Positions 1 to 64,000 of a DNA stretch of 64,000 nucleotides are shown piece after piece. Origin of the DNA: Alphaproteobacteria bacterium (GTDB taxonomy: Bacteria; Pseudomonadota; Alphaproteobacteria; Thalassobaculales; Thalassobaculaceae); contig JANSYS010000011.1 in assembly GCA_024742275.1 (NCBI GenBank), positions 1 to 64,000 of the forward strand. The letters are read 5' to 3'. Positions within the stretch are counted from its first letter, which is position 1, and each line of letters begins with the position of its first letter. The translations under genes and the position numbers were made by a program. The notes beneath the pieces are model-generated. The model worked only from the letters and a program-made list of their open reading frames with translations, was not told the DNA's origin and ran no database searches.

Positions 1-99
1 GCCGAGAAAGAGTGGACCATGCCGCCAAGGGAGTGGGCCATGGCAAAGGCCCAGTTCGCCGTCGTCTTCGGCGAACGCTTCACAAGAGCAATGGTCTGA
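1..99 (+). CDS. IS256-family transposase, C-terminal end (partial)
   Basis: Frame 1 is open from base 1 to a TGA at 97-99 and encodes 32 residues. They contain the pattern WTMPxRxW followed by AxAQFAVVFGERF. This is the usual end of IS256-family (mutator-type DDE) transposases, which finish with WTMPxRDW, a short gap, then QFAxxFGxR. The catalytic DDE residues lie upstream, outside the window. The frame is followed at once by a terminal-repeat-like sequence, as expected at the 3' end of such an element. Whether the full transposase is intact cannot be judged here. Confidence 0.75.
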   Translation, partial: AEKEWTMPPREWAMAKAQFAVVFGERFTRAMV

Positions 100-118
100 T
101 GTTCAACCGCTCCCCCGC

Positions 119-141
119 ACACGAAATTTCTGACAGTCCCC
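119..141 (+). repeat. Putative right terminal inverted repeat of the IS256-family element
   Basis: The stretch reads ACACGAAATTTCTGACAGTC followed by a C run. The reverse complement begins GGGACTGTCAGAAATTTCGTG, close to typical IS256-family ends of the form GAGACTGTCxxAAATTTxGTG. It begins about 20 bases after the transposase stop. The matching left repeat is outside the window, so the exact boundary (140 or 141) is uncertain. Confidence 0.55.
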
Positions 142-523
142 CGGCATGCCGCCCCTCGCCTTCGGAGCCGCGGTGCTCATCGGCACGGCGATCGCGACGA
201 TTGCCGCCAACCCGACCGGCTCCCGCCCCTACCCGCCCGCAGCAAGCAGCCCTCCCGTCGAGACCAGCGGCATGTTCCGGACATACTTCGCCAAGGACAG
301 AACGATCTTCTCGCAGGACGCCGTCATCTTCACGGTGCAGCCAGGCAAGGTCACCTATATCGGCGACTTCAGGATGGTGAAGCCCTATACTGGCGGCCCT
401 CGCATTCTCGACTACTCATACGATCCGGACATGACGACACTGACCGCTCCGCCGACCCTGCCGATCTCCCTCGACACGCTTCAACGCCCGACGAAAGAGA
501 CCGTGCGCTTCTATCTCGGCTAA
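142..523 (+). pseudogene. 5'-truncated copy of the envelope protein encoded at 643-1530
   Basis: The frame runs from about 142 (first ATG at 146) to a TAA at 521-523, about 125 residues. It matches the last part of the neighbouring protein: a hydrophobic segment starting MPPLAFGAAVLIG, a Ser/Pro linker, then a module with VIFTVQPGKVTYIGDF (the neighbour has IVFTVTPGRVTYIGDF) and a closing RPTKETVRFY (neighbour RPTDAVTAFY). The signal peptide and N-terminal half are missing, and the similarity begins just where the IS element ends. An in-frame TGA at 131-133, inside the terminal repeat, blocks extension upstream. The simplest reading is a gene cut by IS insertion. I see no ribosome-binding site for the ATG at 146, so expression is doubtful. 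Confidence 0.65.
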
Positions 524-642
524 ACAGGATCTCCCGCACAGCGGCGCGTCGAGTGGCCCGGCGGGTCGCGCATTTCTCCACCCGAACGGATTGACACCGC
601 ATTCGGTTCCCTCTTTGGTTGCTCGCAACAGAAGATGACGGG

Positions 643-1530
643 ATGGGCACGATGCGGAACGGCGTAACGCGACGGACAATCCTGGGGGGCCTGATGCTAT
701 CGGGAGCCGTAGGCCTCGGCGGATGCGTGACGACCACGCCGTCCGGGTCAACGAACAGCACCGTCGCGGGTGGCCCCGATGACGACGGCCTGCCGGTCGG
801 CACCGACCCGACCGAGTACGCCTACAGCGCGACATCCAGCGGCGTCATGATCGTCGTGGCACGCGAACCCAAAGCCCCGTCCGCACCGATCTCGTTCGGG
901 CTGCTGCCCGCGTCAATCAACGGCGACGCCATCGAGGTCGCCGACGACGATCAATTGATCAGGGCAACGGTCAAAGCGGCCAGTTCAGATGACGTGCGGG
1001 AGATAAGGACGTTCGAGGTGCCGCCCGGAACCTACATCCTCGCCCTTACGGATTTCGGCAAACGCGGTAACTACCCCCGGCCCGGATACAGGTACCCCGG
1101 ATCCGGATACAGTGCGACCTACACCCCAAGTCCATACTCTGGTGCTCCGGTCGACCTGCCACCCTGGGCCGCCCTTGCCGCGGTCGCGATTGGGGTAGCC
1201 GTCGTCGGAATTCAAACCGGCGCTTTTAGCAGCAGCAACAACGACGAAGAGGAAGAGCCGATCTACGATCGAGAGGGGCATTTTCGCCACCATTTCGTCC
1301 GGGATCGGAAGGTGGTCGACGACCGGGCCATCGTCTTCACTGTCACCCCTGGACGGGTGACCTATATCGGCGACTTCAAAGCGAAACTCACCCCCACCGG
1401 GACCCGGACGCTGCTCTACGGCTACAACGCCGACGTGCCGCAATCGGACGAGCCCCCTCGCCTGCCGACGGCGTACGACGTCCACAAACGGCCGACCGAT
1501 GCCGTCACCGCGTTCTATCACGCGGCGTGA
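643..1530 (+). CDS. Putative Tat/lipoprotein-type envelope protein, hypothetical
   Basis: A protein of about 295 residues that I cannot assign to a named family. The start region has TRRTILGGLM, then a hydrophobic stretch ending LGGC. This looks like a twin-arginine-like lipoprotein signal, with lipidation of that Cys. A Gly/Tyr/Pro-rich linker follows, then an internal hydrophobic segment (PPWAALAAVAIGVAVVG), an acidic patch (NNDEEEEP), and a C-terminal module with IVFTVTPGRVTYIGDF. That module is shared with the truncated copy at 142-523, so this is a tandem duplicate. ATG codons at 643 and 652 are both possible starts; a TTG at 619 would place extra residues ahead of the signal and is less likely. 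The cell-envelope location is inferred from the signal and hydrophobic segment. Confidence 0.6.
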   Translation: MGTMRNGVTRRTILGGLMLSGAVGLGGCVTTTPSGSTNSTVAGGPDDDGLPVGTDPTEYAYSATSSGVMIVVAREPKAPSAPISFGLLPASINGDAIEVADDDQLIRATVKAASSDDVREIRTFEVPPGTYILALTDFGKRGNYPRPGYRYPGSGYSATYTPSPYSGAPVDLPPWAALAAVAIGVAVVGIQTGAFSSSNNDEEEEPIYDREGHFRHHFVRDRKVVDDRAIVFTVTPGRVTYIGDFKAKLTPTGTRTLLYGYNADVPQSDEPPRLPTAYDVHKRPTDAVTAFYHAA

Positions 1531-1542
1531 CTCCGGATATGC

Positions 1543-2340
1543 CTATACTTGGACGTCGACCTCCACGCTCCCCAGCCCCTCGACCGTGTAGACCGCCCTG
1601 TCGCCGGCCTCAGGGTAGCGGGTCTTCAGCGTCGATCCGGTCATCACCCAGTGACCGGCGCGGAGCGGTCGGCCCTGCTCGACCAGCAGGTTGGCGACCC
1701 AGGCCAGGGCGTTGAGCGGGTTGCCCATCGCCGCCCCGGTGACCGCCTCCTCGACCTCGCCGTTATAGTCAAGCCGCACCGGGGTCGTGGCGAGGTCGAG
1801 CGCGCGCCAGTCGCCGGTCGCCTCACCGAGCACGATACCGCCGGACCAGGCGTTGTCGGCGGCCATGGAGATCCCGTCGAGCCGGCTGTAGTCGGCATCC
1901 CGATCCTCGATCAGCTCGAAGGCCGGAACCGCTTCGGCAACAGCGCCGCGCACAGAATCAGCGGTATATTCGATATTTTTATCAGATAGATCGGATCCGA
2001 TCTTAAGGCATAACTCAAATTCCAGGCCGACCCGCACGAAGTCGCTCATCCGGACTGTCGCCGGCGAGGTGTGGACCGTCGACGCGAAGATCGCGCCGAC
2101 CAGAGATTGGTCGACTCCGCAGAGTTCCTGAACCGCCTTGGAGGTGAGCGCGATCTTGTAGCCGGCGATCGGCCCTTTGGTCCCCGCTTCCCAACCGGAG
2201 ATCAGGCGGCGCTGCGCCTGGTACGCGGCCTCGAGATCCGGGAGGGCGAGATCGCCTTCCAACGGCCGGTAAGGCAAGCCTGCGGCATGCTGGTTGGCCA
2301 GCGCGGCGGCGACGCGCGCAATCCTGTTGGAGTCGCTCAT
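1543..2340 (-). CDS. 2-keto-4-pentenoate hydratase / fumarylacetoacetate hydrolase-family protein (MhpD-like)
   Basis: 265 residues, the usual length for the MhpD/HpaH hydratase group. These enzymes add water to 2-hydroxydienoates during meta-cleavage of aromatics, or act as related decarboxylases. Features typical of the family are GPIAGYKIALTSKAVQELCG near residues 56-75, the acidic metal-ligand region VGLEFELCLKIG, and AFELIEDRDADYSRLD in the middle. The ATG at 2340 is chosen because it follows a strong AGGAGG site; an upstream in-frame extension of ten residues lacks one. It stands alone, opposite in direction to alr, so the pathway cannot be read from context and the exact substrate is open. 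Confidence 0.8.
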   Translation of the reverse strand: MSDSNRIARVAAALANQHAAGLPYRPLEGDLALPDLEAAYQAQRRLISGWEAGTKGPIAGYKIALTSKAVQELCGVDQSLVGAIFASTVHTSPATVRMSDFVRVGLEFELCLKIGSDLSDKNIEYTADSVRGAVAEAVPAFELIEDRDADYSRLDGISMAADNAWSGGIVLGEATGDWRALDLATTPVRLDYNGEVEEAVTGAAMGNPLNALAWVANLLVEQGRPLRAGHWVMTGSTLKTRYPEAGDRAVYTVEGLGSVEVDVQV

Positions 2341-2443
2341 GATGTTTCCTCCTGCATTTTGCCGGAGCATGGATCGAACCGGCCGGGGCGTGAAGCCTCT
2401 CTTGCGCCTTGTCCAGGTCTCTCGCGCCTGATATCCGACCTTG

Positions 2444-3580
2444 ATGGTTACAACGACAGCCGCCTTCGACGCCGCTCTCTCCCGCCTGACGATCGATCTG
2501 GGCGCGGTCCGACTGAACTATCGCCGGCTGTGCCGAGAACTGAACGGCGTTCCCTGTGCCGGCGTGGTCAAGGCGGACGGGTATGGGCTCGGCGCCGACC
2601 GAGTGGCGCCGGTGCTGTACGAGGAAGGCTGCCGGACGTTCTTTGTCGCGACCTTCGACGAGGCGGTGGCGCTGCGCCACGTCCTGTCCGGCGACACGAT
2701 GGCGGATGCGGAAATCGCCTGTCTGAACGGTCTGCTCGCGAGGACGGAAGCCAGCTTCGTCGAGCATCGGATCACCCCCGTGATCAACGCGGTCGAGCAG
2801 ATCGGGCGCTGGCGGGACCAAGGCCACAAAGAGGGCCGCCCGCTGCCGGCAATGCTGCATCTGGACACCGGCATGAACAGGCTGGGTCTGGATGGCCGGG
2901 AGATGGAGCGGGTGGCGGCGGATCCGACAGCGCTCGAAGGCGTCGACTGGCGGTATGCGATATCGCATCTCGCCATCGCCGATGAACCGGATCATCCGAT
3001 GAACGGTCAGCAGCTTGCCCGGTTCACCGCGATGCGGGCGCGCCTGCCGGTGTCGATGCGAGCGAGCCTTGCCAATTCCTCTGGCATCTTCCTCGGCAGC
3101 GCGTTTCATCACGACCTGGGACGTCCCGGCATCGCGCTCTACGGCGGCCGCCCCGCCGCCGACCGTGAGAACCCGATGCTGTGCCCGATCCGAATCGAGG
3201 GTCGAATTCTGCAGATCCGCACGGTCGAGCCCGGATGGACGGTCGGCTATGGCGGGACGTGGCGGGCGCAGCGGGAAACACGGATCGCCACGGTTGCTGC
3301 CGGATACGCGGACGGCTATCTGCGCAGTCTGTCCTCGGCCGGACGCGTGGCGGTTGGTGGCCGCCTGTGCGACGTGGTAGGACGCGTTTCCATGGACTCT
3401 ATCACTGTGGACGTGACCGACCTTCCAGAAGCCGCTGTCGCTCCCGGCGGCGTTGTGGAGGTGCTAGGCCCGACGGTCACCCCGGATTTGATGGCGGACG
3501 CTGGCGGCACCATCGGCTACGAGTTGCTCACCGGGCTCGGCAGCCGCTACGTACGCCACTATATCGATACTTCGGCATGA
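2444..3580 (+). CDS. alr: Alanine racemase
   Basis: 378 residues. It interconverts L- and D-alanine with pyridoxal phosphate, supplying D-Ala for peptidoglycan in the cytoplasm. The N-terminal TIM barrel carries the PLP lysine in VVKADGYGLG (K43). The second catalytic residue, Tyr269, lies in VGYGGTW within the C-terminal beta domain. HLDTGMNRLG and SNSSGIFLG-type phosphate-binding segments are present. A TTG directly precedes the ATG at 2444 in frame; I prefer the ATG. The ribosome-binding site is weak. It is followed after 46 bases by an MlaE-like permease in the same direction, a neighbourhood often seen in alphaproteobacteria. Confidence 0.95.
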   Translation: MVTTTAAFDAALSRLTIDLGAVRLNYRRLCRELNGVPCAGVVKADGYGLGADRVAPVLYEEGCRTFFVATFDEAVALRHVLSGDTMADAEIACLNGLLARTEASFVEHRITPVINAVEQIGRWRDQGHKEGRPLPAMLHLDTGMNRLGLDGREMERVAADPTALEGVDWRYAISHLAIADEPDHPMNGQQLARFTAMRARLPVSMRASLANSSGIFLGSAFHHDLGRPGIALYGGRPAADRENPMLCPIRIEGRILQIRTVEPGWTVGYGGTWRAQRETRIATVAAGYADGYLRSLSSAGRVAVGGRLCDVVGRVSMDSITVDVTDLPEAAVAPGGVVEVLGPTVTPDLMADAGGTIGYELLTGLGSRYVRHYIDTSA

Positions 3581-3626
3581 CCGCCGGGATCGCTCAGTGC
3601 AACCACGGATCGGGGTGCCCCGGCGG

Positions 3627-4400
3627 ATGAATCCTCTCGCGACGATCGGCCGAGGCTTTCTCGCCATCCTGGCCACTGCCGGGCGAATCAGCATGTTCGC
3701 CGCCACGGCGGTCAGCCACTGCGTGCGTCCGCCCTTCTATCCGCGGCTGGTGCTCCGTCAGTTCCTGGAGATCGGGTACTACTCGCTTCCAGTCGTCGGT
3801 CTGACGACGCTGTTCTCCGGAATGGTCCTGGCGCTCCAGAGCTATACCGGGTTTGCCCGTTTCTCGGCGGAGAGTGCGGTCGCGACGGTGGTCGTCCTGT
3901 CGATGACCCGCGAGCTGTCGCCGGTTCTTGCAGGCCTGATGGTCGCTGGACGGGTCGGCGCCGCCATCGCCGCGGAAATCGGCACGATGCGGGTCACCGA
4001 ACAGATCGACGCGCTCACCACCCTGTCGACCAACCCGTTCAAGTACCTGATCGTGCCCCGTCTGATCGCCGCCACCGTCAGCCTGCCGATCCTGGTGCTG
4101 ATCGGCGATATCATCGGCGTGTTCGGCGGCTATGTGGTCGGCGTATACAAGCTCGAGTTCAACGCCGCGACCTACATCCAGTCGACGGTCCAGTACCTGG
4201 AGCGCGTCGACGTGATCTCGGGCCTGGTCAAGGCGGCGGTCTTCGGCTTCCTGGTGGCGCTCATGGGCTGCTATCACGGCTTCAAGTCGCGCGGCGGCGC
4301 CCAAGGCGTGGGCGCGGCGACGACCAACGCGGTCGTCACCGCCTCGATCATGATCCTGGTCGCGAACTACGTGATCACCGAACTGTTCTTCGCGGAATGA
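3627..4400 (+). CDS. mlaE: MlaE-family ABC transporter permease
   Basis: 257 residues and about five to six hydrophobic segments. Permeases of this type work with an MlaF-like ATPase to move phospholipids between inner and outer membrane and so keep outer-membrane asymmetry. Family marks include FSGMVLALQSYTG, the long conserved SMTRELSPVLAGLMVAGRVG block with GAAIAAEIGTMRVTEQIDAL after it, and the C-terminal VTASIMILVANYVIT. The ATG at 3627 is taken because it precedes the usual N-terminus; a GTG at 3597 would add ten residues. The ATPase follows after 13 bases. No mlaD-type substrate-binding gene is next to the pair. Confidence 0.9.
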   Translation: MNPLATIGRGFLAILATAGRISMFAATAVSHCVRPPFYPRLVLRQFLEIGYYSLPVVGLTTLFSGMVLALQSYTGFARFSAESAVATVVVLSMTRELSPVLAGLMVAGRVGAAIAAEIGTMRVTEQIDALTTLSTNPFKYLIVPRLIAATVSLPILVLIGDIIGVFGGYVVGVYKLEFNAATYIQSTVQYLERVDVISGLVKAAVFGFLVALMGCYHGFKSRGGAQGVGAATTNAVVTASIMILVANYVITELFFAE

Positions 4401-4413
4401 GGGGTCGGGCAGC

Positions 4414-5205
4414 ATGAACGACACCCCGACGAGCGCGCACCCCAAGATTCGGATCCGCGACCTGCGCAAGAGCTTCGGATCGAAGGTGGTGCTGGACGGC
4501 CTCGACCTGGATATCGCGGACGGCGAAAGCGTCGTCGTGATCGGCGGCTCCGGCACTGGAAAGTCGGTCCTGCTGAAATGCATCATCGGATTGATGGAGC
4601 CGGATTCCGGGACCATCGAGATCGACGGCGAGAACGTGGTGGGACTGCCGCGGTCTCAGCGCGAGGACTTCATGCGCCGCTTCGGCATGCTGTTCCAGGG
4701 CGGCGCGTTGTTCGACTCCCTGCCGGTCTGGGAGAACGTCGCTTTCGGGCTGATGGCCGCGAAGCACATGGACAGGTCGGACGCGCGGAAGGTTGCGATC
4801 GACAAATTGGCGCAGGTCGGTCTCAACGAGGAGGTGTCCACCCTGTCCCCGTCCGAACTCTCCGGCGGCATGCAGAAGCGGGTGTCGCTCGCGCGGGCGA
4901 TCGCCACGGACCCCGAGATCATCTTCTTCGACGAGCCGACCACCGGCCTCGACCCGATCATGGCCGACGTGATCAACGACCTGATCGTCAAATGCACCCG
5001 CGAACTTGGTGCGACGGGTCTCTCGATCACCCACGACATGGCCAGCGCCCGCAAGATCGCCGACCGTATCGCCATGCTGTACCAGGGACGGATCATCTGG
5101 GCGGGGCCAGTCGCCGACATCGACAACTCGGGCAACGAGTACGTGGACCAGTTCATCCACGGCCGAGCCGAAGGCCCGATCCAGATGGCCGTCCGGCGCG
5201 GCTGA
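4414..5205 (+). CDS. mlaF: MlaF-family ABC transporter ATP-binding protein
   Basis: 263 residues. This cytoplasmic ATPase powers the MlaE permease encoded just upstream. Visible motifs in order are Walker A GGSGTGKSV (about residues 44-52), a Q-loop in MLFQGGALFDSLPVWENV, the signature LSGGMQKRVSLARA, Walker B IIFFDEPTTGLDP, and the switch His in SITHDM. FQGGALFDSL is typical of the Mla lipid-transport ATPases rather than of general importers. The start at 4414 comes 13 bases after the mlaE stop, consistent with one operon. The radA gene follows after only 14 bases. Confidence 0.92.
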   Translation: MNDTPTSAHPKIRIRDLRKSFGSKVVLDGLDLDIADGESVVVIGGSGTGKSVLLKCIIGLMEPDSGTIEIDGENVVGLPRSQREDFMRRFGMLFQGGALFDSLPVWENVAFGLMAAKHMDRSDARKVAIDKLAQVGLNEEVSTLSPSELSGGMQKRVSLARAIATDPEIIFFDEPTTGLDPIMADVINDLIVKCTRELGATGLSITHDMASARKIADRIAMLYQGRIIWAGPVADIDNSGNEYVDQFIHGRAEGPIQMAVRRG

Positions 5206-5219
5206 GCGGGAAGGCGCGT

Positions 5220-6623
5220 ATGGCGAAGTCGACAAGCCGCTACGTCTGTCAGGAGTGCGGCGCGGTCTCCGCGAAGTGGGCCGGCAAATGCGACGCCTGC
5301 GACGCCTGGAACACCCTGGTCGAGGAAGTCGTCGAGGCGGCGCCGAAGGCTATGAAGCCGGGCGGCGGCCGCCGGATAGACTTCGTGGAGCTGGCGGGGC
5401 AAAGCCGACAGACGCCGCGCCGCATTACCGGTATGGGCGAGTTCGACCGGGTGCTGGGGGGCGGGCTGGTTCCCGGCTCCGCGACCCTGATTGGCGGGGA
5501 TCCGGGCATCGGGAAGTCGACCGTCCTGCTACAGGTAGTGGCCGGCCTCTCCGCCACATGCCGCTGCGCCTACGTGTCCGGCGAGGAAGCGGTCGATCAG
5601 GTTCGCATGCGGGCCCAGCGCCTCGGCGTCGCGGCGGCACCGGTGGGACTGGCGGCAGCGACCAGCGTCCGCGACATCGTCTCCAGTCTGGAAGCGGCCG
5701 ACGGTCCGGACGTCGTCGTGATCGACTCGATCCAGACCATGTATGTCGATGCGCTCGACAGCGCTCCCGGAACGGTGGCCCAGGTCCGCGCCTCGACTCA
5801 GGAACTGATCCGCGTCGCCAAGAAACGCGGGATAGCCGTGCTACTGGTCGGCCATGTCACCAAGGAAGGCGCGATCGCCGGCCCACGGGTACTCGAACAC
5901 ATGGTCGATACCGTGCTGTATTTCGAAGGCGAGCGCGGCCACCAGTTCCGCATCCTGCGGGGCGTGAAAAACCGCTTCGGGCCGACCGATGAGATCGGCG
6001 TGTTCGAGATGACCGAAGGCGGCCTGATGGAGGTCGCCAACCCCTCCGCCCTGTTCCTGTCCGACCGTCAAGACGACGTGTCCGGCGCCTGCGTCTTCGC
6101 CGGAGTCGAGGGCACCCGGCCGGTCCTGGTCGAGATACAGGCGCTGATCGCGCCCTCCCCTTTCGGCACACCCCGCCGCGCCGTCGTCGGATGGGATTCG
6201 AACCGGCTCGCCATGGTGACGGCGGTCCTGGAAGCGCGCTGCGGCGTCTCACTCGCCGGCAACGACGTGTTCCTGAACGTCGCCGGGGGCCTGCGGGTTT
6301 CCGAACCGGCCGCCGATCTGGCCGTCGCCGCCGCCCTTGTATCGTCGCTGACTGGGGTGCCGGTCCCCAAGGGCTCCGTGGTCTTCGGCGAGATCGGCCT
6401 GTCCGCGGAAGTCCGGGCCGTCACCCAGGCCGAGGCCCGCCTGAAGGAGGCGGCGAAGCTCGGCTTCGAGCGCGCCCTGGTGCCGGCGTCCCGACGCAAG
6501 GGTGGCAGAGCGCCGTCCGGCGGCCTCGATCTGGTCGAGATCGGGCGACTGCACGATCTGGTGGACCTGCTTCACGATCCCAGCGACGATGCCCGTATCG
6601 GCCGTCGCGTCGTCGCTTCCTGA
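5220..6623 (+). CDS. radA: DNA repair protein RadA
   Basis: 467 residues, normal length for RadA, a RecA-like DNA helicase that helps branch migration and processing of recombination intermediates. It has an N-terminal four-Cys zinc finger (C10, C13, C24, C27), then Walker A GGDPGIGKST near residues 94-103, the RadA-specific KNRFG motif, and a C-terminal Lon-protease-like domain around GGLRVSEPAADLAVAAAL. The open frame extends far upstream through mlaF without meaning. The ATG at 5220 gives the canonical zinc-finger N-terminus and follows a GGGAAGG site. Confidence 0.96.
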   Translation: MAKSTSRYVCQECGAVSAKWAGKCDACDAWNTLVEEVVEAAPKAMKPGGGRRIDFVELAGQSRQTPRRITGMGEFDRVLGGGLVPGSATLIGGDPGIGKSTVLLQVVAGLSATCRCAYVSGEEAVDQVRMRAQRLGVAAAPVGLAAATSVRDIVSSLEAADGPDVVVIDSIQTMYVDALDSAPGTVAQVRASTQELIRVAKKRGIAVLLVGHVTKEGAIAGPRVLEHMVDTVLYFEGERGHQFRILRGVKNRFGPTDEIGVFEMTEGGLMEVANPSALFLSDRQDDVSGACVFAGVEGTRPVLVEIQALIAPSPFGTPRRAVVGWDSNRLAMVTAVLEARCGVSLAGNDVFLNVAGGLRVSEPAADLAVAAALVSSLTGVPVPKGSVVFGEIGLSAEVRAVTQAEARLKEAAKLGFERALVPASRRKGGRAPSGGLDLVEIGRLHDLVDLLHDPSDDARIGRRVVAS

Positions 6624-6634
6624 ACCGGACCGCC

Positions 6635-7324
6635 ATGGATTCGCTGCCGATAAACATCACCGACCTGGCCATCATCGTGGTCCTGATCCTGTCGGGCCTG
6701 CTGGCGCTGCTGCGCGGTTTCGTCGCCGAAGTGCTGTCGATCGTCGCCTGGGTCGGGGCGCTGGCCGTCGGGGTCTACGGCTACAGGCCGGCCGCTCCGA
6801 TCGTGATCGACCTGACCGGGATTGACGGGCCGCTCGGCGAACTGATCGCCGGCGGCGTCCTGTTCATCGTCGCGCTCATCGTCTTCATGATCCTGGCCAG
6901 ACTGGCGAGCGGCGCGCTGCAGATGGCAGGCCTCGGCGCGGTGGATCGTTCCCTCGGCTTCCTGTTCGGGCTGCTGCGCGGCGCCGTCCTGGTCAGCGTC
7001 TCCTATCTTCTGGTTCTGTGGGCGGAGCCCGATCCTCAGGACCATCCTTCGTGGCTGACGGAGGCGAAATCTCTACCCCTGGTCGTCGCCGGCGCCGACA
7101 TGTTGGTGACGCTCGTACCCGAGCATCTGCGAAGCCAGGCGGACAGCGAGGCCCTGCGCCTGCGGCGTCAGGCCGAAGACGAGGCCCGCGACGCCTTGAA
7201 GCAACGCCTGTTGAGCCCGACACCGCGAACCGAGTCCCCGAATCCCGATGCACCGGCGAGCGATCAGGGGTATACTGACAAAGAACGTCAGGAACTGAAC
7301 CGCGCCATCCAAAGCACCCAGTAG
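6635..7324 (+). CDS. cvpA: CvpA family membrane protein
   Basis: 229 residues with four hydrophobic segments in the first 160 residues and a charged, probably cytoplasmic, tail rich in Arg, Glu and Gln. CvpA (colicin V production) proteins are inner-membrane proteins whose role is unclear; in E. coli cvpA sits upstream of purF, as here. Recognisable segments include LSGLLALLRGFVAEVLSIVAW near the start and DRSLGFLFGLLRGAVLV. The ATG at 6635 lies 11 bases after the radA stop. The tail after residue 160 is longer than in E. coli CvpA, as is common in alphaproteobacteria. Confidence 0.92.
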   Translation: MDSLPINITDLAIIVVLILSGLLALLRGFVAEVLSIVAWVGALAVGVYGYRPAAPIVIDLTGIDGPLGELIAGGVLFIVALIVFMILARLASGALQMAGLGAVDRSLGFLFGLLRGAVLVSVSYLLVLWAEPDPQDHPSWLTEAKSLPLVVAGADMLVTLVPEHLRSQADSEALRLRRQAEDEARDALKQRLLSPTPRTESPNPDAPASDQGYTDKERQELNRAIQSTQ

Positions 7325-7418
7325 GTGGGTGCTGTTTCGTTTGGAAGGCCTCCGCCGATCGGGCCGGCGACATCCGCACTGATCGTCCCTGCACCTCGAA
7401 CGAGGACCGGAACCGCGC

Positions 7419-8879
7419 ATGACGCTCACGACCTCCCCCTATGACGACGACCATCTTCATGAAGAGTGCGCGATCTACGGCATCTTCGGAACATCCGACG
7501 CCGCCGCGCACACAGCCCTGGGCCTCCATGCCCTTCAGCACCGCGGCCAGGAAGCGGCGGGGATCGTGGCGACCGACGGAACGACGTTCAACGTCCATCG
7601 GGGCCTCGGTCACGTCGGCGAAAATTTCGGCGAGGATAATCAAGAGGTCATGGACCAGCTCGTCGGTCATACGGCGATCGGCCATACCCGCTACTCCACC
7701 ACCGGCGAAACGGCGCTGCGCAACGTGCAGCCGCTGTTCGCGGACCTGGAGTTCGGTGGATTCGCGCTCTGCCACAACGGCAATCTGACCAACGCCCTCC
7801 AGGTCCGCGAGGGACTGGTGCGCCAGGGGTCGATCTTCCAGTCGACCATGGATACCGAGGTCATAGTCCATCTGATCGCCCGCTCCCGCCGTTCCACCGT
7901 CGTCGACCGGCTGGTCGAGGCGATGAATCAGGTCGAGGGCGGCTACTCTCTTATCTGCTTGAGCAAGGACACGCTGATCGGCCTGCGCGACCCGTTCGGC
8001 GTGCGCCCGCTGGTGCTCGGCAAGATCGGCGACGCCTATATCCTCTGCTCCGAGACTTGCGGCCTCGACATCATCGGCGCCGATTTCGTGCGCGACATCA
8101 ATCCGGGCGAGTTGGTGGTGATCGACGGCAAGGGCGTGCGCTCGTTTTTCCCGTTCCGACCGCGCCCCAGCCGGTTCTGCATCTTCGAGTACATCTATTT
8201 CGCCCGCCCCGACAGCATGGTCGAGGGGCACAGTGTCTACGCCGCCCGCAAGGGTATCGGCAGCCAACTCGCCCATGAAAGCGGAGTCGATGCCGACGTC
8301 GTAGTGCCGGTCCCGGATTCCGGCGTTCCGGCCGCCATCGGCTACGCCGAAGCCTCGGGCCTGCCGTTCGAACTCGGCATCATCCGCAATCACTACGTCG
8401 GCCGGACCTTCATTCAGCCGACCGACAAGGTGCGTCACCTCGGGGTCAAGCTGAAGCACAACGCCAATCGCGGACAGCTCGCGGGCAAGAGGGTCATCTT
8501 GGTCGACGATTCGATCGTGCGCGGCACCACCTCGACCAAGATCGTCGAGATGGTCCGGCAGGCCGGTGCGACCGAGGTTCACATGCGCATCGCGAGCCCG
8601 CCGACCACCCATTCCTGTTTCTACGGCGTCGATACGCCGGAACGCGAGAAGCTCCTGGCCGCACAGATGACCGTTGCGGAGATGGCGGAAAAGATAGGTG
8701 TCGACAGCCTGGCCTTCATCACCATCGACGGTCTGTATCGGGCGATGGGCGAGGCGCAGCGCAACAACGAGGCGCCGCAGTTCTGCGATGCCTGTTTCAC
8801 CGGCGACTATCCGATTTCCCTGACGGACTACACGGGCGGCCGCACGCGTCAGCTCTCCCTGCTTGCCGAAGCCTCCTGA
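7419..8879 (+). CDS. purF: Amidophosphoribosyltransferase (PurF)
   Basis: 486 residues. It makes 5-phosphoribosylamine from PRPP and glutamine, the first committed step of purine synthesis. After a 16-residue propeptide the Ntn-hydrolase nucleophile is C17 (HEECAIYGIFG). The PRPP loop is VILVDDSIVRGTT. C254, C400, C456 and C459 (in RFCIFEY, HSCFYG and CDACFTG) match the iron-sulfur cysteines of the Bacillus subtilis-type enzyme, so a 4Fe-4S cluster and processing of the propeptide are likely. The gene follows cvpA by 94 bases, and an SDR gene begins 7 bases after its stop. Confidence 0.97.
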   Translation: MTLTTSPYDDDHLHEECAIYGIFGTSDAAAHTALGLHALQHRGQEAAGIVATDGTTFNVHRGLGHVGENFGEDNQEVMDQLVGHTAIGHTRYSTTGETALRNVQPLFADLEFGGFALCHNGNLTNALQVREGLVRQGSIFQSTMDTEVIVHLIARSRRSTVVDRLVEAMNQVEGGYSLICLSKDTLIGLRDPFGVRPLVLGKIGDAYILCSETCGLDIIGADFVRDINPGELVVIDGKGVRSFFPFRPRPSRFCIFEYIYFARPDSMVEGHSVYAARKGIGSQLAHESGVDADVVVPVPDSGVPAAIGYAEASGLPFELGIIRNHYVGRTFIQPTDKVRHLGVKLKHNANRGQLAGKRVILVDDSIVRGTTSTKIVEMVRQAGATEVHMRIASPPTTHSCFYGVDTPEREKLLAAQMTVAEMAEKIGVDSLAFITIDGLYRAMGEAQRNNEAPQFCDACFTGDYPISLTDYTGGRTRQLSLLAEAS

Positions 8880-8886
8880 GGATAGA

Positions 8887-9597
8887 ATGACTGGCATTCT
8901 GGACGGGCGCATCGCGCTCATCACCGGCGCGTCGCGCGGCATCGGTGCCGCCGTCGCGGAAGCGTTTGCCCGCGAAGGCGCGCACCTGATTCTCGTCGCG
9001 AGAACCGTCGGCGGTTTGGAAGAGACCGACGACCGGGTGAAAGCGGCCGGCGGCGAAGCCACCCTCGTACCGATGGATCTCACCAACTTCGAGGCGATCA
9101 ACCGCTTGGGAGCGTCGATCTACGAGCGTTGGGGAAAGCTGGACGTTCTGGTCGCCAATCACGGCATTCTCGGTGTTCTCAGTCCGGTCTCCCACTACGA
9201 TCCGAAGCTTTGGGACGAGGTTATGGCGGTCAATCTGAGCGCTTGTCAGCGTCTTGTCCGCAGCCTCGATCCGTTGCTCCGGCAATCGGATGCCGGCCGC
9301 GCCATCTTCGTCACCTCGGGCGCCGCCGTTGGCGAACGGCCGAATTGGGGGGCCTACGCCGTTTCGAAAGCCGCTCTCGAGGCCATGGTACGCGCCTATG
9401 CCGGCGAGACCCGGCGGACCAACATGCGGATCAATCTGCTGAACCCGGGCGGGACGCGTACAAGGATGCGTGCGGCGGCGTTCCCGGGCGAAGACCCGAT
9501 GACCCTGAAGACCCCGGAAGATATAGCCCCGGTCTTCCTCGATCTGGCCTCCCCCGCCTGCGTGGCTCACGGCGAGCGGATCGACGCGCAGGGCTAG
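8887..9597 (+). CDS. SDR family NAD(P)-dependent oxidoreductase
   Basis: 236 residues of the classical short-chain dehydrogenase fold. The nucleotide-binding motif TGASRGIG is near residues 11-18, NHGILG stands for the usual NNAG, and the catalytic YAVSK with an upstream Ser (VTSGAAVG) completes the active site. It starts 7 bases after purF, with GAGGA ahead of the ATG, so it is probably cotranscribed. Similar SDR genes downstream of purF are common in Rhodospirillales. The substrate cannot be told from sequence. Confidence 0.88.
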   Translation: MTGILDGRIALITGASRGIGAAVAEAFAREGAHLILVARTVGGLEETDDRVKAAGGEATLVPMDLTNFEAINRLGASIYERWGKLDVLVANHGILGVLSPVSHYDPKLWDEVMAVNLSACQRLVRSLDPLLRQSDAGRAIFVTSGAAVGERPNWGAYAVSKAALEAMVRAYAGETRRTNMRINLLNPGGTRTRMRAAAFPGEDPMTLKTPEDIAPVFLDLASPACVAHGERIDAQG

Positions 9598-9702
9598 CGG
9601 TTGGTCGAATCCGTTGCGCCGTCGCATTGCGGCGACTAGCGCGATCGATTACGGGTCTTAGATCCAACCGACTATTGGGCTCGGATCGGCCGACCGGCTC
9701 CC

Positions 9703-10101
9703 TCAGAGCGGCGCCCTAAAGCGACTTGGCTCCAGCGCCTTCAGAATCCGCGTCACGGCCGTCCCCTCGGGCCGGATGGGCAACAGCAACCGCACGTAAC
9801 TCCAGGGCTTGCCGTTGATCGATACGTAGCGCCTTCGCGTGAGCAGCGGGATCTCACTCTGCGCGACTGCCTGAAAGTCGTCCAGCACCAGCTGCGCGTC
9901 CCGCGCCCCGAAGAAGTCGTGAACGCTCGTCCCTCGCAACTCACGGCCGTAGATGTCGCAGGCGGCGGTTCCCGCCAGGCGGATCACCGCGTCGTCCGTT
10001 CCCTCAAGGTCGACCAGCATGAGATACGGCAGGACCTTGATCGGCAGGTCCAGGGCATCGACCGCGGCCGGCGCCCGGCCGCCGCCAAGTCTCCAGAACA
10101 C
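9703..10101 (-). CDS. PAS-domain (PAS_5-like) protein, possibly N-terminally shortened
   Basis: 132 residues resembling the small PAS-like proteins abundant in Rhodospirillales. The recognisable parts are a start like FWRLGGG, the LPYLMLVDLEG strand, IRLAGTAACDIYGRELRG, and the closing strands SYVRLLLPIRPEG. Family members are usually 160-200 residues, with an extra N-terminal helix. Here the only start is a GTG at 10101, and an in-frame TAG lies one codon upstream. The gene may therefore be a trimmed remnant. It is convergent with the SDR gene at 8887. Function (small-molecule sensing) is inferred from the fold only. Confidence 0.55.
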   Translation of the reverse strand: MFWRLGGGRAPAAVDALDLPIKVLPYLMLVDLEGTDDAVIRLAGTAACDIYGRELRGTSVHDFFGARDAQLVLDDFQAVAQSEIPLLTRRRYVSINGKPWSYVRLLLPIRPEGTAVTRILKALEPSRFRAPL

Positions 10102-10322
10102 CGGCTAACACCGGGAAGTCCTGCACAGAAGAAAGATCGATGTTCTCGTTCACCGATACGATGGTCTGCGGTGTCAGCATGCGCCTTGGTCCATCGATCT
10201 CACCGGAGCCGCCCGCGGCCGCCCCGCGCCGACGTGCCTGTCGTTCCGTGCCAGCAGGATAAGGCCAAGAGTCCGCCGCCTTGCCGATACCGTCAAGCCC
10301 GCCCAGGAAGGTCTGCCCGCAA

Positions 10323-10853
10323 CTAGCGCCAAGACGTCACCATGCGGTCATAGTCGCCGACGCTGAAAGCCATCGCGGCGCCGGAACGGAGATCCCAGAG
10401 AGTTCGCTCTCGGCCCACGATATCGCCGAGATACACATGGACGCCGAGCGACGCAGTGTCGTCCGGATTGGCGATGGCATGGACGTCGTCCGGACCGAGG
10501 GACAGCATCTGGCCCGGACCGACGGTCTCCTCGCGCTCAAGGACGATTTCGTCGCCGTCGCGCCGGAAATGGCGATGGATCTCGACACCCTCAAGCATGG
10601 CGATCACGGCTGGCATACCGTGATCGTGCGGTGGGCCGGCCGTGTTCGGAGTCTGGCGCACCAGAAAGACCGACACGGCGCTCTCGCGATGCAGGATACA
10701 GTCCTCGCCCTCGAATTCCGGGACTTCCGCCAGCACGCCATCCGGCCGAGCGACCGCCATGCTCAGGGCATCGCGTACGGCCTGCGTCGGATCTGCCGCG
10801 GACGTCGCCTCACGGCAAGCCTCGATCAGGCGCTTCAGGACACCATCGGTCAT
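10323..10853 (-). CDS. Cupin-type metal-dependent protein (cysteine dioxygenase-like fold)
   Basis: 176 residues. The centre carries the metal-binding pattern PPHDHGMPAVIAMLEG and a later VHAIAN histidine, typical of the double-stranded beta-helix group related to cysteine dioxygenases. Such proteins often oxidise thiols, but the substrate is not predictable here. The start at 10853 is 4 bases after the stop of the small gene at 10858-11184, so the two are probably translated from one message. The downstream 220 bases to the PAS gene are non-coding. Confidence 0.7.
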   Translation of the reverse strand: MTDGVLKRLIEACREATSAADPTQAVRDALSMAVARPDGVLAEVPEFEGEDCILHRESAVSVFLVRQTPNTAGPPHDHGMPAVIAMLEGVEIHRHFRRDGDEIVLEREETVGPGQMLSLGPDDVHAIANPDDTASLGVHVYLGDIVGRERTLWDLRSGAAMAFSVGDYDRMVTSWR

Positions 10854-10857
10854 CGCG

Positions 10858-11184
10858 TCAGTCGTCCTTCAGGGTGGATTCCATGCCCCGGATTGCCAAC
10901 TCAAGGTTCCGCAGCGTCTGCTCCAACTCACGGGTCTTGCTGCGATCCATGGCCTCGGTTTGCAGGGCATACCGGATTCCGGCCGCCCGCGCCTTCAACC
11001 GCGTCAGCCGCGTGTCGCTCTGGCTAACCGTGAAGTTCTTGTTCAACGACCCGCGCCCGGCCGGCATGGCGCCGTTCTTATAGCGGTGCGTAGGCTGCTT
11101 ACCCCCATTGCGCTTGTCATACATGCGGGCAAGATCGGCGATCGACACCCTCGATTCCAGCTTCGATTTTCCGCGACCTCGCAT
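10858..11184 (-). CDS. Hypothetical small basic protein
   Basis: 108 residues, not recognised. It begins with a basic MRGRGKSKLESR segment, has a Gly/Arg/Asn-rich middle (YKNGAMPAGRGSLNKNF), and ends with a predicted long amphipathic helix containing LEQTLRNLELAIRGMESTL. There is no signal peptide or membrane segment. It lies 4 bases upstream of the cupin gene on the same strand, which supports its being real. Downstream of der, it may be part of that transcription unit, with a 59-base gap. Confidence 0.5.
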   Translation of the reverse strand: MRGRGKSKLESRVSIADLARMYDKRNGGKQPTHRYKNGAMPAGRGSLNKNFTVSQSDTRLTRLKARAAGIRYALQTEAMDRSKTRELEQTLRNLELAIRGMESTLKDD

Positions 11185-11243
11185 GGCGGCTCCGTGGTTC
11201 GCTCAGAACGGTCCCCTCTCCCCGAGCGTACGGCTCACCCCGG

Positions 11244-12683
11244 TTAGCGATCGTCGACGTAGGGGTTTCGCCGTTTTCGGAGGTTAACCCGGATTGGGAC
11301 CCCGACCAGGCCGAATTCGTCACGCAGCCCACCGATCAGGTAACGCACGTAGCTTTCGGGCAACTCGTCGGCCTGGCTAACGAAGGCGGCAAAGGTCGGC
11401 GGTCGGGCCTTCACCTGCGTCATGTAGCGCAACCTCAGACGGCGTCCCTTGGACAACGGCGGCGGATGCTGCTCGACCATACGTTCGAGCCAACGGTTGA
11501 GACGGCTTGTCGGGATCCGTGTGTTCCAGGTGTCGTAGATGTTCAGCACCGCGTCCAGCAACTTGTCCAAATTGCTGCCGCGCAGGGCGGACACCGGAAT
11601 CCAGGGAATGCCCCGAACCTGGGCGAGCGACGTATCCAGCCTGTCGCGTAGGCGCTGGCCGGCCGCGCTCTTGTCGGTCACGGCGTCCCATTTGTTCACG
11701 GCAATGATCAGCGCCCTGCCCTGGTCCAACACGGTCCGGGCGATGGCGAGATCCTGCTTCTCCAGCATCTGCTCGCCGTCCAGCACCAGCATCACGACCT
11801 GGGCGTACCGTACGGCCCGCATGGTGTCGGTGGTCGACATCCGCTCCAGCTTCTCGACAACCCGGGCCTTGCGGCGGAGCCCTGCGGTATCGACCAGATG
11901 GATCTCCCGGTCCTTGTAGGTCCAGGGCACCTCGATGGCATCGCGGGTGATGCCAGCCTCCGGACCGGTCAGAAGCCGGTCCTCGCCGATCAGCCGGTTC
12001 ACCAACGTGGACTTGCCCACATTCGGACGGCCGACGATGGCGAGTTTCAGCGGTCCCTTCGGACCACGGTCCTCGAGGACTTCGCCGTCCTCGAGCCCGT
12101 CCTCGTCGAGATCAACCCCGATCTCGACCTCATCGAGAAACGGCTCTTCCTCCTCGTCGGCCCACAGCTCGGCCGCCAGCACCGGATCGGCCTCGATCCG
12201 CGCCCGGATAATGTCGTATAGCTCGCCCATGCCCTCGCCGTGCTCGGCGGAGATCGGAACCGGCTCGCCGAGCCCCATCTTGTAGGCTTCCGCCAGGCCG
12301 GCGATGCCGCCGCGGCCCTCGCATTTATTGGCCAGCAGCGTGACCGGCACCTTCACCCGGCGCAGCCAGTCGGCGAAATGTGCGTCAAGCGGGGTCACGC
12401 CGGCCCGGGCGTCGATCATCATCAACACGAGATCGGCCTTCTCGACCGCCGCCTCGGTCTGGCGGCGCATCCGCCCCTCCAAACTGTCGTCGCGGGCGTC
12501 TTCGAGCCCGGCCGTATCGATGATGCGGAACGTCAGGTCGGCGATCCGGCCATCGCCCTCGCGCCGGTCGCGGGTCACGCCGGGAGTATCGTCGACCAGG
12601 GCGTGCTTGGTCCCCGTCAGCCGGTTGAACAGCGTCGACTTGCCGACATTGGGCCGGCCGATGATGGCGACCTTGAGCGCCAT
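11244..12683 (-). CDS. der: Ribosome biogenesis GTPase Der (EngA)
   Basis: 479 residues with the diagnostic two tandem GTPase domains and a C-terminal KH-like domain. It helps 50S ribosome assembly. Each GTPase domain has a P-loop GRPNVGKST and a DTAG switch II; NKCE in domain 1 and NKWD in domain 2 give guanine specificity. An acidic linker (about residues 150-180) between the G domains is longer than in E. coli, as usual in alphaproteobacteria. The ATG at 12683 starts the canonical MALKVAIIGRPN. The open frame upstream is bamB in another frame. The order yfgM-bamB-der is conserved. Confidence 0.96.
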   Translation of the reverse strand: MALKVAIIGRPNVGKSTLFNRLTGTKHALVDDTPGVTRDRREGDGRIADLTFRIIDTAGLEDARDDSLEGRMRRQTEAAVEKADLVLMMIDARAGVTPLDAHFADWLRRVKVPVTLLANKCEGRGGIAGLAEAYKMGLGEPVPISAEHGEGMGELYDIIRARIEADPVLAAELWADEEEEPFLDEVEIGVDLDEDGLEDGEVLEDRGPKGPLKLAIVGRPNVGKSTLVNRLIGEDRLLTGPEAGITRDAIEVPWTYKDREIHLVDTAGLRRKARVVEKLERMSTTDTMRAVRYAQVVMLVLDGEQMLEKQDLAIARTVLDQGRALIIAVNKWDAVTDKSAAGQRLRDRLDTSLAQVRGIPWIPVSALRGSNLDKLLDAVLNIYDTWNTRIPTSRLNRWLERMVEQHPPPLSKGRRLRLRYMTQVKARPPTFAAFVSQADELPESYVRYLIGGLRDEFGLVGVPIRVNLRKRRNPYVDDR

Positions 12684-12691
12684 GGTCGCTC

Positions 12692-14032
12692 CTACCGGTA
12701 CGCGCGCAGCTGCGCGTCGTTGTCGAGCACGTAGACGGTGCCGCCGGCAACGATGGGAGCCAGATAGATCGGATCGCCGATGTCGATCCGCCCCAGAAGA
12801 TCGCCCGTATACGGCGAGATCGCGTAGACGTAGCCGTCCGTCGAACCAAGGAGCAGCCGATCGCCCACGAGGACGGGGCCCGCGTACTGGATCGGATCCT
12901 CCCGGTCCTCCATGTCCTCGAATGGCGGCATGCGATGAACCCACCGGACCCGGCCGTCGCGTCGCGTCAGGGCGACCAGTTCGCCGGTAAGGCTCACGAC
13001 GAAGACGTAGTCCCCCGCGACCCATGGCATATGGGTGCTGCCGATCGCCCGCTCCCAGACCCGGCGGCCCGACCGCATGTCGATGGCCGCCATGCGACCC
13101 GCATGACTTACGGCAAAGGCCAGATCGCCATCGATCACCGGATTGCCTCGGATATCGGCGAGCCGCGAAATCGCATCCAGCGCCCGAAGACTCGAGAGGT
13201 TCTCGACCCAAACGACCCGGCCGGTCTCGACGCGAAGGGCGAAGAGCTGACCCGAGGAGTACGGTACCAGCACCGTCGAGCCTTGAACCGCCGGCGCGGC
13301 CCCGCCGAGCAGCGACGCGATCTCCGTGATGCCCTGGTGTTCCCAAATTCGGCTGCCGTCAGCGGTCGACAGAGCGATGGTGCGGTTCTCAAGCGTGATG
13401 GCGAAAAGCCGGCCGTCGGCGATCGCGGGCGCACCGCGGATCGGCCCCGGCAAGCGAACGCGCCAGTTCTCAGAGCCGTCGGCGATCGAAAAGGACAGGG
13501 CCTCGCCAAACCCGGTCGCGGCGTAGACGTTCTCGGCATCGGCGACGATACCGCCTGGATAGACGGCATCGTCCTCATCCTCCGGGCGCAGGTCCCGGTG
13601 CCAACGCTCCCGACCGGTCGCCGCGTCCAGCGCCCGCAGATGCGCCTCGCTGTCGAGCACAAGAACGGTGTCGCCGAACACAAGCGGCTGCGTCAGCAGA
13701 GAGGTTTCGTCGTCGCCGCCGCTGCCGATCGACACCGACCACGCCCGCGCCAGGGCATCTCCGGCATCCACATGGCCGAGCGACTTGGCGGCGTTGCCGC
13801 CGGGCTGCGACCAAAAGGCGTTGACATAGGGACGAGGCAGAACGACCGGCACGTCCGCGATGCCCGGATCGGCCTTCAGACCCTCGCCCGCCTGCAGGAC
13901 CGCGATCCGCTCACCCGGCAGCGGCGTCTCCGAATCCTCGCCGAAGAAATCACCGGCCCCACATGCCGAGAGGGCCAGCGGCGCGACCAGAGCGACGACG
14001 GTCAGGATATGACGGGCATAGGACGCGGTCAC
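12692..14032 (-). CDS. bamB: Outer membrane protein assembly factor BamB, PQQ-like beta-propeller lipoprotein
   Basis: 446 residues. BamB is the propeller lipoprotein of the BAM complex that inserts beta-barrel proteins into the outer membrane. It has a signal peptide with lipobox LSAC near residues 21-24, then repeated propeller blades with the W-strand pattern (GRERWHRD, GSENWRVRLPG, GSRIWEHQG, GRVVWVENL, GRRVWERAIG, GRVRWVHRM). The start is taken as a GTG at 14032 that follows GTGAGG and lies 7 bases after the yfgM stop; the longer open frame upstream is a shadow of yfgM. It sits directly upstream of der, as in E. coli. Confidence 0.9.
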   Translation of the reverse strand: MTASYARHILTVVALVAPLALSACGAGDFFGEDSETPLPGERIAVLQAGEGLKADPGIADVPVVLPRPYVNAFWSQPGGNAAKSLGHVDAGDALARAWSVSIGSGGDDETSLLTQPLVFGDTVLVLDSEAHLRALDAATGRERWHRDLRPEDEDDAVYPGGIVADAENVYAATGFGEALSFSIADGSENWRVRLPGPIRGAPAIADGRLFAITLENRTIALSTADGSRIWEHQGITEIASLLGGAAPAVQGSTVLVPYSSGQLFALRVETGRVVWVENLSSLRALDAISRLADIRGNPVIDGDLAFAVSHAGRMAAIDMRSGRRVWERAIGSTHMPWVAGDYVFVVSLTGELVALTRRDGRVRWVHRMPPFEDMEDREDPIQYAGPVLVGDRLLLGSTDGYVYAISPYTGDLLGRIDIGDPIYLAPIVAGGTVYVLDNDAQLRAYR

Positions 14033-14039
14033 GCCAACC

Positions 14040-14684
14040 TCACCCGCCGAGGGCCTGAAGAAGCTCGCTGGCGCGCTGGCGTAGCCTGCCCGGAGTTGCC
14101 GGATCGTCGGCGACCAGCTTGAGGCTCTCCATCGCCCGATCGGTGTCGCCGGCGCCGAGCGCGATCGCCGCATCGGTCTCTCGGGCCAGCGGCAACCACG
14201 GATTGCCAGGCGCGAGCAAAGGCGCCAGATCGTCGCGCAGGGTGGCGGCGTCGGCCGTTCCGACGCGGAGACGCACGCCGTGCAGCCGCGCCAGATCGCC
14301 ATAGGGTGCGGGAACGGTGCCGTCGGCGGCGATCTGCATGTAGGCCTCCGCCGCTGCCGGAACATCGCCTGCTTCCACCAGAGCGGCCGCCTCGCTCATG
14401 CGGGCGATCGCGGCGTAGCCGTCGTCGCCGTCCTCGGCCAGCGCGGCGAAAGCGGCGGCCGCCTCGCGCGGCTTATTCTGGTTCATCAGAGCGGCTGCCT
14501 CGGCATACGCCGCCGCATGCTCCGCACGTTGGCCCGCCTGATACTCGCGCCACAGCACATTGCCCGCCACTGCCAAGACGATACCGACGGCCAGGGCGAT
14601 CACCCAGCCGCCATATTTCTTCCACAGGGTCGCGGCGCGCTCCTGCTGCAGTTCCTCGTCGACTTCGCGGAAGATGTCGGCCAC
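14040..14684 (-). CDS. YfgM-like tetratricopeptide-repeat membrane protein
   Basis: About 214 residues. The N-terminus ADIFREVDEEL precedes one membrane helix (WVIALAVGIVLAVAGNVLW). Ala-rich helical repeats of TPR type fill the periplasmic part. In E. coli YfgM is an inner-membrane protein linked to the SecYEG-PpiD periplasmic chaperone network. A TTG at 14699 would add five residues, but the GTG at 14684 is preferred because GGAGAAGG lies 5 bases ahead of it and the family usually begins with this DIFREVDEE segment. It is first in the yfgM-bamB-der operon. Confidence 0.85.
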   Translation of the reverse strand: MADIFREVDEELQQERAATLWKKYGGWVIALAVGIVLAVAGNVLWREYQAGQRAEHAAAYAEAAALMNQNKPREAAAAFAALAEDGDDGYAAIARMSEAAALVEAGDVPAAAEAYMQIAADGTVPAPYGDLARLHGVRLRVGTADAATLRDDLAPLLAPGNPWLPLARETDAAIALGAGDTDRAMESLKLVADDPATPGRLRQRASELLQALGG

Positions 14685-15007
14685 GGCGTCCTTCTCCAAA
14701 CTCTGGTGTCCGGCTCGCCTGTCGCCTCCGGATCACGGTCGTCCGCCAATCTCGGGCGGTGGCGCAACCTAGCGGCGGGACGGGCGGAAATCAACGCGAA
14801 GGGCAGCCCCAGCCGACGCTTACATCTGACCTGCGATCGGCACCGCCATCGGGTCTGCTGCGAGGACGGCGGGATTGTCGTCCGGCAACCTGCAGGACGC
14901 CGGTCGATGTGGCATCCGGAATTCGCCGCCGGGGGTTTACCCGGCCGGCGATTTCAGAAAGACTTCCAACCAGACAGGCTAGGTAAAGCAAGGACATCCG
15001 CCGGCCG
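14685..15007. other. Divergent intergenic region between yfgM and the DUF2794 gene
   Basis: About 320 bases without a convincing gene. Both flanking genes point outward, so their promoters must lie here, but I see no clear -35/-10 pair. A strong GC-rich hairpin sits at 14924-14950 (left arm CGCCGCCGGG, right arm CCCGGCCGGCG, one bulged base). It has no T-run on either side, so it is not a canonical terminator. Confidence 0.5.
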
Positions 15008-15346
15008 ATGGAAAATCTTATCCGTCTCCCGAGCACGCGTAAGTCAGTCCGGCACTTCTTCTTCACACGCCATGAACTGGGCCAACTGCTTTCGCTCTAC
15101 GCCAGCCGGGTCGCCGCGGGCGAATGGCGCGACTATGCGCTCGACAGGCAGGACGACATGGCCGTCTTCTCCATCTTCCGGCACACCCACGAGCGTCCGC
15201 TGTACTCCGTCTCCAAGACGCAGCGGCGCGGGCAGAAGCGGCCGACCTTCACCCTGTTCGCCGGTCCGAAGCGCCTGAAGACGAGTGCCAGCCTGCTCGA
15301 CGTGCTCGATACCTTCGAGAAGCTGCCCCGCTTGGTTCAGAGCTGA
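15008..15346 (+). CDS. DUF2794 domain-containing protein
   Basis: 112 residues. The order of segments RHELGQLLSLYASRVAAGEW, DYALD, AVFSIFRHTHERPLYSVSK and LFAGPKRLKTSASLLDVLD is that of the alphaproteobacterial DUF2794 family, whose function is unknown. It has no signal peptide or membrane helix. The ATG at 15008 gives the family-typical N-terminus and length. It stands alone, divergent from the yfgM operon. An unrelated SOS-type promoter follows about 120 bases after its stop. Confidence 0.85.
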   Translation: MENLIRLPSTRKSVRHFFFTRHELGQLLSLYASRVAAGEWRDYALDRQDDMAVFSIFRHTHERPLYSVSKTQRRGQKRPTFTLFAGPKRLKTSASLLDVLDTFEKLPRLVQS

Positions 15347-15467
15347 TCTGCCACGGCGTCAATCATCCGGGCGAGCCACCCAAAGACATCGCATAGAGCG
15401 CGGTTCCCGGCCGTTCTCGAACCCCTCTGCCCGTCTCATACCCGTTGGCATTGAGAGTCGACGTCGA

Positions 15468-15497
15468 TTGTTCACCTCAAATGTTCCTGATATGTTC
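15468..15497 (+). promoter_or_regulatory. SOS (LexA) box overlapping a sigma-70-type promoter
   Basis: GTTC at 15483-15486 and GTTC at 15494-15497 are separated by seven bases (CTGATAT). This is exactly the GTTC-N7-GTTC direct repeat that alphaproteobacterial LexA binds. A TTGTTC at 15468-15473 and a TATGTT at 15491-15496 are spaced by 17 bases and fit -35 and -10 boxes, so bound LexA would cover the -10. The ATG of the next gene is 37 bases downstream. The promoter assignment is by pattern only. Confidence 0.72.
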
Positions 15498-15533
15498 TCA
15501 TTCCAGACGATGGGATGAAGGAACGGTCGCGCC

Positions 15534-15815
15534 ATGGGACGGTTGAAGCGGGAGTTGATGGATCGGAAGGACCGGGCGCAGCGGGCGGCCCAACTGGGGG
15601 ATTTGCTGGCGGCGAAGGTCGGCGTCTTCTGCTGGTGCAACCGCTGCGGCCACAATGCCGAGGCGGCGACGGCCATGCTGGTGGCGCAGCTCGGACCCGA
15701 GTTCCCGGTACCGGAGATCGGCGCACGGATGCGCTGCAGCGCTTGCGGCTCGAAGGACGTGGCAACCCGCCCGGCCTGGCCGAGCCAGGGTCAGATCACC
15801 AAACACACCGCCTAG
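15534..15815 (+). CDS. Small zinc-ribbon-like protein, probable SOS-regulated, hypothetical
   Basis: 93 residues, not assigned to a named family. Two Cys pairs (CNRC near residues 35-38 and CSAC near 69-72) suggest a zinc ribbon. The first segment is basic and helical (MGRLKRELMDRKDRAQRAA), and the tail after the second pair is basic. It has no signal or membrane segment, so it is probably cytoplasmic. The ATG at 15534 has AAGGA ten bases upstream. The LexA box and promoter at 15468-15497 imply induction by DNA damage. A DNA-associated role would be a guess from the zinc ribbon and SOS control. Confidence 0.65.
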   Translation: MGRLKRELMDRKDRAQRAAQLGDLLAAKVGVFCWCNRCGHNAEAATAMLVAQLGPEFPVPEIGARMRCSACGSKDVATRPAWPSQGQITKHTA

Positions 15816-15967
15816 CCGCCGCACACGTTCCGGCAACGCGCGGAGCACGCCTCACTGGGCAAAGGCGGTCCGACGGGACGCTTGCAGCCGGGCAGAATCT
15901 GCCGTCGGCTGAGCCGAAACCGGGCCCGGCCCTGGCGCGAATCGTTGAAATACAAAGCCTCCTCTAC

Positions 15968-15983
15968 TGGCACGCCGGTTGCT
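15968..15983 (+). promoter_or_regulatory. Consensus sigma-54 promoter ahead of the PilZ gene
   Basis: The sequence reads TGGCACG-CCGG-TTGCT, matching the sigma-54 consensus TGGCACG-N4-TTGCW at every defined base. The -24 GG and -12 GC are ten bases apart, as required. Transcription would begin near 15994, about 85 bases before the PilZ start at 16078. The upstream activator-binding sites needed for such a promoter are not identified. The gap from 15816 to 16077 holds no convincing gene. Confidence 0.68.
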
Positions 15984-16077
15984 GGATTAACAGCGGATGC
16001 CGAGACCGCGGACGAGACATCGTCTCCGGGTACCGTCTCCCTCGACATATGATTCAGCCAGACCGGAGATGTCCCTC

Positions 16078-16431
16078 ATGTCAGTCACCCTCACCTCAGG
16101 CAGCCGGCGGTCCGACCGCCGGCGCGATCGCCGGATCTCCGCGCCCATGACCGTGGTTATCGGCAATGCCCCATACGCCATCGGCGACTGGAGCCTTGGC
16201 GGTGTCCGCGTTCTCGAATACTCGGGCGCGCTGGAACCGGGAGACCGTACGCCAATGCGCGTGTTCGTACCGACCGCCGGTCCGGGCGCCCTGTTTCGCA
16301 CGGAAGGCGAGATCCGCCGCAAGGACAATGGCGACGGTTCGGTCGGCGTCGCGTTCGATGGGCTGGATTCGGTCGCCTTCGCCACTCTGAACCGGTATTT
16401 TTGCGAGAGACTGCTCCGCGGCACGGCCTGA
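16078..16431 (+). CDS. PilZ domain-containing protein
   Basis: 117 residues, essentially one PilZ domain, the cyclic-di-GMP receptor fold. The N-terminal RRSDRRRDRR carries the Arg-x3-Arg type motif. The second ligand motif appears as DWSLGGV (family D/NxSxxG) near residue 38. GSVGVAFDGLD is a usual later strand. Two in-frame ATGs lie at 16069 and 16078; 16078 is chosen because GGAG lies upstream at a usable distance. The sigma-54 promoter at 15968-15983 suggests motility- or nitrogen-linked control. No diguanylate cyclase or flagellar gene is in the window. Confidence 0.82.
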   Translation: MSVTLTSGSRRSDRRRDRRISAPMTVVIGNAPYAIGDWSLGGVRVLEYSGALEPGDRTPMRVFVPTAGPGALFRTEGEIRRKDNGDGSVGVAFDGLDSVAFATLNRYFCERLLRGTA

Positions 16432-16446
16432 TCGCGGGCGTTCCCG

Positions 16447-17049
16447 ATGTCGATGCGAGCGAACCAACGCATGCGCCCACCGTCCAACCGCCGCGCTCCG
16501 GTCGCGCCCCCGTCCCGTCGGGGACCGACCGGTCCCGTGCCCGCTCCCCCCGGCGCGTCCTTCCGCGAGGCGCCGGCCAATTCGGACGACGGGCCGATCT
16601 ATCCGAGTCTGAAGCGCAAGAGTCCGGCCGAGCGGGCCGACGGCATCGTCAACGACCTCAAGGATGCGATCCTCAATCCCGGACGCCTCGACGGAAGCAC
16701 CGGCATGGCCTATGGCGACTGGCAGAAGATCGCCCGTAAGAAGATCACCCGCGCGATCGCCGAGGCCGAGGCATCGGCGCTGTTTCGCGAGTTCATGTCG
16801 GCCAATCGGATCGGCGGCCTGTGCATTCGGGTCGGCTTCCTCCTGCTGGCCTCCCTCGCCTCCTTCGGCGGCTTCTGGTACGGCACGGTTTTCATCTGGG
16901 ACACCTACGGCCCGGCCTGGGGCACGGGCGCCATGGCGTCCGCGTTCGGCCTGAGCTTGGCCTTCGTCGTTGCCGGAATCATGCTCAGCGGCAAGGACGT
17001 GGAGAACATCCGCAAGGATGTCAGGGAGAAGCTGAACATCCGCGACTGA
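16447..17049 (+). CDS. Hypothetical membrane protein
   Basis: 200 residues, not recognised. The first 50 residues are Arg/Pro-rich and probably disordered. A helical stretch follows (LKRKSPAERADGIVNDLKDA). Two hydrophobic segments lie near residues 123-143 (IRVGFLLLASLASFGGFWYG) and 158-177 (AMASAFGLSLAFVVAGIML). The end is short and charged (DVENIRKDVREKLNIRD). Both ends are therefore probably cytoplasmic. It begins 15 bases after the PilZ stop, so it may share the sigma-54 message. Confidence 0.6.
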   Translation: MSMRANQRMRPPSNRRAPVAPPSRRGPTGPVPAPPGASFREAPANSDDGPIYPSLKRKSPAERADGIVNDLKDAILNPGRLDGSTGMAYGDWQKIARKKITRAIAEAEASALFREFMSANRIGGLCIRVGFLLLASLASFGGFWYGTVFIWDTYGPAWGTGAMASAFGLSLAFVVAGIMLSGKDVENIRKDVREKLNIRD

Positions 17050-17163
17050 CCCCTGGCCCACTTGGAACACCATGCGAATACGGCACTGACGGGCCGATCC
17101 GCAGACCGCTATAGTCTTCCCAATCAAAAAACCGATCATCGAAACCGATCTCGGGGGGACCCC

Positions 17164-17940
17164 ATGAAGCTCGACCTGTCCGGCAAACGCGCGATCATCA
17201 CCGCCGGCGCCCAGGGAATAGGACGGCGGACTGCGGAGGTCTTCTCCGCCGCCGGCGCCACCGTCTACACCTGCGATCTGGACACCGATGCACTGGAGGA
17301 TGCCAAGGCCTCGATCCCCGGCCTGCTGGGCATGCCCTGCGACGTCGGCGACGCCGCCGCCTTCCAGGACTTCATGGATAAGGGAATCGAGGCGTTGGGC
17401 GGACTCGACATCCTGGTAAACAACGCCGGAACGGCGGGTCCCACCGCGCCGGTAGAGGAGGTTTCGCTGGACGACTGGACCGCGTGCCTGACGGTCAACC
17501 TCACCAGCGCTTTCCTCGGAACCCAGAAGGCGGTACCGGCGCTGATCGAGGCGGGCGGCGGCAGCATCGTCAATCTGTCATCGGCCGCCGGGAAGTTCGG
17601 CTTCCCGCTACGCAGCCCCTACTCAGCGGCGAAGTTCGGCATCGTCGGGTTCACACGGACCTGCGCCATGGAACTTGGCCCTCACGGTATCCGCGTGAAC
17701 TGCATTCAACCAGGCCCGGTGGAAGGCGCCCGCATAGATCGCGTGATCAAGGCCAAGGCCGAGGCCGGCGGCATCTCCGAGAATGAGATGCGCACGAAAA
17801 TGGCCGACGTCACCCTGATGAAACGCTTCGTGACCGCCGACGACATCGCCAACCAGATCCTGTTCATCTGCTCCGAAGCAGGCCGCAACGTCACCGGCCA
17901 ATCGCTCAGCGTCGACGCTGGGTTGGAAGGACTGGCCTAG
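17164..17940 (+). CDS. SDR family oxidoreductase
   Basis: 258 residues, classical short-chain dehydrogenase. It has a cofactor motif TAGAQGIG near residues 13-20, NNAG at LVNNAGTAGP, catalytic Ser in IVNLSSAAG, and YSAAK. DLDTD after the second strand suggests NAD rather than NADP. The C-terminus ends in the usual GQSLSVDAGLEGLA. The ATG at 17164 follows CGGGGGGACC-type sequence and gives the standard N-terminus. Members with this form are often named 3-oxoacyl-ACP reductase or 2-dehydro-sugar reductase, but the substrate is unknown. It is convergent with the next gene. Confidence 0.88.
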   Translation: MKLDLSGKRAIITAGAQGIGRRTAEVFSAAGATVYTCDLDTDALEDAKASIPGLLGMPCDVGDAAAFQDFMDKGIEALGGLDILVNNAGTAGPTAPVEEVSLDDWTACLTVNLTSAFLGTQKAVPALIEAGGGSIVNLSSAAGKFGFPLRSPYSAAKFGIVGFTRTCAMELGPHGIRVNCIQPGPVEGARIDRVIKAKAEAGGISENEMRTKMADVTLMKRFVTADDIANQILFICSEAGRNVTGQSLSVDAGLEGLA

Positions 17941-17978
17941 CGGCGGAAGGACACCCGAACAGCGGCGACACGCCGTCG

Positions 17979-18860
17979 TTAAGGTCGGTAGACGTCCGGA
18001 ATCAAGGCGGGAGCGAACACGGCAAGGACGATCGCGACAGCGCTCGGCAGCGCCAGAATCGCCGCGAGCGCGATCGGCCGCACAGCGTCCGACTTCGTCA
18101 CCGCATTGCCAGCCACGAACCGCCGGGCCAGCGGCTCGAGCGCCAGCGCGGACAACACCAGGATCACCAACACAACCGGAATGCGCGCCTGATAGACCAT
18201 GACCGCCGCGAGGGCGATGGCGAGCGCCCCGCCGCCGATCTCGCCCGGCGCGCCGAAGGGTAGCCGACGGTTCGGCCAATTGCAGGCGATCCAGCCCAGG
18301 AGCGCAGCCGCCAGCGGCAGGCCGATAGCCCAGGCATAGCCGGGCCCGGTGACCAGGCCCAGGGCGCCGAGCCCGCCCGCGACGACCATCACCGACACCG
18401 GAGCGCTCAGGTCCACGTCCGCGATCTGGTGCAGCCTGCCGACGATTAATCCCGCGACGGCCGATACTTCGAACACCCGATACGGAAACTGATGGGCCGG
18501 CGTCTCTCCCGAGACGATCGCCGTCACGTCGATCCCCGACGTCCAGACGACGGCGAGGAAGGGCCAGAAGAACGCGGCAAAAGCGGAGATGAAGCGGGTC
18601 TGGGTGACCATCTCGATCAACATGCCGAGCAGCCCGCCCGCCGCCGCCATCCAGACCAACTTCTCCATCACCGATACCGGCGGCGTCGGCGCAAGACCGG
18701 GGAGCAGCGCGACGGCTACGACGAGCGCAACGGGAATGCCGAAGGTTGCGATCCGCGCGCCCGTGCCCGCACCGCCCACCAGCCTGAGCAGCATGGCGAC
18801 CAGCACCGTCGCGAGAACGGGGACCGCCAATGTGGCGATTAGAGGATCGGTCAGCGTCAT
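17979..18860 (-). CDS. Hypothetical polytopic membrane protein
   Basis: 293 residues, largely hydrophobic, with roughly eight to nine membrane segments. The first is LIATLAVPVLATVLVAMLLR. I do not recognise the family. A polar loop with TRFISAFAAFFWPFLAVVW and SGETPAHQFPYRVFE interrupts the helices. It starts 36 bases after the stop of the nucleoside hydrolase gene on the same strand, so the two may form an operon. A role in uptake of the hydrolase's substrate is conceivable but not shown by any motif. Confidence 0.6.
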   Translation of the reverse strand: MTLTDPLIATLAVPVLATVLVAMLLRLVGGAGTGARIATFGIPVALVVAVALLPGLAPTPPVSVMEKLVWMAAAGGLLGMLIEMVTQTRFISAFAAFFWPFLAVVWTSGIDVTAIVSGETPAHQFPYRVFEVSAVAGLIVGRLHQIADVDLSAPVSVMVVAGGLGALGLVTGPGYAWAIGLPLAAALLGWIACNWPNRRLPFGAPGEIGGGALAIALAAVMVYQARIPVVLVILVLSALALEPLARRFVAGNAVTKSDAVRPIALAAILALPSAVAIVLAVFAPALIPDVYRP

Positions 18861-18896
18861 TGTCCTACCATGCCAAGTTTTCGTGGCGCCGTCATG

Positions 18897-19856
18897 TCAG
18901 CTGTCACCCCCGCGCAAAGCATCGAGCGCGATCAGCTTCTCCTTCAACCAACCGATGAAGGCCGGCGCGTCGACGTCGGTGGCGACATCAGCGGTGGGCT
19001 CTCCGGAAGCGAAATCGGCGATCGTCCGGCCCCGGGCCGTGCCACTATCGGTCACGACGTCGATCCGCGCCGGCCGCGTCTCGAACAGGTCCGGCCGGAT
19101 GGTCCATGCGACGGCCATGGCGTCGTGAACGCATTTCCCACCGCGCTCCACAGTGCTGGGCGTCTCGTAGCCGCCCAACATCCCCGCCACGGCCCGACAG
19201 ATCGGCCCGCCGCTTGCCGACAGGTCGGCAATCCAGTCGGGCCCGAGAAGCGCCTGGTGGGTCGCGTCCAAGGGAAACAACACGGGACGAGCGTTCTCTG
19301 GCCACTCGGTCGTGGTCAACACCGTGCGCGCCGCCTCCGGGTCGGTGAAGATGTTGAACTCGGCAGCCGGCGTGACATTTCCCGCAGCGACGCCGCCGCC
19401 CATGATCACCAGCCGGGGCCAGCGGGCCGCCAGATCCGGGCACTTGATGAGCGCGACCGCGACATTGGTCAGCGGTCCGACGGCGATGAGGGTACGCCCG
19501 CGTTCCGCCTCGGCGATCAGCGCATCGACCCCGTGCACGGCAGCCAGACCGCCTTCCCCGTCCGGCAGATCCACGCCGCCGAGCCCATTGTCGCCGTGGA
19601 TATGGGCGGCGTCGTGCAGGGGCGCGGTGAGCGGGCGCGGGCAGCCGGCGTGGACGGGCACGTCGGGCCGTCCCGCGAGGGACCGGACCTTGCAGGCGTT
19701 GCGCGCCGTCAACGCCAAACCGACATTGCCGTGTGTGGTGGTGATCGAGGACAGGCGCACGCGATCGGAGCAGGCGATCGCCAGCAGCAGGGCGATCGCG
19801 TCGTCGATGCCGGGATCGCAGTCGATGACGATGTCGGTCGGGATCGGGTCAGTCAT
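18897..19856 (-). CDS. Nucleoside hydrolase (inosine/uridine-preferring type)
   Basis: 319 residues. These enzymes split ribonucleosides into ribose and base for salvage. The calcium-binding N-terminal motif appears as DCDPGIDDAIALLLA (residues 11-25), HGNVGL follows, then GDNGLGG, an EFNIFTDPEAA substrate segment, and the C-terminal HDAMAVAW that supplies the last Asp ligand. All expected active-site segments are present, so the enzyme is probably active. The start at 19856 lacks a good ribosome-binding site. The neighbour downstream on the same strand is a polytopic membrane protein. Confidence 0.9.
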   Translation of the reverse strand: MTDPIPTDIVIDCDPGIDDAIALLLAIACSDRVRLSSITTTHGNVGLALTARNACKVRSLAGRPDVPVHAGCPRPLTAPLHDAAHIHGDNGLGGVDLPDGEGGLAAVHGVDALIAEAERGRTLIAVGPLTNVAVALIKCPDLAARWPRLVIMGGGVAAGNVTPAAEFNIFTDPEAARTVLTTTEWPENARPVLFPLDATHQALLGPDWIADLSASGGPICRAVAGMLGGYETPSTVERGGKCVHDAMAVAWTIRPDLFETRPARIDVVTDSGTARGRTIADFASGEPTADVATDVDAPAFIGWLKEKLIALDALRGGDS

Positions 19857-20067
19857 ACGGATCTGCGGATGCTCGCGCGGATGATCTCGGGGACGGTCCG
19901 GGGCACTCGCCCGAGCGTCCCGACCGTTCTAAGCCATACACGCCTGGAGCCAAACACCCAAGCGAGACCGCCATCGCGGTTGCGCGACCGCCACCGGGTG
20001 CGATAAGCCGGTGGCGACATCACAGCACGGCACACCATCCAAACGACCGCACAGCGAGGAGACCGAC

Positions 20068-20283
20068 GTGACCCCGAAGGAAATCGCCCAGGTACAGGCC
20101 TACCTGCGCAACCGTTTCTCGAACAATCGGATCGCCCTCGTTCCGCGCGCCAATAAGGACGATTCCGTCGAAGTCATGCTGGACGATGAGTTTCTCGGCG
20201 TGATCTTCCGCGACGACGAGGACGGAGAGGTCTGCTACCAGTTCAACATGACGGTGCTCGACATCGACCTCGACGCGCTCTGA
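20068..20283 (+). CDS. DUF3126 family protein
   Basis: 71 residues. The sequence from TPKEIAQVQAYLRNRF through DDEFLGVIFRDDEDGEVCYQF to the closing MTVLDIDLDAL is the alphaproteobacterial DUF3126 family, of unknown function. The start is a GTG at 20068 with GAGGAG upstream. The open frame goes back to 20011 but lacks a ribosome-binding site there and is not conserved. It stands alone. A convergent YHS gene follows, with a hairpin between them. Confidence 0.88.
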   Translation: MTPKEIAQVQAYLRNRFSNNRIALVPRANKDDSVEVMLDDEFLGVIFRDDEDGEVCYQFNMTVLDIDLDAL

Positions 20284-20356
20284 GCCGGGATCGGATACCA
20301 AATAGGGACGAGAAAACGCTTGTCCTCAAACCCGGCTCGCACCGTTGCAGACGGCC

Positions 20357-20386
20357 CCGCCGGCCGGACCACGGACCAGCCGGCGG
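20357..20386. terminator. Hairpin between convergent genes, possible bidirectional terminator
   Basis: A perfect eight-base stem (CCGCCGGC at 20357-20364, GCCGGCGG at 20379-20386) sits between the DUF3126 and YHS genes, which converge here. There is no T-run, so this is a structural guess. Confidence 0.35.
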
Positions 20387-20404
20387 AGACGGGCTCGTAT
20401 ACGA

Positions 20405-20839
20405 TCAGTACGGAGCGATGCGCACCCAGTTCTGATCACCATCCGCGATATGCGTCGGGATGTCGGCGCGCCATTTCTTCTGGGCGCCCTCGTGGACCTT
20501 CAGATAGAGCTTACCGTCGACAACCTGCCAAACGTTCGGATCGCCCGGCCGCTTGTAGTTCTGCGACGCGGCCCACGCGCAATAGCCGTCATACTGCGGT
20601 GCGAACGCGGAAGGCGTAGCCGCGAAGGCATCGCGGTTCTGCTCGTTCGAGAAGAACCAGACGGCACCGTTCCAGAAGACGTGATACCTGGCGGCGCCTT
20701 GCGTCGCCTTTCCTTCGTTGAAATAGGAAACGGCGTCGTATCCGCCGATGGCGGTCGCCAATTGGTTCGTGGCATTTGCCGGGGCGATCGAGAAGCTGGC
20801 GAAGAACAAAGCCGCCAGAACCAGAAAGCGTTTCAGCAT
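20405..20839 (-). CDS. YHS domain-containing exported protein
   Basis: 144 residues with a signal peptide (MLKRFLVLAALFFASFSIAPANA). The YHS-like domain is marked by GGYDAVSYF, RYHVFWNGAVWFFSNEQNRDAF and YDGYCAWAAS. Such periplasmic proteins are found widely in proteobacteria; some YHS domains bind copper, but this exported form lacks an obvious metal cluster beyond the single Cys in GYCAWA. The function is not established. The start at 20839 gives a complete signal sequence. Confidence 0.85.
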   Translation of the reverse strand: MLKRFLVLAALFFASFSIAPANATNQLATAIGGYDAVSYFNEGKATQGAARYHVFWNGAVWFFSNEQNRDAFAATPSAFAPQYDGYCAWAASQNYKRPGDPNVWQVVDGKLYLKVHEGAQKKWRADIPTHIADGDQNWVRIAPY

Positions 20840-20978
20840 GAGTGCATCCCCTTGTCGCGTTTCGATGGTTGCTACCTGTGCGGGAAGCGAAAAACGTCCC
20901 CGCCTTCCTTACGTTGGAGGACGGCCGGTAACGTTCATCGAAACTCGACGTTATTGAGTCGTGATCCCGGGGTGAGGA

Positions 20979-22526
20979 TCACTCCCACTCGATCGTGCCG
21001 GGCGGCTTCGAGGTGATGTCGTAGGTAACCCGGTTGATGCCGCGGACCTCATTGATGATGCGGGTCGCGGTGCGGCCGAGGAAGTCGTGCGGGAAGGGGT
21101 AGTAGTCCGCCGTCATCCCGTCGCTCGAGGTCACCGCCCGCAGCGCGCAGACATGATCGTAGGTCCGGGCGTCGCCCATCACCCCGACGGTCCGGACAGG
21201 CAGAAGCACGGCGAAGGCCTGCCAGATCTCGTCGTAGAGGCCGGCCTTGCGGATCTCGTCCAGGTAGATCGCGTCGGCCTTGCGCAGGATGTCCAGCTTC
21301 TCCCGAGTGATCGCCCCCGGAACACGGATCGCCAGGCCCGGTCCCGGGAATGGGTGCCGCCCAACCAGGGTCTCTGGCAGGCCGAGTTCACGTCCCAGTT
21401 CGCGGACCTCGTCCTTGAACAGCTCGCGGAGCGGCTCGACCAGCTCCAGCTTCATGTAGTCCGGCAGACCGCCCACATTGTGGTGCGACTTGATGGTGAC
21501 CGACGGGCCACCGGTCGGCGACACGCTCTCGATCACGTCCGGATAGAGCGTACCCTGCGCCAGGAACCGGGCGCCGTCGATTTTCTGGGCCTCAGCGTCG
21601 AACACGTCGATGAACAGGCGGCCGATGGTCTTGCGCTTGACCTCCGGATCCTCCACGCCGTCCAGTTCGCCGAGGAAGACCTCGCTGGCGTCGCAGTTGA
21701 TCAGCGGAATGTTGTAGTGCTGGCGGAACAGGCGGTCGACCTCCTCCGCCTCGCCGGCGCGCAGCAGACCATGGTCGACGAAGACGCAGGTAAGCTGGTC
21801 GCCGATCGCCTCGTGGATCAGGACAGCCGCCACGGAGCTGTCGACGCCGCCCGACAGGCCGCAGATCACCTTGCCGTCGCCGACCTGCTCGCGGATCCGG
21901 GCGATCGCCTGATCCTTGTATGCGGCCATGGTCCAGTCGCCCTTCAGCCCGACCACCTGGTGGGTAAAATTGCGCAGCAGCTGAGCGCCGCGGGGGGTAT
22001 GCACGACCTCCGGGTGGAACTGCACGCCGTAGATGCGGCGGTCGTCATTGGCGATGGCCGCATAGGGCGCGGTGGGGCTGTCGGCCACCACCTTGAAGCC
22101 CGGGGGCATGGCGGCGATCCGATCGCCGTGGCTCATCCAGACCGGTTCGACGGTACCCTCGCCGAACAGGCCGTCGAACAGCCTGCAGGTATCGCGCACG
22201 GTAATCTCGGCCCGGCCGAACTCCTGCTCGTCGCTCTTCTCGACGGTGCCGCCGAGCTGATGACAGATGATCTGCTCGCCGTAGCAGATGCCGAGGATCG
22301 GCACGCCCATCTCGAAGACCAGCTCCGGGGCGCGGGGTGCGTTCTCGCCATAGACGGACGCGGGTCCGCCCGACAGGATGATACCGGCGGGCGCGAACCC
22401 TCGGATCCGATCTGGGTCGACGTTGAAGGGGAAGATCTCGCAGTAGACGCCGTTCTCGCGTACCCGGCGGGCGATCAGCTGTGTGACCTGGCTGCCGAAA
22501 TCCAGGATCAGTACACGGTCGGTCAT
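20979..22526 (-). CDS. guaA: GMP synthase (glutamine-hydrolysing)
   Basis: 515 residues. It converts XMP to GMP using ATP and glutamine. The N-terminal class I glutamine amidotransferase domain has its nucleophile C81 in GICYGEQ and the His/Glu pair in [10 protein letters not shown]. The ATP pyrophosphatase domain has the PP-loop [12 protein letters not shown]. The C-terminal dimerisation domain ends [17 protein letters not shown], the standard end. The ATG at 22526 is chosen over an in-frame start four codons upstream because it gives the canonical [14 protein letters not shown] short inverted repeat overlaps the stop codon. Confidence 0.97.
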
Positions 22527-22639
22527 CGGTGCCCCCAAGGCGGTGTGCTTAGGAAGCGCCGGAAGCTACTGCAAGCTCGAACCCCTCGCAAGCGGAGCTT
22601 TGCTGCGTCGGACAACCGGCCGGCGTCGTGGATCCGACC

Positions 22640-23215
22640 TTAACCGTCGGCCGTCTCGATCCGTCTAACAAGCACCGAAATGTCCCGCCATGTGTAGGGC
22701 GTTTGGTCGACCGGAACCCCGCTGACGACCGACGGAACGATGTCGCCGGGAACGCCCGCCAACGAGACGTATAAGCGCCCGGCATGTCGATTCGCCTCCA
22801 GCGTGAGGATGGTCAGAGCCTCGAATCCGTCCGACTCGAGACCGTTGGCGATATGCCCGAGAAGGGCGCGACCGATACCCAGACCCTGAAAACTCGGATC
22901 GACATAGAGGGCGTAGACCTCCGCCATCCTGTCGTTTGCCCCCATGGCCTGGGTGACCGACCGCCGACCCGGACCGCCATGGCAGAACCCGACGATGTCG
23001 CCGTCGACGACCGCTACGGACAACCGCTCCGGCTCTTCCAGGATAGAAGCGACACGGGTCCATCGAACGGCGGCCCGCAACTCGTCCAGATCGACCAGCG
23101 CCGCATCCGGCAGAACCCCGACATAGGCATCCCGCCAGGTCTCGACCTGAACTCGAGCCAAACCGATCGCATCTGACGTCTGGGCGGATCGAATAGAGAC
23201 CGAAATCTCCTGCAT
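22640..23215 (-). CDS. GNAT family N-acetyltransferase
   Basis: 191 residues with the acetyl-CoA binding motif A as YVDPSFQGLGIGRALLGHI and the following helix and strand (LTILTLEANRHAGRLYVSLAG). The N-terminus IRSAQTSDAIGLARVQVETWRDAY is typical of the GNAT group. The ATG at 23215 has GGGAGAAG just upstream; the longer open frame does not. It lies 113 bases upstream of guaA on the same strand. The acceptor substrate is not predictable. Confidence 0.88.
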   Translation of the reverse strand: MQEISVSIRSAQTSDAIGLARVQVETWRDAYVGVLPDAALVDLDELRAAVRWTRVASILEEPERLSVAVVDGDIVGFCHGGPGRRSVTQAMGANDRMAEVYALYVDPSFQGLGIGRALLGHIANGLESDGFEALTILTLEANRHAGRLYVSLAGVPGDIVPSVVSGVPVDQTPYTWRDISVLVRRIETADG

Positions 23216-23417
23216 GGGCTTCTCCCTGAACCGGCTACGCCCCAACACCCAAAAGTCTGAACCACCCCACCGGACGAGTCCACCGGTGGGATACTCACAT
23301 CTGCGTACATCCGTCGGGCGAAGGCCCGTTCGGTGGACCATGGGTGATCGCTATCTTGCAGTGCAGCGCAGCACGCGGCAGGCTATCGGAAGCACCTCAC
23401 AAATCCGGGATTTACCG

Positions 23418-23834
23418 ATGCCGAGCGCCCTCACCGTTACCGCTGGCCCCCTGACCTTCGACGCACGCTTCGAAGCGGACGCCGCGCCGAAGACCGTTGC
23501 CGCCTTCCGGGCCCAGATGCCGTTCGTCAGCAAGGCCGTGCATGTGCGCTGGAGCGGCGAAGGCGTCTGGCTGCCGCTGGGAGACCTGGATTTCGGTGTC
23601 GACTACGAGAACCACACCAGCTATCCGGCACCGGGTCAGATCATTCTCTATCCCGGCGGTATCAGCGAGACCGAGATCCTGCTGGCCTATGGCGGCGTGC
23701 AATTCGCCTCGAAGGTCGGACAGCTCGCCGGCAACCACTTCATCACGCTGACGTCGGGTCTGGACAGACTGGCCGAGCTCGGTCGGCTCTGCCTGTGGGA
23801 GGGCGCCCAGCCGATCAGCTTCGAGGAGCGCTGA
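23418..23834 (+). CDS. DUF3830 family cyclophilin-like protein
   Basis: 138 residues with the small beta-barrel, cyclophilin-like pattern of DUF3830: TAAF-type AAFRAQMPFVSKAVHVRWSGEGVW, then PAPGQIILYPGGISETEILLAYG, and VGQLAGNHFITL. In many genomes such genes stand next to amidohydrolases and Asp/Glu racemases; their function is unknown. That context holds here: an Asp/Glu racemase follows in the same frame after one stop codon, then a PuuE-like deacetylase. The ATG at 23418 gives the family N-terminus. Confidence 0.8.
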   Translation: MPSALTVTAGPLTFDARFEADAAPKTVAAFRAQMPFVSKAVHVRWSGEGVWLPLGDLDFGVDYENHTSYPAPGQIILYPGGISETEILLAYGGVQFASKVGQLAGNHFITLTSGLDRLAELGRLCLWEGAQPISFEER

Positions 23835-23837
23835 CCG

Positions 23838-24512
23838 CTGAAGCCTGAAGCGGCCGGCCGCCGCATTCTCCTGCTGAACCCGAACAGTACGCAAGCCTCG
23901 ACCGACCTCATGGCCGGCTTCGCTCGCGACGCCCTGGGGTCCGGTTGGACGGTGGATGCGCTCACCAATACCGATGCGCCGGCGATCATCACCGATCCCG
24001 ACGGTGCCGCGCTCGCAGCGGACTCGATCATGCGGCTATTCAGGTCGGGCCAGGATCCGGCGGACGGCGTGATCCTCTCGGCCTTTCTCGACCCTGGACT
24101 CGCGCCCTTGCGCGCCCTGCTCGATGTCCCGGTGGTGGGCATCGCCGAGGCTGCAATGCAGGCCGCAGGACGACACGGCCGCTTCGCGATCCTATCGACG
24201 ACTCCGGATCTTGAGGCACTTCTCCGGAACCTGGCCGTGATCTATGGCGAAGGCGACCGGCTGGTCGATATCCTTCGGATCGAGGGCGACCCTTATCGGA
24301 TCATGGGCGACGCGGACCTGCTGCTGTCGACGCTCCGCGCCATGCTGGACGACGCGACCAGCCGCCTCGACCTCAATGCCGTGATCGTCGGCGGTGGACC
24401 GCTGGCGCAGGCCGCTCGGACCCTTCGGGACGAGTCCGAACTGCCGATCATCGAGCCGGTACCGGCTGCAGCGCATGCCCTCAAATCCATCCTCCTATCG
24501 GTGAGCCCATGA
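23838..24512 (+). CDS. Aspartate/glutamate (hydantoin) racemase-family protein with apparent CTG start
   Basis: 224 residues if started at CTG 23838. The family-defining first strand RRILLLNPNST lies upstream of the first ATG (23910), so the gene must begin before that ATG. Between the preceding stop (TGA, 23832-23834) and the motif there is no ATG, GTG or TTG. The CTG at 23838 has GAGGAG about nine bases upstream and is the best start. The later part has DGVILSAFLDPGL and VVGIAEAAMQAA, then VIVGGGPLAQ. In these the usual first catalytic Cys appears to be Ser/Ala (LSAFLDPG), and the second is not obvious (GGGP for GCxP), so racemase activity is doubtful. It overlaps the next gene by ATGA. Confidence 0.75.
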   Translation: MKPEAAGRRILLLNPNSTQASTDLMAGFARDALGSGWTVDALTNTDAPAIITDPDGAALAADSIMRLFRSGQDPADGVILSAFLDPGLAPLRALLDVPVVGIAEAAMQAAGRHGRFAILSTTPDLEALLRNLAVIYGEGDRLVDILRIEGDPYRIMGDADLLLSTLRAMLDDATSRLDLNAVIVGGGPLAQAARTLRDESELPIIEPVPAAAHALKSILLSVSP

Positions 24513-25426
24513 CAGAGCGCGATCTAAAAGGTTACGGCGGCAATCCACCCCACCCGCAATGGCCGGGAGACGCGCGCCTCGCGGTCTCCTTCGTCGTCAA
24601 CATCGAGGAAGGCGCCGAACTGTCGATCTCGCTTGGCGACGAGCGCAACGAAGCGGTCTACGAGATCGTCGAGGAGGTGGTGGGAGTCCCGGATCCGGCG
24701 AAAGACACCCATTTCGACTACGGGACGCGCGCCGGTTACTGGCGCATCATGGACCTGTTCGACCGTCATGGGGCCAAGGTGCAGATGAACTGCTGCGCCC
24801 GCGCCCTGACACTCTCTCCCTGGCTGGCGCGGGACATGACCGCGCGCGGTCATGAGATCGCCTGTCACTCCTATCGCTGGGAGCGTCACGCCAACATGGC
24901 GGAGGATCATGAACGCGCGGTCATCGCCCGGTGCGTCGAAGAAATCCGGGCGGCGACGGGTGTCCGCCCCATAGGCTGGCATACCCGATCTGCCCCCAGC
25001 CCGAACACCCGGCGTCTGCTGGTCGAGGAAGGCGGCTTCCTGTACGACAGCGATCACTACGGCGACGACCTGCCGTTCCTGGTGCAGGTCGGCGGCAAAC
25101 CGCATGTGATCTTGCCTTATGCGTTCGACACCAACGACATGCGCTTCCAGCGGGCCGGCGGATTCCACTTCGCCGAGGATTTCGCCCGCTACTGCAGCGA
25201 CGCGATCGACTGGCTTTGGGAGGAAGGGCGGACGGTTCCGAAGATGATGACCATCGGCCTGCACCTGCGGATCATCGGCCGTCCCGGCCGTATCGCCGGC
25301 CTGGCCCAGGTGTTGGACCACATCGCGCGAAAGGGTGGGATCTGGATCGCCCGGCGCGACGAGATCGCCCGGCACTGGCGCCGTCATCAGGGCTTGCCGG
25401 ACTTCCCGACCCCGGACGGCGCATAG
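24509..25426 (+). CDS. Polysaccharide deacetylase-family protein, PuuE-type (allantoinase-like)
   Basis: 305 residues of the NodB-like carbohydrate esterase 4 fold. The N-terminus GNPPHPQWPGDARLAVSFVVN and the EGAELSISLGD segment are typical of the PuuE group, whose Pseudomonas member is a metal-independent allantoinase. HEIACHSYRWERH carries the family's His pair, and HLRIIGRPGRIAGLAQVLDHI is the closing conserved block. It overlaps the preceding racemase-like gene by four bases, so they are translationally coupled. It probably opens a cyclic amide or ureide, but the substrate is inferred only. Confidence 0.82.
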   Translation: MTERDLKGYGGNPPHPQWPGDARLAVSFVVNIEEGAELSISLGDERNEAVYEIVEEVVGVPDPAKDTHFDYGTRAGYWRIMDLFDRHGAKVQMNCCARALTLSPWLARDMTARGHEIACHSYRWERHANMAEDHERAVIARCVEEIRAATGVRPIGWHTRSAPSPNTRRLLVEEGGFLYDSDHYGDDLPFLVQVGGKPHVILPYAFDTNDMRFQRAGGFHFAEDFARYCSDAIDWLWEEGRTVPKMMTIGLHLRIIGRPGRIAGLAQVLDHIARKGGIWIARRDEIARHWRRHQGLPDFPTPDGA

Positions 25427-25455
25427 ACGCGCGCGCCGCCGATACGGAGACGAGA

Positions 25456-25483
25456 GAGAGGCCCGCCGTCGTGCGGGCCTCTC
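25456..25483. terminator. Strong hairpin between convergent operons
   Basis: An 11-base perfect stem (GAGAGGCCCGC at 25456-25466 and GCGGGCCTCTC at 25473-25483) with a six-base loop sits between the deacetylase stop and the TRAP large-permease stop, which converge. It probably ends transcription both ways. Neither side has a T-run longer than two, which is common in GC-rich alphaproteobacteria. Confidence 0.65.
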
Positions 25484-25496
25484 CGCGTTCAACGGG

Positions 25497-26801
25497 CTAC
25501 TTGCTGAGCATGAACTGAACCGGCGCCAAGACGATTTCCGGTACCAGGGTGATGATCACGATTCCGAGCAGCATGAGGAAGAAGAACGGCATCGCCGCCT
25601 TGGTCACCTTCAGGATATCGCGCCCGGTCATCCCTTGCAGCACGAACAGATTGAAGCCGACCGGTGGCGTTATCTGCGCCATCTCCACCACGATGACGGT
25701 GAAGATGCCGAACCACAGCAGGTCGATACCCGCCTCCTGGACCATGGGCAGCACCACGGCCGCGGTCAACACCATCATCGACACCCCATCCAGGAAGCAG
25801 CCGAGGAAAATGTACAGCACCGTCAGGAGCGCGATCAGCGCGATCGGCGTCAGGTTCCAGGCGTCGACGTAGCCGGCCAGTACCCGTGGTACGCCGGTGA
25901 ACCCCATCGCAATGGACAGGAAGGCGGCCCCGGCCAGAATGAAGGCGATCATGCAGGAGGTCCGCACCGCCCCCATCAGGCTTTCCATGAAGGAGGACCA
26001 GCTCAGCGAACCGCTGACCGCCGCCAGCACAAGAGCGCCGATCACACCGATGGTCGCCGCTTCTGTCGGGGTCGCGAACCCGCCGTAGATCGACCCCAGC
26101 ACCACGAAGATCAGCCCCATGACCGGGATCAGGAAGCGCGAGGCCCAGAGCTTCTCCGCGAATCCCAGGTGGCGGTCCGGCTTCGGCGCGAGGCTTGGGT
26201 TCAGGGTGGAGCGGATAGCCACGTAGGCCATGAAAATGCCGATGATCATGATGCCGGGCACGATGCCGGCGATGAACAGCCGCGAGATCGACACCTGGGC
26301 GACCACGCCGTAGACGATCAGCATGATCGAGGGCGGGATCAGAAGCCCGAGCGTTCCGGATCCCGCGAGCGTGCCGATCGCGAGACCCTCGTCATATCCC
26401 CGTTTGCGCAGTTCGGGCATGCTCATGCGACCGACGGTGGCGCAGGTCACCGCGCTCGACCCCGCGACTGCCGCCATGACGCCGCAGCCGAGAATGTTCA
26501 CATGCAGCAGCCCTCCGGGCAGGCGCGAGGTCCAGGGCGCTAGACCGTTGAACATGTCCGACGAGAGCCGGGTTCTGAACAGGATTTCTCCCATCCACAC
26601 GAAGAGCGGCAGGGCCGTCAGCGCCCAGTTCCAACTCGCGTCCCAGACCGTGCTCGCGAGCAGCGTGCCCGCCGGCGCCGGCGAGAACACGCCGAGGGCC
26701 ACATAGCCGACCGCGATCAGCGTCGGCGCGACCCACAGACCCGACGCCAGCAACGCCAGGAGCAGCACGAAGAGAACGGCGGAGATCATGCCGGCGTCCA
26801 T
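25497..26801 (-). CDS. dctM: TRAP transporter large permease (DctM family)
   Basis: 434 residues and about 12 membrane segments. It forms the sodium-driven channel of a tripartite (TRAP) uptake system. Marks include GCGVMAAVAGSSAVTCATVGRM, GTLAGSGTLGLLIPPSIMLIVYG, and the late LGCFLDGVSMMVLTAAVVLPM and MAQITPPVGFNLFVLQGMT. The start at 26801 shares one base with the stop of the small permease gene, showing tight coupling. It is last of three genes, followed by the hairpin at 25456-25483. Confidence 0.94.
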   Translation of the reverse strand: MDAGMISAVLFVLLLALLASGLWVAPTLIAVGYVALGVFSPAPAGTLLASTVWDASWNWALTALPLFVWMGEILFRTRLSSDMFNGLAPWTSRLPGGLLHVNILGCGVMAAVAGSSAVTCATVGRMSMPELRKRGYDEGLAIGTLAGSGTLGLLIPPSIMLIVYGVVAQVSISRLFIAGIVPGIMIIGIFMAYVAIRSTLNPSLAPKPDRHLGFAEKLWASRFLIPVMGLIFVVLGSIYGGFATPTEAATIGVIGALVLAAVSGSLSWSSFMESLMGAVRTSCMIAFILAGAAFLSIAMGFTGVPRVLAGYVDAWNLTPIALIALLTVLYIFLGCFLDGVSMMVLTAAVVLPMVQEAGIDLLWFGIFTVIVVEMAQITPPVGFNLFVLQGMTGRDILKVTKAAMPFFFLMLLGIVIITLVPEIVLAPVQFMLSK

Positions 26802-27355
26802 CAGCGGCGCTCCTCTTCCAGCACCGCGGGCGTATCGTCATGCGCCTCGAAGGCGTGCATGTCGTTCTCCACATAGATCGGCGTCCTGCCGAGGGCCACG
26901 CTGACGAGCTCGTCCAACAAGGCGATCAACAGAATCAGCGATCCGATCGCCATGGCCGAGCGGGGAATCCAGAACGGGATCGCCAGCAGGCCGGGACTGA
27001 TGTCATTGAACTTGAAAGAAAAATAGACAAGGTCGAACGACCAGTAGGTCATGAAACCCATGACCACGGCGAACACCGCGATGCTCCAGAGATGCACCAG
27101 CCGGTCGGCCGCCCCCTTTGCCAGGCGGGTCACCAGCGTCACGCGGATATGGGCGCCGTGCCGGAACGTGTAGGCGAGACCGAGAAAGGTCGAGGCAGCG
27201 AGACAGAACCCCGCGCTCTCGGTTGAATCGATGACGATGACCTTCGGAAAGAACCGGGCGACGACCTGGGCGATGATGGTCAGCGCGATGCCGACCAGAA
27301 ACACCGCCGAGAGATATCCGCTCCACAGATAGAGCCGATCGAGCGCATGGCGCAT
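26801..27355 (-). CDS. dctQ: TRAP transporter small permease (DctQ family)
   Basis: 184 residues with four hydrophobic segments, as usual for DctQ subunits that sit beside the large permease. Conserved-looking parts are FLGLAYTFRHGAHIRVTLV and FDLVYFSFKFNDISPGLLAIPFWIPR, the latter common to DctQ proteins. A longer acidic tail (VENDMHAFEAHDDTPAVLEEERR) extends beyond the last helix. It lies 75 bases downstream of the substrate-binding gene and overlaps the large permease gene by one base. Confidence 0.92.
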   Translation of the reverse strand: MRHALDRLYLWSGYLSAVFLVGIALTIIAQVVARFFPKVIVIDSTESAGFCLAASTFLGLAYTFRHGAHIRVTLVTRLAKGAADRLVHLWSIAVFAVVMGFMTYWSFDLVYFSFKFNDISPGLLAIPFWIPRSAMAIGSLILLIALLDELVSVALGRTPIYVENDMHAFEAHDDTPAVLEEERR

Positions 27356-27430
27356 GGTGCGCGTCCTGCTGGTGAGTGTCGAAGCAGAGAGAACGCCGCC
27401 GGCTCCGGATGGCGCCGGCGGCGGATTGCC

Positions 27431-28411
27431 TTACTGAAGTGCCAGATAGCGGTCCAGAACGGCGGAAGCCTCCGGGCTCGCGTCCTTGCGCCAGGTCTCC
27501 ATCATCTTCAGGCCGATTTCCTTCATCTTTTCGATGACCGCCGGCGGAGCGTTGGCGGTGGTCATGCCGTTCTCCTCCAGCGTCTTCATCTGGGCGGCCG
27601 TGGTCTGAGCGCTCATCTCCCAACCACGAAGCTCGGCGGCCTCGGCGGCCTTCAGGATGGCCATCTGCTCTTCCAGCGGGAGGCCCGAGAAGTAGGACTC
27701 GTTCACCACAACGGCGTTCTTCGAGAAGATCGCGCCGGCATAGGTGAAGTTGGAGGTGTTGTCCCACGCCTGGATGTCGATGCCGGTCTGCGGGCTGGTG
27801 AACAGAGCCTCGATCAGGCCGGTCGAGAACGCCTGGGGAATTTCGGCAAACGGCAGGATGGTAGCGTCGAAGCCCAGCATTTGGCCCATTTCCTGGGTCG
27901 CGGTCGAATAGATCCGCAGCTTCTTGCCGGCGAAGTCCTCAACGCTGTTCACCGGGAACTTGGTGTAGAAGCCCTGACCCGGCCACGGGGTGTAGTAGAG
28001 GATCCGCAGGCCCTGCTCGGCGAAGATCTTATCGAAATAGGCCTTCTGCAGATCCTTCAGCAGCCACGCTTCGGTGTAGCTGGCCGCGATGAACGGCAGA
28101 CCGGCGAGGATGTACATCGGATCCTCATTGCCGTAGACGCCGAGGCGGATCTCGCCGATCGGAATCTGGCCTCGCTGCAATGCCGTCTTGATGGCGTCGA
28201 GCTTGATCAGCGTGTCGTTGGAATTGAGCTGAATCTTCAGCGAGGTGGTCGCTTCCACGTCCTCAATGAACATCTTGATGTTCTGGGTGTGGAAGTTGCT
28301 GTCCGGATAGCCGGACGCCATGATCCAATCGGTGGCCGCGGCAGAGCCGGCAGACAGCGCGAGCGAGGCGCCGACCACAGCCGACATCGCCGTTTTCCTC
28401 AAGATCCCCAT
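27431..28411 (-). CDS. dctP: TRAP transporter substrate-binding protein (DctP family)
   Basis: 326 residues with a cleavable signal peptide (ending SAGSAAA). It is the periplasmic ligand-binding component. DctP features include ASGYPDSNFHTQNIKMF at the N-terminus, the YYTPWPGQGFYTKFPVNSVEDF region, the LRIYSTATQEMGQMLG segment with the ligand-carboxylate Arg, and VVVNESYFSGLPLEEQ near the end. The ligand is usually a carboxylate, but which one is unknown. The ATG at 28411 follows AGGAGAGAG. It is first in the dctPQM operon, and a sigma-54-like promoter lies upstream at 28543-28558. Confidence 0.93.
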   Translation of the reverse strand: MGILRKTAMSAVVGASLALSAGSAAATDWIMASGYPDSNFHTQNIKMFIEDVEATTSLKIQLNSNDTLIKLDAIKTALQRGQIPIGEIRLGVYGNEDPMYILAGLPFIAASYTEAWLLKDLQKAYFDKIFAEQGLRILYYTPWPGQGFYTKFPVNSVEDFAGKKLRIYSTATQEMGQMLGFDATILPFAEIPQAFSTGLIEALFTSPQTGIDIQAWDNTSNFTYAGAIFSKNAVVVNESYFSGLPLEEQMAILKAAEAAELRGWEMSAQTTAAQMKTLEENGMTTANAPPAVIEKMKEIGLKMMETWRKDASPEASAVLDRYLALQ

Positions 28412-28542
28412 GGTTCTCTCTCCTGAATGTATAAACCCGGCCGTTTCGACCGGACTTCACGTCGCGTCATGCGGTTGGATCTCTCCCGCCCCCTGATGCC
28501 GGAACCGGCAATACGGGAGAGCGCATAGGCACTGCTCGCAGG

Positions 28543-28558
28543 TGCAAAAACGGGACCA
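28543..28558 (-). promoter_or_regulatory. Sigma-54-like promoter for the TRAP operon (tentative)
   Basis: On the minus strand the sequence TGGTCCCGTTTTTGCA keeps the -24 GG and -12 GC exactly ten bases apart, with a T-rich -12 region. Three of the seven -24 bases differ from TGGCACG. Many dicarboxylate transporter genes use sigma-54, which makes it plausible. It lies about 130 bases upstream of the dctP start. The rest of the 28412-28678 gap shows no gene. Confidence 0.35.
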
Positions 28559-28678
28559 CGCCATCGACCGGCAGCATTCCGCCCGATGCACCCGCAGACG
28601 AGCCGGGCAGCCGCATCGCGTGCTCAATGATTGGCCAGAACTTACCTGAAATCCAGGCAGGGAATGCGTTTGTGGATT

Positions 28679-29386
28679 CTAAGACGCGCGCCCGGCGCCC
28701 GGAACGAAATCCGTAACGGGACAATCGGGCAGAACGTCCTCGACGGTCTCCCCGAGATCGATCTTCATGTGGACCGAGATCACATGCGTCAGTCCGTTTC
28801 CATCGGAGAACGGCAGGTCCAGACCGAGCACTTTGATATGACCCCGGCCATGAAGGGACAGGAACCCGCACGCGATCCCGATGAACGGGCGCCGGTCCAT
28901 CTCTCTGAAATACTGGATTTCCGTCAGCTCCCAGAGATCGGGGCTGTTGGACAACTCGCCAATCGTCCGGTTCGTGTAGTCGACCCGCCACCACTCGGCC
29001 AACTTGGTGCCCCAGAGGGTGAAGCGCAGATTGAACGGGTCGCGCTCCACCTTGGCGATGAACACCCGGCCAAGCCAGTCGACGAAATCCTCGAACTGAA
29101 AGTCGTCCCGGCGCGGCACACCGCCTCCGGGAGGGCGTCTGTCGTGCCACTGCGCGACGAGGCCGCGGAACGGACCGAAAGACCAAGCATCGGTGTCGAG
29201 GGGGCACATGCCGTACCGCCACTCGACCGGTGTGCCCGTCTCTTTCGCCACCGCGCCATGGGAGGGCGTGCTGTCGGAGGGCGTCCCGCCGGACGGATCC
29301 GCCCTGTCAGGCGATACGGCCATGAACGGCTTGCCGCTCACCGCCGGCCGCAATCGCCCTCCCGGAAAGTCCTCACGCCCATCCAT
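28679..29386 (-). CDS. PAS_5-like domain protein, hypothetical
   Basis: About 235 residues if begun at the ATG at 29386, 8 bases after the hmgA stop. A start at 29323 is also possible; neither has a clear ribosome-binding site. The core from LVAQWHDRRPPGGGVPRRDDF through LRFTLWGTKLAEWWRVDYTNRTIGEL resembles the small PAS-like proteins of Rhodospirillales (also seen at 9703), with the later FLSLHGRGHIKVLGLDLPFSD strands. The first 65 residues are low-complexity. It is probably cotranscribed with hmgA; its ligand is unknown. Confidence 0.6.
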   Translation of the reverse strand: MDGREDFPGGRLRPAVSGKPFMAVSPDRADPSGGTPSDSTPSHGAVAKETGTPVEWRYGMCPLDTDAWSFGPFRGLVAQWHDRRPPGGGVPRRDDFQFEDFVDWLGRVFIAKVERDPFNLRFTLWGTKLAEWWRVDYTNRTIGELSNSPDLWELTEIQYFREMDRRPFIGIACGFLSLHGRGHIKVLGLDLPFSDGNGLTHVISVHMKIDLGETVEDVLPDCPVTDFVPGAGRAS

Positions 29387-29394
29387 CAACCGCG

Positions 29395-30765
<1,371 letters not shown>

Positions 30766-30940
30766 GGCACGCTCCCATCCTACGCAGCGCTTCCCCCAGA
30801 TATGGTCTCCGAACGTAGAAAGACGATATATCGCCGACACCTTCGCCGATATCGATCCTTTGTATACTATATGCGCTTCCAACGGTCGTTTGTGATGTCG
30901 TCATAACTTTCGTGCGGGTGCCGACGCGGTCGTACGGCCC
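30766..30940 (-). promoter_or_regulatory. hmgA upstream region with AT-rich core and GTATAC dyad (tentative operator)
   Basis: In an otherwise GC-rich gap, the minus strand carries TATAGTATACAAAG near 30863-30876. TATAGT could be a -10 box, and the adjacent GTATAC is a palindrome of the type bound by some GntR/FCD or similar regulators. No regulator gene is adjacent and no clear -35 is visible. This is a pattern-based suggestion only. Confidence 0.25.
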
Positions 30941-33346
30941 TTATCGACGCCCGAGGCACGCCGTCGCCGCCATGTCGACGATCGCCGCGGTGTCGATGCC
31001 GAAATGGGCATAGACGTCAGGGATGTCGCCGGACTGGCCGAAGCCGGTCACGCCGAGCGGGTAGACCCGTCTTCCGGTGGCCGACCCGATCCAGCTCAGG
31101 GTCGCCGGATGGCCGTCCTGGGCGGTGACCAGGGCCGCTCCCGGGGCCAGGCGCGACAGCAGGGTCTCCACATGACTCGTACCCGGTCCACCATTCGCAC
31201 CATTGCCGTTGCGGGCGCGAAGGCTTTTCTGCCAGCCGTGGTACAGCCTGTCGACCGACGGTACGGCGAGCACGCCGAGGCCCGGGATGTCGTCAGCCAT
31301 CTCCTCGTAGGCGGCCATCACTTCCGGGGCGACCGCGCCGGAATAGACCAGCGCCAATTCCGCGCCCGGCCCCGGCTCGACCTGCCAATACGCGCCGGCC
31401 AGGATGTCGGCGGTCACGGCGTCGACCAGCGTGCGGTCCGGCTGCTCGATGGAGCGGGTGGAGAGCCGGAGGTAGACCGAACCGCCGTTATCGTCCTGCA
31501 TGTGCTCGAAGCCCCAGCGCATGATCTGCGCCAGCTCATCGGCGTAGGCCGGCTCGAACATGGTGAGTCCCGGTTGGCCGAGGCCGATCAGCGGGGTGGA
31601 GATCGACTGGTGTGCGCCGCCCTCCGGCGCCAGGGTCACGCCGGACGGGGTCGCAACCACCATGAACCGGGCGTCCTGATAGGCCGCGTAGTTCAGCGCG
31701 TCGAGACCGCGGGCGATGAACGGGTCGTAGAGCGTGCCCACCGGCAGCAGGCGGGTGCCGAACAGCGGCCCCGACAGGCCGAGGGCCGCCAGCAGGATGA
31801 ACAGATTGTTCTCGGCGATGCCGAGCTCCATGTGCTGCCCGCCGCCGTGGCGCATCCACTTCTGCGCCGAGGCCACCTGCTCCTGGCGGAACACGTCGTT
31901 GCGCACGTCCAGCGAGAAGATGCCACGCTGGTTCACCCAGGCGCCGAGATTGGTCGAGACCGTCACGTCCGGCGAGGTCGTGACGATCCGCGAGGCCAGG
32001 GCCGAGTTGCCGCGCGACAGCTCGTGCAGGACCGAACCGAAAGCCATCTGCGTCGAGATCGTCTTGTGGCCGCGGAACGGCAGGACGGACGGGATCTCCA
32101 CCTTGTCGGCCTTGTGGACGCGCGACCCGGGCGCGTTGAAGTCGACCACCTGCACGAAATCCCGCAGCGCGCCCTCGTCCATCCCGGCTTTGGCGAACGG
32201 CTCCCACTCCTCGCCGTCCTCGATGCCGTGGTCGGCCTTGAAGCGGGCCATCTGCTCCGGCGTCATCAGGCCGGCGTGGTTGTCCTTGTGACCGGCCAGG
32301 GGCGTGCCGTGGCCCTTGACCGTATAGGCGATGAAGCAGCGCGGCCGGTCGTCGTCGACGCCGTGGAACGCCTCGAGCACCGCCTCCATGTCCTGGCCCG
32401 CCAGATTGGTCATCAGTCTGTGCAACTCGACGTCGTCGTGTTCGTCGAGGATCGCCTTGATGCCGGTAACGCCGCGCAAGTCCTTTTTGAGGTGATCGCG
32501 CCAGACACCCGCCTCCCCGGCGCCGCCCTTGAAAGTGAGCGCGGAGTAGAGGTCGTTCGGACACTCGTCGATCCAGTTGCGCAGGGTGTCGCCGCCGGGC
32601 TGGGCAAAGACCCGCTCCAGGCGCTTGCCGTATTTCAGCATGACGACTTCCCAGTCGACCGTGCCGAAGAACTGGCGGATCTTCTGGAACAGACCGTCGG
32701 ACACCACGCCGTCCAGGCTCTGGCGGTTGTAGTCGATCACCCACCAAAGGTTCCGGACGTCGTATTTCCAGCCTTCCAGCATCGCCTCGTAGACGTTGCC
32801 CTCGTCGAGCTCGGCATCGCCGACCAGCGCCACCATGCGGCCCGGCACCTGGCCCGCACGTTCCGGATCCTGCACCAGATGCTGCATCCGCACGTAGTCC
32901 TGAACCATGGACGAAAACAGGGTCATCGCCACCCCGAGCCCGACCGAGCCGGTGGAGAAATCGACCTCGTCGGCGTCCTTGGTCCGCGACGGATAGGACT
33001 GAGCTCCGCCATAGCCCCGGAACCGCTGAAGCTGATCGAGCGACTGGCGCCCCATCATGTACTGGATGGCGTGGTAGACCGGGCTCGCATGCGGTTTGAC
33101 GGCGACCCGGTCCTGCGGGCGGAGCACGTCGAAATACAGCGCGCTCATGACGGTATTCAGCGAGGCGCAGGACGCCTGGTGCCCGCCGACCTTCAGCCCG
33201 TCCCGGCTCTCCCGGACGTGGTTGGCGTTATGGATCGTCCACATCGCCAGCCAGAGCACCTTCCGCTCCAGCGCGGTCAGGATTTCGAGCTTCTGCGGAT
33301 CGATCACGCCGCCGCCGGGAACCGCATTCGCCGCCCGCTTCGCCAT
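30941..33346 (-). CDS. Single-chain 2-oxo acid dehydrogenase E1 / transketolase-family protein
   Basis: About 801 residues, thiamine-diphosphate dependent. The arrangement is that of homodimeric pyruvate dehydrogenase E1 (AceE) and the related MdeB group. VGGHQASCASLNTVMSALYF is the E1 N-terminal block, DAELDEGNVYEAMLEGW plus NLWWVIDYNRQSLDG forms the ThDP-magnesium motif, and the Tkt-like middle has MELGIAENNLFILLAALG. It is shorter than AceE (about 890). ATG 33346 is preferred; a TTG two codons earlier, five bases from GGAGGAG, is an alternative. No E2 gene is adjacent. PDH, 2-oxobutyrate or other specificity cannot be settled. Confidence 0.82.
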   Translation of the reverse strand: MAKRAANAVPGGGVIDPQKLEILTALERKVLWLAMWTIHNANHVRESRDGLKVGGHQASCASLNTVMSALYFDVLRPQDRVAVKPHASPVYHAIQYMMGRQSLDQLQRFRGYGGAQSYPSRTKDADEVDFSTGSVGLGVAMTLFSSMVQDYVRMQHLVQDPERAGQVPGRMVALVGDAELDEGNVYEAMLEGWKYDVRNLWWVIDYNRQSLDGVVSDGLFQKIRQFFGTVDWEVVMLKYGKRLERVFAQPGGDTLRNWIDECPNDLYSALTFKGGAGEAGVWRDHLKKDLRGVTGIKAILDEHDDVELHRLMTNLAGQDMEAVLEAFHGVDDDRPRCFIAYTVKGHGTPLAGHKDNHAGLMTPEQMARFKADHGIEDGEEWEPFAKAGMDEGALRDFVQVVDFNAPGSRVHKADKVEIPSVLPFRGHKTISTQMAFGSVLHELSRGNSALASRIVTTSPDVTVSTNLGAWVNQRGIFSLDVRNDVFRQEQVASAQKWMRHGGGQHMELGIAENNLFILLAALGLSGPLFGTRLLPVGTLYDPFIARGLDALNYAAYQDARFMVVATPSGVTLAPEGGAHQSISTPLIGLGQPGLTMFEPAYADELAQIMRWGFEHMQDDNGGSVYLRLSTRSIEQPDRTLVDAVTADILAGAYWQVEPGPGAELALVYSGAVAPEVMAAYEEMADDIPGLGVLAVPSVDRLYHGWQKSLRARNGNGANGGPGTSHVETLLSRLAPGAALVTAQDGHPATLSWIGSATGRRVYPLGVTGFGQSGDIPDVYAHFGIDTAAIVDMAATACLGRR

Positions 33347-33396
33347 GCTCAAGACTCTCCTCCGGTTGACGTCCCGTTTCTAGCACACCTGCAAAG

Positions 33397-33409
33397 CCGG
33401 ATGATCCGG
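33397..33409 (-). terminator. Small hairpin after the FadL-like gene (weak terminator candidate)
   Basis: CCGGAT-G-ATCCGG is a perfect short palindrome 12 bases beyond the frameshift-corrected fadL stop (33421), followed on the minus strand by CTTTGC. The stem is short, so termination would be partial at best. Confidence 0.3.
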
Positions 33410-33420
33410 TGAAAAGAGCG

Positions 33421-34750
33421 TCAGAACCGGAAGGTCGCGCCCAGGGTCAGGATGTCGATCGAGCTGTCGTAGGTACCGCGCAGCGTTCCCGCGGCGGCGC
33501 TCGACTGATCGAGCGAGGCTTCGTCGACGAAGATGTGGGTGTAGCCCGCCGAGATCGTCCACCGGTCGTCGACGGTATAGTCGGCCCCAAGCGCGATCCA
33601 GTATCGGTCCGCCGGGGATGCGCGGCGTGCGGAAATTGTCGTCCACCGGGCTCTGGTCGTACGCGACGCCCGTCCTCAGAGTCCAGTGCTCGTCCGGCTT
33701 CCAAGTCGCTCCGAGAGAGACGAAGAACGTGTCGTTCCAGTTCTCCGGCGTCACGCTGTCCGGTTGGGCTGGGTTGTCGAAAACGAAACGCAGTTCCTCG
33801 AAGCGGCTCCAGGCGGTCCAAACCACGTCGCCCATGACGGCGAAGGACTCGTTCACGTCGTGGTGGACGCTGACGCCGATTGTCTCCGGCAGGGTCACGG
33901 TGCTGGTCACATCGCTATCGGTGAAAGCGCCCGACGCCGTCAGCACCTGAGCGTTGGAAGGCACGTCGAAATCCGCGTCGCCCTGGACACTGAGCTTGGT
34001 TTGGCTGCGCCAGGAGAGGCCGAACCGAGTGCCCTTGATCGGTTCATAGAGCAGACCCGCAGTCGCCCCCAGGGCCCAGTCGTCGCCTTGCAGATCGGCC
34101 TTGCCATCGGCCTGCTGAGGCAGCGCGCCGAGCGTCGAGCAGGTCGAAGCGCCCAGGGAACCGACGCAGATGGTGCCGAAGTCGACGGCATTGGTCAGAC
34201 GGGCCTTGGCATAGGTGATGGTCGGCCCACCCCCGATGCTGAGCTTGTCGTTGATCCGAATAGACGCCACGCCGGTCACCGATACGGTCTCGAGATCGGA
34301 GGTGATCGCGTGGTACCGGCCGGCCCAGTCGTCCTCGTAGGAGGTTACGAGACCGAACGGCACGTTCAGAGCAAGCCCGACATTCACGGTATCGCTTACC
34401 GGAGCGACCAGATACGCGCTCGGCACCCCGGCCAGCGAGCCCGCGTCACCACCGTCGCCACCGGACATCGTTCCGCCGGCACCGTCTGTCGCCGTGGTCG
34501 ACTCGAATACGGATCGAGGTTTGATTGCGGAGAGGCCGCCTTGCGACTGCGGCGTTCCGAAGAGCGATATCCCAGCCGGATTGAAGAACAGAATTGATGC
34601 GTCGTCGCCCGACGCCCCGGCGCCGGCGAAGGCGTTGCCGAGCTTGCTGGTACTCTGTTCCTTGAGCTGGAAACCGGAGGCGAAGGCCTCAGGCGCAAAA
34701 AGCAGAACGGTCGCCGCCACGCAATGCGCGGCCGTGGTCGAAATCCGCAT
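33421..34750 (-). CDS. OmpP1/FadL-family outer membrane transporter, apparent frameshift near its C-terminus
   Basis: A beta-barrel for hydrophobic compounds such as fatty acids. It has a signal peptide (cut after APEAFA), then GFQLKEQSTSKLGNAFAGAGA and the plug NPAGISLFG, and barrel strands to VAYDQSPVDDNFRTPRIP. The frame then runs into Arg-rich nonsense and would end at 33380. One base out, from about 33612, the proper family end appears: ADRYWIALGADYTVDD, AGYTHIFVDEASLD and a final ILTLGATFRF with TGA at 33421-33423. The final Phe is the usual barrel-assembly signal. A one-base insertion (or two-base loss) in the CCCCGGCGG run at about 33609-33617 explains it. Coordinates are for the corrected gene. 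Confidence 0.82.
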
Positions 34751-34851
34751 CCCTTCTCCTCCCCAGTCGGCCGGTACGACGCCAGCTCTATGAGTAGAAG
34801 TGTAGGACAGGTTATGGATTTGTGAAGCTCACTCCTATCAAAGCGCCGACG

Positions 34852-36690
34852 TCAGCCCGGGACGAGCACCCCGTCCGACGCGGAGCCCGACGCCTCCTCG
34901 TCCCTGGTTTCCTGTTGTCGCCTCCACATCGCGGCATACCGCCCGCCCCTGGTCAGCAGGTCGGCGTGACGGCCGCGTTCGACGATCCTGCCCGCCTCCA
35001 GGACAAGGATCTGATCCGCATCGACGATGGTAGAGAGCCGGTGCGCGATCACCAGTGTCGTCCGCCCCCGGGAGACCTCGCGGAGGCTCTCCTGGATCGC
35101 CTGTTCGGTATGGCTGTCCAGCGCGGAGGTCGCTTCGTCAAAGACGTATATGCGCGGATTCTTGAGGATCGTCCGGGCAATCGCGACCCGCTGCTTCTCG
35201 CCCCCGGAGAGCTTCAAGCCGCGCTCGCCGACCGACGTCTGATAGCCGTCGGGGAGGCCCATGATGAAATCATGGATGCTGGCATGACGGGCAGCCGCCT
35301 CCACCTCCGACGGCGTCGCCTCGGGACGACCGTAGGCGATGTTGTAGTAGATGGTGTCGTTGAACAGCACCGTGTCCTGCGGGACGATCCCGAGCGCCGC
35401 CCGAACGCTCTGCTGGGTGACCTCGCGAATGTCGGACTCGTCGATCCGCACGGCGCCGTCGCCCACATCATAGAACCGGAATAACAGACGGGAGATCGTC
35501 GATTTCCCTGCGCCGCTCGGCCCAACGATCGCCACGGTCTGGCCGGGTTCGACGGTAAAGGAAATCCCTCGCAGGATTGGCCGATCCTCACGGTAGGCGA
35601 AGCGCACATTCTCGAACGACACCCTCCCGGGACCTTGCGGAAGAGCCTCCGCGTCGGGTCTGTCCGCAACCTCGCGCTCGATGCCGAGCAGCCTGAACAT
35701 CGCTTCCATATCGGCCAGCGACTGTTTCATCTCGCGATAGACGAAGCCAAGGAAGTTGAGCGGCAGGAAGAGCTGGATCAGGTAGGTATTAACCATGACG
35801 AAGTCGCCAACGCTCATGACGCCCGACTTGACGCCATAGCCCGCCATCGACATCAGGACGATCAGACCGCCGGCGATGATGAAACCCTGACCGACATTGA
35901 GCAGCGAGAGGGAGCTGCGCGAGGCCACAGCCGCATCCTCGTAACGCCGCAGCGAGCCGTCGTAACGATCCGCCTCGTGCCGCTCGTTGCCGAAATACTT
36001 CACCGTCTCGAAGTTCAGAAGACTGTCGATAGCCCGCGTGTTGGCGGTCTGATCCTGCTCGTTCATTCGCCGGCGGAACTTCAGGCGCCACTCGGTCACC
36101 ACCATGGTGAAAACGATGTACCCGGCGACCGTCACGAAGGTCACCAGCGCGTACCAGACGTCGAAGAAGTACCAGAGAATGCCGCAGACCATGGCAATCT
36201 CGATCAGCGTCGGCAGGATGCTGAACAGCATGAAGTTCAGCAGGAATTCGATACCCTTCACCCCGCGTTCGATCGCCCGCGAAAGCCCACCGGTCTGTCG
36301 ATCCAGGTGGAACCTCAGGGACAGGGCGTGAAGGTGTCGGAAGGTCTTGAGCGCGACCGTTCGGATCGCGCGCTGGCCGACGCGGGCGAAGAAGAACTCC
36401 CGGAACTCACCGAACGCCTGTTGGGCGACGCGCACCAGCCCGTAGCCGATGATGATCGAGATCAGCGCGGTCAATGCGAAGTCCGTGCCGCCGGAGATCA
36501 GATCGACCGCCTCCTTGTAGAGGATCGGGACATAGACGGTCGCAACCTTCGCCAAGACGAGACAGATCACCGCCGCCACCACGCGCGCGCGGATCGTCGT
36601 TTGCCCGACAGGCCAGAGATAGGGCGCCAGGGTGCGGATTGTGTTCCAGTCGCCGTTGGCGGCCGGACGGGACTCTGAGGCAGGCGTCAT
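34852..36690 (-). CDS. ABC transporter, Atm1/heavy-metal exporter type (fused permease-ATPase)
   Basis: 612 residues. A half transporter with an N-terminal membrane domain of about six helices and a C-terminal ATPase. Atm1-like exporters move glutathione-linked iron-sulfur or metal compounds. Membrane-domain marks are RFHLDRQTGGLSRAIERGVKGIEF and AIDSLLNFETVKYFGNE, both diagnostic of the Atm1/ABCB7 group. ATPase motifs are GPSGAGKST, LSGGEKQRVAIART, and YVFDEATSALD. The ATG at 36690 follows GGAG. It is first in its direction after the threonine aldolase gene; fadL follows after about 100 bases. Confidence 0.9.
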   Translation of the reverse strand: MTPASESRPAANGDWNTIRTLAPYLWPVGQTTIRARVVAAVICLVLAKVATVYVPILYKEAVDLISGGTDFALTALISIIIGYGLVRVAQQAFGEFREFFFARVGQRAIRTVALKTFRHLHALSLRFHLDRQTGGLSRAIERGVKGIEFLLNFMLFSILPTLIEIAMVCGILWYFFDVWYALVTFVTVAGYIVFTMVVTEWRLKFRRRMNEQDQTANTRAIDSLLNFETVKYFGNERHEADRYDGSLRRYEDAAVASRSSLSLLNVGQGFIIAGGLIVLMSMAGYGVKSGVMSVGDFVMVNTYLIQLFLPLNFLGFVYREMKQSLADMEAMFRLLGIEREVADRPDAEALPQGPGRVSFENVRFAYREDRPILRGISFTVEPGQTVAIVGPSGAGKSTISRLLFRFYDVGDGAVRIDESDIREVTQQSVRAALGIVPQDTVLFNDTIYYNIAYGRPEATPSEVEAAARHASIHDFIMGLPDGYQTSVGERGLKLSGGEKQRVAIARTILKNPRIYVFDEATSALDSHTEQAIQESLREVSRGRTTLVIAHRLSTIVDADQILVLEAGRIVERGRHADLLTRGGRYAAMWRRQQETRDEEASGSASDGVLVPG

Positions 36691-36825
36691 TCCAACTCCA
36701 GGGTGGATGGGCCTAGCGGATATGGGGCTGGCGTGACGGTCGGCCAGCACTCAACCGGCAAACCGTCGGCGCAACAGAGGCGGCCGGCGCTGTCCGGTCC
36801 AGCGAATCCCGGTCCCGCCGCCCCT

Positions 36826-37884
36826 TCATCGCCGGGCGTAGAATGCGCGCACCGCCTCGACGATCCGCTCAACGTCCTCCGCCGTGATGTCCAGATGGGT
36901 AACCACGCGGATCTTCGACGGGCGTGGTGCTCCGAGAACGATTCCCTGCTCCTTCAAGGCCGCTCGCAACGGTTCGACATCCTCTGCCGACGGCTCGATG
37001 AACAGCATGTTCGTGTCGATATCGTCGACATCCACCTTGATCGGGCCGGCCTCCGCCAAGCCCTCGGCCAGACGTCGTGCGTTGGCATGATCCTCCGCCA
37101 TCCTGTCGACATGGTGTTCCAGCGCATGCAGTCCCGCCGCCGCCAGAATGCCCGCCTGGCGCATTCCGCCGCCCAGCATCTTCCGCAACCGCCGCGCCCG
37201 TCCGATGTAATCCGCCGGGCCGCTCAGCACGGAACCGACCGGCGCGCCGAGCCCCTTCGACAGGCACAGCGAAACGGTGTCGATCTTCGCCACCATGTCT
37301 TTCGCTTTGAGCCCCCGCTTCACCGCCGCGTTCATAAGCCGAGCGCCGTCGATATGGACCATCAGACCCCGGGAATGGGCGGCGTCGGCCAGCGCGTCGA
37401 TGCGATCCTGCGGCTGAACCCGGCCCGCGACCGTATTCTCGAGCGACAGCAGCCGGGTGACCGGCTTGTGGAAATCGTCCGGCTTGATCGCCTCAAGCAC
37501 CTGTTGGGGCTCGAGTCCGCCCCGCGCGTCGGTTCGCAGGGGATAGGCGGCGACGCTGCCGAGGACGGCGGTGCCCATCGCCTCGTACTGGAACACATGG
37601 TAGCAGTCGCCGATCAGGAACTCCTCGCCACGCTGGCAATGGGCGAGAACGCCGAGAAGGTTGGATTGGGTTCCGGAGGAGACGTAGAGCGCCGCCTCCT
37701 TCCCCATCATACCGGCGACCTTAGCCTCCAGCGCGAGGACCGACGGGTCCTCTCCGAACACGTCGTCGCCGACATCCGCCCGCGCCATCGCCTCACGCAT
37801 CGCCTGGGTGGGCAGGGTGACCGTGTCGCTGCGCAAATCGAGCGTCCGGTTGGCGGTGACCTCGCGAAGGACGGCGGCTGTCAT
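36826..37884 (-). CDS. ltaE: Low-specificity L-threonine aldolase
   Basis: 352 residues. PLP enzyme that splits threonine to glycine and acetaldehyde. DLRSDTVTLPTQAMREAM begins the fold, GDDVFGEDP follows, the cofactor Asp/His region is LMVHIDGARLMNAAV, and the Schiff-base lysine is K210 in SLCLSKGLGAPVGSV. RKMLGGGMRQAGILAAAG is a family signature. The ATG at 37884 has CAGGAG upstream; the longer frame does not. It points the same way as the Atm1-type gene, 135 bases apart. Confidence 0.93.
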   Translation of the reverse strand: MTAAVLREVTANRTLDLRSDTVTLPTQAMREAMARADVGDDVFGEDPSVLALEAKVAGMMGKEAALYVSSGTQSNLLGVLAHCQRGEEFLIGDCYHVFQYEAMGTAVLGSVAAYPLRTDARGGLEPQQVLEAIKPDDFHKPVTRLLSLENTVAGRVQPQDRIDALADAAHSRGLMVHIDGARLMNAAVKRGLKAKDMVAKIDTVSLCLSKGLGAPVGSVLSGPADYIGRARRLRKMLGGGMRQAGILAAAGLHALEHHVDRMAEDHANARRLAEGLAEAGPIKVDVDDIDTNMLFIEPSAEDVEPLRAALKEQGIVLGAPRPSKIRVVTHLDITAEDVERIVEAVRAFYARR

Positions 37885-38011
37885 GGAATTCTCCTGGAAT
37901 CCGGATATCGGTAAGGACGGCTCCACCGATACCCCGAACCAACCGCATCGCCAATACGACACGTCGCCGAGAGCTGTCGGCAACGCGGACCTATCGGATC
38001 AACCGGGCCGA

Positions 38012-39733
38012 TCAGCCGCCTCGCACTTCCGACAGGAACCCGCTGACCTCGCGGCTGAGCAGACTCGACTGACCGGCCAGATCGCTGGCCGCGGCCTCGA
38101 TGCGGCGGGCCTCGTCTGCGGTCTGTCCGACCGCCTGGGTCACACCGGCAATGTTCGAGGAAACATTTCGGGTGCCGGAAGACGCCTCTTCGACGTTCCG
38201 GGCGATCTCGCCGGTCGCCGCTCCTTGTTGCTCGACCGCAGCCGCGACCGCGGCCGCGATCTCGTTCATGCTCGAAATGGTCTGCGAGATGTTGGAAATG
38301 GCCGCAGCCGCTTCTCCGGTGCCCGACTGTATCCCTGAAATCTGCTGACTGATCTCCTCGGTCGCCTTGGCGGTCTGCCCAGCCAGCGCTTTGACTTCAG
38401 ACGCTACGACGGCGAACCCTTTACCCGCATCGCCGGCTCGGGCCGCTTCGATCGTTGCGTTCAGGGCAAGCAGGTTCGTCTGCTCCGCAATGTCCTGGAT
38501 CAGGGTAATAACGTTTCCGATCCGCTCGGCCGCCTCGGTGAGGCCATTGACCATCGAGACCGTGGTTTCAACCTCACCGGCCGCCTCGCCGGCAATCCGG
38601 GAGGATGTCGACACCTGACGGCGGATTTCCTCGATCGAACTCGAGAGTTCCTCGGCAGCCGAGGCGACCGTCTCCACGTTCGCAGCCGCTTGATCCGCCG
38701 CGGTGGCGACCGACGACGATTGGGACCCGGCCTGATCCGCGGCCGAGGTCATGGACGAGGCGGTGCTCTTCAGGTCGGTCGCGGCCTTGGCGACGGCCTC
38801 GACAACCTTCCCGACGCGGCCCTCGAAAGCGTTGGCGAGCGATTTCATGTTCTCCTGGCGCTCGACCTCCTGGCGGGCCTCCATCTCTTGCTGGCGTTCC
38901 GCCAACCGGTCCGCCTCGACCAGATCGCCGTGCAGCCGGACCAGCGACGCGGCCACCGGACCGAACTCGTCGCGTCGATCCTAGGAGAGCCCAAGAGGGT
39001 CCGAGGCGCGGCGCGACACGGTATCGAGATCCGCAAGGAGTTTGTCGATCGGCTCGCGGATCACCCTGAACAAGTAGACCGACAGCAGGACGGCGATCAG
39101 AATCGCGATCGCCGCCGCGATCAGCAACATGCGTACCGACCGCGCGACGTCCGCGCGGACCTGGCTCATGTTCGCGATCGCCGCAGCGGTGGTTTCCGCT
39201 CCCTTGCCTTCGATCAGGTCGCTCAATTTGCCCACCGCATCCGCCATGGTGGCCGCAGCCGTGTCGAAAGAGCCCATGAGCTTGTTCCCCGCCGGAGCGC
39301 CGCCCTCGATATAGGCGTTGGCCATCCGCTCGCCCTCGCTGAAGAACCCGGGCATCGCCTCGGCGGTTTTCTGCAAAGCGGCAAAGACATCGGGGTAGTC
39401 GAGGTCGCGCGCGAGTTCCTGTGCTCGCTCAACGACGGATTCAAAGGAGCGGCGATGGTCGCGCGCCTCGTCAAAACCGTCGTTGAGGCCATCCTGGCCG
39501 CGGGTTGCAGATATGTCCGTCAGCCATTGCTGAACCTGCACCACATGGAAGCGTACATCCTTCACCATCAGGTCGAGTGGAACGATTTTCGTGAACGCGA
39601 CATTCACGTCCTTTTCCAGCGTCTCCAGGTGCCGGAGATCCCGGTTCAGGGAAACCGCTTCATAGCCGATTGCCGCGACAAAGATGAGGATGATGCCCGC
39701 GAGACACGCGGCCATTTTTTGGCGAATGGACAT
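38012..39733 (-). pseudogene. Methyl-accepting chemotaxis protein interrupted by an in-frame TAG
   Basis: Reading from ATG 39733: a first membrane helix (MAACLAGIILIFVAAIGYEAV), a helical sensor region of about 160 residues, a second helix (LLIAAAIAILIAVLLSVYLF), and a HAMP domain. In the HAMP, after SRRASDPLGLS, comes TAG (38981-38983). The same frame then continues as [19 protein letters not shown], exactly as a HAMP domain should. The signalling tip is intact, with [21 protein letters not shown] and [12 protein letters not shown], to a TGA at 38012. The two halves total about 573 codons. As read, the gene is split by one nonsense change; a sequencing error or read-through is not excluded. 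Confidence 0.85.
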
Positions 39734-40075
39734 TGGTTGCGAGGTTCCTTGTGGGCCAGCAGGGGCTGGCGGGACTTCGTGACGAACTCTGGCGAACGAC
39801 GATCCGACGCCGACGCGGAAGACAAGCATGGAAGACGTTAAACGACACTTAAGCCGGCAGCGTTCCGCCAAGCTCGGTAGACTAGAGCTATATCATAAAT
39901 CGGCTGTAGGGCTCATTGCTCTGCTGCTGACGGCCTGGATTGCCCGTGGTTACGACACCCGCGGCCTCCAATAAGAGTTCCTGTTCAGCGCTCCTGGCGA
40001 CGGTACGTGTCAGCCAAGAAAACGGCGGACCCGAAGGTCCGCCGCCGCAACAGGTCCTCGATTGGCTGCGGCCAA
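39734..40075. other. Gap between the chemoreceptor gene and the ABC binding-protein gene
   Basis: About 340 bases without a credible gene. It must hold the promoter of the chemoreceptor (minus strand) and has an AT-rich patch near 39880-39900. A terminator for the binding-protein gene lies at its right edge (see 40015-40044). Confidence 0.5.
40015..40044 (-). terminator. Rho-independent terminator of the ABC binding-protein gene
   Basis: A nine-base perfect stem (CGGCGGACC at 40023-40031, GGTCCGCCG at 40036-40044) with loop CGAA lies 31 bases past the minus-strand stop at 40076. On the minus strand it is followed by a TTTTC run. This is the clearest canonical terminator in the window. Confidence 0.8.
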
Positions 40076-41629
40076 TCAGGCGAACCACCAGCGCTCCATC
40101 CAACGCGAGCCGTCAAGATCCCAATTCGAGCCGAACTCGTTATGGCCGATCGCGTCGGTGGTGGCGAAGACATAGGACGCGAACATCGGAATGATAACGC
40201 CGCCGTCCTGGTTCAGAATGAGCTGCATCTCATAGTACATCTCGCGGCGCTTGGCTTCGTCGAGTTCCGCGCGTGCTTTGATCAGCAGTTCGTCGAACCG
40301 GGCGTTCGACCAGAAACTGTCGTTCCAGGCGACGCCGGTTTGGTAGGCAGTCGAGAACATCATGTCCTCGATCGGGCGGCCGCCCCAATAAACGGCACAG
40401 AACGGCTTCTTCATCCACACATCCGACCAGTAACCGTCGTTCGGCTCACGGACCGGGGTGATGTCGATGCCGGCCGCCTTGGCCGAGTTCTGGTACAGCA
40501 CCGTTGCGTCCACCGCGCCGGCGAAGGCTGCATCGGACGCCGACAGGTCGACCGCCAGGGAGTCCAGGCCCGCCTGTTTCAGGTAGAACTTCGCCTTGTC
40601 CGGATCGTAGGTGGTCTGCGGCATCTCGCTGTTGAAGAACCGCTGACCGCGGCCGATCGGCACATCATTGCCGACGGAGCCGTAGCCAAACAGGATCTTC
40701 TCGACCATTTCCTCCCGGTTGATCGCGTGTTTCAGCGCGCGGCGGACATTCACATCGCTGAACGGCGCAGCCCGGCAGTCCATGGCGAAGGTATAATGCT
40801 GGGTCCCCGGAACCGAGTGGATGTTGATGCCGGGCTTGCGGCCCAGCAGACCGGTGGTCTTCAGGTCGAGACGGTCGGCCGCGTAGACCTCGCCGGAGAC
40901 CAGCGCGGTCGTCCTGGCGTTCAGATCGACCAGCGACAGAAGCGCGATGGAGTCGAACCAGCCGCGGTCGTCGGCCCAATGGCCGTCATAGCGGGTGAAG
41001 TCCGCACGGACGCCCGGCTCGAAGCGTTCCAGCTTGTAGGAACCGCAACCGATGCCCGACTGCCAGTCGAGCTTGCCATCCTTGGACGGGCCGATGACCA
41101 GATGATAGTCGCTCAGGATGAACGGGAAGTCGGCATTGCCCCCGTCCAGGACGAAGGTGACCGTCGACGGGTCGTCGATCTTGATTGCCTGAACTGCCTT
41201 GACCAGCGGACCGGCTGCGGAGGTCGACTGCTCGCCGCGGTGGTGGTTGATCGAATTCACCACGTCCTCGGCGGTCAGCTCTCGACCGTCATGGAACGTA
41301 ACGCCTTTGCGTAGCTTGAAGGTCCAGGCCGACGCGTCGTCGGAGGCCGACCAGCTCTCGGCCACGCCCGGCTGCACGCTCCCGTCCGGGCCGATCTCGG
41401 TCAGATAGCCGTGAATGCCGAACAGAAGGGACAGCGTGAAGCCGTTTTCCGAAAGGCCCGGATCCAGCGTATCGGTGGACTGGCCGTGGGCCTGTCCCAT
41501 CTTCATGTGGCCGCCCTTCTTGGGAGCGGCAGACGCCGCGCCCAGCGGAAGGCTCGCCGCAATACCGGCAGCAGCCGTGGTTTGCATGAACCGACGACGG
41601 TTAAATGCGCCGCCCAGTAGTCTGGTCAT
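40076..41629 (-). CDS. ABC transporter substrate-binding protein, peptide/nickel type (SBP family 5)
   Basis: 517 residues. The signal NRRRFMQTTAAAGIAASLP is a Tat motif, so the protein is exported folded. The mature part has LDPGLSENGFTLSLLFGIHGYL, AESWSASDDASAWTFKLRKGVTFHDG and VRRALKHAINREEMVEKILFG, all standard for the DppA/OppA group. It binds a peptide, opine or similar ligand in the periplasm. No permease or ATPase gene is adjacent, so it is an orphan here, with a strong terminator directly downstream. The ATG at 41629 gives the complete Tat signal. Confidence 0.92.
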   Translation of the reverse strand: MTRLLGGAFNRRRFMQTTAAAGIAASLPLGAASAAPKKGGHMKMGQAHGQSTDTLDPGLSENGFTLSLLFGIHGYLTEIGPDGSVQPGVAESWSASDDASAWTFKLRKGVTFHDGRELTAEDVVNSINHHRGEQSTSAAGPLVKAVQAIKIDDPSTVTFVLDGGNADFPFILSDYHLVIGPSKDGKLDWQSGIGCGSYKLERFEPGVRADFTRYDGHWADDRGWFDSIALLSLVDLNARTTALVSGEVYAADRLDLKTTGLLGRKPGINIHSVPGTQHYTFAMDCRAAPFSDVNVRRALKHAINREEMVEKILFGYGSVGNDVPIGRGQRFFNSEMPQTTYDPDKAKFYLKQAGLDSLAVDLSASDAAFAGAVDATVLYQNSAKAAGIDITPVREPNDGYWSDVWMKKPFCAVYWGGRPIEDMMFSTAYQTGVAWNDSFWSNARFDELLIKARAELDEAKRREMYYEMQLILNQDGGVIIPMFASYVFATTDAIGHNEFGSNWDLDGSRWMERWWFA

Positions 41630-41983
41630 CTGGTACCTCTTGTGTGAAGCCTCTCCCGACGATGTGCCCAGGCAGGCGCGCGAGAACCCAGATCAACAGG
41701 CCGCGTTTCGATCGGCCCGGCGGACTCACGCAGCGGCCGGATTACCCGTTCCCGCCTTGACATCGTACCCGGAACGGCCGGCTCCCGCCGCTCCGACCCC
41801 CAGCCCGCGTCCTGCGGTCGGGGACCGGTATCGATGCATCAACCCCGCCGTGAGTCAACCGAACTGCATCGTTGACGCGGTAGCTCGCCAAGCGCCTTTC
41901 ATCGCCTTCAACGTTCCGCCACACTGCTCTGGAAAAGCCCGTTGCGACGCATTCAGTAGGACGACAGCCCAGGAGATAGCGCC
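41630..41983. other. Divergent gap between the binding-protein and dioxygenase genes
   Basis: About 350 bases between two outward-facing genes, so both promoters should be here. I see no convincing gene, repeat or operator. AGGAGAT before 41984 is the ribosome-binding site of the plus-strand gene. Confidence 0.45.
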
Positions 41984-43204
41984 ATGGCAAAGGCTACGGA
42001 CACCCTCTCCGATCCGATCGAGCTACCCGGAACACCCGACTTCGACAGCTATCCGATCATCCGCCGGCCGATCGGCGCGACCGTCTCCGGTGGCGGCATA
42101 GGGATAGAATGGGACGACGGGAGCCGGAGCCGCTATCACCCGATGGTGCTGCGCGAGAACGCCCCGGACCCCGAAACCACGCATCCAGTTACCCGCGAAC
42201 AGGCGCGGATGCTGACGGATTTCCCCGTCGATCTCGCGGCAGCGTCCGTCGACATCGACGCCGCCGACGCTCTGTGCGTCGCCTGGTCCGACGGTACGAG
42301 CAGCAGGTTCCATCCGGGCTGGCTTTACGCCCATCGCCCGCGCCGGCAAGCACCCGACAGCGATCTGCCGGAACGGGCGATCTGGAGCGGCGATCTCGAT
42401 CCGTCTGTGATTCGCGTCGACGGATCGAACATCCTCCGCGACGAGGAACAGCTCTCCCGATGGTGCGCGGCTCTCCATATCTACGGCGTCGCGATCCTCG
42501 AAGGCGTCGGCACAGATCCAACGGTCATCGAAACGGTACCGGCGCTGCTCGGCCCGCTCCGCGACAACAACTTTGGTCGGGTATTCGACGTCGTCACCAA
42601 ACAGGACGCGACGTCGAACGCCTATACATCCATGGGGCTACCGCTGCATGTCGATTTGGCTACCCGGGAGTATATGCCGGGTCTGCAGTTCCTTCATTGC
42701 ATCGAGAACGGCGCGGTCGGCGGCGAGAGCCTCCTCGCCGACTCCTTTTTCATCGTTGAGAAACTAAAGCGGGAAACGCCGGACCTCTATGAGGCGCTGT
42801 CGACGGTTCCTCTGACATCGGCGAACAAGGCGGTGGACACCGACTACCGTTGGACCGTTCCGATGATCCACCTCGATCCGAAGACCGGCGAGCCGCTGGA
42901 GGTCCGCTGGAATCCTTGGCTACGCGCACCGCTTACCGAGGAGTTCGACACGGCGGACAGGGTCTACCGGGGGCTCCGGCGCCTGTTCGACATGGGCGAC
43001 GATCCGGCCAATACCGTGACCATTCGCCTCAAGCCCGGCGAGATGCTCGGGTTCGACAATCGTCGTGTGCTGCACGGCCGCACCGCCTACGACCCGACAA
43101 CCGGGAGCCGGGCACTCCGCGGCTGTTATGTGGAGCGCGAAGAGCTTTGGTCGCGGCTACGCATTCTCGCCCGCCAGCGGCGCGCCCGGGCGATCCGGAC
43201 CTGA
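41984..43204 (+). CDS. Gamma-butyrobetaine hydroxylase-like 2-oxoglutarate dioxygenase, zinc cysteines lost
   Basis: 406 residues. The C-terminal TauD-like domain has the iron triad as HVD in LPLHVDLATREYMPGLQFLHC and the last His in VLHGRTAY. Family members hydroxylate gamma-butyrobetaine to carnitine, or trimethyllysine-type substrates, with Fe(II). The N-terminal domain normally binds zinc with LRDNCxCPECxHP. Here the aligned positions are LRENAPDPETTHP (residues 57-68): A60, D62 and T65 replace the three cysteines, and only H67 remains. Loss of the zinc site is seen directly; its effect is not. The ATG at 41984 has AGGAGAT upstream. Confidence 0.85.
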   Translation: MAKATDTLSDPIELPGTPDFDSYPIIRRPIGATVSGGGIGIEWDDGSRSRYHPMVLRENAPDPETTHPVTREQARMLTDFPVDLAAASVDIDAADALCVAWSDGTSSRFHPGWLYAHRPRRQAPDSDLPERAIWSGDLDPSVIRVDGSNILRDEEQLSRWCAALHIYGVAILEGVGTDPTVIETVPALLGPLRDNNFGRVFDVVTKQDATSNAYTSMGLPLHVDLATREYMPGLQFLHCIENGAVGGESLLADSFFIVEKLKRETPDLYEALSTVPLTSANKAVDTDYRWTVPMIHLDPKTGEPLEVRWNPWLRAPLTEEFDTADRVYRGLRRLFDMGDDPANTVTIRLKPGEMLGFDNRRVLHGRTAYDPTTGSRALRGCYVEREELWSRLRILARQRRARAIRT

Positions 43205-43233
43205 CTGCAGACCGGGCTGTTGGCCGCGCCGGT

Positions 43234-43836
43234 TCATTCATTGTCGATGTCCCCCGCTCCGGCTCCCCGGTCCCGGGAGGACGTATCGGCGGGTACCAGG
43301 GTTCGGGCGGCCAAGTCCGACAGTCTCCGCCAGTCGGCGGCGTCGACCAAGACGCCGTCCGCCGCCGCGGGCGGCGTCCCCGCCTGACCGGAATGCAATG
43401 TCAGTATCAGACACGGGCACTGGGGCGCCGATCCCAAGATGTCGGGTGATGCGGATACCCCGTCTCCCCTGACCTGAACGCTCGCACCGTCTTCGGCCGA
43501 CACCGTTACCTCAGCCTCCCGGCCGTCCCGCGCCAGAGCCTGACCGATCAGGCCCACCAGCAGCACGGGCGCGTCGGCGCTCTCCACTGCGAGCGCCGTG
43601 CCCGAAGCCGTCGACAGCAGAAGGTCGACCGTTCCCGGACCGTGAAACGCCATACCGCTGCCGGAGGATGTCTTCTTTGCGGAAAGGCCCGCGACCGAGG
43701 CCCCGATTCCGTCCTCGCCGACCGCCACGAGCCATGCCGCCGCATGGCCGATCTCGGCCGCTGTACCGACCGGCAGGCCGCTGCCGACAGCCGCTTTGGC
43801 GACGAGGGTCCTGACCTCATTCAGCGAGACATGCAC
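43234..43836 (-). CDS. DUF3726-like protein, hypothetical
   Basis: 200 residues with GTG start at 43836, which has GAGGG upstream. An in-frame start at 43860 would overlap the preceding gene's stop. The N-terminus VSLNEVRTLVAKAAVGSGLPVGTAAEIGHAAAWL resembles DUF3726 proteins, which have no known function. The centre is a run of beta-like segments with two Cys (APQCPCLILTL). There is no signal or membrane helix. It ends an operon after the M19 peptidase and the 568-residue protein. The DUF3726 assignment is from memory of its N-terminus. Confidence 0.6.
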   Translation of the reverse strand: MHVSLNEVRTLVAKAAVGSGLPVGTAAEIGHAAAWLVAVGEDGIGASVAGLSAKKTSSGSGMAFHGPGTVDLLLSTASGTALAVESADAPVLLVGLIGQALARDGREAEVTVSAEDGASVQVRGDGVSASPDILGSAPQCPCLILTLHSGQAGTPPAAADGVLVDAADWRRLSDLAARTLVPADTSSRDRGAGAGDIDNE

Positions 43837-43843
43837 CGCGCCC

Positions 43844-45550
43844 TCACGCCATACCCGCACAGGGAACGGATCCTAGTGTCGGGAACGCCCATCCGTCGGG
43901 GTCGGCGGCAGCGATCTCGTCCAACCCGGGTGCCCCCTGGAACAGCACGATGCGGATCCAGCGATCGGACTTGGGATCGAACCGCCCGGCCCCGAAAAAG
44001 GACAGCTTGCAGCGCAGCATATCCACGGGAACGATCCTCTCGCCGATAAGATTCTCGCGGATTTCGGCATAGGGAAAGCGTCTTGCGATGTAGACCCGAG
44101 CCGCAGCGAAGCGGTGTTCCGGGTGGCGCATCAGGAAACGAGCGAGACTCTCTGCGGCATCGGCGCTCGACAGGTCCCGATCGAACGCTTGAACCCTGCG
44201 GGCGATGTCCAGGGGCAATTCCTTCTCACAACCGGGCTCCTGAAATCGACGACCGAGGCGCGGCTCGCTCTTCTCTTCGGACACGTACCAGAACCGATCC
44301 TGTTCGGTCGGATCGTCGAAATCGATCGCCCTTACCCAGTCGAAAGCCGCATCGAGGTCACGTCGCATCGCGCCGACGGTCACAGTCGGGTCGAGGCGCG
44401 GTTCTCCTGGGCTCGCCATCCTGTCGGCCAGGTCGTCGACCACGTGTCCGTAGGGCTCGAGGATCAGGGAGACCAGGAGTTCTTCGGTCTCCACAGAGAA
44501 CGCCGCGGCCGCCGACATCAGGGATTCCCAGGGCCGACGGCGGGCCAGCCAGCCAGCGTCGAGCCAGCCGGCCAACGCCTCCAGGTCCTCCCTCAAGCCC
44601 TCGATACGGGTCATCTGCCGCCGGTCGTCGGTCTTCCATTCGACGACATGGGCCCGCGCTTGTTCGAGAGCCGCAAGGAAGCGGGAGATTTCGGGATCGG
44701 TCGCCTGTTCGACCGCGCAGGCCCGCGCGAGTGCCGTCTCGCGCGCAGCGATCCAGTTGTTCAAAAGAACCGGGTGATTGACCAGGAAAGGCGCCATCCC
44801 AAGGCCGGTCGAATTGCCGATACCGAGATAGCGCCGATAGACCGGGTCCAGGCCGACGGCCCGCTCCCCTCCCCGCGCCCGCGCGACATGCTCGACCAGG
44901 TCGAGGGTAAAGCCCCGGATCAGCCATACCGTCAGCATCTCAGCCTGAAAAGGACCACCCATCGCCGGACGGTCGGCAATGCGGGAGCGGTCGGCGATCC
45001 CGAATTTTCCGTTGCCGTACACCGCCGTCGTCCGCATCAGATACCCCGTCGACGCAATCGATCCTCGCTCGGGCTGCGTCCCGCGCGCGAGGGCGTCGGC
45101 CACATGCTCGAACAGCCGGACGCTTCGGTTTGCGCGGCTCAGCACGAGTTCCCTGGCGGTGAAGCGGGCGCCTTCCTGGCGCGGCACGGTCGCCGCAAGG
45201 CGGTCCAAATCGGCCTCCGACGGTTGCCCATCGAACAGAACGTACGAGGTGTCCCAAGCCTCCGCGATCACGCGGTCGCTTCTGTTCTCCGCATCCAGAG
45301 GCAGAGAGAAAGCGACGAGGCTGTAGAGGTACCCGCCCAGTTCGAGGCTGTAGACCGCCATGCCGTAGCCGTTCCCGTCGATCCGCCAGATCGGACGGCG
45401 GACCACGGCACGCTCCCTGTGGAGGCGGCGGATCAGGGTCCGCAGGAAGCTGAGACGCGTCGGAAAGAACGCGCCGAGCCGTTCGAGCCGCATCACCTCC
45501 GCCGGCGGTCGCATGGACGTTCCGGCGGCGATAGCGGCCGGTTCCGACAT
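43844..45550 (-). CDS. Conserved-looking 568-residue protein of unknown function
   Basis: I do not recognise the family. The protein is soluble, rich in Arg and acidic residues, and has no signal peptide or membrane helix. Distinct segments include RLGAFFPTRLSFLRTLIRRLH near the start, WRIDGNGYGMAVYSLE, YVLFDGQPSEADLDRLAATV, then LGIGNSTGLGMAPFLVNHPV near the middle, and RFWYVSEEKSEPRLGRR. NSTGLGMAPFLVNHP looks like an active-site or binding loop, but no known motif matches. The ATG at 45550 overlaps the M19 stop (TGATG), so the two are translationally coupled. The DUF3726-like gene begins just after its stop. Confidence 0.65.
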   Translation of the reverse strand: MSEPAAIAAGTSMRPPAEVMRLERLGAFFPTRLSFLRTLIRRLHRERAVVRRPIWRIDGNGYGMAVYSLELGGYLYSLVAFSLPLDAENRSDRVIAEAWDTSYVLFDGQPSEADLDRLAATVPRQEGARFTARELVLSRANRSVRLFEHVADALARGTQPERGSIASTGYLMRTTAVYGNGKFGIADRSRIADRPAMGGPFQAEMLTVWLIRGFTLDLVEHVARARGGERAVGLDPVYRRYLGIGNSTGLGMAPFLVNHPVLLNNWIAARETALARACAVEQATDPEISRFLAALEQARAHVVEWKTDDRRQMTRIEGLREDLEALAGWLDAGWLARRRPWESLMSAAAAFSVETEELLVSLILEPYGHVVDDLADRMASPGEPRLDPTVTVGAMRRDLDAAFDWVRAIDFDDPTEQDRFWYVSEEKSEPRLGRRFQEPGCEKELPLDIARRVQAFDRDLSSADAAESLARFLMRHPEHRFAAARVYIARRFPYAEIRENLIGERIVPVDMLRCKLSFFGAGRFDPKSDRWIRIVLFQGAPGLDEIAAADPDGWAFPTLGSVPCAGMA

Positions 45551-46545
45551 CAGGCAGCCGCCATCGGACCGAAGGACCGCTCGAAGAAATCGAGCCAATT
45601 GCCGCCCATCACCCGGGCCACGTCGTCGTCCCCGAAACCGACATGTCTTAAACCCTTGGCCAGATTAGGAAAATGAGCGTTCGAGCCGAACCAATTGGGT
45701 TGCGGCGGAAATCCCGCTTGGGCGGCGGACCCCTCGCCGTAGTCGATCTCTTTCGACCAGGTGCCAACCCGCATCCATTCGACGACGCTGTCCGGCTGAT
45801 CCTGGCAGAGATCGCTGCCGAAGCCGATCCGCTCCACCCCCATCAACTCCGCCGTCCGCGCGATCATCGTGCAGAAGCTCTCCAGCGTGCAGTCGGACTT
45901 TCCGGCCAGATGGTGAGGGTACATGGAGAAACCAAGCATCCCGCCGGTTTCGGCCAGCGCCTTCAGGACGGTATCGGACTTGTTGCGAAGGGCAGGATGC
46001 CAGGAGGCGGGATTGGCGTGGGTGATGGCGATAGGCCGCTCGGAGATCTCGATCGCCTCAAGGGTCGACCGTTCCGCGGAATGGCTCATGTCGACGACAA
46101 GTCCGACCCGATTCATCTCCTTGATGACCTGCCGCCCCATCCGGGTGATACCCGTGTCTTCCGCCTCGTAGCAGCCGGTCGCCAGCAGCGACTGGTTGTT
46201 GTAGCTGAGCTGCATAAACCTCGCGCCGAGGGTATGGCAGATTTCGACAAGGCCGATATCGTCCTCGATCGGCGACGGGTTCTGAAAGCCGAAAATGATC
46301 GCCGTACGGCTCTCCCGATGGGCGCGACGCACGTCTTCGGCAGAGCGCGCTTGCACGATCAGGTCCGGAAACCGCTCGAACCAGCGATTCCAGGAGATCA
46401 TGTTCTGGACGGTCTCGCGGAAGTCTTCGTGGTAGCAGATCGTGACATGCACTGCGGAAACGCCGCCGTCGCGCATCTGGCGGAAGACGGTTTCCGACCA
46501 GTTCGCATACTGACAACCGTCGATCACCAGCGGCCGAGTCCCCAT
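45550..46545 (-). CDS. Membrane dipeptidase-family protein (peptidase M19)
   Basis: 331 residues of the renal-dipeptidase metal-dependent amidohydrolase fold. Seen in order: LVIDGCQYANW (in place of the usual DGHND), FGFQNPSPIEDD, RFMQLSYNNQSLLATGC, VVDMSHSAERSTLEAIEISERPIAITHANP (metal-binding His region) and IGFGSDLCQD near the end. In the first motif the usual His-x-Asp is replaced by DGCQYANW, so the metal centre is altered and dipeptidase activity is uncertain. It is first of three coupled genes. The ATG at 46545 follows GAAGGGG. Confidence 0.85.
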   Translation of the reverse strand: MGTRPLVIDGCQYANWSETVFRQMRDGGVSAVHVTICYHEDFRETVQNMISWNRWFERFPDLIVQARSAEDVRRAHRESRTAIIFGFQNPSPIEDDIGLVEICHTLGARFMQLSYNNQSLLATGCYEAEDTGITRMGRQVIKEMNRVGLVVDMSHSAERSTLEAIEISERPIAITHANPASWHPALRNKSDTVLKALAETGGMLGFSMYPHHLAGKSDCTLESFCTMIARTAELMGVERIGFGSDLCQDQPDSVVEWMRVGTWSKEIDYGEGSAAQAGFPPQPNWFGSNAHFPNLAKGLRHVGFGDDDVARVMGGNWLDFFERSFGPMAAA

Positions 46546-46776
46546 TGCGCCCGCCCCTTCTCTGCCCGATGGACAGAGCCAGCTTAACCGGCGCCCGGAA
46601 CACGGTCGACCCATGGCGACGGACGCCGTCGACCGAAGGCGCTCCGGTATCAAAGCGATCCGGTTTCCAGGTCTCCCCAAAACGCCTGCAGACAGTCTCT
46701 ACGGGACCTTCTCCCGTCTCTCTGACGAGTTTCCGGTGTCAACGCCCGCCACCGCGAGGCCAGACGCGACGCCGCC

Positions 46777-48165
46777 TCAGATGTGCAGCGCGTGGCCCAG
46801 GGTTCGGAGCGCCGCCTCCTGGAAGGCCTCTCCGTGGGTTGGATGGGCGTGGATGGTGCCCGCGATGTCTTCGAGACGCGCGCCCATCTCCAGCGCCAGG
46901 GCGAAGCCGGCCGCCATCTCCGAGACATGGGCGCCGACCGCCTGAACTCCGAGCAGCAGATGGGTATCCTCGCGGGCGACCACCCGCACGAACCCGTCTT
47001 CCCGCGCCGTCGTCATGGCCCGCCCATTGGCCTGGAACGGAAACAGCTTCGTCACTGTGCGGTGTCCATCCGCCGCCGCCTCGTCCGGGTTCAACCCAAC
47101 GGTGACGATCTCAGGGTCGGTGAAGCAGATCGCCGGGATCGCGACCTTGTCCCAGGTTCGGCGATGACCGGCGAGAATCTCCGCCACCATCTCTCCCTGA
47201 GCCATGGCCCGATGCGCCAGCATCGGTTCGCCGGAAATGTCGCCGACGGCGTAGACACCGCGCATCGACGTGCGGCAGCGGTGGTCGATTTTCAGGAAGC
47301 GCCCCGACCGGTCCAGATCCAGTTGCTCGAGTCCGTATCCTTCCGTTTTCGGGCGACGTCCGACCGTGACGAGCACCTTTTCGGCGGCCACCGCTTCCGC
47401 ACCCTGGCCGCGATCGATCTTCAGAGCGGTGTCGTCGAACCCGACGGCCTGCGCCCCGGTCAGAACCTCGACGCCGAGCGCCTCCAGCCGGGCCAACACC
47501 GGTCGCACGAGTTCTGCATCATACTGCGGGAGCACGGTGTCCGCCGCTTCGATCACGGTGACCCTTGAGCCGAGCTTAGCAAAGGCGGTGCCGAGCTCCA
47601 GGCCGATGTACCCGCCGCCGACCACCGCCAGCGACATCGGGACGGCGCCGAGCGCAAGGGCGTCCGCAGACGAGAGGATACGGTCGCCGAAGGCCAGGTT
47701 CGGCAGGGCCACCGGCTCCGACCCCGTCGCGATCACCACGTTCTCCGCCCGGATCGTCTGGATGCCGGTATCCGTGGTCACGTCAACGGTCTTGCCGTCG
47801 ACGAAAGTGGCCCAGCCTCGGATCGACTTGACCCCGGCTTTCTTCAGCAGGCCGCCGACGCCCAGGTTGAGCCGTTCGACGATCCCATCCTTCCAGGCGA
47901 TGGTCCTGGCGAAATCTATCGCCGGCGACGCGGCAGACAGGCCGAACTGAGTGGCGCCCGCCGCCGCCTCGTTCAGTCTGTGGAACGCGTCGGCGGCATG
48001 GATGAGCGCCTTCGACGGTATACAGCCGACATTGAGGCACGTGCCGCCGAGCGGCGCACCGTCGACGATGACCGTGTCGAGGCCGAGCTGTCCGGCGCGG
48101 ATCGCGCAGACATATCCTCCCGGGCCGGCGCCGACGACCAGAACCTTGCAGGTGATATCGCGCAT
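46777..48165 (-). CDS. lpdA: Dihydrolipoyl dehydrogenase (E3) of the branched-chain 2-oxo acid dehydrogenase
   Basis: 462 residues, flavoprotein that re-oxidises dihydrolipoamide with NAD. FAD-binding GAGPGGYVCA opens the protein, and the redox disulfide is C43/C48 in GGTCLNVGCIPSK. NAD-binding GGGYIGLELG lies near residue 190. The C-terminal HAHPTHGEAFQEAAL carries the catalytic His. It starts 3 bases after the E2 stop and is last in the four-gene operon. Given the context it serves this complex, though an E3 can be shared. Confidence 0.95.
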   Translation of the reverse strand: MRDITCKVLVVGAGPGGYVCAIRAGQLGLDTVIVDGAPLGGTCLNVGCIPSKALIHAADAFHRLNEAAAGATQFGLSAASPAIDFARTIAWKDGIVERLNLGVGGLLKKAGVKSIRGWATFVDGKTVDVTTDTGIQTIRAENVVIATGSEPVALPNLAFGDRILSSADALALGAVPMSLAVVGGGYIGLELGTAFAKLGSRVTVIEAADTVLPQYDAELVRPVLARLEALGVEVLTGAQAVGFDDTALKIDRGQGAEAVAAEKVLVTVGRRPKTEGYGLEQLDLDRSGRFLKIDHRCRTSMRGVYAVGDISGEPMLAHRAMAQGEMVAEILAGHRRTWDKVAIPAICFTDPEIVTVGLNPDEAAADGHRTVTKLFPFQANGRAMTTAREDGFVRVVAREDTHLLLGVQAVGAHVSEMAAGFALALEMGARLEDIAGTIHAHPTHGEAFQEAALRTLGHALHI

Positions 48166-48168
48166 CGC

Positions 48169-49482
48169 TCAGTCCTCCACGAACAGAGTGGCGGGGTTTT
48201 CGAGCTGGCGCCGGATCGTCTGGACGAACACCGCCGCGTCCCAACCGTCGACGACCCTGTGATCGAAACTCGAGGACAGGTTCATCATCCTGCGCGGCAC
48301 GAACTGGGTACCGTCCCAGACCGGACGGATCTGCATCTTGTTGACGCCGACGATGGCGACTTCCGGACGGTTGATGATTGGGGTGGTGGCGATCCCACCC
48401 AGCGCGCCGAGCGAGGTGATGGTGATCGTCGAGCCCGACAGTTCGTCGCGGCTGGCCGATCCGGTACGCGCCGCTTCGGCGAGCCGTGTGACCTCGGCGG
48501 CACAGTCCCAGAGCCCACGGGCCTCCACATGACGCACCACCGGCACCATCAGACCACCGGGAGCTTGAGTGGCGATGCCGATATGCACGCCGCCATGCTG
48601 GTGGATGACGCCCGCATCGTCGTCGTAGTGGGCGTTCATCGCCGGCTGCTTGGCGGCGGCATTAACCATGGCCCGCATCAGGAACGGGAGCAGGGTCAGC
48701 TTCGGCCGGTCGCCTCCATGCTCCTTGTTAAGGGTCTCGCGGAGCCGCTCCAGCTCCGTCATATCGATCTCATCGACGTAGGTGATATGGGCGACATGGG
48801 CGTTGGCATCGGCCATCCGCTCGGCGATCCGGCGCCGCAGGCCGACGACCTTGATCTCCTCGATCGCCGTGTTGGCGACCCGCCCGCCCCCGCTGAGCGC
48901 CTCGCCCGAGCCGCTGAACCAGAGATCGAGATCCTCATGGGTGATCCGTCCGGCCGGGCCGGTGCCGCGAACCTGCCTCAGGTCTACGCCGCCGTCTTTC
49001 GCCCGCCGGCGGACGGACGGAGCGGCGATCGGCCGGTCGTGTTCGCCGCGCGCCGGGCCGCGAGAGGGAACTTGCATCGGCTTGGCGCCGGTCGACGGTG
49101 TTCGCGGCGGCTGCCCTTCGGGTTCGCTCTCCAACGCGGGGGCCGGATCCCTCACCGCATCCTCATCGTCCCCGTCGGCGGCGCCCGCCGGCTCGGGATG
49201 CGGGTCCGTCGGCTCCGGCCGCACCGTGGTGTTGCCCGCTCCCTCGACCTGCAACGTCACGAGCGGTGCGCCGACAGAGAGCACCTCGCCCACATCGCCG
49301 CCGAGCCGGTCGACAGTGCCGGTGACGGGAGAGGGAATCTCGACCGCGGCCTTGTCGGTCATCACGGTGGCAAGGATGTCGTCCTCGCGCACGATCTGAC
49401 CGACCTCGACATGCCATTCGGTGAGTTCGGCCTCCGCGACCCCTTCGCCGACATCCGGCAGCTTGACCGTGTGCGTGCCCAT
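48169..49482 (-). CDS. bkdB: Lipoamide acyltransferase (E2) of branched-chain 2-oxo acid dehydrogenase
   Basis: 437 residues. One lipoyl domain at the N-terminus with the lipoylated K44 in VMTDKAAVEIPSPV. A Pro/Ala/Glu-rich linker follows, then the E3-binding domain (VRRRAKDGGVDLRQVRGTGPAGRI, about 130-160). The catalytic domain contains the active-site block SFDHRVVDGWDAA. VMTDKAAVEIPSPV is closer to branched-chain E2 than to pyruvate E2 (which has ETDKA). It starts one base after the E1beta stop. Confidence 0.93.
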   Translation of the reverse strand: MGTHTVKLPDVGEGVAEAELTEWHVEVGQIVREDDILATVMTDKAAVEIPSPVTGTVDRLGGDVGEVLSVGAPLVTLQVEGAGNTTVRPEPTDPHPEPAGAADGDDEDAVRDPAPALESEPEGQPPRTPSTGAKPMQVPSRGPARGEHDRPIAAPSVRRRAKDGGVDLRQVRGTGPAGRITHEDLDLWFSGSGEALSGGGRVANTAIEEIKVVGLRRRIAERMADANAHVAHITYVDEIDMTELERLRETLNKEHGGDRPKLTLLPFLMRAMVNAAAKQPAMNAHYDDDAGVIHQHGGVHIGIATQAPGGLMVPVVRHVEARGLWDCAAEVTRLAEAARTGSASRDELSGSTITITSLGALGGIATTPIINRPEVAIVGVNKMQIRPVWDGTQFVPRRMMNLSSSFDHRVVDGWDAAVFVQTIRRQLENPATLFVED

Positions 49483-49483
49483 C

Positions 49484-50497
49484 TCAGACCTCCAGCACTT
49501 CCTGCAGCGCCCGCCCGATACGGTCCGGCCCGGGGAAGTAGTCCCATTCCTGTGCGTGCGGGTACGGCGTATCCCAACCCGCGACCCGCCGGACCGGCGC
49601 CTCCAGATGGAAGAAGCACTCCTCCTGAACCAAGGCCGTCAGCTCGGCGCCGAAACCGGAGGTCAGGGTCGCCTCGTGGACGACGATGCAGCGCCCGGTC
49701 TTCAGAACCGACCGCCGGACCGCGTCCAGGTCCAAAGGGACCAGAGTGCGCAGGTCGATGATTTCAGCATCGACGCCCGCCGCCTCGGCCGCCGCCAGGC
49801 TTACATGGACCATGGTGCCGTAGCTCAGCATGGTGACGGCGGTGCCCTCACGGACGATCTTCGCCTGGCCTAGCGGCACGGTGAAGTGGCCGTCGGGAAC
49901 CTCGCCCAGGTCCGATTGCGACCACGGCTTAACGGGACGGTCGTGATACCCATCGAACGGTCCGTTGTAGAGCCGTTTCGGCTCCAGGAAGATCACCGGA
50001 TCGTCATCTTCGATAGCCGCGATCAGCAGCCCCTTGGCGTCGAAAGGGTTGGACGGGACGACGGTCTTAAGGCCGGAAACGTGGGTGAACAGGGCTTCCG
50101 GGGACTGGCTGTGGGTCTGACCGCCGAAGATCCCGCCGCCGGTCGGCATGCGCACCACCATCGAGGCGGTGAACTGGCCGTTGGAGCGGTACCGGATGCG
50201 CGCCGCCTCGGACACGATCTGGTCATAGGCCGGGTAGACGTAATCGGCGAACTGGATCTCCACGCACGGCCGAAGTCCGTAGGCAGCCATACCGATGGCC
50301 GCGCCAACGATGCCGGCCTCGCTGATCGGCGTGTCGAAACAGCGAGATGGCCCGTACTTCTTCTGAAGCCCCGCGGTGCAGCGGAATACGCCACCGAAGA
50401 AACCCACATCCTCGCCGAACACCACCACGTCGTCGTCGCGCTCCATGCAGACATCCATGGCATCGCGGATAGCCTCGATCATCGTCCGCCTTGCCAT
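49484..50497 (-). CDS. bkdAB: Branched-chain 2-oxo acid dehydrogenase E1 beta subunit
   Basis: 337 residues. Transketolase-type beta chain pairing with the E1alpha just upstream. FGEDVGFFGGVFRCTAGLQKKYG is the N-terminal family block; DTPISEAGIVGAAIGMAAYGLRP follows, then GGGIFGGQTHSQSPEALFTHVSGLK. The C-terminal transketolase domain has IDLRTLVPLDLDAV and VVHEATLTSGFGAEL. DVGFFGGVFR is typical of branched-chain rather than pyruvate E1beta. It begins 3 bases after the E1alpha stop. Confidence 0.94.
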   Translation of the reverse strand: MARRTMIEAIRDAMDVCMERDDDVVVFGEDVGFFGGVFRCTAGLQKKYGPSRCFDTPISEAGIVGAAIGMAAYGLRPCVEIQFADYVYPAYDQIVSEAARIRYRSNGQFTASMVVRMPTGGGIFGGQTHSQSPEALFTHVSGLKTVVPSNPFDAKGLLIAAIEDDDPVIFLEPKRLYNGPFDGYHDRPVKPWSQSDLGEVPDGHFTVPLGQAKIVREGTAVTMLSYGTMVHVSLAAAEAAGVDAEIIDLRTLVPLDLDAVRRSVLKTGRCIVVHEATLTSGFGAELTALVQEECFFHLEAPVRRVAGWDTPYPHAQEWDYFPGPDRIGRALQEVLEV

Positions 50498-50500
50498 AGC

Positions 50501-51805
<1,305 letters not shown>

Positions 51806-51871
51806 TCACGTCCTGATATGTCCATCGACGGAGCAATCTTCGAGGATGGATCGTCGAACGTCGGAAATGTT

Positions 51872-51925
51872 ATTTTGCGAATGTACCGTATTGAATAGGA
51901 TAGATATCAAAATCATTTTGCAAAT
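51872..51925. promoter_or_regulatory. Paired ATTTTGC repeats in the bkd / lysR divergent region (putative operator)
   Basis: ATTTTGCGAAT at 51872-51882 and ATTTTGCAAAT at 51915-51925 are near-identical, close to palindromic, and 43 bases apart (about four helical turns). They lie in the AT-rich 190-base gap between the divergent bkd operon and LysR gene, the second 23 bases before the lysR ATG. They are candidate binding sites for the LysR protein or an Lrp-type factor. The remainder of the gap holds the promoters, which I cannot place. Confidence 0.45.
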
Positions 51926-51948
51926 TCACCAGGGTAAGAAAGCGTCTT

Positions 51949-52833
51949 ATGAACTGGGACGACCTGAAACTGTTCCTGGCCATCGGCCGGCTCGGCAAGC
52001 TCACCGCCGCCTCTCGCCGCCTTGGACTCGACGTCGCGACCCTGAACCGACGAATGACGAGCTTGGAGCACACGTTGGCGACCAAGCTGTTCGAGCGCAG
52101 CCCGAAGGGCTACGCGCTGAGCGATGTCGGTCATGCGCTGATGCGACACGCCGAGGCGATGGAACTGGCAGCCGAAGCGGCGCAGGAGGAGGTGGGGCAG
52201 ACTTCGGCGGCGCTGAATGGGGCCGTAAGGATCGGCGTGCCCGAGGGCGTGGGGAATTTCCTGCTCTCGGAGGTCTGCGTGGACCTCTGCAACGCCAACC
52301 CGGATCTCGACATGGAGGTGGTCGCGCTGCCCCGGGTGTTCAGCCTGTCTCAGCGGGAGGCCGATCTGGCCATCGCCGTATCGCCGCCGCCCAGCGGCCG
52401 CCTGACAGTTCAGAAGATCACGGACTATCGTCTGCGGCTGTATGCCGTCGACGCGCTGATCGACCGGCACGACGGCTTCAGACGCGATTGGGATCTTCGA
52501 CAGGTCCGCTGGGTCGGATATATCTCCGACCTCGTCTTCGACCCTTCGCTGGACTACATTCCGCACGTCGTCGGCGACGTGCGCCCGGCCCTGACCTCCA
52601 CCAGCCTTCTGGTCCAGCTCCGATGGCTTCTTGCGGGCGCCGGGGTCGGGATCCTGCCGGATTTCATCGCCAGGGCCTATCCGGATTTGAAACCCGTTCG
52701 GGGCGACCAGATTTCGCTCAAGAGATCGTTCTACCTGATCCGCCACGAGACCGACGTCAGGCTGAAACGTGTCACCGCCGTCGCCGATCGCGTGGTTGCC
52801 GGCATTAGGGACCGTGTAGTGGCGCCCGCCTGA
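51949..52833 (+). CDS. LysR-family transcriptional regulator, divergent from the bkd operon
   Basis: 294 residues. N-terminal winged helix: MNWDDLKLFLAIGRLGKLTAASRRL then the recognition helix in LGLDVATLNRRMTSLEHTLATKLFER. The rest is the effector-binding domain (GAVRIGVPEGVGNFLLSEV). Position suggests it controls bkd, although the known bkd regulator in Pseudomonas is Lrp-like. The effector could be a branched-chain keto acid, by inference. The ATG at 51949 has only a weak AGGGTAAG site well upstream. The kinase-fusion gene follows by 29 bases in the same direction. Confidence 0.92.
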   Translation: MNWDDLKLFLAIGRLGKLTAASRRLGLDVATLNRRMTSLEHTLATKLFERSPKGYALSDVGHALMRHAEAMELAAEAAQEEVGQTSAALNGAVRIGVPEGVGNFLLSEVCVDLCNANPDLDMEVVALPRVFSLSQREADLAIAVSPPPSGRLTVQKITDYRLRLYAVDALIDRHDGFRRDWDLRQVRWVGYISDLVFDPSLDYIPHVVGDVRPALTSTSLLVQLRWLLAGAGVGILPDFIARAYPDLKPVRGDQISLKRSFYLIRHETDVRLKRVTAVADRVVAGIRDRVVAPA

Positions 52834-52862
52834 GCGAGCGACCTCCAGTCCAGGAGCACCCG

Positions 52863-54413
52863 ATGGAACCGGCTACCCACGCGGTCGAAGATCAAAGCGC
52901 CGTCTTCGCCTTCCTCGCGGATCCGGCGACACATGGCGGCAATGGAGTCGTCAAGCGGATCGACACCCATGGAGCCGCCGTCTTCCTGGCCGGCGACGCT
53001 GCATACAAGGTAAAGCGGGCGGTCAAGTTCCCTTTCATGGACTTCTCCACTCTGGAACGGCGCCGTGAAGCCTGCACGGCGGAAATCATCGTCAACCAAC
53101 CCAACGCGCCGGACGTCTATCTCGGTGCCCTGCCGATCACCCGCGACGCCGGCGGACTGGCAATCGACGGCGACGGCGAACCGGTCGAATGGTGCGTCCA
53201 TATGCGCAGGTTCGACGAAAGCCGGACCCTGGACAGGGTCGCCGAAGCCGAAGGCCTGTCGGACGGACTACTGGATCGGATCGCTGCCTCAATCGTCGCC
53301 TCGCATGACCGCGCGCCGGTCCACCACCGCGCCGGCTTCGCCGAGGCGCTTGCGAGGATCATCGAAGAGAACGGGGAGAGCCTCGCCAAGACGCCCGAGT
53401 TGTTCGGCGGCGTCCGGGTGGAGCGCCTGCGGCGCCGCGCTCGGGAAACCCTGACGTCGGTTCGCTCGACACTCGAACTCCGCGAGCGCCAAGGCCGGGT
53501 TCGGCGCTGCCACGGCGATCTGCATCTGCGCAACATCGTCGTCCTGGACGACGCGCCAACCTTGTTCGATGCCATCGAGTTCGACGACGCGCTGGCGACG
53601 GTCGACATCCTCTACGACCTCGCCTTCCTGCTTATGGATTTGGGTGAGCGGGATTTCCGGCGCGAAGCGAACCGGGTGATGAACCGGTATCTCGTCGAAG
53701 ACCGCGATCCGTCCCAGACCGACGGCCTTGCCGCCCTCCAACTCTTCGTCAGCGTGCGGGCGGCGATTCGCGCAAAGGTCGCGGCAGCCGCTATCGGGAC
53801 TACGGAAGGGACGGCACTTTCAGATCTTCGAACGGAGGCGGCGCGATACTTCGACTTCGCCGAGGCGGCACTGACCCCCTACCCGCCGCGCCTTGTCGCC
53901 GTGGGCGGATTATCGGGCGCCGGCAAGAGCACCCTTGCTGCCGGACTTGCGCCGGATTTCAGGCCGTTTCCCGGCGCCGTCCACCTGCGCAGCGACGTGA
54001 TCCGCAAGCGTCTGATGGGGGTGGCCGAACATCAGAAACTGGGCGAAGCCGGATACACCGCCGATGTAACTGCGGCCGTCTACGCATCCTTGCTCGACGA
54101 GGCGGAGGCGGCGTTGCGGGCACGCCAAAGCGTGATCGTCGACGCGGTCTATCAACGCCTTGACGAGCGGGAGGCCGTCGCCGATCTCGCCGAGGCGATG
54201 GATGTCGATTTCACCGGAATATGGCTGGAAGCGCCGACCGAGACGCTGGTGGCTCGCGCCGACAGCCGCAGGCACGATGCTTCCGATGCTGACGGTGCCG
54301 TCGTCGCCGCCCAGGCGAAGCGCGATATCGGCTATCTCGACTGGTTCAGGATCGACGCTGCGGGCGGCCCTGATCGAACGCTTCGGGCCGCGCGGTCGGC
54401 GACCGGAATATAG
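52863..54413 (+). CDS. Aminoglycoside phosphotransferase-like / P-loop kinase fusion protein
   Basis: 516 residues in two parts. The N-terminal half is a phosphotransferase-like domain (COG2187 type) with the catalytic loop CHGDLHLRN and the metal DFD-like segment AIEFDDALATVDILYDLAFL. The C-terminal half is a P-loop kinase (COG0645 type) with Walker A GGLSGAGKST near residues 348-357, and VHLRSDVIRKRLMGV. Such fusions are widespread in proteobacteria and their substrate is unknown. The start at 52863 follows CCAGGAG. It is not an antibiotic-resistance determinant on this evidence. Confidence 0.85.
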   Translation: MEPATHAVEDQSAVFAFLADPATHGGNGVVKRIDTHGAAVFLAGDAAYKVKRAVKFPFMDFSTLERRREACTAEIIVNQPNAPDVYLGALPITRDAGGLAIDGDGEPVEWCVHMRRFDESRTLDRVAEAEGLSDGLLDRIAASIVASHDRAPVHHRAGFAEALARIIEENGESLAKTPELFGGVRVERLRRRARETLTSVRSTLELRERQGRVRRCHGDLHLRNIVVLDDAPTLFDAIEFDDALATVDILYDLAFLLMDLGERDFRREANRVMNRYLVEDRDPSQTDGLAALQLFVSVRAAIRAKVAAAAIGTTEGTALSDLRTEAARYFDFAEAALTPYPPRLVAVGGLSGAGKSTLAAGLAPDFRPFPGAVHLRSDVIRKRLMGVAEHQKLGEAGYTADVTAAVYASLLDEAEAALRARQSVIVDAVYQRLDEREAVADLAEAMDVDFTGIWLEAPTETLVARADSRRHDASDADGAVVAAQAKRDIGYLDWFRIDAAGGPDRTLRAARSATGI

Positions 54414-54572
54414 TCACCCTCGCTTCTCGGTTCTTGACCGAGCCGGCGTCGCGGTCATCACCAGCCGCACTGGGACGCGTAGGTTCGGCCGATCGAGCCC
54501 GGTGCGCGCCCCAGAGCCTGTTCCGCCGCCGCAGGTCGGCGGTGTAGGCTGATCGAAAAACGGGAGGGATTC

Positions 54573-55640
54573 ATGGACGACCTCAAGGTCGCCGTCATCG
54601 GGGCCGGTGTGATCGGCCGCACCCACATCGATACGCTGACCCATGCGCGAGGTCTGTCGTTGTCGGCGATCGTCGATCCGTTTCCGGCCGCACGCGATCT
54701 GGCGGAGCGTCACCAGGTCGCCCACTTCGCAGAGACCGAGGCACTGGTTGCGGCAAAACTCTGCGACGCGGTCGTCATCGCTTCGCCGAACGATACCCAT
54801 GTCGCGATCGCCAAGCGGGTTCTGGATGCAGGCATCCCGATCCTGCTGGAGAAGCCGGTCGCCAGTTCTCTCGCGGACGGTGCGGCGCTGGCGACGGTCG
54901 CTGAGCGGACGGGGGTTCCCGTGCTGGTCGGTCACCACCGCCGGCACAATCCAATCATCAAGGCGGCGAAGCGGGCGATCGACGACGGCGCGATCGGGCC
55001 GCTGGTCATGGCGACCGTGACCTGCGCGATGCTGAAGCCTATGGATTATTTCGACGTCGCCTGGCGCCGCGATCCGGACCAAGGCGGCCCGCTCCTGATC
55101 AACGCCATTCACGAGATTGACCTTTTGCGCCACTTCTTCGGCGAGATCGCGACGGTCCAGGGCACAATGTCGGCCGCCGCACGCGAGCTTCCGGTCGAGG
55201 ACACGACGGCTGCCATCCTCACATTCGAGCGGGACGGTCTCGCCACCATCGCGCTGTCCGACGCCGGTGTCGGGCCTTGGGCCTGGGAGTTGACCTCCGG
55301 GGAGAATCCCGGCCGTTTCCCCAAGCACGACCACATCACCCATCTGTATTCCGGTCGGTCCGGCGGTTTGAGCCTACCGGACCTGTCCCTCTGGACCTAC
55401 GGGCCAGGGGGCAACTGGACCCACCCTCTGACAATGGAGCGGCTAGAGGTGGGTGAAGGCGACACCTACATCGCCCAGATGGAACACTTCGGCGCGGTCG
55501 TGCGGGGCGAAGCGGACCCGTTGGTCACCTGCGAGGACGGCATCCGAAACATGCATGTGGTCGCGGCAATCAAACGGTCGGCCGAAACCGGTCGAGCGGT
55601 CCCTCTCTCGGATCTGGCCGCGGAAGCGGATGTCGCGTGA
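54573..55640 (+). CDS. Gfo/Idh/MocA family oxidoreductase
   Basis: 355 residues. NAD(P)-binding Rossmann domain with GAGVIGRTHIDTL, then SPNDTHVAIAKRVLDAGI and the family's EKPVA. The second domain has NAIHEIDLLRHFFGE, which carries the catalytic His. Members oxidise sugars or related polyols; the substrate here is unknown. The ATG at 54573 follows GGGAGGG. It lies 160 bases after the kinase fusion, and a small CCGCCG/CGGCGG hairpin at 54526-54542 lies between. An epimerase gene follows by 70 bases, perhaps in one operon. Confidence 0.92.
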   Translation: MDDLKVAVIGAGVIGRTHIDTLTHARGLSLSAIVDPFPAARDLAERHQVAHFAETEALVAAKLCDAVVIASPNDTHVAIAKRVLDAGIPILLEKPVASSLADGAALATVAERTGVPVLVGHHRRHNPIIKAAKRAIDDGAIGPLVMATVTCAMLKPMDYFDVAWRRDPDQGGPLLINAIHEIDLLRHFFGEIATVQGTMSAAARELPVEDTTAAILTFERDGLATIALSDAGVGPWAWELTSGENPGRFPKHDHITHLYSGRSGGLSLPDLSLWTYGPGGNWTHPLTMERLEVGEGDTYIAQMEHFGAVVRGEADPLVTCEDGIRNMHVVAAIKRSAETGRAVPLSDLAAEADVA

Positions 55641-55710
55641 CCGGCCGCGCGATCCGACGCGCAAACCGCAAGCGCCGCCGATCGGAACCTCTGAAAACCC
55701 AAGGTGAGCC

Positions 55711-56610
55711 ATGACAGTTCTTATAACCGGCGGCGGCGGTTTCCTCGGCGCCTGGATCATTCGCCGCTTGGCGGCGCGCGGCATCGATATGCGCGTCTTC
55801 GACCGCCGCGAGGACCGGGGCGTCGTCAGAGCGATCGCCGGCGACGTCGCGGACCAGCTTGACTGGAGGACAGGCGATATCGCTGCCGGCTCGGATTTAT
55901 CCCGCGCCGCCGAGGGATGCGACTTCGCGATCCATTTGGCCGCCCTTCTCACGCCCGACTGTGCCGAAAACCCGATCCTCAGCGCTCAGGTCAATCTCAT
56001 AGGGACCCTGAACGTCTTCGAGGCGGCCAAGTCCGCCGGCATGCGCGGGGTCGCCTATGCCAGCAGCGCCGGCGTATTCGGCCCCGACGACGGTGCCGTG
56101 CCCTATCCCACGACCCAATACGGCGCCTTCAAGCTCGCCTGCGAGGGTAGTGCAAGGGCCTATTGGGCAGACGCCCGGATCTCCAGCGTCGGCTTCCGCC
56201 CGGCAATCGTCTACGGACCGGGGCGCGAGACCGGACAAACGGCGGGACCGACCCTGGCCTGCCGCGCGGCAACGGTCGGGCAGTCTTACACCATCGGATA
56301 CTCGGGCCGCGCCGATATGATCTATGTGGACGACGTGGCCGCGGTCTTCGAGGCGGCGGCCACACGATCGTTCGAGGGCGCGCACGCGTTTTCCCTGGTC
56401 GGGGAGGTGGCAGATGTTTCCGAGATCGCCGCCGGCATTCGCCACCACGTGCCGAACGCCGTCATCGACTGGTGCGGTCCGCCCCTGTCCCTGCATCCGG
56501 TGATCGCGCCGAGCCCGATTGGCGCCGTACTCGGAGAGCTGCCGCACACGCCTCTCATCGACGGTTTGGGTCGGACCGTGGCGTTCTATCAGTCGGGCGC
56601 GGTCACATAG
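55711..56610 (+). CDS. NAD-dependent epimerase/dehydratase family protein
   Basis: 299 residues, extended short-chain dehydrogenase. NAD-binding TGGGGFLGAWIIRRL begins the protein, the catalytic Ser is in AYASSAGVFG, and the Tyr/Lys pair is in QYGAFKLACEG (YxxxK). A GRADMIYVDDVAAVFEAA segment closes the sugar-nucleotide-type fold. Following an oxidoreductase gene, it may act on the same carbohydrate. The substrate is unknown. It is convergent with the AraC gene. Confidence 0.88.
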   Translation: MTVLITGGGGFLGAWIIRRLAARGIDMRVFDRREDRGVVRAIAGDVADQLDWRTGDIAAGSDLSRAAEGCDFAIHLAALLTPDCAENPILSAQVNLIGTLNVFEAAKSAGMRGVAYASSAGVFGPDDGAVPYPTTQYGAFKLACEGSARAYWADARISSVGFRPAIVYGPGRETGQTAGPTLACRAATVGQSYTIGYSGRADMIYVDDVAAVFEAAATRSFEGAHAFSLVGEVADVSEIAAGIRHHVPNAVIDWCGPPLSLHPVIAPSPIGAVLGELPHTPLIDGLGRTVAFYQSGAVT

Positions 56611-56653
56611 CGCGCGGGCCGCTCGACGGGCCGCACGCTTTGTCGACGACCGC

Positions 56654-57703
56654 CTACTCAGCCTCCAGTTCCGCCAAGGCAGCCCGGCGGGCCCGTTCCT
56701 TGACCTGCGACGGGGGATAGCCAAACTCCCGATGGAATGCGGTCGCAAAATTCGCCGGACTCGAATAGCCGGCGCGACCGGCCGCTTCCCCGACCGACAG
56801 GCCGTCGCGCTCCAACTGGTCGCGCGCGACTTCAAGGCGGCGCACCCGGGCAAACTCCATCACCGTCTGTCCGTAGCAGTCGCGGAAGACGCGCTGCAGC
56901 GTACTGACGCTCATGCCGGTCCGTCGGGCGATCTCCGGCAGATGCAGTCCACCGTCGAGATTGCGCAGGATCATCTCCCGCGCGGTCTGCGCCCGCACGA
57001 GATCGCGGGACCGCATGTGGCGGGGCACAGGCCGAGACTCCGCGGACCGGAAACCCGAAAGCGCGTCGTGCATCAGGCCGAGGGTGTCCCGCTCGGCGGC
57101 GATCTGCGCCAAGATGCTCTCGTCGCGAGACCGTTCAAGCATGTCCTCCGCAAAGCGGATGGCGGCCGCCGACGGTTCCCATTCCTTCGCGGCAAGATGA
57201 ACTCGCAGGAAAGTGGAGAACTCGGCCGGCACGCCCCCGCTGCCCGCCCCCTGCGTGCGGTCCTCGAACCAAGATAATGGAACGGTGACGAGCAGATGCC
57301 GGGTGTACCGGCCGCGCCCCGCTGTCCGCCGCAACGGAACCGGATGGGTCGACGCCCATAGTCGCCCCACCGCTCCACGGCGCGCGCTCATCGAGAAGGA
57401 ACTACCGTCCACAGCACCGTCGAGCGCGCCTTCAAGCAACAGCAGTATGCAGACGCCCGGCTGCAGCACGGCCTCCTCCGGCCGATTCGTCGTCTCGATG
57501 CCGTCAGTCGCGCGCACAAAGATGCCGGAAGCGAACGAACGGTTTGCCGACTGACGGTCCGTCACGTCGTGCGCCGCATCGTCCGGTGTTGCCGAAATCC
57601 ATTCGACCGGGCGGGAGCTTTTCGGCCTGAGACCGAGCGGCTGCGAGCCCATCCCCGATTGCTCGACAGAGCGGCGCGTGTCTTGGCGGCTGAGATGGCC
57701 CAT
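56654..57703 (-). CDS. AraC-family transcriptional regulator
   Basis: About 349 residues. The C-terminal double helix-turn-helix is clear: HLPEIARRTGMSVSTLQRVFRDCYGQTV and then LSVGEAAGRAGYSSPANFATAFHREFGYPPSQVK. The layout resembles the PchR-type subgroup, which bind siderophores, but there are no siderophore genes nearby. The sensor half is not assignable. The ATG at 57703 is the best start; the open frame goes on to 57775 into an AT-rich region with no ribosome-binding site. Targets are unknown; the neighbouring gap has candidate dyads. Confidence 0.88.
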   Translation of the reverse strand: MGHLSRQDTRRSVEQSGMGSQPLGLRPKSSRPVEWISATPDDAAHDVTDRQSANRSFASGIFVRATDGIETTNRPEEAVLQPGVCILLLLEGALDGAVDGSSFSMSARRGAVGRLWASTHPVPLRRTAGRGRYTRHLLVTVPLSWFEDRTQGAGSGGVPAEFSTFLRVHLAAKEWEPSAAAIRFAEDMLERSRDESILAQIAAERDTLGLMHDALSGFRSAESRPVPRHMRSRDLVRAQTAREMILRNLDGGLHLPEIARRTGMSVSTLQRVFRDCYGQTVMEFARVRRLEVARDQLERDGLSVGEAAGRAGYSSPANFATAFHREFGYPPSQVKERARRAALAELEAE

Positions 57704-58056
57704 TCCTGATGACCCTTCATTCGGAAATGCCTGCTTTACGGATAGGATAGTATTGAAAATGGTTCGCAATATCAAATTCGGTTTTCACAGAGGGGACCTT
57801 TTGCCGCATCGGGTCGGTGCTGGAGCGGCAAATCATTGCAGAGATACGGGGGATAAAAAAATACGAAAACGTCAATAAATGGACTTAAACGTATAAATAT
57901 ACCTAAAATTGTACTGTAAAAGATTCGTCCCTCACGCTCGCGAAACGGGCGCGATCACCGGTGTCCACGGCCCTCGGGCCGCTCTCTCCCGTTCGGCCTA
58001 CAAGATCGGCATTCGACGCACACTAGCCCTGTGGGCGGGTAGAGGGCGTCGAGAGC
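57704..58056. other. AT-rich intergenic region upstream of the AraC gene
   Basis: About 350 bases, with a marked AT-rich core at about 57845-57925 unlike the rest of the window. It contains two dyads: TATTG-N11-CAATA (57751-57771) and GTATA-AA-TATAC (57891-57902). No gene is convincing. Both flanking genes point left, so it should carry the araC-type promoter and the 3' end of the hydrolase operon. Function of the dyads is not shown. Confidence 0.5.
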
Positions 58057-59070
58057 TCAGTCGACCGAGTCACGGATCAGAGGCGAGGTCGAGCAATGAA
58101 TTCCGCCACCGCCCTGGAAAACCTTGTCGTACTTCACCGGCACGATCTCAATGCCCAGCTTGTCCAACGCGTCGGCAGTATGTGGCGACGCTCCCGCCTC
58201 CATGATGACCCGACCGGGTTTCACAGCGATGCAGTTGACCACCCCCGACGGATCGTCCGGATGAACTTCGATGGTGCGAATGCCAAGCTCCTGAAGCTTG
58301 CCCAGGAACCAGAAGGGCAGTTGGGTCGGATTGATGATGGCGGTGTCGACATCGATCATCACCAGCGCGCCGTCGATGTGGAGCCGGTACCCGGTCAGGT
58401 CGACACGCAACAGCTCCACGCCCTGGGCGTTCAGAACCTCCTCGACCTGGCGAGTGCCTTCCTCGTTGACGCGCGATGAACGGCCGATCACGGCGGTCTT
58501 GGAATTCAGCCAGACGAAACTGCCGCCTTCCATCAGGCCGGTGCCATGGATGGTACGCAGGATCGGCATGCCGAGGGCACCAAGCGTCTCTGTGACCGGA
58601 GCCTCCTCCCCACGCCGCACGATCGGCCCCAGCCGGGTCACGATGGCTCCGCCTTTTACCCCGATACAGGAATCGCGGGTGTAGATCGACTTGTGCTTCC
58701 CCGGCGCACAGCGCTTCAGATAGACGACTTCGACTCCCTCCGCGCGGAGCGCGTCCGCCAGCGCGTCGTGCTGCTCCTGCTGCTCCTCCATCGAGTGGAT
58801 CGTATCGCCGCGCCAATACCAGGTCTGGCCCTCGGCATCCCCGTAGGAGCCCAAATGCTCCAGGCGCTTGGCCGGATCGAGGATCTTCATCTCCTCGCCG
58901 GGCCGATGCATCAGCACCATGCGGAGCTGACCGACATCGTTGTCGCAGCCCCACCGGCGACCCCAGACGGTTTCCTGCTGCGACGGACTCTCGAAGCCGG
59001 GCTCAGCGTGGCTCGGGAAAGTCTTGATGGTCATGTTGTAGCGGTATTCGAACTCGCTGACGGCACCCAT
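58057..59070 (-). CDS. Amidinotransferase / dimethylarginine dimethylaminohydrolase-like protein
   Basis: 337 residues of the guanidino-group-modifying superfamily (arginine deiminase, DDAH). Catalytic pieces are all visible: GLMEGGSFVW (acidic pair near residue 177), YRLHIDGALVMID with its His, and the nucleophile C326 in GGGIHCSTSP. Substrates in this family are guanidines or ureas such as methylated arginine or arginine. The ATG at 59070 has GAGGAGG upstream. It is last of a polyamine-type ABC operon, which suggests it hydrolyses the imported compound. Exact substrate not resolved. Confidence 0.82.
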   Translation of the reverse strand: MGAVSEFEYRYNMTIKTFPSHAEPGFESPSQQETVWGRRWGCDNDVGQLRMVLMHRPGEEMKILDPAKRLEHLGSYGDAEGQTWYWRGDTIHSMEEQQEQHDALADALRAEGVEVVYLKRCAPGKHKSIYTRDSCIGVKGGAIVTRLGPIVRRGEEAPVTETLGALGMPILRTIHGTGLMEGGSFVWLNSKTAVIGRSSRVNEEGTRQVEEVLNAQGVELLRVDLTGYRLHIDGALVMIDVDTAIINPTQLPFWFLGKLQELGIRTIEVHPDDPSGVVNCIAVKPGRVIMEAGASPHTADALDKLGIEIVPVKYDKVFQGGGGIHCSTSPLIRDSVD

Positions 59071-59117
59071 GGCCCGTTTCCTCCTCAGTCGTCTTTACAA
59101 CGGTCTCCGGCGGCCGC

Positions 59118-60722
59118 TCAGGCCCCGGATGGCGGCGTCGGCAACACCCATTCGGGTCCGCGCGCCGTCTCCACGTATTCCGGCCAGGGGAAATGCACCG
59201 GCGCGGGGTAGTTCTTGCCAAGCAACGGCGGGACCCAACTCGAACCGCCGATCCCGCCGCCGGTCCGCTGCTCGAACTCCGCCTTGCAGCGGGCAAGCGC
59301 GTCCGGGTTCTGCATCAGTTCCAGGCCCGTGGCCGCAATCACCTTACCCGCGGTGAGGAACATCGGGTCCATCGCCCCAGGCACGCCGCCAAGAGCACAG
59401 TGGCACCAATGAGGTATCTTCACGCCAGGCGCCGGGTTCTTCAACGCCGCCCGGCCGACATAGAGGCGCGCGGTCGGCGTATGCCAGGTCATGTCGGTGT
59501 AGTCGTCGGAGGTGTAGTTCTTCTGCCAGGACGGGAGCTGAGCGCGCAGCTTGGCCTCGCCCTCCTTCGGGTCGACCAGTTGCTCCAGGATCTCGGGGAA
59601 CGGCTCCTCAGGCGGCTCGTAGCCGAGGTTGCGGATCATCTCGCGGCCGAATTCCTTGGCCTCCTTGGTGAAGGTCGGGGCTCCCACCAATTCGAAGTTG
59701 GCGTAGGTGATCTCCGCCAGTGCATTGTTCGCGAGGCCCGGTCGGGTCTTGGTCACCCAGTCGGAACGGACCTCGCAATGGGTCAACCCGGCGACATGCT
59801 CGGCGTTGTTGTCGAGGACCCGCTCGATCGCCTCCGCCATCTCGATGGACGGGCAACGCCAGGCATACTGGATCTGAGAGAACCGCGGCGGCAGGTTGTC
59901 CGCGGTCGCGAAGCCTCCGTTCAGGATCGCTTCATTCAGGGTCCAGGAGCCGCGATGCGGAAGCATGTTCTCCTTGGTGTACTTCGTCGTCGTGTACATC
60001 AGGCACATGGCGTCGAGCGCCGCGGGCGCGCGGGCGATGGCGTGGCTGTTCTGAGAGCCCTTACGTTCGCCGGCCGCCCCCCAGGTCTCGGGGTCGGGGG
60101 ACTCGAAGGTATAGACCTTCGACCAGTAGCAGCCGCAATGGGTCTCCCAGACCACCGTGTTGGAGAGGTCGGGCAGCGAGGTCGGGTGGAAACTGATCAG
60201 CGCGTCGATATCGTCGTAGTAGCCGTGGCTGGCATGGATCGGCTTGGAGCCGCACATCTTCTCCGCCGGCTCGCCGAAGAACTTGATGCGACCGGCGATG
60301 TCGTGCGCCTTCATCGCCGCCTGCATGGCGAGCGCGCCAGTCAGGCCGCCGAGGCCGAGGGCGGAATGCGGATCGGTATGGCCGGCGGCGTAGGGATGCA
60401 CCCCCTCGCGCGGCTTGCGGTAGGGCACCGCCTCCTGGCTGGAGCCGACGACCGCGTCGTATTCCGCATAGCAGGAGATCGTGGGGCCGCCCGTGCCGTT
60501 CTCCCAAGTCGCGCAGAACGCGGTCGGCATCCCGGCCGAACCTGGCTCGACCTCGAAACCCTCGGCTCGAAGACGCTCCACATACCAGGCGGCTGACTTG
60601 TACTCCCGCCACGACGGTTCGTGCAGGTGCCAGATTTCCATGTGATCGCGCGACAGTCGCTCGGCATTTGCGTCCACCCACTCGAGGGCGGTCCGTTTGG
60701 CGGGTGTAATGCGGTCGGTCAT
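59118..60722 (-). CDS. AbgB-like amidohydrolase (M20 peptidase family)
   Basis: 534 residues. Resembles aminobenzoyl-glutamate hydrolase subunit B and other M20D amidases that split N-acyl amino acids. HLHEPSWREYKSAAWYVERLRAEGF opens it, ISCYAEYDAVVG holds the first metal Asp/Glu region, and LISFHPTS is typical of AbgB. Two expected metal positions look altered: GHTDPHSALG where M20D has GHxCGH, and GEPAEKM where GTPAEE is usual. The protein may therefore use a variant metal site. It lies 31 bases after the permease gene and 47 before the DDAH-like gene. Confidence 0.85.
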   Translation of the reverse strand: MTDRITPAKRTALEWVDANAERLSRDHMEIWHLHEPSWREYKSAAWYVERLRAEGFEVEPGSAGMPTAFCATWENGTGGPTISCYAEYDAVVGSSQEAVPYRKPREGVHPYAAGHTDPHSALGLGGLTGALAMQAAMKAHDIAGRIKFFGEPAEKMCGSKPIHASHGYYDDIDALISFHPTSLPDLSNTVVWETHCGCYWSKVYTFESPDPETWGAAGERKGSQNSHAIARAPAALDAMCLMYTTTKYTKENMLPHRGSWTLNEAILNGGFATADNLPPRFSQIQYAWRCPSIEMAEAIERVLDNNAEHVAGLTHCEVRSDWVTKTRPGLANNALAEITYANFELVGAPTFTKEAKEFGREMIRNLGYEPPEEPFPEILEQLVDPKEGEAKLRAQLPSWQKNYTSDDYTDMTWHTPTARLYVGRAALKNPAPGVKIPHWCHCALGGVPGAMDPMFLTAGKVIAATGLELMQNPDALARCKAEFEQRTGGGIGGSSWVPPLLGKNYPAPVHFPWPEYVETARGPEWVLPTPPSGA

Positions 60723-60753
60723 CGGTCGACTCTCCTGGTGAGCGGACCGGCGG

Positions 60754-61551
60754 CTACTTGGTCTCCCGCTTGCGGCGCAACCACAGATCCATGATCAGGA
60801 GAGCGAGGGTCACCGCAATAAGAAGTGTCGCCACCGAGGCGATTGTCGGATCCAGGTGATCCTGGATCCCGTTCCAGATACGTTTTGGCAGAGTGTAGAT
60901 GTTGCGGCTGGTGATGAAGAGCACCATCACGATCTCATCGAATGAGATGGTGAACGCAAAAAGCCCGCCGGAAAGGACTCCCGGCATGATGCTGGGAACG
61001 ATTACCCACCGGACCGTCTGGCCGATCGAGGCTCCCAGATTGCGCGACGCCTGCTCCAGGCGGACGTCGAAGTTCGCCAGCGACGCTGACACCGTGATGA
61101 CCACATACGGGATCGCGACCAGCGTATGGGCCAGGATCACGCCGATATAGGTGTCGACGATTCCGAGGTCGATCCAGAACCGGTACAGGGCCAACGCCTG
61201 AACGATGGTCGGCACGATGATCGGCAACAGCATGAAGGTGCGCACCCGCTCCGACCACGCCGAGGCGATACGCCAGCAACCGATGGCGCAGAGCGTTCCC
61301 AACAGAACCGCGAGAATTGTCGAACTGGTGGCGATCACGACGCTCTGGAACGTCGCGTCCAGCCACTTCTCGTCGCTGAAGAATTTGGCGTAGTGCTCCC
61401 AGGAGATGTGCTCTTTTGGAAGCGAAAGGTAATACTGGTCGGTCACCGACACCGGGAACACGATGATCATCGGCATGACGAGGAAGGCGAGCACGGTCCA
61501 AGCCGCGCCGAGCACCATCAGCCGTCCGAAGCTCCACTTCGTCTCGATCAT
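60754..61551 (-). CDS. ABC transporter permease, polyamine type (PotC-like)
   Basis: 265 residues with six hydrophobic segments. Second permease of the transporter. Conserved EAA loop is near residues 167-185 (EQASRNLGASIGQTVRWVIVPSIMPG). The family preference is polyamine, or compounds such as guanidines and opines, going by PotABCD-type order. The ATG at 61551 lies 13 bases past the first permease stop, typical for co-translation. Confidence 0.9.
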   Translation of the reverse strand: MIETKWSFGRLMVLGAAWTVLAFLVMPMIIVFPVSVTDQYYLSLPKEHISWEHYAKFFSDEKWLDATFQSVVIATSSTILAVLLGTLCAIGCWRIASAWSERVRTFMLLPIIVPTIVQALALYRFWIDLGIVDTYIGVILAHTLVAIPYVVITVSASLANFDVRLEQASRNLGASIGQTVRWVIVPSIMPGVLSGGLFAFTISFDEIVMVLFITSRNIYTLPKRIWNGIQDHLDPTIASVATLLIAVTLALLIMDLWLRRKRETK

Positions 61552-61564
61552 GATACCGATGACC

Positions 61565-62404
61565 TCACGATGAGCCGAACACGCGGCGAAGATCGACGAA
61601 ACGTCCTACGATCGCGAGCAATAGGAACACCCCGAACAACAGCGACGACGACAGCATCGTCGCCTTCCCCCAGAGCAGCGTCTCTTCGAATGCCACGCGG
61701 ATGTATTCGGAGATCATGACCACCTTGCCGCCGCCGAGAATCGCCGGCGTGATGAAAAAGCCGAGAGAGAATACGAAGACCAGCATGCAGGCGGCGATGA
61801 TGCCCGGCCGGCTCAAGGGCAGGTAGACCCAGAGAAAAGCCTGGATCGCCGAACCGCCCAGCCCGCGGGCGGCGGAGACGTATTTCGCGTCGATCGTCCG
61901 GATATTTGCGTAGATCGGCAGAATCGCGAGCGGCAGCATGAAGTGGACCATGCCGATCACCACGCCGATCTCGTTCCGCGCCAGACGCAGCGGCCGATCG
62001 ATCAGGCCGATGAACTGGAGGAATTCGTTGATCGTTCCCTGAGTCCGCAACAACATCACCCAGGCAAAGGCGCGCACGAGGACGCTGAGCCAGAAGGTCA
62101 GCAGGATGCAGAACATCATCATCGTCATCTGCTGCCGCTCGACATGCGCCATGGCGAAGGCTACGACATAGCCGAGAACGACGGTAAGCGCGGTCGTGAG
62201 CAGGCAGATCCGGGCCGTCGTCCACCAAATTTTGTGCAGGAAGTCGCTGGTGAACAACTCCTCGTAGTTGCCGAGACCGGGTACCGGCTCGGTAACGCTG
62301 ATCCACAGGACCTGGATCAGCGGGAACACATAGAAAATAAGCATCAGCGCGACGGCCGGAAGTATCAGCATCCAGTATCGGAACTGCTGTGATGATCCGC
62401 CCAA
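61565..62404 (-). CDS. ABC transporter permease, polyamine type (PotB-like)
   Basis: 279 residues and six hydrophobic segments. The N-terminal RYWMLILPAVALMLIFYVFPLIQVLWIS and the EAA loop (DAKYVSAARGLGGSAIQAFLWVYLPLSRPG) fit the PotB/AfuB group. It works with the PotC-like partner directly downstream. The ligand-binding gene lies 86 bases upstream on the same strand. The start at 62404 gives the common N-terminus; the ribosome-binding site is weak. Confidence 0.9.
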   Translation of the reverse strand: MGGSSQQFRYWMLILPAVALMLIFYVFPLIQVLWISVTEPVPGLGNYEELFTSDFLHKIWWTTARICLLTTALTVVLGYVVAFAMAHVERQQMTMMMFCILLTFWLSVLVRAFAWVMLLRTQGTINEFLQFIGLIDRPLRLARNEIGVVIGMVHFMLPLAILPIYANIRTIDAKYVSAARGLGGSAIQAFLWVYLPLSRPGIIAACMLVFVFSLGFFITPAILGGGKVVMISEYIRVAFEETLLWGKATMLSSSLLFGVFLLLAIVGRFVDLRRVFGSS

Positions 62405-62490
62405 GATTTTTTCCTCCGGCCGTCGTGCGTTGGTCGGGCCCGATGCGATCAGGCCGTTGGGATTAGGCCCCTATCATCACGCCCCTGCGG

Positions 62491-63675
62491 TCAGGCCTGA
62501 GCCTCAAGCCACTTCTCGCGGGAATACTGGTCATTGGTCTTCCCGCTCGAATGCATCTCGCGGTACCAGTTCCCGTTGAACGGCACCTGCTGCGAGAGGT
62601 TGCCCGGCTGGCCTGGGTCATAGGCCTTGAGGTCGTCAGGAACGAGGTCCGCGGCAGCCGGGTTGGCCGGGCCGTTGCCCATGATCTTGAAGAGCTCGAC
62701 CTGCTGAGCGGGGTCCTGCGAGGACGCGATGAACTGCATCGCGGTGTCCTTGCCCGCCGGGTTGCCCTTCGGAACGTTCCACATGCCCGGTGCGACGCAG
62801 CCGCCGGCCCAGGTCCATTCGACCGCACCGTTCATATCGCGGCGCAGCAGGTTGGCGCGGGTGTGCCAGATGTTGCCCATCACCACTTCGCCCTCACGGA
62901 ACAGCTGCTGGCTCTGCGAGCCAGAGCCCCAGATGATGACGTCGTCCTTGATCTCCTTGAACTTGTCGACTGCGCTGTCGATGTCGATCGGATAGACGTC
63001 CTTGGGCGAACGGCCGAGCGCCTGCATGCAGGCTTCCATCATCCCGTTCGGCTGCTTGCGCATCGTCCGGAACCCGGGGAAGTCAGCGGTGTTCCAAAAA
63101 TCGGCCCAGCCGGTCGGAACCTTACCCACAGTTTCTTTGTTATAGGCCAGGATGAAGCTGAACATGTAGTTGACGACGCCGTGGTCAAAGGCGAATTCCG
63201 GCAGCACTTTGCTCTTGTCGACGATGGAGTAGTCGATCTCCTCGATCACCCCCGCATCAGCCAGAACAAGGGTTGTTCCCGCGCCGGTGTCGCAGACGTC
63301 CCAGGTCACAGCGTTGGCCTCGACCATGGCACGGATCTTCGAGCCGAGCGGGCCGGTTCCATCGATCACAACCTTGACACCGGTTGCTTTCTCGAACGGC
63401 TCGCCGAATGCCTTCTGATAGGCATCTACCGCCGGGCCGCCCCAGTTGACGATGACGATCTCGCCGGCCGCATTTGCTTGGCCGCCGCCCAGCGCGACCG
63501 CCGTCGGGACCGCGCCCAGGAAGGCGATCGCCTTCATAAAGGTACGCCTGTCGATTTCGCCCTTCGCCAGACGCTCGGAGGCGATCTCCACGCAGTCGCG
63601 CGCGAAGTCGCTGTCGCAATTGTCCTCGATCTCCGGATAGAGGTCCTTCTCGTACAGTGTCTTCGTCAGACTCAC
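62491..63675 (-). CDS. ABC transporter substrate-binding protein, polyamine type (PotD-like)
   Basis: 394 residues. Periplasmic binding protein with an unusual N-terminus: about 42 charged residues precede a Tat motif DRRTFMKAIAFLGA and the hydrophobic stretch, then cleavage near GGGQANA. The mature part has IVNWGGPAVDAYQKAFGEPFEKATGVKV, SFILAYNKETVGKVPTGWADFW, and DIDSAVDKFKEIKDDVIIWGSG, typical of the SBP_bac_1/PotD group. It is second in the operon and probably binds the compound broken down by the two hydrolases encoded downstream. Confidence 0.9.
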   Translation of the reverse strand: MSLTKTLYEKDLYPEIEDNCDSDFARDCVEIASERLAKGEIDRRTFMKAIAFLGAVPTAVALGGGQANAAGEIVIVNWGGPAVDAYQKAFGEPFEKATGVKVVIDGTGPLGSKIRAMVEANAVTWDVCDTGAGTTLVLADAGVIEEIDYSIVDKSKVLPEFAFDHGVVNYMFSFILAYNKETVGKVPTGWADFWNTADFPGFRTMRKQPNGMMEACMQALGRSPKDVYPIDIDSAVDKFKEIKDDVIIWGSGSQSQQLFREGEVVMGNIWHTRANLLRRDMNGAVEWTWAGGCVAPGMWNVPKGNPAGKDTAMQFIASSQDPAQQVELFKIMGNGPANPAAADLVPDDLKAYDPGQPGNLSQQVPFNGNWYREMHSSGKTNDQYSREKWLEAQA

Positions 63676-63729
63676 TTCAGCCTCCTCAAGTTGGCGGCCG
63701 GCCCCCTGCCGGCCTTGAAAACCGGTCTC

Positions 63730-64000
63730 TCAGCGGTCGCGGACGACCACCGATGCATCGGGCTCCCAGCCGAGCCATATCTCGTTACCGATCGACGGTT
63801 CGACGGCACAGGTCCAGGCCGGCGCCGTGGCGATCAACTCGCCCATGGCCTCGGTTCCGACCTGAAAATGGTAAGCGGAGCCGTAGTAGTTAAACGCCGT
63901 GATCCGCCCGGCGACCGCGTTGGTCGTAGACGGGCGCTGCGGCGTCAGGGTGATTTTCTCCGGACGCAAAGCGATCAGGATGTCGCCGGTAACCTTGGCG
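63730..64000 (-). CDS. ABC transporter ATP-binding protein, C-terminal end (partial)
   Basis: The frame is open to the window edge, giving the last 89 residues. They begin AKVTGDILIALRPEKITL and run to WLGWEPDASVVVRDR, matching the TOBE_2 regulatory domain that ends PotA-type ATPases (LRPEKI is the usual start of that domain). The Walker motifs lie outside. The stop at 63730 is 54 bases before the binding-protein start. The apparent start at 63969 is internal, not a real gene start. Confidence 0.85.
   Translation of the reverse strand, partial: AKVTGDILIALRPEKITLTPQRPSTTNAVAGRITAFNYYGSAYHFQVGTEAMGELIATAPAWTCAVEPSIGNEIWLGWEPDASVVVRDR

Follow-up and report, generated by a model that had tools for sequence, protein, structure and literature searches.

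A LexA-type operator conserved upstream of a small zinc-ribbon-type protein gene points to a probable, unnamed member of the alphaproteobacterial SOS response

The LexA motif of alphaproteobacteria is the direct repeat GTTC-N7-GTTC, and the available parts of the study that describes it give lexA, recA, an inducible translesion polymerase, uvrA and imuA-imuB-dnaE2 as the regulon core, with splB as a further predicted member (PMC3323433). The alphaproteobacteria covered in those parts are the ones with several chromosomes, a group other than the Thalassobaculaceae host of the locus discussed here. In addition, the accessible text of a second report describes Zn-ribbon-type proteins of uncharacterised function encoded close to SRAP and Ku (PMC3765255). 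Here we describe a gene for a small zinc-ribbon-type protein which resembles the known LexA/SOS regulon in having a GTTC-N7-GTTC repeat at its promoter, a LexA encoded in the same genome, and a box at lexA and recA that is identical or off by one mismatch, and which differs from it in that the gene is neither among the core genes listed above nor splB, as far as those parts of the source extend.

The LexA regulon is known; what is probably new is a member gene whose product belongs to an unnamed zinc-ribbon family. The gene is not named among the papers listed in the literature searches, nor in the available portions of PMC6120978, PMC13384398, PMC1839093, PMC6473078, PMC3323433 and PMC3765255, and it may stand under a locus tag in the original studies of the regulon (da Rocha 2008; Modell 2011; Erill 2004). 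Judged from its upstream sequence and that of its relatives, the gene is very probably under LexA control, and we put the probability of our main reading, namely SOS control jointly with a zinc-ribbon protein of unsettled role, at about 0.8.

The window, which is the whole stretch of 64,000 nucleotides that was analysed, carries all features of the locus on the forward strand. Read directly from the letters, the -35-like hexamer TTGTTC (15468-15473) is separated by a spacer of 17 nt (15474-15490) from the -10-like hexamer TATGTT (15491-15496), which lies within the LexA-type direct repeat GTTCCTGATATGTTC (GTTC-CTGATAT-GTTC; 15483-15497), the putative operator. A first, sequence-only reading of the window had proposed exactly this arrangement, a perfect repeat over a -10 box with a -35 element at 17 bases, and the letters bear it out. 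By manual count both hexamers are weak matches to sigma-70 elements, agreeing in three (-35-like) and four (-10-like) of six positions. A Shine-Dalgarno-like AAGGA (15518-15522) stands 11 bases before the ATG at 15534, and the box precedes the start codon, as had been noted, with 36 intervening bases in place of the 37 first counted. The start is backed by homologues, most of which begin with MG or MA and have a lysine at position 5. The open reading frame (15534-15815) encodes a protein of 93 residues, in which the two CxxC pairs that had been pointed out are readily found (C35-x2-C38 and C68-x2-C71). The upstream tandem neighbour is a DUF2794 gene (15008-15346; PF10984, E 1.2e-24), after which the box comes, and a gene for a PilZ protein follows downstream.

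Within the window, GTTC-N7-GTTC occurs twice against 2.11 expected occurrences and is thus no rarer than chance; since the single repeat is not significant alone, the case rests on its conservation upstream of relatives. Over the whole genome, 181 perfect repeats were counted against 52 for the backwards-read pattern, and the tighter form GTTC-N5-WTGTTC was found 18 times against once for the backwards-read control, several of these 18 copies being apparently intragenic.

Homologues were collected by scanning genome contigs with peptide patterns, which gave a set of 68 loci among the matches listed. Of these 68 listed loci, 66 have a perfect repeat in the 130 bp that precede the homologue, the reversed-pattern control being found in one of the 68, and elsewhere in the same loci the repeat occurs at background level (9 repeats, control 11, in 382,928 bases). 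The two listed loci that have no perfect box are L027, in which a one-mismatch box was recognised by manual reading, and L075, where the homologue lacks its N-terminal part. Among the 66 listed loci with a box, the orientation is forward in 47 and reverse in 19. A homologue in a Rhodospirillaceae metagenome-assembled genome (L040:3001-3279; locus of 68% G+C) carries an in-frame TGA at the conserved Trp34 and still has a perfect box upstream; either this gene is broken or the TGA stems from an error in sequencing.

The putative promoter elements recur together with the box. In the 47 forward-box relatives among the matches listed, the first three positions of the -10-like element are T in 46, A in 41 and T in 45, and the first base of the -35-like element is T in 43. 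Furthermore, the best hexamer at a spacer of 16-18 agrees with TTGACA at a mean of 3.8 of six positions in these 47 listed sequences, against 2.4 when the upstream bases are shuffled, with a spacer of 17 in 27 of them, 18 in 19 and 16 in one. Conservation over the same 47 listed sequences peaks at the box, at the preceding AAAT and at a TTG in the -35 position.

At the level of the order, a strong homologue was found in 21 of 36 genomes and the box lies upstream in all 21, as it does at one of three further weak places. Across the class, a profile from a 32-row alignment (model A1) matched in 41 of 289 genomes, and one from a broader 25-row set with distant members (model A2) in 72 of 386. From the 86 places taken, 11 repeats and three contig ends (L113, L207 and L212) were dropped, leaving 72 distinct loci with at least 130 bases upstream; ten weak A2 places were left out. 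With A1, a perfect box lies within 260 bp in 19 of the 23 loci scoring at least 75 bits and in 10 of the 49 below that line; the corresponding A2 figures, 24 of 29 and 5 of 43, are favoured by the six distant rows that A2 holds, which were chosen after most had been seen to have the box, and the A1 figures are therefore given beside them. Once those loci that were typed into A2 are taken out of its strong class, the box is present in 18 of 22. The 75-bit line was set after the class list had been inspected, and because of this post hoc threshold and the relatedness of the sequences the class p values (9e-7 for A1) are nominal. The strong class-wide hits that have no perfect box are L103, L110, L165 and L176, to which A2 adds L172. 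The box that the sequence-only reading had proposed to look for upstream of orthologues is thus present in the listed, order-level and class-wide sets alike, whose counts are not independent because the three sets overlap and are related.

The class scan also touched on other CxxC ribbon proteins. Alphaproteobacterial ribbons such as L114, L115, L121, L125 and L182-L190 share a similar cysteine spacing and a partial profile match with the protein described here, whereas they score lower and have no perfect box in the 260 bp upstream. Four weak-scoring CxxC ribbon proteins (L123, L180, L192 and L211) do carry a perfect LexA-type box in the 260 bp before the gene, and judged from these sequences the SOS regulon may have taken up related ribbon genes on separate occasions.

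Which gene the box serves can be read from its neighbourhood. Of the 68 listed loci, 48 have a DUF2794 gene no more than 700 bp upstream and on the strand of the homologue, and in 47 of them the box is located between both genes; in 17 of the 19 listed loci with a reverse box, the homologue is likewise preceded by a DUF2794 gene on its own strand. The box is present in 19 of the 20 listed loci that have no DUF2794 gene within 700 bp upstream, and in 17 of the 18 of those with at least 1000 bases upstream; two of these 20 have fewer than 200 bases of upstream sequence, and in seven DUF2794 lies at a greater distance. The genes downstream differ among loci, encoding PilZ, GcrA or DUF3126 proteins. 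As the box is kept where DUF2794 is not close and the downstream genes vary, it follows the zinc-ribbon gene and not the neighbours. That the box belongs to DUF2794 or to a divergent gene was considered and is unlikely, since it comes after a same-strand DUF2794 gene in 47 of the listed loci. Recurring neighbours are the genes for Der (which we take to be this protein from its sequence), a BamB-like protein, TPR_21, DUF2794, GcrA, DUF3126 and PilZ, and a shared repair-gene neighbour was not found in the loci searched, many of which span only 1-3 kb.

LexA scored above cut-off in all 25 homologue-bearing genomes tested, and lexA starts could be placed for 23 of 30 LexA-like loci, the other seven being L128, L129 and five second hits. 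Perfect repeats precede 20 of these 23 placed starts from homologue-bearing genomes at a distance of no more than 170 bp, the lexA loci L131, L137 and L143 being those that have none. The source genome encodes LexA, and its lexA box GTACCGTATTTGTTC is a one-mismatch form, while its recA has two one-mismatch boxes that are reversed relative to the gene. The reverse orientation seen at part of the zinc-ribbon loci is therefore common for this operator, which is turned the same way at recA and at many lexA genes. One genome (G425, 70% complete) has the gene and gave no LexA match, which speaks against a strict link between gene and repressor. Absence of LexA as the reason for absence of the gene was ruled out, as 12 of the 15 genomes of the order that lack the gene have LexA above cut-off.

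The closest named relatives of the protein among the matches listed come from a Thalassobaculaceae metagenome-assembled genome (97%) and from Thalassobaculum litoreum (84%). C35, C38, C68 and C71 are invariant in both the A1 and the A2 alignments, whereas C33 varies in distant members and is probably not a ligand. The peptide VFCWCNRC was among the patterns of the A1 homologue scan, so that the A1 invariance of residues 31-38 is biased; the A2 set varies there. Over the 25 rows of A2, P80 is invariant and W34, H40, R79, W82 and H91 are nearly so, a pattern of conservation (W34/H40/R79-P80-x-W82/H91) which suggests a functional surface outside the metal site. AlphaFold2 models the 93-residue protein with a mean pLDDT of 86.9 and block means of 94-96 over residues 21-80, predicting strands at 31-35, 41-44 and 76-80 and an N-terminal helix. 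A small zinc-ribbon fold is plausible from this model, and the Cys4 protein would be expected to bind zinc; the zinc-ribbon assignment of the sequence-only reading fits both the four conserved cysteines and the predicted fold, though the fold matches are weak. The net charge is +6, against a family mean of +2.6 and a range of -4 to +9.

With the known CxxC/CxxC zinc ribbons (the HypA zinc domain, TFIIS, Trf and the MCM N-terminal ribbon) the protein shares the four-cysteine arrangement and a weak likeness in profile and fold; it differs from them in falling below the curated cut-offs and in adding W34, H40, R79-P80-x-W82, H91 and the predicted N-terminal helix. The protein stays below the cut-off of every Pfam and NCBIfam model, a sequence comparison with solved structures gave one insignificant match (E 0.031), and PHROG gave weak matches only. 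A mobile or phage gene was discounted, as no relative was found in viral contigs (one scan), phages or plasmids, and a defence gene was likewise discounted by the lack of a PADLOC match.

Taken from these elements, a mechanism can be proposed. LexA would bind GTTC-N7-GTTC over the -10 element and thereby block RNA polymerase; upon DNA damage, RecA-stimulated cleavage of LexA would free the promoter, and the small, soluble zinc-ribbon protein would then accumulate. LexA binding and damage induction at this promoter are what we infer from the sequence. Against LexA control count the reverse boxes at 19 of the listed loci, the strong homologues and the lexA loci that have no perfect box, the imperfect boxes at lexA and recA of the source genome, and G425. 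The LexA-type site is kept in 66 of the 68 loci among the matches listed, also where the neighbours have changed, and the gene is therefore probably useful after DNA damage; with the SOS switch nearly always before it, it probably belongs to the SOS response without having been recognised as a member. As to its function, the protein may be a nucleic-acid-binding or protein-adaptor factor acting at damaged or stalled DNA. We hold this role class in damage tolerance tentatively, at somewhat less than even odds, and favour it over roles in transcription or translation, in the inhibition of division, or as a metallochaperone, the evidence that separates them being thin: the fold matches are weak, the mean charge of the family is low, and the loci searched gave no repair gene as a shared neighbour.

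Among these alternatives, the one that survives best keeps the LexA-controlled promoter and lets the protein act on RNA polymerase or the ribosome, slowing or restarting expression after damage in place of acting on DNA. It is possible, if rather doubtful. The TFIIS zinc ribbon gave weak matches in five of 25 members (best E 0.0028), and the top VIA match is the translation recovery factor Trf (Z 3.9), with Elf1 in an RNA polymerase II complex at Z 2.9. However, the matches to TFIIS, Trf and Elf1 are all weak, that to Trf being the best that VIA returned, and the N-terminal domains of MCM (Z up to 3.6) and the zinc domain of PolC (Z 3.2) match just as well. A checkpoint role in the SOS response, in which the protein would hold back cell division, is unlikely. 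Small stand-alone SOS proteins are often division inhibitors, as SulA, YneA and SidA illustrate, and the gene for the cell-cycle regulator GcrA (PF07750) is present in 12 of 85 clustered loci; the product considered here is predicted to be a soluble Cys4 ribbon, unlike SidA and DidA, which are membrane proteins.

It is very improbable that the box arose by chance or is something other than a LexA site, with the gene standing outside the SOS response. The bare repeat is indeed at chance frequency in the window and several genomic copies appear intragenic, but a box at promoter distance from nearly every listed homologue and from all 21 in the order, together with the same motif at lexA, leads us to reject chance by conservation. 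A HypA-type metallochaperone is the least credible of all, since HypA (PF01155), though the commonest weak Pfam match (15 of 25 members, best E 0.0033) and among the top fold matches (best Foldseek hit, itself weak at E 0.02), reaches 16.9 bits against a cut-off of 28.9 with a match that spans the zinc domain, and the N-terminal nickel motif of HypA is absent from the protein.

For the favoured role at damaged DNA, one neighbourhood is of particular interest. Directly downstream of the distant zinc-ribbon homologue L110 lies an SRAP gene (L216:2530-3108, equivalent to L110:782-1360), the only genome among the loci searched in which SRAP stands beside the zinc-ribbon gene. SRAP proteins usually start with MCGR, and the frame as read does not open in this way. 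The Zn-ribbons described next to SRAP and Ku resemble the present family in being uncharacterised proteins of this type that are tied to SOS genes, and differ in that SRAP adjacency is confined here to one genome, the comparison being one of descriptions in the available text; together, the adjacency and those ribbons are a lead only for the role (PMC3765255). A broader proposal would make the gene an old member of the SOS regulon in Thalassobaculum, Nisaea, Kiloniellales, SAR116 and more distant alphaproteobacteria, encoding a stand-alone zinc-ribbon damage-tolerance factor with its own conserved surface (CWCNRC-x-H, RPxWP, G-x-x-x-RH) and a site of action at damaged DNA, perhaps in concert with SRAP-type lesion shielding; in this full form we regard it as speculative and on the unlikely side. 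As SAR116 genomes carry the gene, it may bear on the survival of sunlit marine bacteria, and being small and easily deleted it is a target for finding a new SOS function.

Two other LexA-like boxes deserve mention. The box GTTCCTTATTTGTTC (L084, G000:C34:50122-50136) lies upstream of a GapR-like gene, with a divergent RNA methyltransferase gene on its other side, and its position makes SOS control of a nucleoid protein possible. The box GTTCTTGATTTGTTC (L090, G000:C48:343992-344006) is one of the 18 tighter repeats of the genome and is found some 25 bases ahead of what may be the start of a gene for a radical-SAM protein, the mechanically called open reading frame starting before the box; the gene may perhaps be a splB-type photolyase, which the available parts of the motif study list as a predicted alphaproteobacterial SOS gene (PMC3323433).
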